Origin: Tubulanus polymorphus
Lineage: Eukaryota; Nemertea; Palaeonemertea; Tubulaniformes; Tubulanidae
Direction of reading: 5' to 3'
Assembly (NCBI RefSeq): GCF_964204645.1
Contig: NC_134028.1
Span: 14,931,263 to 14,995,262, forward strand
DNA: 64,000 nt
Shown: one piece after another, positions 1 through 64,000 of the stretch
Numbering within the stretch: position 1 is the stretch's first letter
Layout: each line of letters starts with the position of its first letter
The notes under the pieces: generated by a model
Databases searched by the model: none
What the model saw: only the letters and a program-made list of their open reading frames with translations
Told to the model about the DNA's origin: nothing
Translations under genes and position numbers: made by a program

Positions 1-122
1 TCATCTTTATATTCTAGTTTCAATTTATTCTCTAAATGTGTTTTAGTTTTATTGTGTCTTGCTTTTTGGGATTTATCTATATTGATGTTACATGTTGGGC
101 AGTAGTACTTATTTGCTTCCAT
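1..122 (-). CDS. Zinc-finger / Polinton PolB N-terminal-like ORF, 5' end only
   Basis: The start codon lies at 120-122 on the minus strand and the frame stays open to the left edge of the window. The roughly 40 visible residues hold one C2H2 finger (pattern YYCPTC...H...H) and nearly match the N-termini of the two ORFs at 22188-23108 (+) and 25692-26897 (-). It is therefore the start of a third copy of the same element gene. In those copies the protein has two matrin/U1-type fingers followed by a segment that resembles the region upstream of Polinton/Maverick-type DNA polymerases. Only the beginning is visible, so whether this copy is intact is unknown. The function of the fingers is inferred (DNA or RNA binding), not shown. 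Confidence 0.7.
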   Translation of the reverse strand, partial: MEANKYYCPTCNINIDKSQKARHNKTKTHLENKLKLEYKD

Positions 123-198
123 TTTAATACTAAATTTTTTATTAAAATTGATTTTAGAAGTTATTCATTTATATTTTATTCATATATATGAATATTTT

Positions 199-606
199 AA
201 GAGTAATAGGGAATATGTTGTTTCAGGTTAAAGGTTGAATGGTCGAGTTCATTAATAACAAATATTAAAAGTAATTTAAAACTATAATATATTTTCATAA
301 CCGTGTGTATTTCAGTTGAATAATAGAATAATTATTATTATTTGAATATATTTGATTATATGAATGTGTGTGTTGTAAATAAATCAATTGGTCGCGGAGC
401 GGAGCGGTAGCGAAGTGGAGCGACCAATTGATTTAATACAATATGCTTTTTAAATTATTGATATCTTAGAATAAATATTTAGTTTTAATATGAAATGCAC
501 ACGGTTATGAAAATATATTATAGTTTTAAATTACTTTTAATGTTTTGTATTTAATGAACTCGACCGTTCGACCTTTGATCTGAAACAACATATTCCCTAT
601 TACTCG
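199..606. repeat. Large terminal palindrome with nested hairpin
   Basis: The arms at about 199-308 and 497-606 are near-perfect reverse complements of each other (about 110 bp). The ~190 bp between them contains a second palindrome at about 377-434, with 15 bp arms (AAATCAATTGGTCGC and its complement) around a GC-rich loop built of GGAGC/GTAGC-like units. The whole unit could fold into a long hairpin with a small cruciform inside. It sits exactly at the end of the element, as a hairpin telomere or terminal repeat would. Confidence 0.8.
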
Positions 607-2886
607 CGATGAACTGAAAAAAAAGTTCAGGGCTGTAGCTTCCTCAATTACAGAAAATCAGTTTAACCATCATTATAATGAACTACAGAAATCAAACATC
701 TGGCGGTCTTATCCTCAACTTAGTGAATGGTTCAAAGGCACATGGATTACTGAAAAGAAGGTGATTCTTATATGACTGATTTTCATCGAAAATTAATATT
801 GAAATGCATATTTCATGGTAGGTATTATTTTCAGAGATGGGTTCCTGCATTTCAAAAGGTCACAACTTCCGTCCGTACCACAAATGGTGTTGAACGTCAG
901 AACGAGACATTAAAGTACTCCTATTTAGCTGGCTACAAACGGTGCAGTCTCACTGAATTGCTTACAATTGTGATAACTTCATACCTCCCGCATGCGTATA
1001 AAAGGTAAGCGCTTTCCGGTATTTTGTCAAGTGTCATTTCACATTTTTGCTCTTATCACTCATTACTTTGTCTAAAAAGATTTTACTGAACATATTTGCT
1101 TCCAGCAGCTACCGTAAATATAGTAACCATGTACAATTGTACCTTCATGACCGACCTCGTTGGTTTGTTGAGCACATGACTAGCAGACTTCAATCATCTA
1201 TAGAAAAAAAGGACATTCATCAACGTTCTGACAAAATATTTGAAGTGGTGAGTTCTGGATTGAACAATAAAATGTACAAAGTTGTACTTGGTTCAGAAAC
1301 CGAATCGCTGTCGTGTTCTTGTAAAGATTGGCAGTACAATCTGATGCCATGTAAGCATATGTGTGCAGTAATTACACATATTTCTGGCTATACATGGGAT
1401 TCTCTAGGAAAGGCTTACACCGCAAACCCTATATTTTCATTAGATGAAGTATGTATCCCAGTTCCGGATAATGTTGATGAATTGAAAAATGATAAATCAT
1501 CTATACTGACTGAAAATGATATTTCTTCTATAAATGAAGAAGCATAGGGGCTATCAGGAATCGATTATTTTAGATTCAAATGCTGATCTGTCAGAAAAAA
1601 CTGCTAGTTATGCTGACTTGCCTTCCCTCAAGAGAACACTCAAAAACAAAAATCGTAAAAAATGCCTAAGTCTCTTGAAGAATCTGATTGATTATGTACA
1701 CCTTGTGGATAATTCTGATGTGCTTGGTGACTTAGCCGATGAATTGAACACAACGCGCAGTCACCTTTATATGCAACTGCCGAAACGGCCTTTTATTAGA
1801 AAATAATCAGTCTCCAATAAAAAGGAATCCACTGAAACGGAAGTTATCAAAAAGCAGAGAATATGAATGTGCTCCACTTCGTAAAATCCCAAAATTATCT
1901 TCAGCAACAAAACGGCATGGCCATAAAGCTGATAATTGTAAAAAATTCACCAAAATGTCAATTTGGCAACAATGGAGAAAAGAATTCCAACTCCAGTTGT
2001 TGCAGAAATGTCTGTCGAATCGTCCGAGGTAAAGACAACTATTAGTGGGCCTATTAGTGTCGCAGGCAGACAGCTTGAGTCCTTTAATGAGCCTATCATT
2101 GTTTCTGATGATGAAGAATGTGCTCTCAGCAGTTCTTCAGATATTTGTATTGGGCCAGTTACATTGACAAAAAAATGATGTCATGATATTGGACAACAAA
2201 GAATGGCTGAATGATTTGCATGTGGCAGCTGCACAGCAACTCATCAAAGATGAATATCCGTTTCTTGATGGGTTGAATGATCCCATTCTTTTGTCGGCTA
2301 ATAGTGTCGACTCGCCAGTACATGGTGACGGTATACAGATCCATCATGTTGGCGGCCACTGGCTGGTGTCAACGTCAATCGGTAATGAAATTGTAGTCTA
2401 CGACTCCCTGACACCTGTCATGTCAACCCATCTAAGAAATCAGATTTCTAATATTCACCGAAACTATGCATGCGGTGAAGACGGTTTGATAACTGTTAAG
2501 ATGTATTGTAGTCAGAAGCAAAGAGGCTCCTATGATTGTGGTCTTTTTGCCATAGCAAATGCTGTATGTCTTGCCTCTGGCATTGATCCATTTCATTATA
2601 TGTTTTTCCAGTCGAAGATGAGAATCCATCTTAGTGACTGTTTCATTAATAAAAAGATTGATATATTTCCTCATATGTACTTGAAGCAATCAAAGAAAAA
2701 AGAGTTTAAGAGTATTCAGATATCAAAATACTGAAGTGTAAACGCTACAGGCCTGGGTCAAAAATGATTTATTGCAATAGCTGTAGCGAATGGTTCCATT
2801 ATAAATGCGTCAATTTAACCTGTAAAGATGTTGCGCAGATAGCAACTGATGAAACATATACTTGCGATCAGTGTAAATTGAAGTAG
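607..2886 (+). pseudogene. MULE-type transposase with SWIM finger, Ulp1-like protease and PHD finger (broken, 5' truncated)
   Basis: Coding similarity runs through several frames. At 607-757 lies a piece with 'SSITENQF' and 'LSEWFKGTW'. After a likely intron (about 757-829) comes WVPAFQKVTTSVRTTNGVER, typical of MULE-like transposases just before the SWIM region. After a second likely intron (about 1005-1107) comes a SWIM zinc finger (CSCKDW...CKHMC) within 1107-1547. Then come a basic linker (1534-2178), a C48/Ulp1-like protease domain (2183-2734, with HW, YD and QxGSYDCG motifs) and a PHD-like finger (about 2735-2886, CNSC..WFH..C). At least three frameshifts separate the parts, and a Polinton-related element has cut off the 5' end at 606. 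SWIM plus Ulp1 is also found in Zisupton/KDZ transposases, so the superfamily call is tentative. Confidence 0.75.
2183..2734 (+). CDS. Ulp1/C48-like cysteine protease domain of the MULE pseudogene
   Basis: This is the longest open piece of the 607-2886 pseudogene, 183 codons. Visible protease landmarks are 'LNDLHV' near residue 10, the His of 'GGHWLV' near 55-60, the Asp of 'VYDSL' near 73 and the Gln and Cys of 'KQRGSYDCGLFAIA' near 112-125. This is the usual His/Asp/Gln/Cys order of SUMO-protease-like enzymes, and all four catalytic positions look intact. It is preceded by a frameshift in an A run (about 2168-2176) and followed by a frameshift before the PHD-like finger. In transposons such domains are thought to help release or process the transposase; here it is a relic and no independent start signal is seen. 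Confidence 0.7.
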   Translation: MILDNKEWLNDLHVAAAQQLIKDEYPFLDGLNDPILLSANSVDSPVHGDGIQIHHVGGHWLVSTSIGNEIVVYDSLTPVMSTHLRNQISNIHRNYACGEDGLITVKMYCSQKQRGSYDCGLFAIANAVCLASGIDPFHYMFFQSKMRIHLSDCFINKKIDIFPHMYLKQSKKKEFKSIQISKY

Positions 2887-4139
2887 AGATTATGATTTTT
2901 CAGCTGCAGCTGGAAATTTTCACCTCTGATGAAAGCCAATCAATATTTCCAATCTATATTTTATTTTGATGTCTCAAATAATTTTAGATAAGCTGTAATT
3001 ACACAATATTATGTACAACTTCATATATGTACCGGTATTTATTTCCATTTGTCTTGAAGGTCCCCTATTATGAGTGCATGGACACATAAGGTATGTAATT
3101 CTGCTCAGTAAGGTAGCATGTGTAAAATGTATTCATTTTATACTTTATTACTTAGTGGCTTCCCAGGTGTTGTTCATGTTAACTATAACCATTATGCACT
3201 GCACTCATTTTCTGCATGGACATTTTTGCACTTTTTTATAGACCCTTTTTTATTCACTCCATGTCTTAATGTACATTTCACAGTATGTATTCACCTCCTT
3301 TGCTTCATGGTCGCACCAGGCTCTTTGCTTTTATATCTATCTGCGGATCTGTGTATTTCTATACAATATTTTTGTATATTTCCTCATATGATCATTGATA
3401 CAATATCCGATTACAGTACTTGTAAATATTATATGGTTCATATTGGCATATTGCAGCTCGCAAAGTGTTTTGAAATAAATAGAATATTTTTATATACCAT
3501 TTTAAATGACATCTCATTGTTATTAACTTTCTTTTTCATATTTGGCATTGTCTAATTTTCCCCCATTTGATCCTGACTCAACAAGGGTATTGTGGGCTAT
3601 GATTGCCACATTAAATGGTCCAGGTTCTGAGTAAGATAAGCAAGACCGCCGGAGAGGTGTACAACGACCAGTATGTTTGGTGACTCTGATTTATTTCTCT
3701 ACTCGATACAGCATAAGTTCATGTGGGGCTTACAAAGGCGGGTTTACATGAACTGAGGGGAGTCCGTGCGTAACTGGTAATTGACATATAACAATTCCCG
3801 ACAGGTATTTGTAGGATGAGGAATTCTTTTAGATTTTCACTGGAGTCTAAATTATGCGTTCAGAATACTGTCACAAGTAGTGAAAAACCGTGAAAAATTC
3901 TGAAGCAGTAAAATTAAATTCACTTTCAAACTCAAAATATTATGGGCAGGACTAGCCGACCAGGACTGATAATGGCTAGCTAGTTTTACTTATTTTTCGG
4001 AATTACACTACTTGTGCATTATTTTGGAAATAGTTTCTTTGATGGGGTTCGAACCCCATTCTTGTCGTGTGATGTCATAATAGTACCGTGATGTCATCGC
4101 TAATGCAATATATCGTCAATAGATGTCGCTAGTGTCGGT
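2887..4139. other. No gene recognised; short palindrome
   Basis: AT-rich sequence with no recognisable protein similarity. A hydrophobic 145-codon frame at 3118-3555 has no family signal. A perfect 18 bp palindrome built around TTCGAA lies at 4042-4059 and includes a tRNA-like B-box core (GGTTCGAAC). A loose hairpin (AGTTCATGT...ACATGAACT) lies near 3716-3754. Confidence 0.5.
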
Positions 4140-4990
4140 GCACGACTCGATTATAGGATCTAACATCTACCGCGAATTCATAATGACAAACGCGCCCGGT
4201 CCGGCATCGCGCACGGGTTCGAATCCCGGAGAATTACGCTCTAGCGCGCACGTACAGCAGTCAACCCTAGCCGCAGTACTGAAATATTTAGTTATCTTGT
4301 CAAATTAAATGACTCTAAAACAGCGATGAAAGTCGCGTTAGACTAAGTCGTACGATTTGCTTAAAATTTCACGACAGCGCGGCGGATCGCCGATCGGTCT
4401 CGCTCGAGCAGCAGCCCCAACATCGCGGTCGGCAACAACATTTAGTCTCCGCCCCTTCTTTCACCAAATAAGGAATTCGGTACCGCTAGCCACGTGCACT
4501 GCTTATTTACTCGAGCCGTAGATTCCCGGTACTCGACACTACCGGAGGATTAGAAACAAATGAATATTTTTTGAAGAGAAATCAATTTTTGTATTGACAT
4601 TTGAATTTTCCTGCTTAATTAATTCGATTCTTTCTGGCAGAAAATAATTTTCCGATTGAGTGCGTTTCAACGCGTCTTCCGTTTTCTCCGTATCGTATCG
4701 TATCGGTTACAACCAACGGGAGGTATAGGTTGTCTAATTAATCCGTAATAAAAGAATTCGTAGTAATCTTCTTGTCCTTTTGTTTTCGGATGGTGCTAAT
4801 TTCTAAATTAACAACCAGGTCAAAATTCTTCAATCTTGCAAAAAACCAGTCTCAGTCTGACTCAGTTTCACTTCGAAATGTCGGTTATATAGTGGTTTTG
4901 CAAAGTGGTTTAACCTTAAAATAATTCTCGATACACTAATCTAAATCGAAATAGTTTTTAGCAGTGATAAACAGAGCCACGGGTAAGCCA
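4140..4990 (+). repeat. Dispersed repeat family R1, copy 1
   Basis: About 0.8 kb is similar, with many small differences, to the reverse complement of 29165-29960. Shared landmarks in order are GCGAATTCATAAT, TTCGAATCCCGGAGAATTA, CATCGCGGTCGGCAA, AAATAAGGAATTCGGTA, TTTCTAAATTAAC and AATCTAAATCGAAA. A Pol III B-box-like motif (GGTTCGAATCC, near 4216) suggests a SINE-like origin, but no clear A box is visible and the unit is long for a SINE. Confidence 0.7.
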
Positions 4991-5270
4991 AAGACCAAAA
5001 ATTAATATTAATGAATAATTCAGTTGGAAAATTGGGTCTAGTCTTTTTCTAGTAGAAAATTAAATTTCATTATCTTAAAAGCCCAAATTCTCTATAACCA
5101 GAAATGAATCAACCCTTAGAGTTGCAGTTTCATCGTCTTTCCCCCTCCGCCAACCCTCTGGCATTTTTTCATTTTTCCAAGTTTTAAGAATTGATATGCT
5201 TTGGGCCCAAAGAATTGAAATAAAATTGATCAAAGTTACTTTCCAGTTCCATGGGATTGACTACAATTAA

Positions 5271-5447
5271 TTTTATCTGTGTTCCTAGTCACTGACAATA
5301 TTTTGAGTGTATTCGTTATACACTCAAAATACACAATACATACACGATACACAATATCAAAATACACGAGGTTGTTTTCGAATCGAAATGATTTGTTAGT
5401 ATAAAAAATCAAATCAAATCAAGCTGTGACGAAGCGTCCGTCACTTA
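5271..5447 (+). repeat. Dispersed repeat family R2, copy 1 (left part; target of the Harbinger element)
   Basis: The sequence around ACTGACAATATTTTGAGTGT, CGAGGTTGTTTTCG and AAGCTGTGACGA(A/G)GCGTCCGTCACTTA reappears in reverse orientation at 18150-18259 and 21534-21580. It continues beyond the Harbinger insertion at 9486 with GATTTCATCTATTACATATTA. A 13 bp-arm hairpin (ATTTTGAGTGTAT...ATACACTCAAAAT) lies near 5300-5330. Confidence 0.8.
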
Positions 5448-6078
5448 AGGCGTTTTTATTTATGATATGCGCGTATGCCGACGGCAAATTTTCCATTTAT
5501 TTAACCAACGCGCCTAATCTGCGTATACAAATCGTCGCATTTATTTAACATACTTGCATACACGCGTATCATACGCAACCAACTCGTTGTTTTAGACGCG
5601 TCGCTGTCGCGTTAAGCAAGATGGCGGATCCGGTGCGCGTGAGGTACGTTGTTAAAGAAACAAATTATTTTGTAAGTAAGATGATGAAATCATGAGATAC
5701 GTTTCTGAAAGTTGTTCACGTGTGTTGTAGGCCTATTTGTTTACTTATTACGGCAGTAATGCTCTGAAAATCTCACCAGTGACGTATTCTTGGTGAAAAG
5801 CGGTTTTAGTGTGTAATTAGTCAATCCTGTGTGTGTAGTAGTGTGTGTACTGAGTAGGCCTACCACAGGCACCCACACAAGGACTCATCTCGTTTGACAG
5901 TGCCGTGAGGTCGCCAATTCCCAAATTAATACTTAATTGGCGACTTCAATCAACCAATCAATCATGATTTTTTATGATACTTCAGTGAAGGCATACGTTT
6001 CTTACTTTTTTACAGTACATGCAGTGGAACTGCGAGCTGTGTTTCTGACGATGAGAGTTTTACAGTCACATTTTGGAT

Positions 6079-7190
6079 ATGGGTGATGCCCTTGCGACGT
6101 TCACGGTGGACAGGGCCACATATGTGGCAGTATTGGAAAATAATGGTAGGTAGGCCTGTTTTCGTCATTACTTGCAATGCTACTTTCATTCCAGATCTAT
6201 CTCATTTGAATCTCATTCATGACATGTGAATGATAATAATAGCAATATTTGTTAGGCTTATTCATATTTCATTTATGATGATACATGAAAATTTATTTGT
6301 ATTTTTTGTTTTTTGTAGATGAGGAAGAAATAAAAAAGCTCAAAGATGCTTATCGTAGACAGTCAGGCGGATCAATTGCAATTGTTGAAAGTAAATCAAA
6401 TGCCAAAGGTGTGTGGTCTTCAATATACAATATACCTTTATTGTGTTCTCAATAATTTGATGTTTTTTTGGAATCAAATGGATCTTAAAAAGTCTTGAAC
6501 CTAAATGTAATACTTTGATGATTTTGGGCTATGTGACCTGCAAGGGGTGGATGAAATCGGTTGTATTTATTTTCAGAGAAAATTTTGAATAATAGATAAA
6601 CTCTGTTTTATGATTTCTATAATTCATTTTTCAGCTGATGCAATGTCACGTGCTGCCGTGTTGTGCCTTATTGATCTTTATAGTAAAAATGCAACTAAGA
6701 TGGCTGATAAGAAAACTGTGAAGAAAAAAGTATGGAATGATATTGCTACAGAAATGAAAAAGCAGGGACATTTTTTTTGAGTGGCTCTAACTAAAGAATA
6801 AATTTAGTAATAAATCTTCTGCGTTACTATCGGAGCGTAAAAGACCACAACGACAAAACTGGAAGAGAACCCAAAACATGTCCATATTTTGAGGAGTTGG
6901 ACAATATTTTTTTTGGTGCGAAACAAAACACCCATCCAGATGTCATTTCGGATTCATTTTCGGATGAACCAAATGATAGAGGGTCTTCTACTGACACCGA
7001 AAATGATCTGTTTGATAGTTTGCCCGCTTCGTATAAACGTAAAAGTGTCCAAACACCAAAGAAATCAAAAGTATTGAAATCACTCGAAAGTTTCCATCAA
7101 CAGAAATTGGAGGAAAATGAGAAATCATCTCATCAAATGGAAACGCAACATCAACAGATCATGGAGATTGAAAAACAAAAAGTGAAATAG
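6079..7190 (+). pseudogene. Harbinger Myb/SANT-like accessory protein (frameshifted)
   Basis: Three exons join in frame at GT/AG sites: 6079-6145, 6319-6408 and 6635-6780. An earlier start (ATGGCGGATCCG at about 5622, with a donor a few codons on) could also be used. Exon 3 encodes a Myb/SANT-like trihelix segment (AAVLCLIDLY...KKKVWNDIATEM), the DNA-binding partner that Harbinger transposases use for import and end binding. The frame breaks in a T run at about 6770-6778, and again before 'DHNDKTGREPKTCPYFEELD' (about 6845-6900). The remaining tail, open from 6897 to 7190, is acidic and then rich in Lys, Gln and Glu and looks like a coiled coil. The family is clear; this copy is disabled. Confidence 0.8.
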
Positions 7191-8117
7191 TGAAAAAGTG
7201 AAATAGGACCAAATATCAGTTTTGTATTTTAATGCAGATGTTAGCATTTTATGAATTTTATTTTCAGTGCAAGCGTAAGCATTTTGTTGATTAAATTTTC
7301 TGCTCAAGTGATCTCTAGATTTTTAAATTTTTATATATATTTTATCTGTATATTATATGGGACGACCGATTGTCTTTCAAACACAATGCAGGTTCATCTT
7401 GGCTAGAAACAAGAAAAATAAAGTTGATTTGAGTAATTCGATGTACGTAGTAAAATTCAGTCATTTATTAGGTTCTATCCTTAAAATCATGGTCCCTTTG
7501 TTGACAGCTATTAGCCTCAATCCGTCGATTTGTAGTTTCTTTCGTGGCCGTATATTTACTAAGAGGATCATCATTCCTGGGATCCAGGAAGCAAGGGTAG
7601 ATTTGGTGTGTTAAGGGAGAGGAATCTAATTTAGTCTTGAGCTGCTTCATATTCTGTACTACATGCAGCTAATTACATATATGTATCAATGAAAAATATA
7701 GCCCGAAATCAAATTTAGATCAGGATTTACATGGAGAGCTCATCACTTAACATGGGATTATTTTCCCTGTTTTCAACACGCTGTACTCAGTAGATTCCCC
7801 TCAAACCTAAAATAAACTCAACTTGGCAAGTCATTAATTTTTTTCCTGTCTCCTATGTTTTCTATAGAACCCTCGAACTCAAAATCCATTTAACCGAATG
7901 ATTTTGTAATCAGCTTTCGCCATTCAATTTGAGCTGACGGGAGTCTACTGTATTACTGCAAGTCTCCACCACATGGAAAATGGAAAAGAAAATCTGTGTA
8001 ATTTGGAAGAGAGCATTGTATTTTCATACATTGTATCATAATCATTATACACAACTGAAAAATTACTTTGGATCTTACAGAGACACGTACGCATTGATTT
8101 TTTGAAACCTTTTGAAC

Positions 8118-9372
8118 CTACTCGAATACTTCTAGGATTACTGCAATAGCACGACGTTTTGCAATGGCTGATGGAAGAGGTTCATTTCCATGAGTAACAT
8201 TATCATCATCGATTTGTTCTTCATCACCTTCATTTAAATAATCTTCTACTGAGTCACTACTTAACAAACAGATATTGTTCAAGACAAAACAACTTATTAT
8301 AAAATCTACCAGTCTGTTTGGGTCATGCATATCAATATATTTAAGTCGGTGCAAACGACCTTTCAATAAGGCAAAAGCATTTTCGATCCTCATTCGGGTA
8401 GAACTGTGTAGAAAGTTGTAGTTCTTTTCTAATCTTTCTAGTCCACCGGTATCTCGGCATGGTGTTAGTATGACATCACTCAATTCATAGGCCGAGTCTG
8501 CCAATAAATGGCTATTTTCTGGAAAAAGCTTACGTCGCTTGTCAAGATCTTCGCAAGCAAGTCCAAGTTTGGAGTTTTTGAACACTCGGGAATCATGTGT
8601 CGAACCTGGCCATCCAACATAGACATACGTGAAAATCATCCGATGATCACATATGGCAGCAACATTTATCGAATGGTATTTCTTACTGTTAAGAAACGTC
8701 TCTGGGTCCTTTACCGGTGTCTTAATAGGAATGTGTGTACCATCCAGAGCACCAATTACCTTTTAAAATTAAGAAGAGAACGTTATATAAACACAATTGG
8801 TCAATATGATTATTCTACAAAATCAGAGTGGTATTAGACGATACGACCTACCTTTGGAAATTGTCGCATTTGCTCAAATCCACGAAAACTTGATATATAT
8901 TGTCACCAGTCGGCCACTTAATAAATTTCTTCAGCAGCTTGGTGTTCATGACTTGGCTGATGGTGGCTGGAAGAATAGACAATATGTAGCAAGTCACATT
9001 TGTTTTTCGTACGATATACAAGAGTTTCTTTCCCTGTCAGCAGCGAGTATAGGGATGACATGGTCTTTCAGGACATCAAAGGTCGTTCTGCTAATTCTAA
9101 ATCGAGCCTTGAAATCGTCCGGTGTATATCTACTGATAATTGCAGACAGAAATTTTTGAATTCGAGGAATTTTTTTTTTCTTTTAGATATTTGAGTTCTT
9201 CAGTAACCTTAAATTCGTCAATTACGTCGTCCTCGAATAATTTTCTTTTTCGACAATGGTATAGGCCTACGCAAGTGCGCGTATCCGGTACACTGAAACA
9301 TTCATCTATCATAAAAGTACATAAAATGTTACGAGCGATTTCACGCCGCACGTTTACTTCCTGGTCCGCCAT
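8118..9372 (-). pseudogene. Harbinger DDE transposase (decayed)
   Basis: The minus strand reads from ATG at 9372 (MADQEVNVRREIARN). An A-run frameshift follows near 9165-9180, then 'YTPDDFKARFRISRTTFD', the usual N-terminal Harbinger nuclease domain. An in-frame TGA and further shifts follow, and the middle helices are partly missing. Downstream, the frame 'FRGFEQMRQFPK' is spliced across an 89 bp intron (donor GT at 8851-8850, acceptor AG at 8761-8760) to 'VIGALDGTHIPI'. It then runs open to 8118. The catalytic acids of DDE_Tnp_4 are visible as D in ALDGTH, D in LADSAY and E in RIENAFALLK. The catalytic half is intact and the N-terminal half is broken, so the protein is not expected to work. 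Confidence 0.88.
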
Positions 9373-9485
9373 TTTGTTGCAGCAACGCGGCGGCCGTTTA
9401 TTTAAGCGAATTCGATTATGGATACGCTAACATACGCAGCAGATAACGCGCGTTATGACGAGTTGCTTAAATAAAAACGCCTTTA

Positions 9486-9748
9486 GATTTCATCTATTAC
9501 ATATTATTAACGGTTGCATGTTCTTTGTCTTTAAGTACTGTCCTGTATTGATGTTGATATTTCATTGCATATAACTTATCATTTGGAGCAATGGGATAAA
9601 GTTAAAGTTAAAGTCTATCTAACTCGATATTCGTCCACAAATGTTCTTCCATTCGTCTAACACATGCCAAGACATTCCGCCGTTTCGTCAAATATAGTCG
9701 TGAGTTTGGTTTTTTCGGGACCTGACATGACAGGTCAGACCTGGTTAA
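9486..9748 (+). repeat. Repeat R2 copy 1, right part, then unique sequence up to the LINE
   Basis: GATTTCATCTATTACATATTA directly after the Harbinger TTA continues the repeat seen at 18120-18172 (reverse). From about 9560 the sequence is not recognised. The 16-mer ACCTGACATGACAGGT at 9721-9736 recurs exactly at 14481-14496, next to the SIRT7 first exon. 9728-9748 resembles 14361-14381 and is the probable left copy of the LINE target duplication. Confidence 0.6.
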
Positions 9749-10209
9749 ATCATGAACACCTAAACGACACCTAAACAATGGTCTGATTAAATCATTGTTT
9801 AGATAAGTTCAATGCACTTTATAGGTGCTCAACAAATGGAGAAGCTTTCGGAGCTCTCAGAATTATTATAGGTCTTTTAAACAGATTGATAAAGCTGTTG
9901 TTTAATCACCATTAATACACTGTTAAGTATGAGTCAATTTCTGTGCTGGAGGTTTCTTTTTTATCCAAGCAGCCTTATGCTCTCGTGTATTATTATACCT
10001 TCACTACGCATTTCCACTTGTATTGTAAGAGTTACACATCGTTGGAAATCATTTATTATTGTTCATAAGCGTGTATGTACATATAAAGGCTATCTCGTTT
10101 CATTTATTTTTACTGCTGAATGAGTTAGATGTTTTAAAACTGTTAAAATCCTGTTTTTTATTTTTTTGTAATTCTAGTTTAGACTATAGGAAAAAAAAAG
10201 TCATTAGTC

Positions 10210-13200
10210 ATGCATAAAAACCTCAGAAGTATTACACATTCCACTATCTCCATTGGGTTCTGGAACATCGATGGTGTTTTTTCAAGAATTGCCGGCCAGA
10301 GAGTAAGTAAATTGTCAGAGCCTGATATACAAAGGAACATATCACGCTATGACTTATTTGGCATTGTTGAGACACACTGCTCCACAGATGATATTCTTGA
10401 GGTACCGGGCTATATCACTCACTCAATAACACGCCCCAGGAGCAAAAACGCAACTAGAAATTATGGTGGTATTGCTATCCTTGTTAGAAACAGCTTGCAA
10501 TGGCATTAGCTTCCTGTCAAGTACCTCCTGCGAAATTCAATGGGTCAAATTGTGCAAGTCTTTTTTTGGCCTAGAAAGAGATATCTTTGTCTGTACTGTT
10601 TATATTAGCCCGCACACGTCCCCTGTAAACAGACAAGGTGGGATATCTTTGAAATCCTCGAAGATGATATATCCAAATACTCACAATTGGGTGAGTGTAT
10701 TGTCTCTGATGACTTCAACGCAAGGACTGCGATAAACCCTGATTATTGTATTGATGATATATCTGAGCACTCTGACGTTTTCGACTCTATCACTAATCTG
10801 AGTGATATAGCATTAGCGCGTCATAATTTGGACTCGCATGTTGTTGATAAACATGGGAAAAAGTTACTAGAGTTATGTCAGGCCTCTGAGATGAGGATTT
10901 TAACCCTTTCAGTGCGTCTACACCGCAGTGCGGTGTATAAATCAGTGATGGATTTTGCTAGTACACCGCACTGCGGTGTATTGATGTAATTAGTAATTTG
11001 TAATTATCTCTATTGAAAAATGGCAGCAAGTGGCAAACATAGTGAAATACTAGTAACTAACGATACACCGCACTGCGGTGTAGACGCACTATAGGGGTAT
11101 TCCCATTGTTCAACACACTAGGGTGGAATTTTTAGAATTTTCAAATTTTCTCTAGCACTATAGGGTATTAATTAGTCAGCACTGAAAGGGTTAAACGGTC
11201 GGACTGTTGGTGATATCTCTGGAAACTTAACCTGTTTCAGTCATTCTGGCGCTCCTAGTGCAATTGACTACTCTCTGGCATCTGTAAATATGTTCAACAG
11301 TATTAAATTCTTTCATGTTGGTGATCCAACTATCTACTCTATATATTGTATATTTTATCTACTGTTATTTCAAATGATTTGTACATGTACTGGAAGACCA
11401 ACGCTCTTTTACTACTAAGCTAAAAAAGTTTGTATGGGAAGAGGGAGATGACTTCAAGCTTATGAATGCATTATCAACCACACCTTGTCAAAATGATATA
11501 GAGTCTTTTCTATCCAAAGTATCAAGTAATGTAAATGAGAAAGCTGACTCATTAGGTAATTTGATTATAAAGGCGGCCAAGATAGCCGGTGTTAAACAAA
11601 GAAATATCTTCAAAAATGGTCAGTCTAAACATTTAAAGTCTAAATCAAAAACATGGTTTGATAATGAATGCTGTAAGCTGAAGAAAGACCTAGTTCAAAT
11701 GTGTAGTATTGTTAGGAAAACCCCTTTTGATCTGAACCTGCTGCATATATTTAGATCCAAAAAGAAGCGTTACAAATCTCTATTAAACAAGAAAAGAAGC
11801 AGGTTTAAAAGCCATATCATGACCCAAATGGACTCCCTGCGTACTCAAAACCCAGTGGAATTCTGGTCTCTTTTTAATAAGTTGAAAAATTTGGATAGTA
11901 GTAAGCCCTCTGGTAGCAGCTCAATAACTGCAAAACAGTGGATTGAGCATTTTACTACGATTTTGAATTCTTCCACTAACAGTATTAGTCGGGAATCTGA
12001 ATCATTGTTTACTGATTTCATAGATGATAACGCAGATTCAATATTCAATGAGCTCAACTTTAGAATAACTTTGCCTGAAATATCTAGAGCTATACTTAGA
12101 CTAAAAAAGGCAAGGCAGCTGGGTCGGACCTGGTGCTTAATGAAATGATAATGGCCGGTCAAACGCAACTATTGCCGTTGTTTGAAGTCCTCTTTAATGT
12201 CATTCTAGTAAATGGTGTTTTTCCTAATGCATAGTGTTCCAACATTCTCAACCCACTTCACAAGAAGGGTAACAAACATACTCCAAGCAACTATCGGGGC
12301 ATATTGGTAGCAACCTTTGTAAATTGTGCTGTAGTGTAATGCATGAAAGGCTTTATGCTTTTGCACAGGCCAACAATCTTATACCCAAGTGTCAAATAGG
12401 GTATCAAAAAAACACCCGTACTGCTGACCATGTGCTCACTCTTAAATGCCTTATCGATAAGTTCACCAGAAAGTTGGCTAAAGGTCGTCTGTATTGTTGT
12501 TTTGTTGATTTCAAGTCAGCTTTTGACACCATTAACCGGAAGGCACTGATCTTTAAGCTGCTTAAGTTAGGTATTGGAGGTAATTTTTTACGCGTTTTAG
12601 ATAACATGTATTCTAAAGTTTCATACATGGTTAAGTGTAATAACGGCTTAAGTGCACTCATTAATTCCAACGTTGGTGTAAAGCAGGGCTGTGTCCTGAG
12701 TCCTCTTCTATTTAATCTTTTTACCCAGGACTTGCCCTCGATTTTTAAAGAATGTGATCCAGTTAGGCTAAACGATACAGATCTGAGCTGTCTAATGTAT
12801 GCAGACGATCTAGTCATTTTATCTAGAACTAACGCTGGTCTCAATTGTGCGCTTAACAAGCTTGCTTCATATTGTGCTAAATGGGGTCTTACCGTTAATC
12901 TTGAAAAAACAAAAGTAATTATCTTTAACAGAGGAGAGAAGCTTTTTGATTCAGAAAAATATTACTACAATGGTGTGCCAATCGAAGTTGTCAAGGAATA
13001 CTGTTATCTTGGTATCCTATTTTACGTCTCTGGTAACTTAAAAAAAGCCTGTGAAAGACTTGTAGATCATGCTAGAAAAGCTCTTTTTAAACTAAAAACC
13101 ATGAATATTCGTGACAATGTTCAATCGGCCTTGAAACAGTTCGAGCATCTAATCCAACCAATCCTAGTGTACTGTTGTGAAGTATGGGGAGCTTTTCATT

Positions 13201-14063
13201 TCAACAAAAGAAACCCAATCAACTTTTACGCTCTATGCGAAGTAACCCCAGCTGAAAAAGTCAATCTAAACTTTGTTAAATATCTTTTGGGGGTTGGTAA
13301 ACAAACATCAAATGCAGCAGCCAGAGGAGACATTGGTCATTTTCCCATTCTGGTAAAAATTGCCCCTCTAATTATAAAATATTGGTTAAGAGTTTGCGAT
13401 TCTGACAGTGCTAGCCTTATTCGCAAGTCATACATAGACTGTCTACAAACCAACACAGATGACAACTGGGGGAATTGTGTTCGATCTCTTTTGTACCATT
13501 TCCACCTAGAAAACACTTGGGAAAACCAAGGGAGTACCGCATCTGCCAATAAAGTGGCCTTATCTCTAAGCAAACGAGCAATGCACTTGTACTCATCACA
13601 ATGGTATGATTTTGTAAATGACTCTGTCTCAAACCCTAAACTGCGCAAATTTAAACTATTCAAATCAAATTTTTGTTTGGAGAACTACGTGGTTACAAAT
13701 TGTTATAGTCGTAGAAAAGAATTTTCAAAATTAAGGGTCAGTAATCGCAAGTTACGAATTGAAACGGATCGTCATAAAAGACCAAAAATCCCGATAGAAA
13801 ATAGAGTATGCCTCCTCTGCAAAAATGGTTCGATTGAGGATGAGCCGCATTTCCTCCTAGATTGCTCGAAACTTGGGCAAAAAAGGCATTCCTTTTTTTC
13901 CCAAATCTCTGACTTCACTATATTACAGAGTTTATCATATGATGACCAATTTAAATTCATCATGTCATGTAACCAAAATGACACTGAAGTGGGTAAGTTG
14001 GTTTGCAACTTTATTGCCTCCATGGTCGAGGAAAGAACTTTTCTGATGTCTGCTTCACTGTGA
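10210..14063 (+). pseudogene. LINE endonuclease - reverse transcriptase polyprotein (frameshifted)
   Basis: Endonuclease motifs are spread over three frames: 10210-10509 (GFWNIDG, GIVETHC), 10463-10735 and 10687-10989 (SDDFNARTA). The last frame is cut by the MITE at 10904-11190 and resumes with 'FSHSGAPSAIDYSLAS'. After another break, 11462-12148 encodes the linker, then a shift at 'LKKGKAAGSD'. The longest open part, 12324-14063 (579 codons), holds RT with the motifs 'FVDFKSAFDT', 'GVKQGCVLSPLLF' and the catalytic 'YADD' (about residues 157-160 of this frame). A C-terminal CCHC-like knuckle (CLLCKNG...HFLLDC) follows. Several frameshifts and a stop in the segment before the RT show that it is dead, although the RT part itself is long and intact. 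Confidence 0.88.
10904..11190. mobile_element. piggyBac-like MITE with three copies of a palindrome
   Basis: The terminal inverted repeats are CCCTTTCAGTGC and GCACTGAAAGGG, flanked by TTAA on both sides (10900-10903 and 11191-11194), the target duplication of piggyBac-type elements. The 287 bp body has no coding capacity. It carries the 19 bp near-palindrome TACACCGCA(G/C)TGCGGTGTA three times, at about 10919-10937, 10961-10979 and 11063-11081. Deleting the element plus one TTAA rejoins the LINE endonuclease frame, which shows that it inserted into the LINE. Confidence 0.93.
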
Positions 14064-14360
14064 CTTGGGTGTATATCGGGTGGCCTTGCCCGATCGGTTT
14101 TGGCTGCCACTCGATATCCTCCTGAGTCTGGGTTGAAGTAGGCATCGTCGTTTGAAATAACAGTTTGACCTATGCATTGTAGATTGTATTTTCAAGTTTA
14201 AAAAGTGACAGGCGGCGAGTGGGAGTTTTTTTTTTCTCTCCTTTTATGTTATGTTATCATTTGTCAGTGTCTCTTTGTATTAATATTTTATTGCCGTGTC
14301 TGTCCTATGTAATTTTGTCGTTATACGGATGCAATAAATTTTGAATTGAATTGAATTGTC

Positions 14361-14544
14361 ATGTCAGGTCTAGACTGGTTGCCGGTCTCTACCTTCAGTT
14401 AGACTATTCTGTTCTATTCTGACTGCGAATGCAGGTGGCGCAGAATTGGACAGGCGACCAGTCTAATGTCAGGTCTCGAGACCTGACATGACAGGTTCTG
14501 GAAACTCTGCAGACAGACATCAATCCGAATGCTCGAATATAAAC
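14361..14544 (+). promoter_or_regulatory. Presumed SIRT7 promoter / 5'UTR with 24 bp palindrome
   Basis: Only about 180 bp separate the LINE end from the SIRT7 start codon. A perfect 24 bp palindrome at 14466-14489 is centred on CTCGAG (ATGTCAGGTCTC and its complement). It overlaps the 16-mer ACCTGACATGACAGGT, which also occurs at 9721-9736. No TATA box is evident. Promoter function is inferred from position only. Confidence 0.45.
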
Positions 14545-14643
14545 ATGGCCGCCGACGAAGTTAATTCTAAAAGACAAATTAGAAAGACTGCTGAATTGGC
14601 CCAGATAATCGCTAAAGATGAATGTAAACTCCGCTTTAAAAAG
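14545..14643 (+). CDS. SIRT7: SIRT7 exon 1
   Basis: Encodes residues 1-33 ([20 protein letters not shown]...CKLRFKK) and ends at donor GTATGT, phase 0. The basic, helical character and the way it runs on into exon 2 resemble the human SIRT7 N-terminus (MAAGG..., RKAAERVRRL). This is the least conserved coding exon, so transcript evidence would be useful. Confidence 0.85.
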
Positions 14644-17600
14644 GTATGTTTAAAGATAAGCGGCTGGCTAAACCTCAAGAAGGGTAATGTCTATTTCAAC
14701 CTGACGTGAGAGCATTCCTGGTGGTGTAGCCACAGGCACTTGAATATGGGCTTTGATAATGGATAAATATTTGATAATTCACCAGCGATACGTTAATCCT
14801 ACTTTGATAGATCCGCCATGTTTTATAATAAATTTACCCATGATGCAACGCGCGGCCGTCGTTTAGCTATACTATACAGAAAGGCTGGAAACGATCCTAT
14901 CTCCGTAATGCTTAAATCTACCCGCAGTTATCGGGACAGATGACGTCACAGCAATCCCGAAGAGGCATCGCGAATTTTCAAAAATCAATTTTGTTGCCAT
15001 TTAAAATCTTTAATGGAGCTAAAACAGTGTCAATGTTTCCAAAAAAATCATCTACAATTGAAATTATGGGCGCTCCTTATATATCAGGGTTAAAATTGAC
15101 ACTAAGGACGTACTTCGGCAATCATCGGCAGTGTTCGGCTGTCCCGATAACTGCGGGTAGATTTAAGCATTACGGAGATAGGATCGTTTCCAGCCTTTCT
15201 GTATAGTATAGCTAAACGACGGCCGCGCGTTGCATCATGGGTAAATTTATTATAAAACATGGCGGATCTATCAAAGTAGGATTAACGTATCGCTGGTGAA
15301 TTATCAAATACTTATCCATTATCAAAGCCCATATTCAAGTGCCTGTGGTGTAGCTCAGTCAGTCAGTTTTTTGGTATTTGGCTGGGGACATAGTACTAGG
15401 GATTTCAGGTCACGTGATCAAAATGTGTCATAATTAGCGTTTTCCACGCTTCAAATTTTCAATCGCTCATAAAAAACGTATTCTATATCCGATTGAAGCC
15501 AAACTTGCTCAGTATACTCAATTTACCGGTTATTTGTTGTGGTGTAAATTTCATGAGTGTATCTTGCCTCGTTACGGAGCAATAAGTCGTAGTTCGGCGC
15601 GCGTCGGCTCATTTCTAGGAAACAAGATGGCGGCCATGTTTGTTCATGCATTTTTCAAACACGTGAAAAACGCATGCAATTTTTGGCGCTATTGCACTTT
15701 CGTACCCCCCTCCCAAAAATTTTTATTTCAGCATATTTATTATCAGGAAGGTCTAGGGATTCAAAATCAGTAACTTTTGACCCAAAAAACTTACTTTTTA
15801 TAGGTTAAGATTTTGTTATTTTGGGCCCTAAATCGCGTGTAAATTCGCCTATTTGCGACGTCAACAACGCCATGTTGAATGTCAATCAAAGTTTCAAACC
15901 CTCCACTGAAATGTCATGACATTAAAACTTTGCAAAAACCATGTTTTCAAACATAACCATCTCTTAAAATGACGCTTATGTTTGCATTATTTTCATACTT
16001 AGCTATTTATTTAAAGATGTTCTGATGAAGAATAGTTATAGGCCAAAAAACGAAATTTTATCAATTCAATACAATTAAATTTATTGAGATATATTTATTC
16101 AGATGTTTTTAGGTGGTAATTAGTGCGGAAACATGGCCGACCCGTCAGTTTGAATCGAGGAAATCGGCCCCAAATTATCAGAATTTTGACTTGGAAAAAA
16201 TTATTTTTTTTGTCAAAAGTAATTTATTTTGACTCTACAGACCTCCCTGATAATAAATATGCTGAAATAAAAATTTTTGGGAGGGGGGTACGAAAGTGCA
16301 ATAGCGCCCAATTTTTTGGGTCAAATCCGCGAGCCGGCTGCTGATTGGCTGGATATTTGACCTCAGAATATTTTAAGAACATGTTTCAAGTAGAGCATGT
16401 CGGTGCGTGCAAGTTTTGGTAGGCCCTGTATCACTCGGAAAAAGTCGTAAACATAATTCAAAGTGCTCATACGCTAAAATTAATAATTTTAACAACTTGC
16501 ACTCTACTACATGATAAAATAAAAGATACTTTATATATTGTTTTCAATTATTGCTTTTAAGATTGATTTAGTAGTCTTTCGCGGATTTTGACCTAAAGTC
16601 GGCAAGGCGCTTGAAATTGTTTACATCCGGGTCATTGCCGGCTCACACTGGCTGCCAGCTGATCAATCAAAACACTTACTGGTTTATTTTTACCACTCTA
16701 AATGTCAATTTAGCAAGTAAAACGTCACTTTCACTCAATAGACTCATACTTTATTACGAAATCGGCAATATATAAGACGAATAATGGTTAGGCCTACCCA
16801 ATTTAAAAACTTTGAGTATTTTGCACAAGAATCCAAGTTTTGTCTAAATTTTAGCTCATTTTTTGCTAAAAAGAAATTTTATTTTTCCTATCTATGTCAC
16901 CTTTAGGTAATCATCTCATCTTGAATACTAGGATATCCCTCTGAAAAGCAGTTGTTATTCATTTGTTCATGGTTTTTTAATTCCAATTGTCGACCCTTTC
17001 GCTAAATAACTGCCGCTGCTAGGCCTAAAATACCCACCAACCAATGGTTAATCAAATAGATTCTAGAGGATTATATTATCAATTTTCTTTTTCATTCGAA
17101 ATGACTTGCCTAGAAGGAGACCTTTAATTAGATACCAAACATGACATACTTTTGTTAAATTGACTTTCCGATGAAATATCGACGCAAAACAAGATGGCCG
17201 CCATTCCTCGAGCCTCAATTTGAGATATCATGATATAGATATTTCATGGGTAAATCTGTTAGGGCCTAGGGATCTCTAAAGAAAAACAAAGGCTTTTCCA
17301 TTCATTTCAATTTGATTTAATTTCGGAAAACCATGTAGTACGTAGATCTCTTCAACGCTTTATCCTATTCTTCTGCAGCAAGTGAGTATCTGAAATATAA
17401 TGATATTATTAGTATCTTTTATTTCAGAAGGCTTTAAAACATTGAACTTATCCACTAAGATTAGTTATTTCAAATAATAAAGGTCTACAAGGCCATATCG
17501 AATCTACTAAATACATTAAAGATGTAGTTAATTAGATTCAAGATGGCCGCCTCGATACTTACCTTATGGTTACCGTGGTAATCGGTATCACCCTGATGCA

Positions 17601-20600
17601 CGATATCTTCGGTATATTATCTCAAAATTGATATTCCATGTCTTAAGTATCATTTATCTTGAGAAATAAACTATAGTATTGCGTGTTAATGGTTATGGAA
17701 GTGAGTATTAATTAGATAATTAGTATGCAAATTAGCCTAATTTAGATATTTGTGCAATTACTTACATGAATCTAAACAAACTTTGTATAGACAACATACT
17801 GACCAAGTTTGGTTTTAAACAGATAAAAATTCTCGGAGTTATATTGGTTTTAATGTTGAATTTAATTCCTTTATCTGGCTCAAAAGCAGCAAAACCTAGA
17901 CACTTCCTGTCTGATACTTTCATTGGAAATGAACTAAAGTGTATTGCGCAATCGAATGACAAAAATACCCCAAATTTCCACCCTTAGATTGCTTATAACT
18001 TTTGAACCGCTTGACCAATTTTGATTCTGTAAAGTGCTGTATGCTTATGCTATCCCCTTCTTCATTTTAAGCTATTAGAAAGACACATAGGACACATAGA
18101 AATTTTCAACCTGAAATCCCTAATAGTACATAACATACCTGATAAAAGTCCTAATATGTAATAGATGAAATCTAAGTGACGGACGCCTCGTCACAGCTTG
18201 ATTAAATTTTTCATAGTAAGAAATCACAGCAATTCGGGGAAACAACCTCAAGTACGGGGTGTAACGGATTCCGTGGACACGGTAACCAAAATAGCTTCTC
18301 TGTAATATTTGGATCTCGCGGCACAGGGGTTTGGCGATGGGCTTGGATTTTATTTCCGGGTTGTTGATAATCTCGCGAGAATGGCGCTAAATATGAACTG
18401 CGAATAAATTCAAAATATCACGGAAATACCTTGTGTTTATATTGTTTATTTATCCGCTATAAAGTTTCGATAAACAATTGGTCGTTAAGAATCATTATCA
18501 GACGGTCGCCACGCTACTATATAAAAGAACAAGGGATGAAACGCAGTTCAAGTCGTGCCAGCCAGAAAGTTGGGACAGTCACGTGACTTAACGCTTCTTA
18601 TTTGACTGAATGCAAACCCGAAGCATCTAAGACGGAAACTATGATACGAAAAATGTTTGAGAATAACTTACATTCAAATGCATTTTTTGACTATGAATTA
18701 TATATTTCATCATAATTTATTCTGTATAAGTTATTTATTTCATATGAATCATAATCTGACAATTGATATCGGTCTGTGAATATGTTAACTTTTCGTGTTG
18801 AAGTTTTAAATGCGATGACGTCATCAGAATGTCACGTGACTGTCCCAACTTTCTGGCTGAAAATTTAAGTACAGCGGAGGCCTGGCGTTTCATCCCTTGT
18901 TCTTTTATATAGTAGTGTGGCGAACGTCTGATAATGATTCTTAACGATAAATAAACAATATAAACACAAGGTATTTCCGTGATATTTTGAATTTATGCGC
19001 AGTTCATATTTAGCGCCATTCTCGCAAGATTATCAACAACCCGGGAAATAAAATCCAAGCCCATCGCCAAACCCCTGTGTCTCGCGGGGGACAAGCAACT
19101 CCTGCAGCTGTGCTTGTCCCGCCGCCACCCAACTTGGGCCTCACATGGCCCGGATCCTCGGGTGTCCCCTATCTCTTCGTGCCTCTTCACCGTTGGTGGG
19201 TACGTCCGGGTCCGCTCGCCCTCCTCTTGGAGGAGAGTAATAGAGCTGGAACCCTGCTGGCCAAAAAAATGTCGGTAGCGTGGCTCCGGCCTCTCCTCAG
19301 CTGACCGGATTCCTCGTGCCCTTGAAGTTAGACTAGTTTACCCTGACTCTCTTCCTCACTCCAAACGTCCACGACAACTCAAACGGCATTCTTAATTTAG
19401 AAATAGTAAATGTATGTACATTTATTGCAGACGAATTAATTCTGGCATTGCACCTCGCGATAATTTCTAAATATATACATTATTATTAGGTGATCACGGT
19501 CGTTCTTACTATTTACACCGGTGTTGTCATATCGCGGAAAGACGGAATCGCGGAATTTTCCAAAAACGCGGAATTTCTTCATTTTTACTACAAATAGTAA
19601 ACGGGTTTTCCCACGAGGATACCCACTGTCGGACAGGGCACCGGACCCAGGATTTCAACACCGGGAATTAGTATTTGATAATTTATTATATCGCCAGTCA
19701 ACAACTTAACGATACTGTTCCAAATAATGGAGAACCTAGGCAATACGTGCTTTGCGAATTCAGTGATACAGAGTATCGCTGCATTAACTGAAGGAATACA
19801 AATCGATGGTACGTAAACGTAGGATTTGTGATGACACCATGGGTTATTCTCAAGGACTCACTTCCGAGTTAAGATTTGACTCTGGTCTCTGGATTTAAAA
19901 CATTGGAAATGAATTGATTCTAAGTAACTCAGAGTTAACTCACAACTGTGGAACTGGATCGATGTCAGACGAAAATAAATAGACATTATGTATATTTCAT
20001 TCTGGCTTAGGATTGTTGATGCGTGTTGTGTGTCTACATTGTTGTTAAAAGCGAAGAATGTGGTTTATCTTTTAGAATTAAATGATATGAAAGATTATAA
20101 AATGGTTTCGTTTTTTTAAATGTTTACTTTGTGACTGCTATAACATATATGTTCCTATGCTGATTATTTGGATCAAAAGAATCTTATTGGTACCGGTACT
20201 GGACAGCCGTAAAATTATAATAATTTCAAAGGAATTTGAACCGGTACTTGTTTGGTCGTAGGATTTCATGTTTCTTCGATAAATATTTCATTCCTTTCTG
20301 AAGTTCTCAAAAAGTCGATGAACTTCGATAACCGAAGTTTGCCTAGTAGAAATAGACATTAGGTGCCTGGTCTCTTTCACCTCACTTGATTCTGACTTCT
20401 TCTACAGGTGGCAGCCAGTCAACGGTATCGTAATATAATAATTCCATATAAAATTGCCTGCAAATAATGGGATTCGAACCTAAGTCGTTGCATCGATCGG
20501 TCCGGTGCCCTGTCCGACAGTGGATATCCCCGTGGGAAAACCCGTTTACTATTTAAAGTAAAAATGAAGAAATTCCGCGTTTTTGGAAAATTCCGCGATT

Positions 20601-23600
20601 CCGTCTTTCTGCGATTCCGTCTTTCTGCGATATGACAACACCGTATTTACACTAGGCTCCCGGAAAACGAATCTGCGGGTTCCGGGGACAACTATGTCCG
20701 CCGGGGACAACGTCGACCGCGGCCGGCCGGAAGAGAATAACAATGAACCCGGGGACAATGTCTGGGCGGCAATAACCTATTTACATGCTCTATCACAAGG
20801 CGAGCTGACACGGTCCGGGTGTCCAAAGGTGGACACGTGGACAACGGTTCTTACATTTTTCACTCAAAACTGGAAAGCGTAACTGATCGTCTTTTGTTCT
20901 ACTCTGGCGGCGCTTGAAGTAGCCCGGACAGTCCGAATGAACGGTTTGTTGTTCAATCTTGCGCGCTGCTCGCCTTTTATAGAGCGGGATTGTCCCCTCC
21001 GTGCTCCCATTGGCTGGAACAAAGCTCGGACACGCGTGATTGGTCACGCGTGCCACGTGACTTCGAGGTTGGCTGAGTTCCAGCGACAATGAGGGCGGAG
21101 CCGGGCAACCGCGCCGGCTACAAAAAGGTCGCGGCGGACGCAAGAAAGAAACAACACAACAACTAATGATAAAACGGTAAATAAATGCTATACATCACAA
21201 AGAAATAGGCTATGTTCTAGGAAAGAAAATAGAGTAAGAAGGGTTCGAACCCCGCACTCCGAAAGGTATACAAAATAATCACAAATACAATTCAACCAGA
21301 AGGGTTAAAATGAGTAGATGCGGGCCCGGAATACCAGACGCGAAACATCGACCAATTTACACGGACATTTAATAACGATGCTACGCGGTCTCGACGAATT
21401 AATACACATAACAAAAGACATTAAACAGGATACATATATATACACAATAAATACGCAGCGGTGAAATCCAGGAGAAAGGTGATTTAAAAAACGCACCAAA
21501 ATTTTGGCGAGACCGGAAATTTTACTACAGGGGTAACGAAAACACTCAAAATATTGTCAGTGACAAGCGGTCATCCTTATTACCGAGATGTTGTATTTTA
21601 CCGAGATCAACCGAGATGAAATGAAATATAACATATTTATTTATTCCTTATCGATTTTAACAATTGAAATCATATTATATCAGTAACAAATGCCTGCTGG
21701 AGTAATATTTGACACATTTTGTCGGATATTTTTGTAGAAAAATAACCCAACTTTACCGAGATGAGATCGTCGATCAATCAAATTCATCGCGAAACTCATA
21801 AAAATGAAAAATAAATTCTCACACGCTCGAATTTATTTTTCATTTTTATGAGTTTCACTCCTAATTCAAGTAGAAATTGTAATTATTTTCATGTTTTTCA
21901 TTTTTTACTCACCCGCCCGTTCAACCTTTAACCTGAAAGCCTATTACCCCTATTACTCTTAAAATAATCATATACATGAATAACATTTAAATTGATAGAT
22001 TATTCAATATAAAAGTGTGAGCTCTTATAGAATAGATATATAGATATATTTACAACATTATTTCAATATTTATATTTGTATAAGTTAGATTTTTAAACAT
22101 TAAAAGTGTTAGTAAAGTGTGATTGAAATAATACATGATATAAATCATTGAACTTCTAAAATCAAAAAAAAAAAATTTAGTATTAAAATGGAAGCAAATA
22201 AGTACTACTGTCCAACATGTAATATCAATATAGATAAATCCCAAAAAGCAAGACACAGTAAAACTAAAACACATTTAGAGAATGAATTGAAACTAGAATA
22301 TAAAGATGATATATTAGAAACTAAATTAGATGAATTAAAGAATGAAAAAGAAACATACAAATGTGATACATGTAATCAATCATTCAGTGATAAAAGATAT
22401 TATAAACAACATTTAAAATCTAAAAGTCATATTAGAAATAAGAATAATGATATTTTAGGTGAAGATTATTTTGATAAAGATAATGATAAGAAACAGAAGA
22501 CAATTAAAAGCATAAAAAATAAATTAAACAATAAAAGACCATACATGGAAGATGTAAGAAATTATATTAATTCATTAGATAATAAGAAAGATATGGAGAT
22601 AACCGAAGCATTCAAAAGTGATATTGGCCCAGCAGCTATCGAGTTTAAATTTCATGAAGGAAAAACATTAGAAGAAAATAAAAAACATTTAGAAAATATG
22701 AAAGAAATAATAAAAATAATAACTGATGTTGAATACCCTAAAATTAGTATATCTTCTAAAGTAAAGTTTATAAAATCTGAAGATAAACCAATATATAATA
22801 TAAATTCTCATTCACAACATATAATATATAAACAACATATAGATGATAAATTAGATAAATGTTATAATGAAGTAAAAACTAAAATAGAAGAGAAATATTT
22901 TGAAGGATCTGGTTTAATATTTGATGAAATAATATTTATGACTTTACATGTTTATAACACAAAATATAATAAGTTAACTAAATCAAAACCAATTGATGAA
23001 AATAATGTATCATATTATAAAGAACCAGATATTGAAGCATCGAGTTATATTAAACTTCCATTTAAAACTAATGCTGTTATAAATGTATGTTATAATCATA
23101 AAATATAACTTTTTTTATGATTATTTTTATTTCCATTTAATTTTTTCAATTTCTTGCTCAATTTCATATTTTCATTCATCAAATCCTTACTAATATTCTC
23201 ATGGTATAAATTAAGCGCAGCTAATATTAATCCTCCTGCTACAAGATAATGTTTCAAATCACTTTTCCCAGTTGGGATGAAACCATCCATTTATTTAAGA
23301 AAGAAATTAAACAGTTTATGAAATATTAAATCATTATATGTTTCAATTCAAATAACAATTAAACTTACTACTAATTCTTTATGCCGCTGAGAATTATATT
23401 TTTGCTTGTGCGTAATCAATTTTATCACCTGATATTCTGTTATATTATTCTTGATCATTTCTTTATCGAAAAATTCATTTGATATGTAAATATTTTCATC
23501 ATTATGAATTAAAAATAGATGGCGTAATTTATTTCTAAAATATCTAGGACTAATGAAATCAATATTATATTCAGAACTATCTTTCAATAGTTCTAAACGC

Positions 23601-26600
23601 TCGCATTGCTTAATTTTCATATTGTTAAATTTCATTTTTCTTAAATAATCAGATTCTTTACGTACATCACATACATTTATAAAATCATTAGAATTTATCT
23701 TTAAATATTCAGTATATTTTTTCATCAATTCAAAATCCATTTTATCAATTATTTCAAAATGATTGTGTGTTATTTTCTTTACTTGGAAAATAGGTTTTTA
23801 ATTTTGATAAAATAAAGTGTCTTTCAGGGCTATGAACGCCTATTTTTAACTTTTCGATGATTTTTTCAATCGAAGACAATTCAAAATAATTATTATTTAA
23901 TACGTCTAATTGTAATGTTTTTATCAATAATTCTCTTAAATCAGTAGTAGTTTCATAAATGCCTTGATCTGTTAAAATATAACTGAAATAAAGATCTGTT
24001 ATACATTTACATTGAGTTGAAAAACCTCTTATTTCAAAAATTGTATTATTGTCAATTCCAGATATTTTAGGAGTATAATCATTTAATTTTACTTCAGGAA
24101 TTATTTCAAGTTTTTTAAATTCTGTCTCAAATAATTCATTATCAATATGTAATTGTTGCTTTAATTCATTACAAATTTTATTTCTATTTTCATCTATATC
24201 TTCTTGTTATTGTTTAAGTTCTTTCATTTCTTCTAACTTTTTAAATTCACTTTTAGATAATAATTTTAAATCAAAATCTTCTTCAATATCAAGTGCATCT
24301 AATTTATAAAAAGGCTTAGATTTTATATCGTATCTCTTTTTTAAAGTTGTAAAACTAATTCCTGTTTCACGTAATTTAAATCTAAATTTAAATTTATTCA
24401 ATACTGTAAACATTGAATTAGTTGAAGATATAACAGTTGCTCCTTCAGTTTTAATATATTTTTTTGCTTCAATAATGAATTCTCATTTATCATCATTTTG
24501 ATTAATTGTTAGGTATAAACATGCGATATTCTTAATTGTAAACATTGATAAAATAAGTAAAAAGGAGGACTCTTCAATATTTTTACTTATCCTAGATTTA
24601 TATCCTGTAAATTTCCTTGCTAATAAATCACCATAATAACAGAAATAAAAGCATTTTTCAATCAAATCATAAATACATACAGTCTGTTGAACCTCATCAA
24701 ATAATGATTTAAGTTGTAAATATGTAGGTGAATAGTAAATATTTTCTTTTTTTAAGTATTGTTTTATTTTTTCTATCACTTTTAATCCTCTTTTAAATGA
24801 AATACTTGTTATTTCAATTCTTATCAATCCTGTTTCAATTGATTTTTCAAATGATTCTTTTAACCTCTCATGATAGCAATTTATGTAACTCATTAAATTT
24901 GAACCGAAATTTATATTTACACCAGGAGATTTGAATTGACATGCTGTTTTATTATAGATCTTTATGTTATCATCCTTATGTAATGCTGAAACACAACTAT
25001 TGGAAAATTCTTTTAGAACTTTATATTTTCTATTTTCGAACATTGATTTTATTTCATCTGAATTAAAGGATCCTTTAAAATCTTGTGTCACATCTACATC
25101 TAATATATTGTAATTTTTTTCATTTAATAATTTTTCAATATTATCCATTTTCTGTATTAATTCATTTAAATTTTGATTGCATAATGAAATTTTAAATACA
25201 GCAATATAATCTGTTAATTTTAATTCTTGATTAATTCTACTTAATATATATGATTTTGAATTATCATCATGAATTGTTAAAACACGTGTAATTTTTATAG
25301 CTAAGTTATCCAATATAATATCTCCTTGATTATACATTCTTTAATTTCATAATGTGTTATCTTTCTCTGATTAACGTTTAGAAAATTTGTTCTATTTTCT
25401 TTAATAATTTCTTTTTCTAACATGATTTTATATAGCATTATATTATCGCAAAATATATCTGATGTTTCAATTAATTCATTATTTTCAGATTTATAATACT
25501 TATTTATATTTACTCCTGAAATATCTGCTAAATTATTGTTAACAGTTAAATAATATAATATTGAATTTATATATTTATTACTCATGTCTTTCGCGGGAAC
25601 TTCAATTAATCTTGAGCACATTTATATATCAAATTTTTATTAAAATAGGTTACAATTCAAAAAGAGTTAGAGTTCGCTGAAACCTTACGCTTTAAAATAT
25701 TTTTTTACCCTTATTGGAATCATAATCTTTTGATAGATATAAAGGTTCTAATGTATAATGTTTTATGTTGTTACCTTTTGTATTTGGTAATTTGATTAAA
25801 TCAAATACATTTATTCTTAGATTATTATCTCTTTCTATTTTTGGGATGTTTTTAATTATAACAGGATACTTATCTATCTTATAATTATTTTCAAATTGTT
25901 TATAATTTGTTAATCTATAAGTATGTTTATTATAATCTTCAACTGGGTGTAAACAACTTATTATAGCCCATAGAAAACATTTATCATCTTCATTTTGTAC
26001 ATTTATAACAGCATTAGTTTTAAATGGTAGTTTAATATAACTCGATGCTTCAATATCTGGTTCTTTATAATATGATACATTATTGTCATCAATTGGTTTT
26101 GATTTAGTTAACTTATTATATTTTGTGTTATAAACATGTAAAGTCATAAATATTATTTCATCAAATATTAAACCAGATCCTTCAAAATATTTCTCTTCTA
26201 TTTTAGTTTTTACTTCATTATAACATTTATCTAATTTATCATCTATATGTTGTTTATATATAATATGTTGTGAATGAGAATTTATATTATATATTGGTTT
26301 ATCTTCAGATTTTATAAACTTTACTTTAGAAGATATACTAATTTTAGGGTATTCAACATCAGTTATTATTTTTATTATTTCTTTCATATTTTCTAAATGT
26401 TTTTTATTTTCTTCTAATGTTTTTCCTTTATGAAATTTAAACTCGATAGCTGCTGGGCCAATATCACTTTTAAATGCTTCGGTTATCTCTATATCTTTTT
26501 TATTATCTAATGAATTAATATAATTTCTTACATCTTCCATGTATGGTCTTTTATTGTTTAATTTATTTTTTATGCTTTTAATTGTCTTCTGTTTCTTATC

Positions 26601-29600
26601 ATTATCTTTATCAAAATAATCTTCACCTAAAATATCATTATTCTTATTTCTAATATGACTTTTAGATTTTAAATGTTCTTTATAATATCTTTTATCACTG
26701 AATGATTGATTACATGTATCACATTTGTATGTTTCTTTTTCATTCTTTAATTCATCTAATTTGGTTTCTAATATATCATCTTGATATTCTAGTTTCAATT
26801 TATTCTCTAAATGTGTTTTAGTTTTATTGTGTCTTGCTTTTTGGGATTTATCTATATTGATATTACATGTTGGACAGTAGTACTTATTTGCTTCCATTTT
26901 AATACTAAATTTTTTTTTAAAATTGATTTTAGAAGTGATTTATATCATGTATTATTTCAATCACACTTTACTAACACTTTTAATGTTTAAAAATCTAACT
27001 TTTACAAATATAAATATTGAAATAATGTTGTAAATATATCTATATATCTATTCTATAAGAGCTCACACTTTTATATTGAATAATCCATCAATTTAAATGT
27101 TATTCATGTATATGATTATTTTAAGAGTAATAGGGGTAATAGGCTTTCAGGTTAAAGGTTGAACGGGCGGGTGAGTAAAAAATGAAAAACATGAAAATAA
27201 TTACAATTTCTACTTGAATTAGGAGTGAAACTCATAAAAATGAAAAATAAATTCGAGCATGTGAGAATTTATTTTTCATTTTTATGAGTTTCGCGAGGTT
27301 CATTGGAATTTGAAAGTGCTTTTTGAAAGAAGCACCACGAGTCTGGTCCATATGGGCATCTCGTATGATGGGGATCTTCGTCCGTGCTTGCACAATGAAG
27401 CAGACTTGTCCATATTGCTGTTCGCATCGCATCCGGGTCGCCAATGTTGTTGATTATAGCGCCACGATAATAATTTTGTAGTTTCTTACATTTTACGGCC
27501 GTAAGGCGCCCGAAGCCATGTCCGCCTAATTTTTTATTTTTTGCTGAATCAAGAAGGGCTTTGCCCATTCGCTTGTGGGCATGATTAACACACTCTTCTT
27601 TCTGAACTAAATTTTGATCGCCATAAATATTCTGACTGCATATGTCGTTGTATGCTTTCGAATCGCCATCACTAAGCATTGTAACATATCTCGACATCGA
27701 TGACTAATCCAGTTAGTAAGTCAATTATGCAAGGAAGTCCATATTTTGAAGTATGACCGCGAGTAAGCCAGCTACCATCAAATGAAACATCGATATTATA
27801 TACACTGTCATCTCCCAATGAAGGATCCCAATGAAGAATATATTTATCAAAAAATGATTTACTTATGTTTTACAAATCAATTATAAGCTACAATTGAAAT
27901 GCCCAAACTCTTATGAACATCTTTGGACTTGGGCCGCCACAAAATTTCTAATTGCTGTATTTGATTAATTACAAGCAATCAAATTCTCAATCCACAAATC
28001 CATTAACTTATCTATTGAAGTTTATTCAGATAAGAAGGTTGCAGTTTAAATTACTCCCTTCAGCCAGTGGTAGGCCTAAGCTTTAAGGGATTTGCCTACA
28101 ATTCTATATTTCGCATAATGATTCTTTCAACATGGGTTCGGCTTATTTAACTTCATCATAGTTCTTGGAGTCACCTTCAAAAGATAAAAGTTTAAATTAA
28201 TCGATCCTTCATCGAGTACTTTTGGATCTTCTTCAGCTATGAAGATCCCAGGCCTAACGCAACTTGGTCTAAATTTGAAATTCAAGAATTCTTACTCGAT
28301 CACTAATATTTTCTTACCAATCAACTGAATGCATGAATCCTGATTAAATAGAGGAAGCTGGGGTAAATATGATCAGTTTGATACCTATCATGATGTCTTT
28401 TTGGGTTTGAAATACTTTCCGGGCGCCGGCAACCATTTTGATCCAAAGAATCAATTGTTGCTATAGTGGTTACCATGGCAACCAATTTATATGTGTTGCG
28501 ATGTCTGCGACGGATATATTTATCCCTGTTAAGTTGTAACACAAATGATTAAACATTTATCCTCCGCTTTTAGCTGATAAATATCAATGAAAGATCAATG
28601 AGACCTAGGCAATGAGCCAATTAATAAAGCTAATTACCCTTAATTGGCTTAATTAATGATTAGTTTAAGTTTTATAATCAATAGGGAAACTGTTATTCTG
28701 ATTTTGCCCAAAGTTTGATTGAAATCGGATGACAATTCCCAAAGATATACAAGTTTCTTTTCTACTTTCAATTGTTTCTTAACTAAAAAAATTGATCATT
28801 TGGTCACCATTTGACCTTATGACCTTAAGTTCATTTCCTAATGAAGACTTTATGGCTGAGAAGTGCGATTTTCAGCCGACAAATTCCTTCATAACTTTTG
28901 AACGGCTCAACCGATTTTAGTTCTGTAAATTGCTATGATCTTATATTAAACCCTTCTTTCATTTAGGCCTTTTAAATTGTTTCTATAGTGTTTGGAAAAT
29001 TTTCACTCAAATCCCTACTGTTACTCATTCATTTCTGAAATTTGGGCTTATATTATAAGCCCAAATTTCAGAAATTAATCAAACCTCATGATTTTCTAAT
29101 CTTATATTATAAGATCAAATGAATTTTAATTTTTGCGAGAAAACTACTTGAAAAATTTCTTATAAATTAGGTCTCGGTACCACTGTTTGCTAAAAAGATT
29201 ATTCTTTCGATTTAGATAAAGTGTCATTTTTTAATGGTTTAAAAACTCTTTGTGAAACCATGATGTAACCAATGACATTTCTATGGTGGAAACTGAGAGG
29301 GGTTTTTGCAATATTGAAGAATTTGGACCTGGTAGTTAATTTAGAAATTAGCTCCATTTGGAAATAAAAGGAAGACGAGAAGATTACAACGCATTTCTTA
29401 ATTACCTTCAAAGAGAAAAAAATCGAATACGCGTTGAACGCACGAATCGGAAAATTGTTTTCTGCTAGAAAAAAATTGAATTCGCAGGAAATGAGAATGT
29501 CAGTACTAAAATTGATTTCTTTTGCGAAAAATATACATTTCTTTCTAATCCGCCGGGTACGGTTCAAAATAAGCAATGCACGCGGCCAGCAGTACCGAAT

Positions 29601-32600
29601 TCCTTATTTTGTGAAGAAGGGGCGGATACTAATGTTTTTGCCGACCGCGATGTTGCTGCTGCTCGAGAGCGAGACTACGCCGTGCCGATCCGCCGCCGCG
29701 CTGGCCGAGAAATTTTACGACTCTAACGCGAACCTCACCGCAATTTTTTGGGTCATTACTTTTGATTAAAAAAGCGTATTTCAGTGCTGCAGCTGGGAAT
29801 GACTGCTGCGCGAGCGAGAGCGTAATTCTCCGGGATTCGAACATGTGTGCCGAACCGCGTGGCACCGGGCCGCGGCCGCGTTTTGTTATTATGAATTCGC
29901 TCCTGTTGCTAAGGGAATTTCAGCGTTTCAATTCGATCGATCGACGCGGTTCATTGTTAAACTATTCATCGACCCAATCTTGTTCGAAATTTCATGAAAT
30001 AAATACATTCTGAAATAACCCGATCCATAAGTTACCGTATTTTAGTTAGTGGAATGCGGGATTTTAGCGTGACGTAATTCTACTTCCGATTTCCCCCATG
30101 AGATTCAAACCGGATGTCAAGTGACGTCATTTTTTTCTGACTTTGTCAGCTAGTCAGAATCGGTTAAGAAGACACTTCGTAGTATCCACATATACATGTT
30201 TACCTAAGGGACGTCCTCCGGGCGCCTGTGGCATCCATCTATTAGGGCTAGTCTGAATACCAGTCGTTGTTACGGTTCCCTACGTCTGACGCTGAAGTAT
30301 CATATAGAGGTTAACTCCTGTTAATTGCAATGCAACAACTGTAGTTATGTGGGAATATTTGTGGATTAGCACATTGTTGTGTGGCACAGTGAGTGTTAGT
30401 CTAGTACCTAGCCGTTGTTCCTGAAACAACGTCTAGGGCGAAAGTGCTCATATAAGGTTAATTTTCGTCCCTCATTTTGAGGGACGAGGCTTTGAGCGTG
30501 GTGCATGATGGGAGTGTAAATTACGGATTCGAACTTAAACTTGGACTGACATTGATGCCAATGCAGATATTATTCTTGTTTCAAATTTTCAAGGTTAAAA
30601 TTGACCAAGATTTATGCGTTTTATCAACAAAAAATAACATATAGAGTAATTTTAGGGAGACGTATTGAATTTCTACATTTTATTTATTTAGTCCGTATTG
30701 GAAATCCCGATAGTGGCAATCAATTCAAATCAAATCAATAAATTCTCCGATTCGTGATTTAAATCATCAAAAATTTTATTATAAAACACGTTTTCAAAGT
30801 CAACAAGGTAACTAACTAATTTATTTTAGTACAAAGGTTTGATTTGACACTAAAATCAGTTGTTGCATTGCAATTAATAACCTCTATATGATACTTTAGC
30901 GTCAGACGTTGTACGGAACCGTAACAACGACTGGTATTCAGACTGAGTGTGAGCATCCGCACAGTATACCTGTTTGTTTTTAGTCTACCAGATATTTTTG
31001 TAAGGTTTGTGAATAAAACGGCCATATTTGTTTACATCTTGAGAGTCAAGGTCACAGCCTCGTTTTCGAATTATTCACGTGCTCCTTTCGTAAGCTGACG
31101 AATTTTCCTCACAAAAAATTGCAACTTTCAAACGATCAAAATACTCAATCAAGGTAAGATACTTTTTATTAGCCCACTTGGGACTTAAGTCCCAGCGGGC
31201 TATTGCGTTCACTTTTCGTCCGTCGTCCCTCCGTTACAGCCTCCGTCCATAGACGGAATCCAGTTATTTTTGGAAGTTTTGAAGACGCTTCAAAGTAATG
31301 TCTTGATATTTGGTTTATACATGTATCTACCCTAGACACATCTTCAGGCCAAAAACTGGCCCTGTCAGATTCAAGATGGCTGACTGGCAGCCATTATTGT
31401 TCACCAAAATCAGAACTTTTTACACATTTTCGAAGTTTTCGAGGGAAATTTTGAAGACGCTTTTATCAATTACATTGATTGTTTGTATATATTTGAATCC
31501 CCCAAGGATTCATCAACATAAGAAAAATTGGGTCGATCGGACTCAAGATGGCCGTCCTATGACCTTTTTAGTGGCCAAAAATGTCAATTTTGGCCCAAAT
31601 TCTGAGTCCTGTAGCTTCCTACAGGTTTGCCATTTCTCATTGCAATTTGTGATGGGTATTCTTTCAAAAGGGATGTTTTATACCTGAGACATGTATTTTT
31701 GATCAGCCAATTATGGAGCAATTGGCAGCCATCTTGGCGTCATCAGAGCTCATTCGTAGGTGGTAAAAAGTTTTTCCACATTATATTGATACCTAAGCAT
31801 ATTGTTACCACAATGTATTGGAAAGTTGTAGCTCATAACGTTTTCTATTATATAACGTTTTCTATTTGGTGAGTTTCAAGGTCATTGCTTTTTGTATATG
31901 GCCACCAGGGGGCATTGAATAATACAATAACTTAGTATTTCTATATTATATTTGTACCTATGCATATTTTGTTACCACAATCAATTGCAAAGTTGTAGCT
32001 CATGACATCGTCTATGATTGTGGTGAGTTTCAAGGGCATAAGTTATTCTATATGGTCACCAGGGGGCGTTGAATAGTAGAACTTGGTATTTCCTTATTAG
32101 ATTGGTACCTAGGGATATTTTGTTACCATGATCTATTGCAAAGTTGTAGTTCATGACATGTTCTATGGTTGTGGTGAGTTTCAAGGTCATTGGGTTTTGC
32201 ATATGGTCACCAGGGGGCGTTGAATAGTAGAATAACTTAGTATTTCCTTATTAGATTGGTACGTAGGGCTATTTTGTTACCATGATCCATTGCAAAGTTG
32301 TAATTCATGACATGTTCTATGATTGTGGTGAGTTTCAAGGTCATTGGGTTTTCATATGGTCACCAGGGGGCGTTGAATAATACAATAACTTAGTAATTTT
32401 ATATTATATTTGTACCTACGCATATTTTGTTATCACAATCATTTGGAAAGTTGTAGTTCATGACATGTTCTATGATTGCGGTGAGTTTCAAGGTCATTGG
32501 GTTTCGCATATGGTCACCAGGGGGCATTGAATATTGAAATCGTTAGGTTGTTGAGCATTTGAAACCACTTCCCAAGTGGGCATGGTGTCCCTGGACCCCT

Positions 32601-35600
32601 AGTTCTAAAACCTATACATTCTTAAATTTGATATGTTTTCTAAAATTTTAAATCTGCAATTTTGTGAATATCTATCGATCCGAAAGAATTTAATTTGGAT
32701 CCTAAACATCGGTACCTCACATCGGCAAACCCGGAAGTGAAATTTATTTGCAATTAGAGTATGCTGACTTGGTGGTCACGTGACAACAACTCAGCTTGTG
32801 ATTGGACATAGCATTTGTTTACTATCATAAGTAGCCATGTGCTTCTGTTTTACTAGCCATGTGCTTCTATTTTGCTATATAATACAATGAAAACAACATA
32901 TTTTCAGAATGAAAATGACACATTTTCATGTTATAATTCGGTTTTATTCTTATTTTACAGCGCAAAATGCCTCCTAGGAAAAAAAGATAATCTGTTACAC
33001 CAATAAAACCAGGAAAAGTTCACTCACTGATAGTTGAAAACTTTGTCTTTAATACAGAGAGTAGTGGAAGTAGAAGTACCTGTTAAATGGAAATGTTTTG
33101 TTCCTTTACATAGAGAATGATAAGGATATAATGAAGACAAAGAAATCCGTGGAAAATATTTTAGGCATCACCAGTTGTCAATATAGATACGTTAAATCAG
33201 TTATTGACAGAACATTGTTAAGCACAAAATTAAAAAATCTTGCAGATAAATCTTCTCAGATCCCCAGCCATCAACTTCATTATGCACACCTTCATCTGAT
33301 CTGCAGTACAAAACAACACCATTACTTAAGCTGCCAAAGGTGAGGACTCCAATCAAATTGTGGGGTGACTGTTCAAACTGTAAAATTTTGAGAATGCGAA
33401 TAAGATCATTAGAATCTGGAAGGAAACAGTTAGTACAGACAATTAGAAAACTGCGCAAAATGCCACCTTGTCGTACATATCCCCGCAACTGAGGGCCCGC
33501 AAAAAATAAAGTGATGGATTTTGTAGACTCATTATCAGTTAATGAGCAGCAGCGAGCAATTAAGTTTGCAATCCGAAATGGTTATAAAAAGAGAAAAGTT
33601 GATCGAAGGGAGGCTGTAGACCTTCAAATAGAAGTGATTCGCCGTCTGAACCTGAAAAAAGAAAAGAAAACAACGTCTGAAAGGAAAAAAATTAAGAAAA
33701 AGTTAAAAGAACTCGAGCCATGTGAATGTGCAATCAGGCAAGATTTTCCTGGTATGCCTGACTCTCAAGTCGCTGTTTTGTTAGATATCTTGAAGGAGAG
33801 GGTTAATGGTCGGCAGATATGCCATGTATGGTATGACCGAGATAACAACTCGCAAAGTGTGTGGTATGGTAAAATCGAAAAAATTAGGAAAAGGAAAACT
33901 GGGAATTTATACTCGATTGGTTATTGGGGAAAGGATGAAACATATGATGATGCCACAGATTATGATATCAAAGTCGTCGAATTAGCAGCAGATTTTGTGT
34001 GTGATGATGTTGTACTTTGTTAATTTGTGTATGTTTAAAAGGAAATAAGAACCAACCTAGTGAATGTTGTTGAATGGACAAAAATGCTGTTTGTCGATGG
34101 TTGGTCATCGAATTTCTTTTTTTCTACTAATGAGGATTTAAGTCGCTAAATGTTTAATGTATGAGAAAAACATTTATTTATGCTCTTCAGCATAGTGAGA
34201 CCTACAAGCCCTGAAAATTTCATGTAGATATCTCGAAAAATAAAAAAGTTATGGTAGTTTTTGTTCAAAACTGACGCGGAATTGGTCACAGGCTGTCTTC
34301 TGTTTTTCTTATAAACAAACCAGAGTTGCCACTTCTCCGGATTTCTCCGGAATTCCGGATTTAAAAAAAATCCAATTTCATTTCCGGATTTTCGGGAGAA
34401 GTCAAATAACCAAAAAAGAAAACATCGCGAAAAAAATAAAATCAATTCAGGATTCGACCCTAAACATCAAAACGTAACGGCTCCGTAGAGGGTTCGAAAC
34501 AGCCGTATTGTGCTGCCACATAGTGGCAACAACCCCGCAGTACACGATTAAACCAAGATGACGTGACGATCGAAATCGACTGACGCTTCGTTTGTTTTTG
34601 GCTCTGGTTTATATATGAGGTGTATTTGAAGGAACCAATCGCTATTTGAAAAAATGATCTATACACATTGTTGTTATTGACATATCTTGGAGTGAGTGAG
34701 TGTGTAACCTTTAAGAAAATGCTTACTGAAAGTTTGAAGCGACAGATTTTCATTGGATTGTAATTGACAGACGTGAAAATTGATACACAAAGTGAGGCAT
34801 ATAACGCGTATTGCGCCAGAAAGCATCTCCTAGCGTTCTAATTTCAAAAATTTTTCTTGGGGAGGGCCCCCAGACCCCCGACTTATTTTCCGGATTTTTA
34901 GCTTCACATAAGTGGCAACTCTGACAAACGCCCCAAAATTAGGCCTGATTAATGATATTCAATTTGCCGTAACTTTATTTTTCAAGCTACATTTATGTTT
35001 TATACATCCCTGAAAAGCTCTCTTTTGGCTCTTTCCAATGATGTATTTCAATATGTAATCTGATAACATCCAAAAATATTCCCACATAGTGTCAAATCAA
35101 ACCTTTGTACTAAAATAAATAAATTAGTTACCTTGTTGTCTTTGAAAACGTGTTTTATAATGAACATTCGATGATTTAAATCGCGAAGCGGAAAATTTAT
35201 TGATTTGATTTGGATTGAATTGATTGCCATTATCGGGATTTCCAATAGGCCTACGGACTAAATTAATAAAATGTGAAAATTCAATATGTCTCTCTAAAAT
35301 TACTCTAATTGTTATTTTTTGTTGATAAAACGCATAAATTTTGGTCAATTTTAACCTTTAGAATTTGAAACAAGAATAATATCTGCATTGGCATCAATAT
35401 CAGTCCAAGTTTAAGTTCGAATCCGTAATTTACACTCCCATCAGGCACCACGAAAAGCCGCCATATTACGTCAAATTACGTCATCTCGGTAATGAGGAGG
35501 ACCCGTTCTACAAGCAACATCTAGGGCAAAGTGTTCATATAAGGAGGTTTTGAGCATCTATTTCACCCCTTAAAACACCATCAACTTACCTCAAACTGAC

Positions 35601-38600
35601 TGTTCTGTAATCAGATGGAAGTTAACTATTGTTTTTGCATGAATGTGTAATCTTACTGTCTGTCACACCTGCTCTTCGTGCAACGTTTTGGTCCGTTATT
35701 TCGTTAATAATCCGTTTATCTACTTTTATTACGCATCAGTTTGTTCAGTGAGGAATTTGCATTCAGAAATAAACAACAATTTTCATGGGCTTGCATGCTT
35801 GCAACCCCATATTGCTATCACACGGATTGATAACTTGCTTGGGGAGTCGATAACTTTCGTTAGAAACTTTCTTGGGCTCTGATATTTACATACAATTAAT
35901 GCAGTAATAAAATCTAGGTTCCTTTCATATATTGGCTATATCGGTTGTCGTTTTCATTGTTTTATGATTTTGTTTAATCGTTTTTAGCCCACTTGGGACT
36001 TTGGGACTATGACCTTTTTAGTGCCCAAAAATGTCAATTTTGGCCCAAATTCTGAGTCCAGTAGTTTCCTACTGGTTTGCCATTTCTCATTGCAATTTGT
36101 GATGGGTATTCTTTGGAAAGGGATGTTTTATACCTGAGACATGTATTTTTGATCAGCCAATTATGGCGCAATTGGCAGCCATCTTGGCGTCATCAGTACT
36201 CATTTGTAGGTGGGAAAAAGTTTTTCCACATTATATTGATACCTAAGCATATTGTGTTACCACAAAGTATTGGAAAGTTGTAGCTCATAACGTTTTCTAT
36301 GATTTTGGTGAGTTTCAAGGTCATTGGTTTTTGTATATGGCCACCAGGGGGCATTGAATAATTCAAAAACTTAGTATTTCTATATTATATTTGTACCTAT
36401 GCATATTTTGTTACCACAATCAATTACAAAGTTGTAGCTCATGACATCGTCTATGATTGTGGTGAGTTTCGAGGACATAAGTTATTCTATATGGTCACTG
36501 GGGGGCGTTGAATAGTAGAAGAACTTGGTATTTCATTATTAGATTGGTACCTAGGGATATTTTGTTACCATGATCGATTGCAAAGTTGTAGTTCATGACA
36601 TGTTCTATGATTGTGGTGAGTTTCAAGGTCATTGGGTTCTGCATTTGGTCACCTGGGGGCGTTGAATAGTAGAATAACTTAGTATTTCCTTATTAGATTG
36701 GTATGTAGGGATATTTTGTTACCATGATCAATTGCAAAGTTGTAGTTCATGACATGTTCTATGAATATGGTGAGTTTCAAGGACATAAGTTATTGTATAT
36801 GGTCACCAGGGGGCGTTGAATAGTAGAAGAACTTGGTATTTCCTTATTAGATTGGTACCTAGAGATATTTGGTTACCATGATCAATTGCAAAGTTGTAGA
36901 TCATGACATGTTCTATGATTGTGGTGAGTTTCAAGGTCATTGGGTTTTGCATATGGTCACCAGGGGGCGTTGAATAGAAGAATAACTTAGTATTTCCTCA
37001 TTAATTTGGTAACGAAGCATATTTTGTTATCACAATCAATTACAAAATCATAGCTGCTGACATATTCTATGATTGTGGGGAGTTTCAAGGTCATTGGTTT
37101 TTGTATATGGTCACCAGGGGGCATTGAATATTGAAATTGTTAGATTGTTGAGCATTTGAAAGCACTTCCCAAGTGGGCATGGTGTCCCTGGACACCTAGT
37201 TGTTATTTCAGCAGCGTATACCAACCTTGGTTGAGCGTACGTGATCAGTCTTGAAAAAGGTATTCATGCGCGGCATAGTGCTGCCGACAAATCAATTCAT
37301 TCTTTTTTGACACAATTAAAATTTCACAATGAAACATTTACTTTCACGTTTTTAAAGAATTGTTTTAATTTTCTTTTACTTTCATTGGGTGCTTGCGTTA
37401 TCGGCTATTTGAAAAATCTCTGTATGAACATTTATATTTTCAGTTTAAATATCTAAAACTTAAAAACCACTTTTCTGTACGGACCAAAACGTCGCACGAA
37501 GAGCTTAAAATGGCTTTTATGGCCCATCATGTGGCGCCACTCACTGTATTTTGATATGCTAATGAGCAAGTGATGACGTCACTGTAACATTTCCAAGCGT
37601 CTGCGGAGCCGGTTTTTCAGCATTACACAAGTGTCATGCTAAGTAAACTATCGCTCATAAATGAAAACAATGACAACTTGAGTAAAAATTGTTGTTTATT
37701 TCTCAATGCAAATTCCTCACTGAGCAAATTGATGGGTAATAAAGGTACATAAACTTTTTATTAACGAAATTACAGACCAAAACGTCGCACGGAGAGCAGG
37801 TGTAAACGTCGCTCGGAGAGCAGGTGTGACAGACAGTAGTCGCCTCCAAAAATAGTTTGGCAAGTGAAGCAACATAACAAATTCGCCAAAATTAATGCGA
37901 TTTATCAACAAAAAATAGCCTAACATTAAGAGTAATTTTAAAGAGACATAGGTCTATTGAATTTTCACAGTTTATCAATTTAGTCTGTATTGGAAGTCCC
38001 GATTGTGGCAATCGATTCAATTCAAACCAAATCAATGAATTCTCCGGTTCCCGATATAAATCATCAAAAATATTATTATGAAACACGTTTTTGAAGTCAG
38101 CAAGGTAACTAATTAATTTATTTAAGTTTGCCTACAAAGGTTTGACTTGACACTAAAATCAGTTGTTGCATTGCAATTAACAGGAGTTAACCTCTATATG
38201 TCAGACATTGTAGACGTCTATGGCGTCAGACGTTGCAGGGAACAGTAACATCAACTGGTATTCAGACTAGAAGAAGGGTAGTTACTATCAAGTATCTAAT
38301 GTTCATTTCAACTTGAACTTAAAGGTTAAGTGCCCTCTAATTCCTACTTTTTAGCCCACTTGGGACTTTAGTCCCAGCAGGCTATTGCATTAACTTTTCG
38401 TCCGTCGTCCGTCCGTCCATAGACGGAATCCAGTTATTTTGGGAAGTTTTGAAGGTGCTTCAATGTAAGGTCTTGATATTTTGGTTACACATGTATCTAC
38501 CCTAGATTCATCTTCAGCCTAAAAACTGGCCCTGTCAGAATCTCGCTGATGGCTGACTGGCAGCCATTGTTGTTTGCCAAAATCAGCACTTTTTACACAT

Positions 38601-41600
38601 TTTTGAAGTTTTTGAGGGAAATTTTGAAGACACTGATTAATTACCTTGATCTTTTGTATATATTTGAATCCCCCAAGGGCCCATGGGCATACGAAAAATT
38701 GGGTTGATCGGACTCATAATGGCCGTCCTATGACCTTTTTAGTGCCCAAAATGTCCATTTTGGCCGGAATTCTGCGTCCTGTAGCTTCCTACTGATTTGC
38801 CATTTCTCATTGTAATTTGTGATGGGTATTCTTTGGAAAGGGATGTTTCATATTTGAGAGAGGTATTTTTGATCAGCCTATTATGATGCAATTGGCGTTC
38901 GTCTTGGTGTCATCAGTACTCATTCGTAGGTGGGAATAAGTTTTTCCACATTATATTGATACCTCAGCATATTGTGTTACTACAATCAATGGGAAAGTTG
39001 TAGCCCATAACATGATCTATGATTTTGGTGAGTTTCAAGGTCATTGGTTTTTGTATATGGCCACCAGGGGGCGTTGAATAATACAATAACTTAGTATTTC
39101 TATAGGGCCAATTATATATGTACCTATGCATATTTTGTTACCACAATCAATTGTAAAGTTGTAGCTCATGACATCGTCTATGATTGTGGTGAGTTTCGAG
39201 GACATTAATTATTCTATATGGTCACTACGGGGCGTTTAATAGTAGAATAACTTAGTGTTTCCATATCATAGGCCTATTGGTACCTTGGCATATTTTGTTA
39301 CCACAATCAATTACAAAATTGTAGCTGCTGACATATGCTATTATTGTGGTGAGTTTCCAGGTCATTGGATTTTTTCAAGGCCATTGGATTGGGCATTGAA
39401 TATTGAAATTGTTAGATTGTTGAGCATCTGAAACCACTTCCCAAGTGGGCATGGTGTCCCTGGACCCCTTTTTTTAATTCTGGCGTTCGTTCCATGATAT
39501 CACAACCGCTACCATACAGTGCTGCCATCCCTCCATAATCATTTTACTGGTTTTAATTTTTCGATTTTTAGTGATTTTTTCGGAAAATGGTGGTTTTTAG
39601 TATGGGCAGCCATATGTATCAAATTGGCCGCTATGGTATGCCAAATGTCTAAATTATGATAAGAAATATTCACAATAAGTTTGTGTTCCTTATGTGAAAA
39701 ATAGATCAATTGCAGTTATTTAAAAAAAAAGACAAATTTGACAAAAAGGCTCAGCACAGGGCAAAATAGGCCTTAGCAGCGAAAGGGTTATTTAATGCTT
39801 AACCTCCAGAGTATAATAACTGACGTTTAATTTTGATACTGGATCAAACATACACCATCATGCCAATTAAGGAAATTCTATATTAAGAATTTCGTTTCTT
39901 GTTTTAGGTTGCTGCTGCCTTGAAAAAAGAACCATCAGAAAGAACTGTAGCTGAGAATGAATTATTGTCATACTCAGATGATGTAATTAAAGAAATTCAG
40001 AAACGTGCTCAGAACAGAGAAAAATTGAAAACTCGTCAGTTAGAGGTGAATACAGGGCTTGAATTTGGGCAAATGTGACCTACAGCAATACTATCATAGA
40101 ATGCTGTGGGCTGGTCACAGCAACCCACAGTAATTGTTTCAAAACCTAAAACAGCATTTTTGATTTCAAATTTGCCATAGAAAATTATAAATTCATTGGA
40201 CAAATATTTTTTGCTACACTATTGAGACAATGAGTGCTCTATAATTTAAAAGGCAAAAGAAATTTCAAAATTCCTGAAAATGACCCAGCGGGCAGGTGTT
40301 TATTTTTATTTAAAACACAAATCTTTCGAAATACTGACCAGGAATGCAACATTTTAATATTTAATTGAAATTTTTCAACCCTGTTTTTATCTCGATGTTG
40401 TAATGGGTCCAAAATTCGAATTTTTGCTAACAAATGAGGTTATAACTTTGACACGAAGTCATGCAATCTACTATGTTTATGTGCAACATGTACCTTGATC
40501 ATGCGGCTAAAATCTGTTGGAAATGGAATTTTGAATTTCGCGTTCATTTTAGAGAAATCGACGAATTTGTTGCGATTTTTAAAAAAAATTCGAAGGAGCA
40601 TTTTGTTTCATAAAACATCTAGAAGGCCGTTGTACATCGTTAAATTGATGTAAAATAAATGCACCCTGCAGTTAGCTGATCTCCCGCAGTCAATCAACGT
40701 AAGGCCATATTCGATAATACGACGCAGACGAACCAGTCTATTAATCTGCTCGAATATTGGTGTGCCATTTCATAGGATTTACTTTCTCATTTCCCAGTCA
40801 TTGGACAGTCTTATTACATGTTCATTTTAAATTTCATAGTCATCGTATTGTTTCCGTCTCCCTATTGTATTATGATAAAAACGGAGATTTAATCGATCCG
40901 CTACATCGACGTGGCGCGCACAATCTAATTGGCCCAGATCGGTGCCACGCTGATTGACATTAGACTGTTAGATTTTCTTTCGATTTAGTATTTATTTTAC
41001 GCAGTAAGTAATTATTTATATCGTAGAGTGCTGATGATATAGTTTACAGGATGAAGAAGTAAAGGTACACTGTCATATAGACCGTAAAACTATCATAAAT
41101 TGTGCGTTTACTCGCGCGATGTGTTTCAATTCAATTTATCCAATCAATCGCCGTGTGTACTGTTAATTTACAGGGCTTTCAAAATACTCGTTCAAAATAA
41201 GCCGTCGGTCATCGCATCCGACTGTAAGAATCCTGCGATGGCTATGAAATATCTCGTCTGATATCAATGATAGTATGAAAGCTGTGATCAGTGGCTATAT
41301 TTAAATGTAGGCCTGTAACCGGCTGGTTGTTGTATCGGCAGGCTGGCTGGGGAACTAGCATTTACACCAGCGGTACAGGATTCCATCCATCAGGAACAAC
41401 AAGGCAGTTAAACCTTATATGTACAATCTTTATTGCATCCCGGAATGAGAATGATTATCATAGCTTTACATAGTCTTTATATACAGAATCATGAGTATAA
41501 TGTGAGAACTAGGTGTCAGAAAAGTTGTAGACATCAGGACTCACAAACAAACACCTAGTGACATGTTTGAGAGACATTGATTAATTATCGATGAGCACTG

Positions 41601-41695
41601 GCTATAGCTAATTATCGTGAAAACATGTTGAGTAATGTCACATGTTGATTACGACCTTAAAGCACATATTGACACTATAGTCATAAGTTATATTA

Positions 41696-41740
<45 letters not shown>

Positions 41741-44700
41741 CATTAATATGTAGTAGAGCTATGAAATATTATGAACTGTTCGATATGACATTTTAGATCT
41801 ATATGATTATGAAATATGCAAATTATATCAGGGTGACAGGCCTACTGCAGTCAGTGTGCATCGCTATAAAATTTGCCTCAGATGCGTGGCTAGTTTTAAG
41901 TTTCCAGGAAATTGGCTCCCTTCATAACAACTACCAATCATACTAGCGACTGCGTGTGTTTAAGGAGTAGTGTCTATTCGATGAATTGTCTCATTTTGAG
42001 CACAGATGCACAAGGTGAAACTTTTGTTCGGTGAAGTCACAGAGACAATTAGTTTGGGTAACCTAATAGCATCAATGTGCTCTTAAGCTGGCTGCTTAAC
42101 CAATCAACAGTTACTAATCGCCATCACTGCAGTCAATTACAGTAGCAAATCAATTAATTTGATATTTTTAAAAATCAGAATATGCAATTTCATGTAACCT
42201 CAACATAACTAATTATGAGATAGCTAAATATTGCCGTGAAAAAAGCACTGTGTCAGTGGTCGGGGAAAAGATTTTGCAACTGCTATTTCTTTGTCTGCAA
42301 CTGGTATCTTTAAATCAAACTGGTGTGGTGGGTTTATAAAAATATCAAACGAAATTTACCAACCAAATAAATAATGGCCAATCCCTATTTTAATATCAAA
42401 AGAACGGAAAACAGTGATAGGGTTTTGGGTTGACAATTGTTTTGTTATCCGATTTGTACCAGTGCACAATAAAATCTTTTATAGGTTGCGTAATCGGCAT
42501 TCACTATAGGTTTCACTTGTCTTTGTATTTTTTCAATTGTGACCAGGTTAAGCGTCCCTTGCCTGTTTTATGCGTCGACGATTCTTACTGCTTTCCATTT
42601 CCAATTTACTGTGGACCTCTTTCCACATGGCCGACTTATGACTTACTTTTGACACAGGAACTCTCCATGTACACGAAAAATAAAAAAACGTTTGACATGA
42701 TTTCATGAAATTGTAATGGTATGTGCATGTATGGTAGTCTGGTGGGGAACTCTTTTGGGGAATCTATGATTCAAGATGGCCGAATTATGACCTACTTTTG
42801 ACACGTGTACGTGATAACTAAAAAATCGTTTGAGAAAATTTCATGAAATTTATATTAGATGTGTATGATAGTATGATGTAAGACCTTATTGTTTTGGGGA
42901 CTTCTCCGATTCAAGATGGCCGACACCATCTACTTTTGAGACAGGAACTTTCCGTATACACAATAACTCGAAAACCGTTTGGGATAGATTAATGACATTT
43001 TTATGGTATGTGTATGATAATATGAAAAGGAACTGTCTTGTTTGTGTCTCGGAACTTCTCCAATTCAAGATGGCGACTTATGACCTACTTTCTGTTCAAA
43101 ATGGCATGTTTTGAACTTATTGTTGTTACACTGTCTTCTGTACTTATTGTAGATGCTTCATCTGTTTCTTCACTACCATGGGATTTTGTGATTAAAGCTG
43201 CGTGTATGAGCGTGCATTTTGACACAACTATGTTTATTTTCTACTTGGGTCAATAGCACAGAAATCAGGAAGTTGTGTGCGTGAACCGAGCATAGCAAAC
43301 TTTGGTGCGTGGCGAATGACTTTTACTGCCATATTGTAAACAGTGATGTGTACGCAACTACGTATTTACACTGTTCCTATATCATCTGTTCATTAGCCCC
43401 ACAATTCATTCCACATCCCAATGGTCCCACATCTGATTAGTTCAACGTCTAAATGGTCCCTCAATTATTTCTTTGACTTATTGCGCCCGAGATATAAAGA
43501 TCCGTGGATCTCTTCTTTTGGTTTTCCTTTGTCGGCGATATGATGTTGGCATTGAGCCAATTCATGTAAAATCGCGGTACACTTTTTAGCCTACTTGGGA
43601 CCTTAGTCCCAGCGGGCTATTGCATTCACTTTTCGTCCGTCCTCCGTCCGTAGACGGAATCCAGATATTTTGGGAAGTTTTGAAGACGCTTCAAGGTAAT
43701 GTCTTGATATTTGGGTTAAACATGTATCTACCCTTGACACATCTTCAGCCCAAAAACTGGTCCCGCCAGAATCAAGATGGCCGACTGGCAGCCATTGTAT
43801 TGGCCGTCCTATGACCTTTTTAGTGCCCAAAAATGTTGATTTTGGCCCGAATTCTGAGTCCTGTAGCTTCCTACTGGTTTGCCATTTCTCATTGCAATTT
43901 GTGATGGGTATTCTTTGGAAAGGGATGTTTTAAATTTAAAATTTCATTTAAAATCTCCGCCATTTTGGATTCAGTCTTAAGTCCTTAAAAGGGGCTTAAG
44001 ACCGTCTTAACTAAGACCAACACTAAGACCACTCTTTGGAACGCAAAATTAAGACCAACTTAGTTAAGTCAATCTTAGAGCATTTAAGACAAAATAAGTC
44101 TAGTCTTAAGTCATTTTTTAAGTCTCGACTATGGAACCGGCCCCTGAACGTATGGCTCGAAATAGGAATCTGCAGCGATTTGCAGACGGTATTAGCCAGT
44201 TGCATCCCAATAACGGCGGCGAGTAGTTCCAATCTCGGAATCGACAATGCACGGGTCAGCGATACGCAGCTTTTCGCGGCGATCATTGTGTCTTTTACTC
44301 CTTCTGCTGTCTCACAATGAGAATAACTAACGGCAGGGTGGGCAGACATTGATGCATCCACGAACATGTGCAATGTCACCCTATTCGACGAATTAAGCCC
44401 AAGCCATCTTGGCAAGGTCTCATCTTTTACATCGATGAGTTCACGAAACCAGCTCCACTCGGCAGCCAACTCTTCAGGGAATGGCTGGTCCCATTCAAGT
44501 TCTAGTAACCAGGACTGCTGCAACAGCATTTTTGCGCGGACGGTAAAGGGTGCTAGAATCTGTAACGGATTAAATATCGTAGCTACCTTCCTTAAAACGG
44601 CACGTCTCGTCATGGCGACATCACTGGGTGGCTTGATGTTGAAAGTAAACGTGTCGGTGTTCGCTCGCTAGAAAATTCCAAGAATTTTCATGACTGGCAA

Positions 44701-47700
44701 GATTCCCTCTTCTAAACTTATGTCCGCAGCCGGGTCGCGTTCCGGAACATCGATGTGAACATCCACGTCATTACTACAAAATTTGTGAATTTTGAATCCC
44801 GCAGATTCAAATAGGTCTGATAATTCGTGGCGCAATTTAATTCCGATTTCGCTTAATGTAACGGATTCTAATGTATCTTCCATGTATATTGCGTTTTCAA
44901 CTGCTTCAGACACAAGCGGAAATCCTCTTTATGGGACTTTACGTGATACTGAATGATGTCCTGTGCTAAGTATGGAGACGAGGTGTGACCGAAGGTTAAA
45001 CGCAAAAACTCATACACCTCTGGCTCTGTCCATGTTTCGCCACAAGAAACGATAAAACGGACGGTCCTCTTAGCGAATACCATTTTGGAGACCATCTCGC
45101 TGATGTCTCTGACTAGACAGTGCTTCATCTAGCCAAAAATAGAGGGGTGGTCCGCCCCGCCCCCGAAAATAGCCGCCCTTGTGCTCTTCAGATGTGTCCC
45201 ATGCTCACCCTTGTGCCCTCATCACTTGCAGTAGGTCCGCCTTCCTGCCCTTGTCAGTCACTAGTAATGAGTCAGGGCTTTCAAAATAAGCCGTCGCATC
45301 CGACTGTTAGTTAGTATCCTGCGACGGCTATGAAATATCTCATATGATATCAACGATAGTAGCTCATGTGATCAGTGGTTATATTTAAATTTACTGCAGT
45401 CAGTGTGCATCGTGTGAAAACGTGCCTCAGACGCGTGGCCTAGTTTAAGTTTCCAGGAAATTGGCTGACTTCCAAACTACTGCCACTGGTTTTCCAAATC
45501 ATTTTGAAAGCCCTATCTAGATTAACTTTTGTTCATTGACAGGCATAGGTGTAAGGATGTACTGTGGTCAAGTGTGTCACTCATGGCAAAATCAGAGTTT
45601 AACATAGTTTCTAGTCATCAATCGTAGTAGGGGGTACCTCGATTCTATGCAATAGGGAACATTGCAGTTTGCCCCTTAAACCAGGGATGAAAATCTTCCG
45701 ACCATAGACGGATTTCCGACTTTCTCTTTTATTTTCTTCATTCCTGAGATCAGTGTAAATCGCGTCAATCGCTTTAATCGCCTCAATCGCGCACATCACA
45801 TCGTAGCACTCTGTAGTTAGGAGTGCTCCTAAAGACAGTTTTTGGCAGTAATTAGCACAATCGTGGAGTCGGAGAAACCAATATGGCGTCTCATTCGAAA
45901 AGCGACTAATTCGGAATATTTTCCGACTTTTTCAATATCGGCCGTTTTTATCCCTGTTAAACAGACGTGAGTGCGTTATAATGTGCCCTTGCTCCAATGG
46001 AATCACGCACAAAAATGCCCTTATTTTAAATCAGCACCCTGTCCTTATTTAATGCTAGATGAAGCACTGCTAGAGCGACCGCAAAACGACGAAAACAAAT
46101 CAACACATCTATAAGTTCATTATGTAACTTTGGACCGTGATAGATCGCGTCATTTAAACATTTTCCGTTGTACTTTGCAGCTGCATCGAATACGATCCGC
46201 ACTTTGGAGGTTGATCTCTGTAACTTAACCACCGGAAAGTGTGGCAAATACCATTCGGGACAAGTAATTTCAGTAGACGGCACTTTGCGGATGTACCAAC
46301 GTTCAAGATGATTACTGATGATTTTTTTGTACTCCGACGCAATTTCTTGACGATTTTGTAATGATTTTCGAGATTACGCAAGCGAATTCCGACTTCATAG
46401 CGACTATCTTTGAAGCATCTAGACTTCGCGACCAGATCGACCGCTTTCTTTTCCTCCGGAGTGAATAATGGTTTATCGTCGTCTTTTCGGATTCCAATCG
46501 AATCTAAGTCCCAAAACTGATGTAACTGTTCGGTTAGTTGAATATCCATAGAACTGGTAAAATATGCATACGCATTTTTCGTGATTACAGATTTATCGCT
46601 GGTTTTTCCGACAACGGTCCGACCGAGAGGTGTTCGGCACGCAATCGGCTGATTTTTCTCCTCCATCTCGTTCTTCAAGACATAGCTGTAAATCATAGCA
46701 TCTCAACCAATCAGTAATTCGATTTTCGCATTATTTATTAGGACCGGGAATTTGATACCCTGCATGTGATAGAATTTCTGTTTCGAATCATTCCAATTAA
46801 TTGCCGGTCGATATCTCGACACACGTTTAACGGTATACGCGTTGATATTCTTACTATAACGACCGAATAAGCTTCGGATAGTGAAATTTACGTTCATAGT
46901 ACTGAATGTCTGTTTCGTCGATCCGATTGTGTCGACATTAAGTTCGCTTATTTGACCTTCGAGATGGATCTTCATGGTGATCTCTTCTGATATATAGCTA
47001 GCCGTACTGCAGTCATCAAAAACAGCTACAATTTCTAGTTTTTCTTTGCCGTTCGACACTATCACCGGTAACGTACGTAGCGAAATGTTCGGAGTAGGAG
47101 AGTCACTAAGCGAGTGAACGGAATCTGAGGTATCCCCCTCCGTGACGTGAAGTGTTTCCGGATGTTAAGCAATGCATTGTGGTTACTTTTACATCTGTTT
47201 ACATTGCACCTTCGAGTAAAACGGCATGCTTTTCCTGAGTGTCCGGAGTTTAAACAACGGAAACAAAGATCATTGCCTTTTGCAAATTGCCACAGATCAT
47301 TTACTTCCATTCCTTTGAAGGACGAACATTGAAATAATCGGTGTACGGATTACACTTGACGCAAGTCGGGGTGTATGACGAAGTACTCTTAGTCAACGCT
47401 TTCTGGTGACGACTTTGCCAGTTTTTTGAGTTGATGGTTTGACTTTCATAGACTTTGTTTATTCGTTCTAAATCTTCTTGTGTCTCTGGTAGGATTCGGA
47501 ATTCGTCAATCAACCAGTCTCTCAAATTCGTTAAGATATCTTCTTTATCGGAATCACATATCCAACGTTTATAGTTGATCAACATCAATTTTGGTAGTTT
47601 AGTTTTCGGTAGACGGCTTCACTGTTATCTAATCCTCGTACTATATCTTTTGTTTCTCCCTCCAGGCAGCTTTTGAGTCGTAACATTTTCTCTAGGCTGA

Positions 47701-50700
47701 CCATGGTTGTTCATCAACGCACGTTAAGGAGTCCTTCCAGTCTTCATACAGCATCTTGTCGCCATAATATTTCTGTAATGGCAAACGTTCTAAATCCCTC
47801 GTCATATCATAGTGTCGATGGGCGGGAATTGAAGACGACGATATCTCCGCTTCTTCTCGATTCATTGTTGCCTTTGCATTTGGGACCAATTAATGTTCTG
47901 ACTAATCCGTAATAAACTATAAACTAAATCGTTTTTTACAGAATCTGATTTTTGGTTTACCTTTGTCAGCGATATGATGTTGGCATTGAGCCATTTCATG
48001 TAAAATCGCGGTACATTTTTTTATGTGAGCATTTGTTTCATTGGTTCTCTGCTTAAATGACGTATAATCGATGCGATTGAAGACATGACGAACCTATGCG
48101 ATGACATGGTCAACTGAGTTCTGAATTCTACGAAAAGCTGTTTTTGGCGGGAAAATTCTTAGCTCTCGCGTATGAAATTGCAATGACCTGGATTGGGGGC
48201 GTTGTCTCTACGAGCAAATGGGATTGGCTGTTTTTGGGATATACGGGGAATTCCGGCGCTACTAAAATAATTATGGGAAAGCCATAGAATGGCGTATGTT
48301 TCATTGGACTAGGTGCCGTTAACGTGCGAATTTCAAATGCTCATTGCTGGTGAGGATGTAATTATTTCACACATCCGCCATAGGTATTGTTTCATTTTAA
48401 TCCCCGGTGATTGTTTTGATTGACATTGAAGTGTAGCGAACATTCAGTTACATGAGGCCTCCACATGCGCGTGGAGTGCGACACGACACACACACAAGCT
48501 CGTACAGTACACTACTAAAGGTGATGCTGTAACGCGTGCACGTTTGACATGAAAATAGGCTGAATAATTGAAGCAGAAGAGTTTCATGAGCGCTGTGTTT
48601 TCTGTTTGATAGAATTCGTAATAAATTGCAATTTCTTGTGACCTGAATATATTAAGCAGCAAACTACAAGTATAGGTCGAGGTCTGAATATTGTAGTCGT
48701 AAATTCCAGGATTTAAAACGATCTAATAGCCGATTTCTTCTGTACCGGTATTTTAACTTCCGCGGCCATTATTGGAAGAGGTTTCCAAGACCCAATATTC
48801 AGCCACCCTCTGATATGTGACATCATATGAATTTTAGGCCATCCCATATTAACGGTCTGTTTGCTGTAACCCGACCGACCCGACTTCAAAGGTACCGAGT
48901 GAAAACTTTTTTTCTGGGATTCATTGAAATAAATTTATTTTTGATAAAAACGGCCAACCGACCGACCCACTGCCGACGTATGAGCTACTTATGTTCGAAT
49001 TCAAGTGTACATCGTGTGAAAACATGTCATGACATTTATTTTAAGTTATATTCTAATTTAAGTTTTCCAGGAAACTGGCAGTGTTCGAATAAGCTGCCAT
49101 TCATTCTTAGTGACTATATTAAAGCTGGTAACGTAAAAGCACGCACATATTCAATGTACTGTTTCATTTTTAACACAGAGATGACGCTCTGGACTAACTT
49201 ATAATTTCATATTAATTCTCGAAATCTACGCTAGAACTTCCCGTGCACAACGTAGATGATTTTTGCGACATTGATTCCATGTAAAAAGGGTGATAAATTT
49301 TTCTTTTGCCCAAAAATTTTGCAAAAAAAGTTTCTACCTACCTACCGACTCATCCTGAAAAATTGAGTTGGTGTTACGGCAAACAGACGGGATGGGATGG
49401 CCTTATTTGAATATTTTTTTCTTATTGTGAAACATATTTTTTTGAAAATATAAAATAGTTTCCCTGCCGCGCCTGCCTGTACCCTACAAAATTTTGGACG
49501 TGGACTGTAACCAAATGTATATCTTTGGTCTTATTTGACTACAAAATAATTCTTTAAGAAAGATAAAATACAATATAAACTTGTGGAACTTTGAAGTCAC
49601 GAATTAAAAAGATTTTTCAAGCAATGCCTTTATGCCAAACAACCTCTAGCTTTCAAGGTAAACCACACTTTGCCCATAAGCAATTTATTTATTCTTCCAC
49701 CATCTTCTTTTTTCTCAACACATGTTTTTTACAAAGAAACCATATAGTGGCGCCCTCTATTTATATGCACCAATTAGTAATTAATTATTTCCACTAATTT
49801 CCACAAACCACATGTAAATGTAATTGATACGTTTAAAAAATTAATCCAGCCTGCCCGGTGAGGCGGCACCTGTTCCTTTTCCCAAACTGGAACTTCTGAT
49901 TATCTCGACGAAGTCTCAAGGTCCATGGACATCTTGTTAAAAGTTCACACTTACCAAAATCGAGTCCATTGTTGATAGATTCTTGTTTGATTTTCAAAGA
50001 AGAATTTTTGCATAGCGATAGGCCTACAGCGTGACACATTTATACTTCGCACAGTTTGGCTACCCACTGGACCATTGGTCCTTCATCTTATATAAAAAGG
50101 ATTAACATAAATTCAATTTTAGCTTAATTAAGTAATCACTAGCCTGTGATCATTTTTAATTAGCTATTTGTTGACTAATTTTTCTTAAATCATAAAGATT
50201 CGAACATCTACATATTAGTTTGCTCCATGGCATGTAGATAAAGCTATGTATGTGATGTGAATTTGGAGTAGTTACCCAAACTGCTGGTAGGTGACGCAAT
50301 GCAAATATGTGCTACCTCCATTAAGTGAACACCTCTCTATTAATTCCGGAACCCTAAGCATTCACTTTATAGAGGTTTCCTCATTGTTGAGCAGATCTTG
50401 CAGATTTTGGAATTATAAGAATTGAGTTGTCTGTGAATTAATTTCACACATGCTGAGGCGGGCTTGGTCATACCGCTGATAAGTTGTTGCGACATTCCAT
50501 CCCAAATATGGGAGGTTTGACATTCATACTGCACAATTAGACCATGAGAGTGATCCTTGTGAAATCAGCCAGCAACGAAAAGGTGATGCATGGAGTAACA
50601 AAAGTTAGTTTGATTTTTAGATAGAAGATCCAGAAGAGGTTCTGCATTGGAAATGTCGACAACTAGCTGCTGCAATAAAACAGTCTAAATGTTTGGTAGT

Positions 50701-53700
50701 TTATACAGGAGCTGGTATTAGTACAGCAGCTTCTATACCAGATTATAGGGGACCAAATGGTGTCTGGACACTTCTCCAACAAGGAAAACAAGTAAAGTAA
50801 GTCAGATCTGAAATACTTATTATTTTCTCAATTGCTAATTACTGCAATTGAATTGATAAGGTTCGTGTGGCAAAGGATATGTAGTGGTGGGTGACCTATT
50901 ACGATATCGTACCCCAGTTCTTAGTAATTGAATTGATTGTGATAGTGATAGTGAATGTGAATATTGAGTCTTGGAAACTAGTGAATCTACTTAGAGGACT
51001 TCTACATCAACATCTACCCGAGAAAAAATTACATTAAACTATCGGACTATTTACACGTAGAAAACGACGAAAAAAATATAAAAATGGACAAAATGATCTT
51101 CAACCTTGTAATATAGCAATTTCCCAAATTTCGATGTATTAAATTAGGCAGCCTGAAAAATTCACCCTAATCAGTCGCTTGCCGGTTCAGACTGGTTGGA
51201 AGATTGTTTAAATGAACCTGAACCGAATTTCCCAATTATGCACTTCGATTTAAACAAAAGATTCTGTAAACTCGACCGCCGATCACACAACTATATCTGT
51301 ACTTTGATTTCTGATTTCAAAATCAAACCCCCGGTTTTGCTCCCGGCAGGTGTGGTGGGTCTGTAAGGGGCACTCAATCAAAAATCAAAGGAAACTTACC
51401 AACCAAATAAATAACGGGGACAATCCCTATTTTGAGATAAAAAATCCTACATGGTAAAAATCCCCCCAGGTAAAAATCCCGAAAGACTGTACATGTATAG
51501 GCCTACAAGTCAATTTTTCCAGGGTCAAACCAGCTGAACCAGCCATCCATGGTTTCAATATGCCTAATTGACTGTTTGTAGACCTTCCTTTTATAAAACC
51601 GTGTTGACGTTTGAACAGGATACTAAATTCCCTTCATTTTCAAAAGCATGGTGCGGCTCTGTCAGTATACACGCGTTCGTGGTTGACACGGCATCCAGAC
51701 AAGAACAAAAATACGAACAAGGCTGTGCAGAAAACCTATATTGCTGTTTTGCAGCTATATTTTAAATTCCAACTGTACATGCAAATAATGGTCATATCCT
51801 GTTTTGATGTTAATCATGTCGATGCATGGATCCGACAATTAAAGGGGAGGAATTGTATGATGAACCAGTTCTATCATTCTACCATTGGTTCTGTCTTAGT
51901 GATTGTCTCGTCCTTGCACAATATCGTGTTACCTGTTACACCGGAAGGAGCTCTCTGTGTGTAATACTACCTGTTTCCTACAGCTCCAAAAACCCCTCAA
52001 ATTCCAAAGTCCATTTTTGAGGGTAAAAAATCCCTCAAATTCTGAGTTAAGGGCCATGGCAAATTCTGAAAATTGTCTCTCAGAAGAGTTTGTATCACAT
52101 TCCTAAAGATTCTTTCTATCTATAGGATGATCTACATAATTCGTTGTGTTGTATTGTGTTGTGTTCAATTTCTATCTATATAATTCATGAAGTATTCTTG
52201 ATTATTTTGTACACACTGGATTGATACAGCATTGTCTTATTTGTTCATAATCAGGATATAGGCCTTGTTGTCATTCCAAAATGTCCAGATTTTACAGAAT
52301 TGAACGGATTGGCTAGATTGTGCATATAGACCTAGCCAATTTCACCAGTCCACTGTGTTTCTTTGGAAAATCTGCTGATTGAGACCTAAGCTTGCTCAAT
52401 TACTTCTACTTTTATTTGTAGAACTCAAGATTTAAGTGATGCGGAACCAACATCTACTCACATGGCCTTAACCACATTGTACAATGTTAAACTGGTAAGG
52501 TTCACCTATACAGCAAACCTATTCTAAGTTAGGCCAGCCTTGCCACTCAATACAATATCCGCGATTCCAATTTTATAATAACTGAAAAGTGTCATATTTG
52601 ACATGTGCAGGGCTGCCAATGTCTCCGATTTTGGCGGAGTTTGCTACGGTAAAACCAGTACAACTCCGGTGCTACGGGAGTGGTGAAAATACTACGCTCG
52701 AGCGTCGGTCTCATTCCGGTACTCCGCTGAGGAGTCAATCGAATACGCCCATAATCAATTTCACTCCGGTGTTCCGTTAGAATGCCAATCGAATACGCTC
52801 AAATTTATTTCACTCCGGTGTTCCGTTAGAATGCCAATTGAATACGCTCAAATCAATTTTGTCATTGTTAAATCCTATCCACAGAACGGTAGTCTTTGGT
52901 TTGTGCGCATGCGCAGTTATCAATAAGCGATCATGAAATGTGATAGTCGGAGGTTGGATTTAGTGTTCACCTGTTAATGTGGCGGCATCGTTGTCTGATT
53001 TGGATTTTTCGGCAAATGAATCGAATTCCGATGATGATGAAAGCGAATCGGAAGAAGGTGAAGTAACTGCGAGGAAGAGAAAATCCAAACATGGGACTAG
53101 TAATGAACAACAGAATAAAAAAACCCGTGTCGCCAATCAAAAATTTAAAGCAGAATATACGTCCAAGTATCCGTGCATTGTTCCATCTCAAATATCAAAT
53201 AGTTATGCACTGTGTACTGTCTGTAACCTTGATTTTCTTGTTACACACGGTGGGTTGACAGATGTCAGGAAACGTTTCGGCTGCTGTCGTTTCGGCTGCT
53301 ACTGAGAATCAATGATTTGCTACTATCACTAGAATGTTTGATTTTGCCCTGCTACTGACTGAAATAAGAAAACTACAATCAAACTTGTATTGTGTTACTA
53401 CAAAAAAAATTGTGAAGTTGGCATGTCTGGATGTGATCAAAGGGTGCCTTAAAACATTGGAGTCCGATGGACAGTCAGACGACTGAGACCAAACAACAAT
53501 GTCACCATGTCTTACACTTGATTGCTCTAACATGAACTGAATTCCTTTTTTGGTTCGAAGAGTGAGAACCTAAGCTATCGTCAAGTTGCAGTCATGAAGT
53601 CACGTGACAGGATCGGAAGATTGAGTGATGCGCCTCAATGAAATAGGTCCACATCCGTAATTCACTTGTCTTAAGAATATTATAATTATCATGATAGATA

Positions 53701-56700
53701 TATTCCAATACTCTGAATAATATCATTTTCTAAAGTAATGGGTAATGAACGACGATTTAGCGGTTGGTTAAAACAAATCATTACATCTACTCGCGCATAA
53801 GTACACCATCAATGCTGAGCCGGTTAAAGCGCCAGTACCCGTACGTACAGCCATACACACGTTGATGCCGACACCAGCTTCCACTTCAAAAGTTAAGAAC
53901 AAAATATTAGAAATATTTGTGATCGGATTTACACCAAATAAACCTTTAACGTAAGGTATTTTGCATCGGATATTGTGCCGAAAATTCTAGATTGATACAC
54001 TACATAGTTTTTCAAGTAAGCGTATTTTTAGTGTAAACCAATTATGTTGATTAGCAGGCAAGCTCACGAATATCAATTTCTTTTCATAGGCACAGGCGGT
54101 CAAGCTTGCCGCAGATTTCTGTGGTTGGGGGTCCATTTTGATCACTCTTGAGATTGATGCAGATCAGTTGAGAAGATGATTGGGGGTGGGGTGGGATAAG
54201 GGTCTTGGGTAAAAGTTGAGAGTTTAGATTCTAGGACACTGAAAGAACAGACCTTATATACATATATATATATGTATATTCTATATTAAGCGATGGATAG
54301 GATGATGATAGATAGGGTCCTCTCTGGACTCTCGGCTATTTACTGACAAGTGCATTTAAGCATGAACATCTTGTGGTGATTTGGATATTATTGGAACCAT
54401 CCTTTTCATTGACTCAAGATATAGACAAGGAACTATGAATGTTCTAATTAATCATTATCATCATACTATTTCAGGTGAAGCATGTTGTCTCTCAGAATTG
54501 TGATGGCCTCCATTTGCGTAGTGGTTTACCCAGAAAAGCTCTCTCCGAAGTTCACGGAAATATGTATATTGAAGTGAGTGATTGGCTCATATAGGCATTA
54601 TGAAAGATTTCTAGAATTGTACGTAGATTTCAATCCGGCACTGTATTGTCCTGAATGGTCTTGTGTATTGCCCAATGACCTTGTTGTTTCGAAATCCCTT
54701 GTTTGGCCTGTCAGGACAATTGCCCCCCTCCAGACAATTGCCCCTGAATTAGATTTGTTATAATCTATTCAATATTTTTAATCTTTAAGTAACACTGACA
54801 CTAACTTCGAATAAATTCGACAAAGCAAACAATTGTCCTAGAATTGGTACTCGGAGTAATTCATTATAATTCATAATATTATGTAAATTGTAATACTTTT
54901 GAAATCTAAATAAATGTCAAGACATTTCATTCAGTTATCCAGGGTTCGTAGCGATCCTGGAAAGTGCTTAATAGTGCTTGAATCACAAAATGCATTTTCA
55001 AGGCCTTGAAAATGCTTGAATTTTCAAAATTTCAGTAAAAATAATTGGAAGTCCTTGAATTTTTAATGTTGTCCAAATTTTGTCAATCAGTTTGTTGTAT
55101 TGACTTCATACGCCCGCGCACTGCCAACCACGTGTGAGAGTGCTGTGACTCTGTACCGTCAGCGTGCTATAGACTCGTATACACTGCTGACTCGTGTATA
55201 TATACAGTACAAATGTATTAGGCATGTGGCTCACTGCTGACAATGCGTATACAAATCTATTAGTAGACACGTGGCGGCACTACCGCTATCGCGCGCCGCG
55301 TATATACAAATGCCCTTGTGATGAAATAAACAAACAAAATGCTTCAAAATAATTCTAAATAGATTATTGGTAGTAAATAATGACCTCAAATTAATATAAA
55401 GACCGTTCTTGATTTTGACGTTCTTTGGAGCATTAACTATCGAAAAGTGATTTTTTATGTCAGGGTATCCCGAGCTGATCATGATTAAGCGTTAAGCTGT
55501 TATCATTTAGACGTTTAAGCCGGTCATCGAAATTTGTTGGATTCAAAATTAGATAGGCCAGTATGGGAAAGTGCCATTTCTCTGACGCCTGGTTGGTGCA
55601 TGAATCATACAAAAGTTGGATTCAACGCAGACCAATTTCAACAGAAGCTAGGTGAAATCTCGCAAAATTCATGAGCTCATTTTAAAATCTGTGACCATGA
55701 GAAATTCGGCTGAAGACAAGTCACATGAGTTGGCCGATGTTATTTCAGCCATCGAAACTCAAAAGGAGCAAATTAATCGATTGTAAATAGGTCGATGAGC
55801 TGTAATTTAATTTTGTATAATTTTGTTATTTTTGCTTTCAATAGTATGGCTTTTTGATGGCGAGGTGTACCTGTAGTTCCGTTGAAAGGCCCACAGATTT
55901 CTTGTTTTAAAGTTATTAATTTCTGATACATGTAGTAAATCTTTCTTAAAATAAAGCTGAACGATTCCAAAGTTATCAAGTGCTCTGCTACGCGTGGATG
56001 TTTCTTTATGATGATTTGCGTTTGTACTTCTTTTAAATTTCTGCAATAAAGGAATTTTCATTGCAATAAATTTGCCTTAAATACTAGTGTTTATATGGTA
56101 TTTTTCAGAAAATAGTACTTGAATTTTGTTGAAATAGGTCCTTGAAAGTACTTGAATTAAGTTGGGCCTGGAGGCTATGAACCCTGTTATCCAATTTTTT
56201 ATTTTCTTATTAGAGATGTACTGAATGTCAAGCAGAATATATTCGTTTATTTGATGTCACTGAGAAAACTGGCATTCGAAGACATAAAACAGATCGTAAA
56301 TGCGTCAAATGTAAAGGGGCTTTAAAAGACACAATAATACATTTCGGTGAGAAAGCTCCTTTAGATGGAATTTATAACTGGCTTGCAGCCCGAAAGATGG
56401 TCGATAAAGCAGATATGATTTTATGCTTAGGATCAAGTTTGAAAGTGAGTTAGTCATTGTTTAAAGGGGCCAAGTGTAAAGTTTAGATTTTGCTTCTTAT
56501 TTCCAACCCTTACATACCCCATGTATGCAATTTTGAAGGCAAAGGTATATATAAATTGCAAACAGGATACATCATAAATGAAAATTGTTCAATTTACAAA
56601 AATTAATTGTCTATACAATTGGAGCAAATATGGCATGGGTTCCAGATGAAAGGCTTTTTCACTGCGCAACTCAGTATATACTCATACAAGTTATGTGTTG

Positions 56701-59700
56701 AAGTAATCCATGCTCCAATTCCAGGGAAGCAGAATTTTGAAAATGGACCTTGTTAGAATTTGCTGGAGGTTTACTTTTGTTATATCTGTTTTGAAAAGCC
56801 AAACTGCGAGCAAAACCTCCTTAATGGTTTGCTTAGCCGTAGAAATCACCAGGTGTTCACGTGAACCCACTGCATCATCCACTGTTTTACTTCCAGGTTT
56901 TATTTTAAGATCAAAAATTATATTTCATTATATAATAAGTTTAAAAATTACATTTTTGGTGCCTTTACATATTATATACTATGTATTTACATAGGCAGAA
57001 ATTTCCTATTGTTTACCCTCCCCATTGATGCCAATGTTCTCAATGAATGACTGCTATGACCAATTTCATTGCATACATGAATTTTTTCTCTAATCTTCCA
57101 TATTCAATAGGTTTTGAGAAAATATGCTTGTCTGTGGTCTATGCATCAACCATTGCACAAAAGGCCGAAACTTTACATTGTGAATTTGCAGTGGACGCCC
57201 AAAGATGAGCTTGCTATGCTTAAGATTAATGGTTAGTACAGGAAGATCATTTACGGATAAATTTCAATGCAGCTTTAACTTATTAACTTGTGTTTTAGGT
57301 AAATGCGATGAAGTATTGACACGAATCATGGATTATCTTGGATTTAATCTGCCACCATATAAAAGGTACCATTTCCTTTCCAGCTCTTGCTGTGACTGAA
57401 GATCGGCAGAGCTGATGGTTATGGGGGATAGCCGTCTTCGTCAGTGGTCATTTTTTACCCACTTCGAACTCAAGTGCTAGCGAGCTATTGCATTCGCATT
57501 TCGTCTATCTGTTCATTCATTGTCAATAAACGGAATCCAGCCATCATGTTGCTTCTAAATGGTATGCCATTTTTCCTTGGAATTCTTGTTGATTTCACTA
57601 TGAGAAGGGCTCTTAAATATATCAGGGATTCTTTGATCAGTCAAGCGTGACACAATTGGTTGCCGTCTTAAGTGCCATCAGTTCTTATTTGTAGATAGAA
57701 AAAACACATTATTATTCGAAAATGGAATTATTAAATTCGTGGAATCAGTTGTAAAGCTGAAAAAAGAAATACGATTATGATTGGGCCAGGATAAAGACAA
57801 AGCAATAAGTAACCTGGCAGACTAGGTTGAGGCAAATGTATGATTCATCTGTGGAACACTGACCGAGGCTACAATATTGTAACCTAGGTCGGTTGACTTG
57901 CACAGATTTTCCTGTTAACACTGACCGAGGCTACAATATTGTAACCTCGGTCGGTTCACTGCATTAATCCATTAATCCAAGATCAAGATCAGTCAGTTAA
58001 CTTGATCAGCTTTTGAAGTTATTGCGGGTCCGATATCAGTCGGTTGATCTGTAGTTTTGACTAACGTGGAATCCAAAAGTGTTTCCGTCAAACTTCTCCT
58101 ATCATTGATGAATTACATGAACAGTACATCGTACACATTCCTAATTAAGGGTTTAAAAGAAGTTTAAGTGCGAGCCTTATACATATATTATGAATTGCCA
58201 TGATTGATAAGAAAACGTTTTTAGAATCGGATGACAATTAATATAGAATTGGAGTCAGATGTGCATTGTTTTGGGGGTGTTCAAACTTCGCTGAATCACT
58301 GAATCGTTGATTATTATATTAATTTCGCTGATTTGAATTCATTTCCAAATACGCTGAATCCATGTACATTTTACATATTCTAAAGAAAATGTTTCATTGA
58401 TAAATTTCGTTATATATTTTCTATAAAAATTCATTTGGATTAGGGTAATGAATGTATTTTTGCGGAGAGTGGTAAGGCCTTTCGGCTTATGTCTGTGCTT
58501 AGATGTAGTCTTTCGGCTTTAATTCGCCCTGGGGACCCGAGTTTCAGATATGACAGAAAAATATACAAAAAATCGTGACGATTGTTAGTTGAGGCAACAA
58601 TTGAGATGAAATTGGATGTGATCACAAATAGCAAATAAACTGACACCTGCTTGTCCTAACCAGGCTGCTTAAGATACCACAATGTTAGAGCGCTGTTAAC
58701 CACATGAATCTTGCTCTGAAGGCCCTATTGTCGTCATATATGCGGTCACTTATATGATTTAATCATTTATCATAAATTGTTTATTTTACAATTATTTGAA
58801 AAAATTAGTGAAATGAAAACAATTATTGTTATTCACACAGCATTCAGCGTGTCAGCGATTCAGTGACTCAGCAAAGTTCAAAATTCTTGTTTTGGATGGA
58901 GATTGATACAGAAATCGAAAGGCGGAATCAAAGAAATATCTATCCCAGTTTTGAGCTCAAACGAAAGGCTGAATCCAAGAACGTGTCTCTCGCACTTTTG
59001 AGCCCAAACATCTATTTTACTTAGTAGCCACTTAGCAATTAACAATATCAGCTACTTTCCCAGTAGTTTACATTAAACATCAGTCACTCCGAAATAGTTT
59101 ACCTTTCAATTCAGTTGGTTTTCCAAAGTAGCTGTTAGAAAGAGTCTACTGCTGAAAAGTGACGGTTTTAAAACATCTGATGTGCTAGTGTGCTAGCATT
59201 TTGATAGTGCACACTGGCAGGTGACTGCAACCAACGGATTGTAAACAGCGACCTACCGATAGTAACTCCTACCACGATAGCTTTATGCTAGGTTCATACA
59301 CACGATTTTTCGTCGAGAAATCGAGCAACTCGCAGTCGAGCACAACTATTTTGAAGTGAGTCATGTGTGTGAACTCTCAAAACACATCGTTTCTAAACGT
59401 CAACTAGTGAAAAGTGACCATTTTGAGATGGCATGGTAATTTCCTGTTCAAAGTAGCCACATCTGTTAAAGATTTGCAGTGATACGTGACAGGTTCAAAG
59501 TTCCCAGCCCCCCCCCCCCCCTGTTAAAATATCCTCTAGGTAAATATCCCCCTTGCTAACAGCAAAATTTAATAAAATACTTCAATCTACTGATTTTGAA
59601 AAACTTAAATCGTTTCAACAATTTCAAATTTTCTGTGTTGTTTTTCCCAATATTCATCTTGAATAATCTGTGACTTTAACTAAGCTACGTACAAATAAGA

Positions 59701-62700
59701 TGACATAATTCTGTAACTTTTAGCAAGCAACATGCATAAAAAATGATATTATCAGACGTAGTTTTTAATCTGAAGAAATCTTGTTTAAAAGTATTAGTTA
59801 AATATTTATGTACCCTGTGTTAAAAGTATCAGGTGGAGAGGCCCATGTACTTTTTCACAAAAATAGCATTTGGACCTTTCAAGGAGATCGGTGTGCAGCA
59901 AAGATATACGCGTTACCTCCGCTATGAGATTTTCAGGCGGGTGGGGAATTCAGGTCACCCGGGTCTATAGTCATGAACACTGTACTATAACGTCCAGACA
60001 TCCATCTAAAAGAGTCCATGCTCGTAGGTACCAGGTACATAGTATCCAGGCAGCAGCCGAATAATTTGGGTCACCTGCAATGTAATATAACCATAGAAAT
60101 TAAGCACTGCTAACTAACAGCTGATAGAGTTCATCAGAGCATCCAAAATTTAAATCTCCAGAAATCTATCTACGGTTTTTTATGTAGTGGATGCCATGTG
60201 TCCCTCTAATCGCCTTCATCAACGCAAACATTTAACACATGTGACGATTTTAACTGCTAAATCTGCCAGCGATCACTCGATACCGTTACTTTTCATAGTT
60301 GATAACTTAAAAGTGAGATTGAAACAATCCTTCCCGTATAAAATGTAAAAAAAGGAACACCTAAAACGGTCACCTAAAACGCATTCATAGTCATATAGTC
60401 TTGGATAATTACATGCCACATAATCATTTTAGTTCAGGAATCGAAATGTTTGAAGCTCGGTTTAAAAATCCTCCGATATTTAACAAGTGTTTTAAAGAAC
60501 ACTGATATGTTTGATAACAGGGTCGAATGGCTTATTTTGAACATTTCATCCAATTCCAAATTGGCTACGTATTTCAGCCTAGGTTTCATGCTTTTTGAGA
60601 CAGGATGATTTGATATTGTTTTAACAATCAAGAGAAATCCCTCAAGAAAATCAAGACGCGGGGAATATATTAAGAGCAACGTTTCGCCTAAAAAATTGAA
60701 AAGCCAAATTGTATTTCTAATATAACACATGTGCATGATCAGGCCTCATGACAGATAGGCTACTACTCAACGGTGAAAGCCTTAAAATTCTGCTGACCTG
60801 CATTAATTTGTATTAAACAACAAACGTAAGTGACTTAAGCAAGGGTACAAAACGCGGACAGCGATTTTATTGTGTGAATCAATAATATACATAGTAAAGC
60901 ATATATAGCCTTGGTATTTTTCTGTGCAGAAAGTGTCTTTGATGTTTGAGCTAAATGATTGAATGCAATCTGAATAACTGAGCAATAATGTTTTAACGCT
61001 ACAGAGCTACCCCTCCCTCTCCGTAACTTTCAATCAATTTACGGTCCTAAAACCATTTTGTATCAATAGCTACATTAGAGTAGATGTTGATTTAATTTCC
61101 AATAACAGAAACAATTAGTAGTCGTTGTTTTCGGAAATCCAACTTGTCAGACTTGTGTCAGGTGTGTCAGAAAATATGTTACCCAAGCTTTGAGACTTAA
61201 ACTTAAGTGTTTGCCTTAGGTCGGGATTTTCAAACGCAAAAAGAACCCATTCATGGCTAAGAATTTAATTACCTTGGAACCGGGTTTTTTTTATGGCTCT
61301 GAAAATGGACTTATTAAAAACAAAGAATATATAAGGATTGTTGCAGTGTGTACATATATTTGTCAACGATCACCTGACATTCAAGACATGATTGTCACCA
61401 AATAACCATGACCTCAATTCTTGTTATATCTTTGTGTTCATTTGTAAAATCTTATGTTCATATTCAAGATAGCACGAATCAAGGACTTCGGTAAGAAACA
61501 GATTTTGAGAAATACTGATTCTGATATGTCATCTGTGAGGAAAAGGAGACATCAAGCTTAATTGCTGTTCTTGGTTCGACTCCGTTTTCATAGCCATTTT
61601 AAACATAGTAGTGCGCACCCGGTAAATCGAACAGTCAACTTACCGAGTCAACAGGTCATTTTTTCAAACTCAAAATAAAATGTTGGCTGCATTGCTCTTC
61701 CAGATCGATATTTGAATATTTATTCAAACAAAATCTTTGGTCGGGATATATTTAACATAAAACCAGACAAGAGAAAATTAGACACAATTGTGTACCGGGT
61801 ATATATGTTGATATTTCCTCTGTTCACAAGTTTACAACTGCTTAGTGGCTAGCAACTTTGGTGCTTTTTGCTAACATCTGTTTTTATAAATTATTTAAAT
61901 CGTTGTTGACTCCTGACCACCCAACTTGAGTACGTCCACTAACAACCGTCTTGTTTGGTTCTCGCGTGGAAACCCTGCATATTTTTTTAGTCTATATCTA
62001 CTTGTAAAACTAGACACGACATAATGATTGACAGTTCAGATAACACATGTGTTTTTTTGCTGCTAGCAGAAAATTAGTCCATTGTAAATAATTTCTTGAT
62101 TTATAAAGGAAACTTATTTAGTTAACATTCTAACCGTGTGATTCCCTAGTTTTCGGAATTCTGACATTTTAGGAATTGTGCGCATAAACGCTGCTTTTCA
62201 AATGAAATTTGGAATTTAAAGATAATTGCAGTTTTCTAATACGTGAATTTGAAACTGTGGTAGGTTATCGCTATAATTGCTATAACACAATTATCCTTCA
62301 CGATTAAAACTATGGAAACTAACTCCATCCTTTATATTTCAATTCATATTTTGACACAGAATAGCGAACAGTAGGACCTTCTCAAGACGAAATAAAAAAC
62401 AGATTCTCTCTGTCACCACATCATCAAAATACTGTTTATGGCAACATCCAATTGGCCAGTACTTCAAAGACTGTAAAAACAACCGACTGGGGTTGGGCCA
62501 GTGATCGCAAGCAAAGGTCATGCAGTAAATCGACCGAGGCTACAATATTGTAGCCTCGGTCAGTGCTAACAGTTGAATCACACGTTCTATGCAAACCCGC
62601 ACTGCTAGGTAACAATTTATCTATCATTCCCTTGACCGAAGCATAACCGTTTTTCTTTTTTCAGCTTTACAATTGATTCCATGAATTTAATAAAACCATT

Positions 62701-64000
62701 TTCGAATAATAATGTGTTAAAAAGGTTTCTTGAAAATATTGACAGGTAACCACTTATAGTCTTGATATTTGGTAAATAATATCACTGTGGTAGTATTCAT
62801 CTCCTCATGTGGAATTGGGGTAACCCAGTGTTTCAGCACCAATGAACAGAGAAGTGGCCTAGATTGTGTTATGATGACACAGGTTTAGCAGGAATGGTGT
62901 ATGGCAGACCCGATCTGGCCTGCACCTGGGGAGTTGAAAATTGAATTATATACAATTTTCCTATATATTGGTACCTAGGGTTATCTTGTAACCGCAATCG
63001 ATCGCAACATGTAGCTCGTGACATGTTCTATGATTGTGGAGATTTTCAAGGTTATCAGTTATTGTACATGGTCACCAGGGTGTGCTACAATGTGAATAGT
63101 ACAAGCAGAATACAAGTATTTTCATATTATATCAGTACCTATGCATATTTTGTAATCACAGTCAACTGCATAATTGTAGCTAGTTCTATGAGTTTTAAGG
63201 TCATAGGTTTAATATGTTCACCAGGGGGCATTGAATATTGAAATGTTCTGTTTGTTGAGCATTTCAAACCACTTCCCTGGACCCCTAGTTGGACGTTTTT
63301 AAGACAATGGATTGTCTTGATATATCACTTTACACATGTAACCACCCTAGACAAATATACAACCCTGACACAGGTCCAGTTAGAAACAAGATGGCGTAAT
63401 GGCGGCCATTTTTAAAAACAAAGGAAAACAAACTTTTCACACATTTTTAGGCCAGCTGTAGGCTAAGCCTTTTACTATAAAAGTTGAGTGAATTTAAATG
63501 ATGTAGTTTCCAGAGGAATGCCATATATTCAGACAAATCATGCATTCAAGCAATATCCATTCTCCAATTCCTAGGACACCAAATTTTGAAAAGGGGGTTT
63601 CAATTTACGGGCGGTATTTAGCGAAAATCTCAACGCAATGATATTAGTTTTAAAAAGCCAATCAGAAAGCAAAGTTTTCTCTATAATTGGCTTAGCCACA
63701 GCTGGTGTTCATGAAAAGTAGTGGGGTCATTATATAAAGAATGATAAAGTTAACAAAACGCAGCATAGCTATGTCAAATGATAGGCTGCTTGTTTCATAT
63801 TCAACCTTCATCAATGAGAACTTTGATTCCGTAAGGCCTTTTGATATTAGAGGATTTGGTTTTTCAGGGAAAACGATCCCATATTTCAACTCTGTACTCA
63901 TCTACGAATTCGAGAGCGAAAAACAACAACAAGAAAGATCTTGCCTTCACCGGAGATCAAAATTGAATTGCGAGGAAACAAAAAACATAAACTTATGCAG
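14545..64000 (+). CDS. SIRT7: SIRT7 orthologue, NAD-dependent protein deacylase (9 exons seen, 3' end beyond window)
   Basis: Exons: 14545-14643, 39908-40045, 50621-50796, 52422-52494, 54475-54573, 56214-56444, 57111-57231, 57299-57365 and 63868-64000+. All introns are GT...AG and every phase matches. The 379 visible residues (human SIRT7 is 400) hold a basic helical N-terminus and the Rossmann motif [17 protein letters not shown] (107-123). They continue with [14 protein letters not shown] (169-182), catalytic His189 in EVHGN, zinc cysteines C197/C200/C225/C228, FGE (239-241), GSSL (268-271) and VNLQWTPKD (296-304). The tail begins ENDPIF and turns basic. In animals SIRT7 is a nucleolar, chromatin-bound enzyme that acts on histone H3K18ac and supports rRNA transcription. 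'LHLRSGLPR' and the N-terminal match separate it from SIRT6. No frame break is seen. ATG 14545 has A at -3 and G at +4; an in-frame ATG at 14488 would add 19 residues. Confidence 0.94.
14731..15347. mobile_element. Foldback element FB1 (long terminal inverted repeats)
   Basis: The arms at 14731-14939 and 15139-15347 are near-identical inverted copies (about 209 bp, ends CACAGGCAC / GTGCCTGTG) around a ~200 bp centre. GTGTAGC directly flanks both ends, and TGGTGTAGC (14722-14730, 15346-15354) gives a 9 bp repeat if the right end is taken two bases shorter. There is no coding capacity. The centre starts with a CRE-like TGACGTCA (14941-14948). It lies about 90 bp inside SIRT7 intron 1. Terminus and duplication size resemble FB2 at 18322-19079. 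Confidence 0.88.
15388..18130. repeat. Possible TIR element / repeat R3 with internal inverted repeat
   Basis: The left part contains TAGTACTAGGGATTTCAGGT (15390-15409). The right part contains its approximate complement ACCTGAAATCCCTAATAGTAC (about 18110-18130), consistent with a short TIR and a TAGTAC-like flank. The last ~140 bp (ATAACTTTTGAACCGCTTGACC..., 17990-18130) recur in the same orientation at about 28890-29025. No coding region is recognised; the word CAAGATGGC(C/G)GCC recurs at 15624, 17187 and 17540 without an open frame. Boundaries are tentative. Confidence 0.5.
15679..16312. repeat. Imperfect long inverted repeat
   Basis: The left arm, about 15679-15880, contains GGCGCTATTGCACTTTCGTA, CCCCCCTCCCAAAAATTTTT and TATTTATTATCAGG. 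It pairs with the right arm at about 16110-16312. The outer ~85 bp are nearly identical and similarity fades towards the centre. It lies within the R3 region and looks like an old foldback insertion. Confidence 0.75.
18131..18259 (-). repeat. Repeat R2, copy 2 (holds the unoccupied Harbinger target)
   Basis: Read on the minus strand it gives AAGCTGTGACGAGGCGTCCG, then TCACTTAGATTTCATCTATT. This joins exactly the two sequences that flank the Harbinger element at 5448-9482. The single TTA is at 18173-18175 (TAA on +). The repeat continues beyond the solo LTR at 21534. Confidence 0.85.
18322..19079. mobile_element. Foldback element FB2 (long terminal inverted repeats)
   Basis: Arms of about 260-275 bp (left 18322-18596, right about 18820-19079) begin CACAGGGGTTTGGCGATGGG and end with its complement. 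The 8 bp TCTCGCGG (18314-18321 and 19080-19087) flanks both sides. There are no coding frames. The inner ends carry CACGTGAC and TGACGTCA motifs. It is nested in the solo LTR, so it is younger than that. The CACAGG terminus matches FB1, which suggests one superfamily. Confidence 0.92.
19519..20643. mobile_element. Mutator-like (MULE-type) non-autonomous element carrying a host-gene exon
   Basis: The termini CGGTGTTGTCATATCGC and complement are flanked by the 9 bp direct repeat TATTTACAC (19510-19518, 20644-20652), the MULE size. The inverted arms are about 135-145 bp (to about 19652 and from about 20498); the right arm has an extra copy of GATTCCGTCTTTCTGC. No transposase is present. The interior holds an exon-like piece with a ubiquitin-specific-protease Cys box (19727-19808). 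Next to the right arm is a tRNA-like B box (GGTTCGAATCC on -, about 20468-20478). Nested in the solo LTR. Confidence 0.88.
19727..19808 (+). pseudogene. Captured ubiquitin-specific protease (USP) exon fragment
   Basis: From ATG at 19727 the frame reads [20 protein letters not shown] and a few more residues to GTACGT, a good splice donor at 19809. N-L-G-N-T-C-F-x-N-S is the catalytic cysteine box of USP-family deubiquitinases, with the nucleophile at residue 8. No His box or other USP exon is recognised nearby, and the piece lies between the inverted arms of a MULE-type element. It is best read as a fragment of a host gene picked up by the element (Pack-MULE-like). Whether it is transcribed is unknown; the next acceptor on + (TTTTAG near 20075) would add about a dozen codons before a stop. 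Confidence 0.72.
20973..20982 (-). promoter_or_regulatory. TATA box of the solo LTR
   Basis: CTATAAAAGG on the minus strand. CCAAT motifs lie about 30 and 60 bp upstream (AGCCAATGGG, GACCAATCAC), with a likely start site some 25-30 bp downstream. It points away from the direction of SIRT7 transcription. Confidence 0.7.
21534..21786 (-). repeat. Repeat R2 copy 2, distal part, and flank of the Polinton-related element
   Basis: CACTCAAAATATTGTCAGTG matches the reverse of 5290-5312. Further right, ACCGAGATG-type motifs recur (about 21582, 21600, 21612 and 21757) with no coding similarity. Confidence 0.55.
21787..23087 (+). repeat. Left terminal inverted repeat of the 5.5 kb element
   Basis: Pairs with 25998-27296. 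The match stops inside the shared gene at ...GCTGTTATAAATGTA (left 23087). The outer tip at 21788-21858 folds on itself (28 bp arms, 10 nt loop). Coding differences between the two arms are few (about seven residues in 300). Confidence 0.9.
22188..23108 (+). CDS. Zinc-finger / PolB N-terminal-like protein, left-arm copy (truncated)
   Basis: 306 codons. Residues 6-30 and 58-80 form two C2H2 fingers (YYCPTC..., YKCDTC...). Then come a Lys-rich linker and, from about residue 150, a conserved block ([51 protein letters not shown]). The frame diverges from the right-arm copy at 'NAVINV', exactly where the inverted repeat ends, and stops a few codons later, so this copy lacks about 100 C-terminal residues. 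It follows an AT-rich leader shared with the other arm. The function is unknown; the block resembles sequence upstream of Polinton-type DNA polymerases, and the fingers suggest nucleic-acid binding. Confidence 0.75.
   Translation: MEANKYYCPTCNINIDKSQKARHSKTKTHLENELKLEYKDDILETKLDELKNEKETYKCDTCNQSFSDKRYYKQHLKSKSHIRNKNNDILGEDYFDKDNDKKQKTIKSIKNKLNNKRPYMEDVRNYINSLDNKKDMEITEAFKSDIGPAAIEFKFHEGKTLEENKKHLENMKEIIKIITDVEYPKISISSKVKFIKSEDKPIYNINSHSQHIIYKQHIDDKLDKCYNEVKTKIEEKYFEGSGLIFDEIIFMTLHVYNTKYNKLTKSKPIDENNVSYYKEPDIEASSYIKLPFKTNAVINVCYNHKI
23096..23290 (-). CDS. Small single-pass membrane-type protein (hypothetical)
   Basis: 64 codons. The start [11 protein letters not shown] is followed by a hydrophobic stretch ([16 protein letters not shown], about residues 14-29) and a Lys/Asn-rich tail, suggesting one membrane segment with a basic C-terminus. 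It lies just inside the left inverted repeat, on minus and convergent with the left zinc-finger ORF (overlap about 13 bp). It is not recognised. Its length and isolation make it uncertain, but codon use matches the neighbouring element genes. Confidence 0.4.
   Translation of the reverse strand: MDGFIPTGKSDLKHYLVAGGLILAALNLYHENISKDLMNENMKLSKKLKKLNGNKNNHKKSYIL
23348..23740 (-). CDS. Hypothetical element protein, 130 residues
   Basis: ATG at 23740 ([17 protein letters not shown]), stop at 23348. Lys/Asn/Glu-rich, no membrane segment. '[20 protein letters not shown]' (residues 68-87) and '[20 protein letters not shown]' (94-113) suggest an alpha-helical protein that may include a helix-turn-helix-like part. 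It follows the large broken ORF (23766-25621) in the same orientation, with a spacer of about 25 bp, so the two were probably co-expressed. No family recognised. The frame is intact although the upstream gene is broken. Confidence 0.5.
   Translation of the reverse strand: MDFELMKKYTEYLKINSNDFINVCDVRKESDYLRKMKFNNMKIKQCERLELLKDSSEYNIDFISPRYFRNKLRHLFLIHNDENIYISNEFFDKEMIKNNITEYQVIKLITHKQKYNSQRHKELVVSLIVI
23766..25621 (-). pseudogene. ~600-residue element protein, possibly replication-related (one frameshift, two stops)
   Basis: On minus, 25621-25301 ([13 protein letters not shown]...) is followed in another frame by 25337-24483. After TGA (24483-24485) the same frame continues to TAA (24207-24209) and then to 23766, so the ancestral gene needed one frameshift and two stop reversals. 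Visible pieces are '[13 protein letters not shown]', '[20 protein letters not shown]', '[14 protein letters not shown]', '[10 protein letters not shown]' and '[20 protein letters not shown]'. The alternation of a D-x-D-x-T strand, a K-I-Y-N-K motif and a GLIRIEIT strand recalls replication initiators of small replicons, but no HUH or catalytic motif is certain, so the family stays open. It is the largest gene of the element and lies between its two arms. Confidence 0.55.
25692..26897 (-). CDS. Zinc-finger / PolB N-terminal-like protein, right-arm copy
   Basis: 401 codons. The same two fingers and conserved block as the left copy are followed by unique sequence with '[16 protein letters not shown]' (about 300-315), '[20 protein letters not shown]', 'INVFDL' and 'LEPLYLSK'. 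The order K-C-F-x-W-(S/A), YENxL..., FPV..., INVF..., PLYxSK is a hallmark of proteins that continue into protein-primed type B DNA polymerase in Polintons and related elements. Here the frame stops right after that hallmark (...GKKIF), and the exonuclease and polymerase domains are absent. Either the element is a deletion derivative or this short form is a functional protein in its own right. Start chosen at the ATG conserved in all three copies. Confidence 0.78.
   Translation of the reverse strand: MEANKYYCPTCNINIDKSQKARHNKTKTHLENKLKLEYQDDILETKLDELKNEKETYKCDTCNQSFSDKRYYKEHLKSKSHIRNKNNDILGEDYFDKDNDKKQKTIKSIKNKLNNKRPYMEDVRNYINSLDNKKDIEITEAFKSDIGPAAIEFKFHKGKTLEENKKHLENMKEIIKIITDVEYPKISISSKVKFIKSEDKPIYNINSHSQHIIYKQHIDDKLDKCYNEVKTKIEEKYFEGSGLIFDEIIFMTLHVYNTKYNKLTKSKPIDDNNVSYYKEPDIEASSYIKLPFKTNAVINVQNEDDKCFLWAIISCLHPVEDYNKHTYRLTNYKQFENNYKIDKYPVIIKNIPKIERDNNLRINVFDLIKLPNTKGNNIKHYTLEPLYLSKDYDSNKGKKIF
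25998..27296 (-). repeat. Right terminal inverted repeat of the 5.5 kb element
   Basis: Reverse-complement partner of 21787-23087. The palindromic tip is at about 27225-27295. The gene leader between the tip and the ATG (26897) is also shared, including GAGCTCACACTTTTATATTG. Confidence 0.9.
27297..27853 (-). pseudogene. Mutator-like transposase domain fragment (deleted and interrupted)
   Basis: Reading on minus from 27853: '[20 protein letters not shown]' and '[17 protein letters not shown]', then, after a jump in frame near 27697, '[19 protein letters not shown]'. It continues with '[17 protein letters not shown]' and '[20 protein letters not shown]' and breaks off at the 5.5 kb element (27296). 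These motifs belong to the Mutator-like transposase domain common in invertebrate genomes (DxSxDGxW, LSDGDS, CP.GPDSWC). The segment that normally lies between LTGLV and the [11 protein letters not shown] motif is missing, so the gene was already internally deleted. The C-terminal part beyond the insertion was not found left of 21787. Confidence 0.85.
27854..29164 (+). repeat. Non-coding sequence; contains a relative of repeat R3
   Basis: No gene recognised. From about 28890 to 29025 the sequence (CATAACTTTTGAACGGCTCAACC...CAAATCCCTA) matches 17990-18130. The preceding ~300 bp follow a similar order in both places (a motif like CCAAGTTTGGTTTAAA... at 17803 and CCAAAGTTTGATTGAAA... at 28707). 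An 18 bp-arm inverted repeat of AAATTTGGGCTTATATTATA type lies at about 29038-29075. Confidence 0.5.
29165..29960 (-). repeat. Dispersed repeat family R1, copy 2
   Basis: Reverse-oriented relative of 4140-4990; landmarks as listed for copy 1. Open frames inside it (for example 29199-29576 on -) are not conserved in copy 1 and are not genes. Confidence 0.7.
30247..30951 (+). mobile_element. TIR element R4, complete copy
   Basis: About 105 bp terminal inverted repeats start AGTCTGAATACCAGTCGTTG and end with the complement (GGTATTCAGACT at 30951). They include the block CTCTATATGATACTT(T/C)AGCGTC. The 705 bp unit has no protein-coding similarity. Internal sequence (TTTATGCGTTTTATCAACAA..., ACAAAGGTTTGATTTGACAC) recurs at 35050-35460 (reverse) and 37890-38275 (same orientation). 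A clear target duplication is not visible. Confidence 0.78.
31171..32604 (+). repeat. Repeat R5 copy A, with ~153 bp internal tandem units
   Basis: Starts AGCCCACTTGGGACTTAAGT and ends CCCAAGTGGGCATGGTGTCC...CCCCTAG, so the ends are short inverted repeats (CCCACTTGGG / CCCAAGTGGG). The 5' part is unique (CCGTCCATAGACGGAATCC, CAAGATGGCTGACTGGCAGC). The 3' two-thirds consist of about five diverged units of roughly 150-167 bp, each with TTTTGTTACCA, AAAGTTGTAG(T/C)TCATGACAT and GGTCACCAGGGGGC(G/A)TTGAA. Other copies: 35986, 38353, 43587, and 57447 plus 62719. Confidence 0.88.
32605..33510 (+). other. Decayed coding-like sequence upstream of the 33511 ORF
   Basis: Short frames beginning at about 32967 (ATGCCTCCTAGGAAAAAAAGATAA) and continuing with '[19 protein letters not shown]' (33098-33343) and '[20 protein letters not shown]' (about 33365-33425) look like pieces of one damaged reading frame that leads into the ORF at 33511. 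No family recognised. Confidence 0.35.
33511..34023 (+). CDS. Hypothetical basic protein, 170 residues (probably transposon- or retrogene-derived)
   Basis: ATG at 33511, TAA at 34021-34023. Residues 1-75 are Lys/Arg-rich helices ([32 protein letters not shown]). Residues 77-103 carry '[13 protein letters not shown]', and residues 104-165 a compact beta-rich segment ([20 protein letters not shown]...[14 protein letters not shown]) resembling the small barrel domains (Tudor/SH3-like) of multicopy invertebrate proteins. It is intronless and follows a run of broken frames on the same strand, so it may be only the surviving 3' part of a dead gene. It lies in SIRT7 intron 1, same orientation. Function unknown. 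Confidence 0.45.
   Translation: MMDFVDSLSVNEQQRAIKFAIRNGYKKRKVDRREAVDLQIEVIRRLNLKKEKKTTSERKKIKKKLKELEPCECAIRQDFPGMPDSQVAVLLDILKERVNGRQICHVWYDRDNNSQSVWYGKIEKIRKRKTGNLYSIGYWGKDETYDDATDYDIKVVELAADFVCDDVVLC
34321..34923. mobile_element. hAT-like non-autonomous element
   Basis: The terminal inverted repeats CAGAGTTGCCACTT and AAGTGGCAACTCTG are flanked by ACAAAC on both sides (34315-34320 and 34924-34929). Both ends continue with TTTCCGG/CCGGATTT-rich sequence. The CAGAG start fits the hAT superfamily, although a 6 bp duplication is short for hAT. No transposase frame inside. Confidence 0.82.
35050..35460 (-). repeat. Element R4, copy 2 (partial, reverse)
   Basis: Reverse complement of about 30520-30880 (GTGTCAAATCAAACCTTTGT, TTGATTTGATTTGGATTGAA, TTTTGTTGATAAAACGCATA). 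Terminal repeats are missing. To the right it continues into TCGAATCCGTAATTTACACTCCCATCA, also present near 30515. Confidence 0.75.
35986..37201 (+). repeat. Repeat R5 copy B
   Basis: Starts AGCCCACTTGGGACTTTGGG and jumps straight to the GACCTTTTTAGTGCCC region, a deletion of about 370 bp relative to copy A. It then carries about six tandem units and the full 3' end (CCCAAGTGGGCATGGTGTCC). Confidence 0.85.
37202..38352 (+). repeat. Element R4 copy 3 and unassigned sequence
   Basis: 37890-38275 resembles 30600-30951 in the same orientation (GCGATTTATCAACAAAAAAT, GTTTGACTTGACACTAAAAT, GGTATTCAGACT at the end). 37202-37889 has no recognised gene; ACCAAAACGTCGCAC occurs at about 37482 and 37773, and GAGAGCAGGTGTRA is duplicated at about 37794-37826. 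Confidence 0.6.
38353..39468 (+). repeat. Repeat R5 copy C
   Basis: Complete ends (AGCCCACTTGGGACTTTAGT ... CCCAAGTGGGCATGGTGTCC) with the full 5' part but only about three tandem units, fewer than copies A and B. It ends about 440 bp before SIRT7 exon 2. Confidence 0.87.
39908..40045 (+). CDS. SIRT7: SIRT7 exon 2
   Basis: Acceptor TTTTAG, then [20 protein letters not shown] and on to 'KTRQLE', donor GTGAAT; 46 codons, phase 0 at both ends. It corresponds to human SIRT7 'ILRKAAAERSAEEGRLLAES', helical and charged, leading to the catalytic core. Confidence 0.92.
40046..42599 (+). other. SIRT7 intron 2, first part: repeat fragments and microsatellite
   Basis: No gene recognised. 41165-41310 (CAGGGCTTTCAAAAT...AGTGGCTATATTTAAAT) and 41842-41920 (CTGCAGTCAGTGTGCATCG...TCCAGGAAATTGGCT) are two halves of the MITE found whole at 45271-45512, here split by about 0.5 kb that includes the ATT microsatellite. 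Confidence 0.55.
41694..41741. repeat. (ATT)n microsatellite
   Basis: About 15-16 uninterrupted TTA/ATT units. Confidence 0.97.
42600..43095 (+). repeat. Diverged tandem repeat, ~130-150 bp unit, 3-4 copies
   Basis: Each unit contains TTCAAGATGGC(C)GA, (C)TACTTTTGA(G/C)ACA, an A-rich block before CGTTTG, and TGTGTATGAT. Unit starts near 42625, 42770, 42903 and 43060. No reading frame is conserved across units. Confidence 0.7.
43587..43932 (+). repeat. Repeat R5 copy D (5' part only)
   Basis: AGCCTACTTGGGACCTTAGTCCCAGCGGGC through GGAAAGGGATGTTTTA; the tandem-unit part is absent. Inserted directly next to the probable LTR remnant. Confidence 0.82.
43933..44153. mobile_element. MITE-like insertion in BEL/Pao pol
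   Basis: A TTAAGTC/GACTTAA-rich segment has one end at GGAACCGGCCCCTG (about 44132-44145), where the pol frame on minus breaks off. The left end is not sharply defined. No coding capacity. Confidence 0.5.
44154..45117 (-). pseudogene. BEL/Pao pol, C-terminal part: rest of RT and RNase H-like region
   Basis: Reading on minus: '[19 protein letters not shown]' with '[18 protein letters not shown]' (45128-44868), the RT palm strand before the active site. Then '[12 protein letters not shown]' (about 44890), where the usual YxDD reads YMED, so the first catalytic Asp is replaced by Glu. Downstream come '[13 protein letters not shown]', '[18 protein letters not shown]' (44613 onward) and 'LHMFVDASM', '[19 protein letters not shown]', the RNase H-like segment typical of Pao pol. 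Frames shift at about 44668 and 44900. The MITE at 43933-44153 ends the frame and integrase is not found. Confidence 0.82.
45118..46069. mobile_element. hAT-like non-autonomous element
   Basis: 15 bp terminal inverted repeats CAGTGCTTCATCTAG ... CTAGATGAAGCACTG, flanked by CTAGA (45113-45117, 46070-46074). It splits the BEL/Pao RT frame, which continues on both sides. There is no transposase. The left end is GC-rich (GGTCCGCCCCGCCCCCG). A smaller MITE is nested at 45271-45512. Confidence 0.92.
45271..45512. mobile_element. Nested ~240 bp MITE (CAGGGCTTTCAAAAT termini)
   Basis: Inverted termini CAGGGCTTTCAAAAT / ATTTTGAAAGCCCT. Related sequence occurs at 41165-41310 and 41842-41920, and more distantly at 49005-49085. 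No clear flanking duplication. Terminal sequence is hAT-like. Confidence 0.75.
46070..46700 (-). pseudogene. BEL/Pao pol, N-terminal part: protease-RT linker and start of RT
   Basis: On minus, 46696-46154 reads '[15 protein letters not shown]', '[13 protein letters not shown]', '[12 protein letters not shown]' and 'YEVGIRL', the order seen in Pao pol before RT. After a frameshift, 46283 onward gives '[20 protein letters not shown]' and '[17 protein letters not shown]', the first RT strands. The frame is cut at 46070 by the hAT-like element and resumes left of 45118. Confidence 0.85.
46703..47065 (-). pseudogene. BEL/Pao aspartic protease region
   Basis: 120 codons. '[15 protein letters not shown]' near residues 14-28 stands where the D-(S/T)-G protease motif is expected in Pao elements; here it reads D-D-C-S, so catalytic competence is doubtful. 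Downstream '[16 protein letters not shown]' matches the conserved end of the protease domain. It overlaps the gag frame by a few bases. Confidence 0.75.
47062..47889 (-). pseudogene. BEL/Pao gag with zinc knuckles
   Basis: Frames 47889-47692 ('[19 protein letters not shown]'), an intermediate frame (about 47690-47590, '[17 protein letters not shown]'), 47588-47301 and 47310-47062 together form a Pao-type gag. The last carries a CCHC knuckle ([14 protein letters not shown]) and a second Cys/His cluster ([14 protein letters not shown]). Frameshifts separate all pieces. Confidence 0.8.
48021..48835 (+). other. No gene recognised (SIRT7 intron 2)
   Basis: Mixed sequence without coding similarity; a CA-rich stretch (ACACGACACACACACAAGC) at about 48480. 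Confidence 0.5.
48836..49403. mobile_element. TIR element with ~30 bp inverted ends
   Basis: Left AGGCCATCCCAT then GTCTGTTTGCTGTAAC; right GTTACGGCAAACAGACGGGA then TGGGATGGCCT. The ~570 bp interior has the repeated ACCGACCGACCC motif and a fragment related to the 45271 MITE. No coding region and no clear target duplication. Confidence 0.75.
49404..50620 (+). other. No gene recognised (SIRT7 intron 2, 3' part)
   Basis: AT-rich; nothing supported on either strand. The intron ends with TTTGATTTTTAG at 50620. Confidence 0.55.
50621..50796 (+). CDS. SIRT7: SIRT7 exon 3 (NAD-binding GAG motif)
   Basis: Residues 80-138: [53 protein letters not shown]. Contains the sirtuin GAGIS loop (109-113) and the DYRGPNGVW segment (120-128), which match SIRT7 almost exactly. 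Phase 0 start, donor GTAAGT, phase 2 end. Confidence 0.97.
50797..52421 (+). other. SIRT7 intron 3
   Basis: 1.6 kb, no gene recognised. A GGTAAAAATCCC-type repeat occurs at about 51450-51480; short frames at 51568-52106 overlap one another and show no family signal. Confidence 0.6.
52422..52494 (+). CDS. SIRT7: SIRT7 exon 4
   Basis: Residues 139-162: [24 protein letters not shown]. Matches the human SIRT7 stretch DLSEAEPTLTHMSITRL. Phase 2 in, phase 0 out, donor GTAAGG. Confidence 0.96.
52607..53330 (+). mobile_element. hAT-like element remnant (left end and first coding part)
   Basis: CAGGGCTGCCAATGTC at 52607 is a hAT-type terminus. A diverged ~50 bp tandem (CACTCCGGTGTTCCGTTAGA...GAATACGCTCAAAT, about 52755-52860) follows, then a transposase-like N-terminal frame. 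The matching right terminus was not found, so the right limit is provisional. Confidence 0.6.
52979..53305 (+). pseudogene. hAT transposase N-terminal fragment with BED/C2H2-like finger
   Basis: 108 codons. An acidic Ser/Asp/Glu stretch (residues 5-32) and a basic patch (RKRKSKH) are followed by '[20 protein letters not shown]' and '[20 protein letters not shown]', typical of the zinc-finger start of ZBED/hAT-type transposases. The frame then changes to an unrelated 'CCRFGCY' and stops where the second half of the finger (H...H) should come, so it is truncated by deletion or frameshift. No hATC dimerisation domain downstream. Confidence 0.68.
53331..54474 (+). other. SIRT7 intron 4, 3' part
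   Basis: No gene recognised. A short (AT)n/(TA)n stretch at about 54258-54282. The acceptor TATTTCAG ends at 54474. Confidence 0.6.
54475..54573 (+). CDS. SIRT7: SIRT7 exon 5 (catalytic histidine)
   Basis: Residues 163-195: [40 protein letters not shown] binds NAD ribose and the His of EVHGN (189) is the general base. Donor GTGAGT, phase 0. Confidence 0.97.
54942..56185. mobile_element. hAT-like non-autonomous element next to SIRT7 exon 6
   Basis: Inverted termini (C)AGGGTTCGTAGC / GCTATGAACCCT(G) lie between 8 bp direct repeats GTTATCCA (54934-54941, 56186-56193). Both ends are rich in AAGTNCTTGAATT motifs. No transposase. The right end lies 28 bp before exon 6. Confidence 0.88.
56214..56444 (+). 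CDS. SIRT7: SIRT7 exon 6 (zinc-binding module)
   Basis: Residues 196-272: [48 protein letters not shown]. Four zinc cysteines at 197, 200, 225 and 228. Acceptor TTATTAG, donor GTGAGT, phase 0 both ends. Confidence 0.97.
56445..57110 (+). repeat. SIRT7 intron 6 with dispersed repeat R6
   Basis: About 56690-56885 (CTCCAATTCC(A)GGGAAGC...TTTTGAAAA...GGCTTAGCCGTAG...GGTGTTCACGTGAA) is related to 63560-63725 in intron 8. No coding signal. Confidence 0.6.
57111..57231 (+). CDS. SIRT7: SIRT7 exon 7
   Basis: Residues 273-312 plus the first base of codon 313: [40 protein letters not shown]. Matches human '[22 protein letters not shown]'. Phase 0 in, phase 1 out, donor GTTAGT. Confidence 0.97.
57299..57365 (+). 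CDS. SIRT7: SIRT7 exon 8
   Basis: Residues 313-334 and two bases of 335: [22 protein letters not shown]. Reached across a 67 bp intron (57232-57298). Phase 1 in, phase 2 out, donor GTACCA. Confidence 0.95.
57447..57702 (+). repeat. Repeat R5 copy E, 5' half (split from 62719-63293)
   Basis: Degenerate R5 start (ACCCACTTCGAACTCAAGTG, TCAATAAACGGAATCCAGCC, TTGTAGATAGAAAA). It breaks exactly where the 5 kb inverted-repeat element begins. Confidence 0.65.
57703..62718. mobile_element. 5 kb element with ~195 bp terminal inverted repeats
   Basis: Left 57703-57900 and right about 62523-62718 are inverted copies (AACACATTATTATTCGAAAA...GTAAAGCTGAAAAAAGAAA...CACTGACCGAGGCTACAATA). The inner part of each arm carries a 28 bp palindrome (ACCGAGGCTACAAT and complement), perfect at 62533-62560, imperfect at 57862-57889 and 57924-57951. 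It splits a copy of repeat R5. The ~4.6 kb interior has no recognised protein; a C homopolymer lies at 59508-59521. Superfamily unknown. Confidence 0.75.
59508..59521. repeat. Poly-C tract
   Basis: Fourteen consecutive C residues. Confidence 0.95.
62719..63293 (+). repeat. Repeat R5 copy E, 3' half
   Basis: Degenerate tandem units (TTGGTACCTAGGGTTATCTT, GGTCACCAGGGTGTG, GTTCACCAGGGGGCATTGAA) and the R5 end (ACCACTTCCCTGGACCCCTA). Confidence 0.68.
63294..63867 (+). other. SIRT7 intron 8, 3' part
   Basis: Contains the second R6 fragment (about 63560-63725) and AAACAAGATGGCGTAATGGC near 63388. No gene. The acceptor GGTTTTTCAG ends at 63867. Confidence 0.6.
63868..64000 (+). CDS. SIRT7: SIRT7 exon 9 (open at window edge)
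   Basis: Acceptor TTTTTCAG, then G completing Arg335 and 44 codons: [20 protein letters not shown]..., then a Lys-rich stretch ending '...GNKKHKLMQ' at the edge. It corresponds to human SIRT7 'WQDPIFSLATPLRAGEEG', and phase 2 matches exon 8. The basic C-terminus fits a nucleolar targeting tail. Confidence 0.88.

Follow-up and report, generated by a model that had tools for sequence, protein, structure and literature searches.

A recurrent gene module with one exact end, joined to Polinton DNA in the Tubulanus polymorphus genome, encodes a putative Rep_trans-like nickase

The 5.5 kb element in the window (the whole stretch of 64,000 nucleotides analysed from Tubulanus polymorphus) is a decayed hybrid in which two Polinton ends surround a separate gene module, and is a non-autonomous Polinton derivative. 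We consider it probable that the module encodes a Rep_trans-like tyrosine nickase, that it rides on Polintons by splicing its 5′ end onto replicating strands, and that the window copy is dead. The original prediction had offered a choice between a deletion derivative mobilised by a Polinton and a hairpin-ended replicon with its own replication protein. That framing missed the main point, namely that the central module recurs in the genome and has one exact end, joined independently at many positions. The features of the element are:

21787..27296, no strand: entire chimeric element
21787..23087, plus strand: left Polinton terminal arm, ending ...AAATGTA where the right arm goes on CAAAATG
21791..21856, no strand: palindrome of the left tip; it is the inner core of the terminal one, whose outer 96 bp are absent here
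22188..23108, plus strand: zinc-finger ORF in a truncated copy, corresponding to the N-terminal portion of PolB in Polintons
23088..23104, no strand: 17-nt filler from the left arm cut to the truncated module 3′ end
23105..25717, minus strand: central module, 3′-truncated, without the p100TM gene and the 3′ stem-loop
23096..23290, minus strand: small ORF p64, hydrophobic over one stretch as judged by eye; residues 1–54 common to other copies
23351..25621, minus strand: broken CEN gene, for a 758-residue Rep_trans-like protein
25708..25717, minus strand: exact module 5′ end, CCAATAAGGG, the same in 39 of 42 examined ends
25718..27296, minus strand: right terminal arm of Polinton origin, interrupted at ...TATGATT; CAAA continues in the relatives L009 and L026
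25692..26897, minus strand: zinc-finger ORF that includes the KCFLW hallmark and draws its final residues from the module
27227..27292, no strand: right tip palindrome

The arms, palindromic tips and split zinc-finger gene of the original prediction are borne out. The arms are 99% reverse-complementary (22167–23087 against 25998–26918, and 21787–22147 against 26936–27296), and each tip is composed of 28-bp arms and a 10-nt loop. The left zinc-finger ORF is indeed cut by the arm boundary, leaving 306 aa that are common to the other copy through residue 300, and the right ORF (401 aa) reaches the KCFLW...INVF...PLYLSK hallmark. Polinton enzyme genes are absent, as had been predicted: in a tblastn search of the window (E up to 1e-3) with polymerase, integrase, ATPase and other proteins of Polintons from the same genome, only the zinc-finger/KCFLW protein gave matches. 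The central gene, previously put at about 600 residues, corresponds to 758 residues and is broken into three frames (25621–25331, 25334–23796 and 23797–23351). These frameshifts, together with the loss of the 3′ end and the cutting of both arms at CAAA, suggest that the copy in the window arose later and is dead.

A search of the genome for other copies of the module returned 53 matches in at least 34 insertions, 14 of the 34 containing both module orientations; matches less than 6 kb apart were joined into one insertion, and neighbours could thereby be merged. The copy counts are lower bounds, with 40 of 363 candidates scored. The module contains the 758-residue CEN, two small ORFs and a 3′ stem-loop, and five copies of CEN have an open 758-codon frame. 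Among the 39 ends that start at the identical nucleotide, 28 distinct junctions are seen. In the first set of ends, the exact start followed differing upstream sequence in all 24 detected cases, with part of a Polinton terminus outside the junction in 21 of them, and a later hold-out set had the exact end in 15 of 18. Outside the 42 ends there are module fragments without the start region (for example L009:2018–2146 and L020:6915–7471) and three more matches that reach the 5′ side (C5:18685639, C6:13888648 and C6:17541895). The far (3′) end of the module is variable or finishes in a long stem-loop, which serves as the axis in the L013/L014 dimer; the interval L015:3210–3300 took in little of its stem-loop and is uninformative for this comparison. 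Junctions fall on genes of both Polinton ends, and nearly all of those seen lie in Polinton DNA.

Of the 25 junctions for which an uncut relative is available, 18 or 19 are cut directly in front of CAAA. In the first set, compared with the closest uncut relative, 13 of 16 junctions were cut at CAAA against a background of 0.89% (binomial P about 1e-24 if the junctions are independent) and all 16 had C at +1; additional junctions gave 5 or 6 of 9. At one junction the module itself is cut, within its CEN gene, at A|CATAAGG. Support for the cutting pattern is good, and the use of one exact end at 28 positions, mostly at a four-base motif, shows site-specific strand joining beyond ordinary deletion. 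Microhomology was rejected as an explanation because AAA lies in the sequence lost at the cut; moreover, the observed junctions read N-CCAATAAGGG, whereas annealing via CAA predicts N-CAATAAGGG, one C fewer than is retained. The same two observations weigh against template switching or end joining, in which a linear replicon ending CCAATAAGGG would be joined without any module enzyme, through host repair or the polymerase of the Polinton. Protein-primed polymerases are prone to template switching, the fixed module end could itself be a DNA end, and Polinton ends begin AGTAATAGGGGTAA, which is loosely like CCAATAAGGGTAA; even so, this explanation appears fairly unlikely.

CEN is under purifying selection, as judged from dN/dS ratios of 0.11–0.61 (21 pairs, seven copies) and of 0.21–0.34 against four older copies. 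When the CEN alignment is compared with the Rep_trans motifs given in the available parts of PMC4797284 and PMC5714925, invariant columns fit the motif residues at D177, D181, Y223, K225, R268 and E270, and the matched residues sit on modelled strands of the N-terminal domain. For motif I (RxD and a downstream D), D175xD177xT179xD181 is invariant, with the metal-binding D present and the R absent. No conserved pattern of the motif II type, T/SxY/ExG, could be seen by eye between motifs I and III. Motif III, YxK(xxE), is represented by the invariant Y223-N-K225, the E position being occupied by C in CEN and by Q in P0005, and its tyrosine is on a predicted beta strand (P0003 residues 232–238 overlap modelled strand 231–237). 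Motif IV, W/LxRxE, is matched by L266-I-R268-I-E270. With regard to an HUH motif, no histidine is invariant in the part common to all six aligned CEN relatives, whose C-terminal half is not spanned by all members. A regular expression for the motifs, composed after reading CEN, matches 29 of 30 Rep_trans proteins, CEN itself and six of seven relatives, compared with 11 of 100,000 shuffled CEN sequences; its three matches among 275 background ORFs all start with CEN sequence.

Searches of the CEN family against Pfam, PHROGs and NCBIfam returned weak matches only, with no Pfam detection of Rep_trans. The best of the weak Pfam matches was to DUF5520 (E 0.0057, in one of six members), and P0004 weakly matched phrog_702, 'replication protein' (E 0.052). 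Searching PDB sequences with the alignment of CEN (E up to 10) led nowhere, hhalign of CEN against 30 Rep_trans proteins of a single branch, that of RstA, scored at control level, and 110 pattern matches in viral_contigs included no relative. The structure-based comparison proposed in the original prediction gave a divided answer: the N-terminal domain model is TBP-like and RepDE and RepSTK1 appear in the structural list, but TBP stands at or above RepDE, and neither RepDE nor RepSTK1 is among the best 50 listed Foldseek PDB matches. On the motif residues and the model, we assign CEN with moderate confidence as a putative Rep_trans-type tyrosine nickase. It is distinctly unlikely that CEN is a TBP-like DNA-binding protein or other nuclease unrelated to Rep_trans, with another enzyme (such as a Polinton HNH-like protein or integrase) cutting at CAAA. 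The position of TBP in the structural lists and the absence of a sequence-level link to Rep_trans would accord with such a protein, but the invariant residues follow the Rep_trans motif order on modelled strands, and the Rep_trans fold is itself described as TBP-like in the available parts of PMC4797284 and PMC13107129.

Many Polintons with the same ends as the window element are present in the 268 Mb genome, where PolB, of the viral/organellar type (DNA_pol_B_2, E 4e-7), has 87 scored matches. The piece read of one full-length copy carries an rve integrase (E 7e-10) and an A32-like ATPase (Pox_A32, E 4e-11); the 252-aa and 435-aa proteins of a full-length Polinton, both capsid candidates, gave no Pfam match, and the central module is absent from the pieces read of such a copy. 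Same-ended Polintons together with a lack of further copies of the centre had been proposed as the sign of a one-off deletion, yet the central module is found in at least 33 insertions besides this one, and a one-off deletion chimera was rejected on these many copies. Descent from a single ancestral chimera that gained the module and then diverged by deletion is very improbable and largely refuted: some junctions are common to several insertions (for example L012, L025 and L049, or L021, L037, L038 and L042), but the same module nucleotide is joined at 28 positions in genes of both Polinton ends, and a single ancestral junction was rejected on these 28 different junctions.

The flanks of the window element (AATTCA/GGTTCA) have no 6-bp target duplication, and the outer palindrome halves are missing from the window element. 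Exact 6-bp duplications flank four of the five sister derivatives for which complete ends are known on both sides (L015, TATGTA; L018, ACTGCC; L019/L020, GCTAAC; L021, GATAAT), and the remaining one, L023, matches at five of six bases. Whole derivatives, including inverted dimers, are flanked in this way. The predicted Polinton-mobilised derivative stands with respect to its Polinton arms, its non-autonomy and the sister duplications, but not with respect to the recurrent, many times joined centre. The tips, previously taken as the element ends, are the core of a longer terminal palindrome (267 bp in L013), and complete Polinton ends lie about 96 bp further out in other copies. The tips are not hairpin-telomere-like, because the palindrome asymmetry runs in the same direction at both ends in six of six end pairs 17–18 kb apart (12 of 12 ends). 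A class of linear replicons closed at their ends by hairpin telomeres has a very slim chance of being correct, since its strong stem-loop tips, within a long palindrome in complete copies, show no flip/flop and also occur on a Polinton carrying the rve integrase; closed-hairpin tips were rejected on the fixed orientation, and what holds of the replicon proposal is that the centre has its own, probably replication-type, protein.

For the favoured nickase module, putative CEN would remain attached to the module 5′ end after nicking, cut a Polinton strand (probably single-stranded and replicating) at A|CAAA and religate it, giving the order terminus-arm-module. Candidate sequences for nicking and religation are CCAATAAGG and ACAAA. 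Copying around the 3′ stem-loop would give an inverted dimer bearing two Polinton termini, which the Polinton integrase could insert.

The window element resembles Polinton/Maverick elements in its arms and ends, shared with same-genome Polintons encoding PolB, an rve integrase and an A32-like ATPase, and in the 6-bp target duplications of its sister derivatives, and differs in having no Polinton enzyme. Rep_trans (PF02486) initiators and archaeal Rep-Arvir are similar in the TBP-like model, the metal-site and tyrosine residues in order, the stem-loop beside the genes and the nick-and-join style of the junctions. Unlike them, CEN is in a eukaryotic genome, lacks motif II and is not recognised by Pfam or when compared with a single Rep_trans branch. 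In the available part of PMC13107129, Rep_trans is apparently restricted to bacteria, and archaeal relatives of the bacterial Rep_trans-type initiators were published in 2026. IS91/ISCR and Helitrons share one exact end, a short target preference and a variable other end (partly from the available portion of PMC5714925), but use HUH enzymes, whereas the shared part of CEN has no invariant histidine and the module junctions are nearly all on Polinton DNA.

No comparable module was found in the open-licence literature searched. The module may be a new kind of parasite on a genomic parasite; the chances are evenly balanced that it represents a novel class of mobile element in eukaryotes, in which a rolling-circle (or rolling-hairpin) transposon of Rep_trans-like, non-HUH type is hyperparasitic on Polintons and has the first eukaryotic TBP-fold initiator. 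If the nickase assignment is true, a eukaryotic Rep_trans relative whose past cuts can be read from the genome would place the superfamily in all three domains, Polintons, virus-like elements with poorly understood mobilisation, would have a parasite, and a simple nickase with a short target would be open to testing. The record of site-specific joining holds whatever enzyme CEN proves to be. Transpovirons, virophages and defective interfering genomes are alike in that a smaller element exploits a larger viral replicon, and unlike in that the module has an exact site of joining and encodes a putative strand-transfer enzyme of its own; the derivatives that are inverted dimers look like the defective genomes of viruses with protein-primed replication.

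The element at 21787–27296 was found to have the architecture originally described for it, comprising palindromic tips, inverted arms of 99% identity and two copies of a zinc-finger ORF. Its G+C content is about 22%, versus 33–45% in the surrounding region. The right arm is the longer because its Polinton gene continues to the KCFLW...PLYLSK stretch before being cut.

21787–23087: left arm
23105–25717, minus strand: central module, separate from the arms
25718–27296: right arm

The outer part of the terminus is missing at both ends of this copy, which is without a clean target duplication (flanks AATTCA and GGTTCA). At its right end it adjoins a fragment of a Mutator-like transposase gene (27269–27697; PF20700, E 3e-16). 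The end of another element, from the same Polinton family as the arms, occupies positions 1–604 of the window.

122–3, minus strand: residues 1–40 of the zinc-finger ORF
202–275 and 530–604: halves of the terminal palindrome

Both arms are ends of Polintons. In the genome searched (268 Mb, 77 contigs) the PolB part of the copy at locus L009 is matched at least 87 times (87 scored of 2221 first-look candidates); by our own count of the list, 23 of these matches lie in stop-free frames of 1351–1360 residues. A terminal probe returned at least 40 scored sites (of 1691 candidates), every one matching on both strands and thus carrying the imperfect palindrome, which measures 267 bp in copy L013. 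Six pairs of ends are spaced 17.3–18.4 kb apart. Coding content was read in one of these (C9:7448879–7466726, in pieces), revealing an rve integrase whose end is chromo-like, along with an A32-like ATPase and further ORFs. Residues 5–30 of the zinc-finger/polymerase ORF are repeated near its right end, so that arms with the start of this gene occur, in shorter form, in a full-length Polinton too. Within the scored lists of the module DNA and CEN protein searches there was no match on C9 to CEN, the large central protein, which is also unlike the ORFs read in the C9 pieces (best blastp E 0.64). A 104-aa protein follows PolB at L009:5690–6004; its C-terminus, YLPDRF, resembles by eye the YLPVRF end of P0002, a long CEN relative, and the two are possibly related domains of single-strand-binding type.

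The gene order of the module in long copies is CEN (758 aa), p64, p100TM and a stem-loop; p100TM gives a weak zinc-finger match, and a hydrophobic stretch was seen by eye. The central DNA returned at least 53 matches (40 scored of 363 candidates), corresponding to at least 34 insertions, 14 of which hold the module in both orientations. The protein search for CEN gave at least 62 matches (59 scored of 109 candidates), with three places beyond those of the DNA search and five stop-free 758-codon frames. Values of dN/dS for CEN were 0.11–0.61 across the 21 pairs of seven copies (among them two arms of one dimer and two copies with one stop each) and 0.21–0.34 when L013 was compared with six pieces from four older copies. 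Selection maintains CEN, or did so until recently. Seven relatives (28–55% identity) were identified in a set of 5.8 billion proteins, on ENA or JGI contigs of 2–6.3 kb for which organism and function are not given. Loci L026 and L029 (C2:16710145–16719625) form one 9.5-kb element, truncated near the palindrome loop at its left terminus, which contains PolB, a truncated 252-aa-type protein, CEN, p64, p100TM, remnants of the integrase and ATPase region, and p126.

The 5' end of the module is exact. In a first set (25 starts printed, one from a duplicate locus), all 24 detected starts lie at one nucleotide, CCAATAAGGG with small variants in the CEN orientation. The sequence upstream varies: zinc-finger ORF, PolB, 104-aa protein, 252-aa protein, HNH-like ORF, p121, non-coding ends and, once, CEN itself. 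A hold-out set of 18 further ends, picked because their hits extend to the 5' side or close to it, gave the same nucleotide in 15 and no start in three (L035, L048, L050). Together, 39 of 42 ends are exact, with 28 distinct junctions; those in common are L012=L025=L049, L017=L027, L019=L020, L009=L033, L021=L037=L038=L042, the second L021 site=L047, and both ends of L018 and of L023. Part of a Polinton terminus, read by eye, lies outside the junction at 21 of the 24 first-set ends; of the others, L009 extends past the limit of its locus, L014a is an internal end and at L024 none was seen. At L014:4274–5029 the module is tandemly self-joined, its partner being codons 1–214 of a second CEN copy cut at A|CATAAGG.

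Uncut relatives were on hand for 16 of the 19 first-set junctions. In the closest relative the sequence after the cut is CAAA in 13 of 16 (otherwise CATA, CTAA or CCAT), and C occupies +1 in all 16; this base differs in more distant relatives at seven junctions (L009, L011, L012, L014a, L014b, L019 and the window copy). As background, CAAA accounts for 0.89% of positions in the arms taken for this comparison. In the second set it follows the cut in five of nine closest relatives (L034, L036, L040, L043, whose relative is 83% identical, and L044), with CTAA at L039, CC[AT]G at L046 (relatives 80% identical) and TCGA/CCGA at L045, where C is present in two of three relatives; at L041, CAAA is found in a relative matching up to the junction and not in the closest one. 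The totals are thus CAAA at 18 or 19 of 25 junctions and, by closest relative, C at +1 in 23 of 25. The window arms were cut at T|CAAA (right) and A|CAAA (left). Homology or annealing does not account for this preference, since the A's belong to the side that was lost and two C's are kept in the product. The cut site was evidently recognised by something, and the joining of module to Polinton DNA is very probably site-specific.

In other copies the start of the element, AGTAATAGGG or a near variant, is found some 96 bp beyond the tip, and the end is palindromic. Five derivatives with both complete outer ends in the loci read were examined for target duplications, and four have exact 6-bp ones.

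L015: TATGTA, exact
L018: ACTGCC, exact
L019/L020: GCTAAC, exact
L021: GATAAT, exact
L023: GACGGT/CACGGT, 5 of 6 bases matching

All but L015 are inverted forms (four of five), which indicates that inverted dimers were inserted as units. Closed-hairpin replication is expected to mix terminal orientations. The better-scoring palindrome orientation is + at the left end and − at the right in all six pairs (12 of 12 ends), so the tips are best understood as belonging to Polinton termini. The original interpretation, a Polinton-mobilised derivative or a separate hairpin-ended replicon, is half right: its hairpin-end reading is not supported, and what is new here is the module that recurs rather than any hairpin end.

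At the 3' side, long copies extend to a stem-loop containing ACAATAAG. In L013/L014 an exact fold-back there yields an inverted dimer with the loop as axis (z −18.8 for 101 nt folded, with a 47-bp stem inside, which another fold extends further). L016 folds back at the stem-loop for about 150 bp and then meets another Polinton piece; in the dimers L012 and L019/L020 the axis is not at the stem-loop, and many copies are simply truncated. Among seven copies compared, only the window's 3'-side junction with Polinton DNA is at CAAA; those of L015, L016, L017, L021, L024 and L026 are not. Fold-back copying at the 3' loop may be one route by which a second Polinton terminus is acquired.

The exact module end, the preferred cut, the presence of a Polinton terminus beyond the junction at almost every end, the inverted forms and the 6-bp duplications around whole derivatives are observed. 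CEN itself would cut and join, acting on single-stranded, replicating Polinton DNA; the strand would fold back at the 3' loop, and a Polinton integrase would integrate the derivative in trans. CEN is likely a Rep_trans-type enzyme, and the combined mechanism is on balance the account we favour. At L017:6590–7200, the end of an element that carries the module, its terminal palindrome complete, sits directly against codons 1–57 of a Polinton integrase gene, an arrangement that looks like insertion into that gene.
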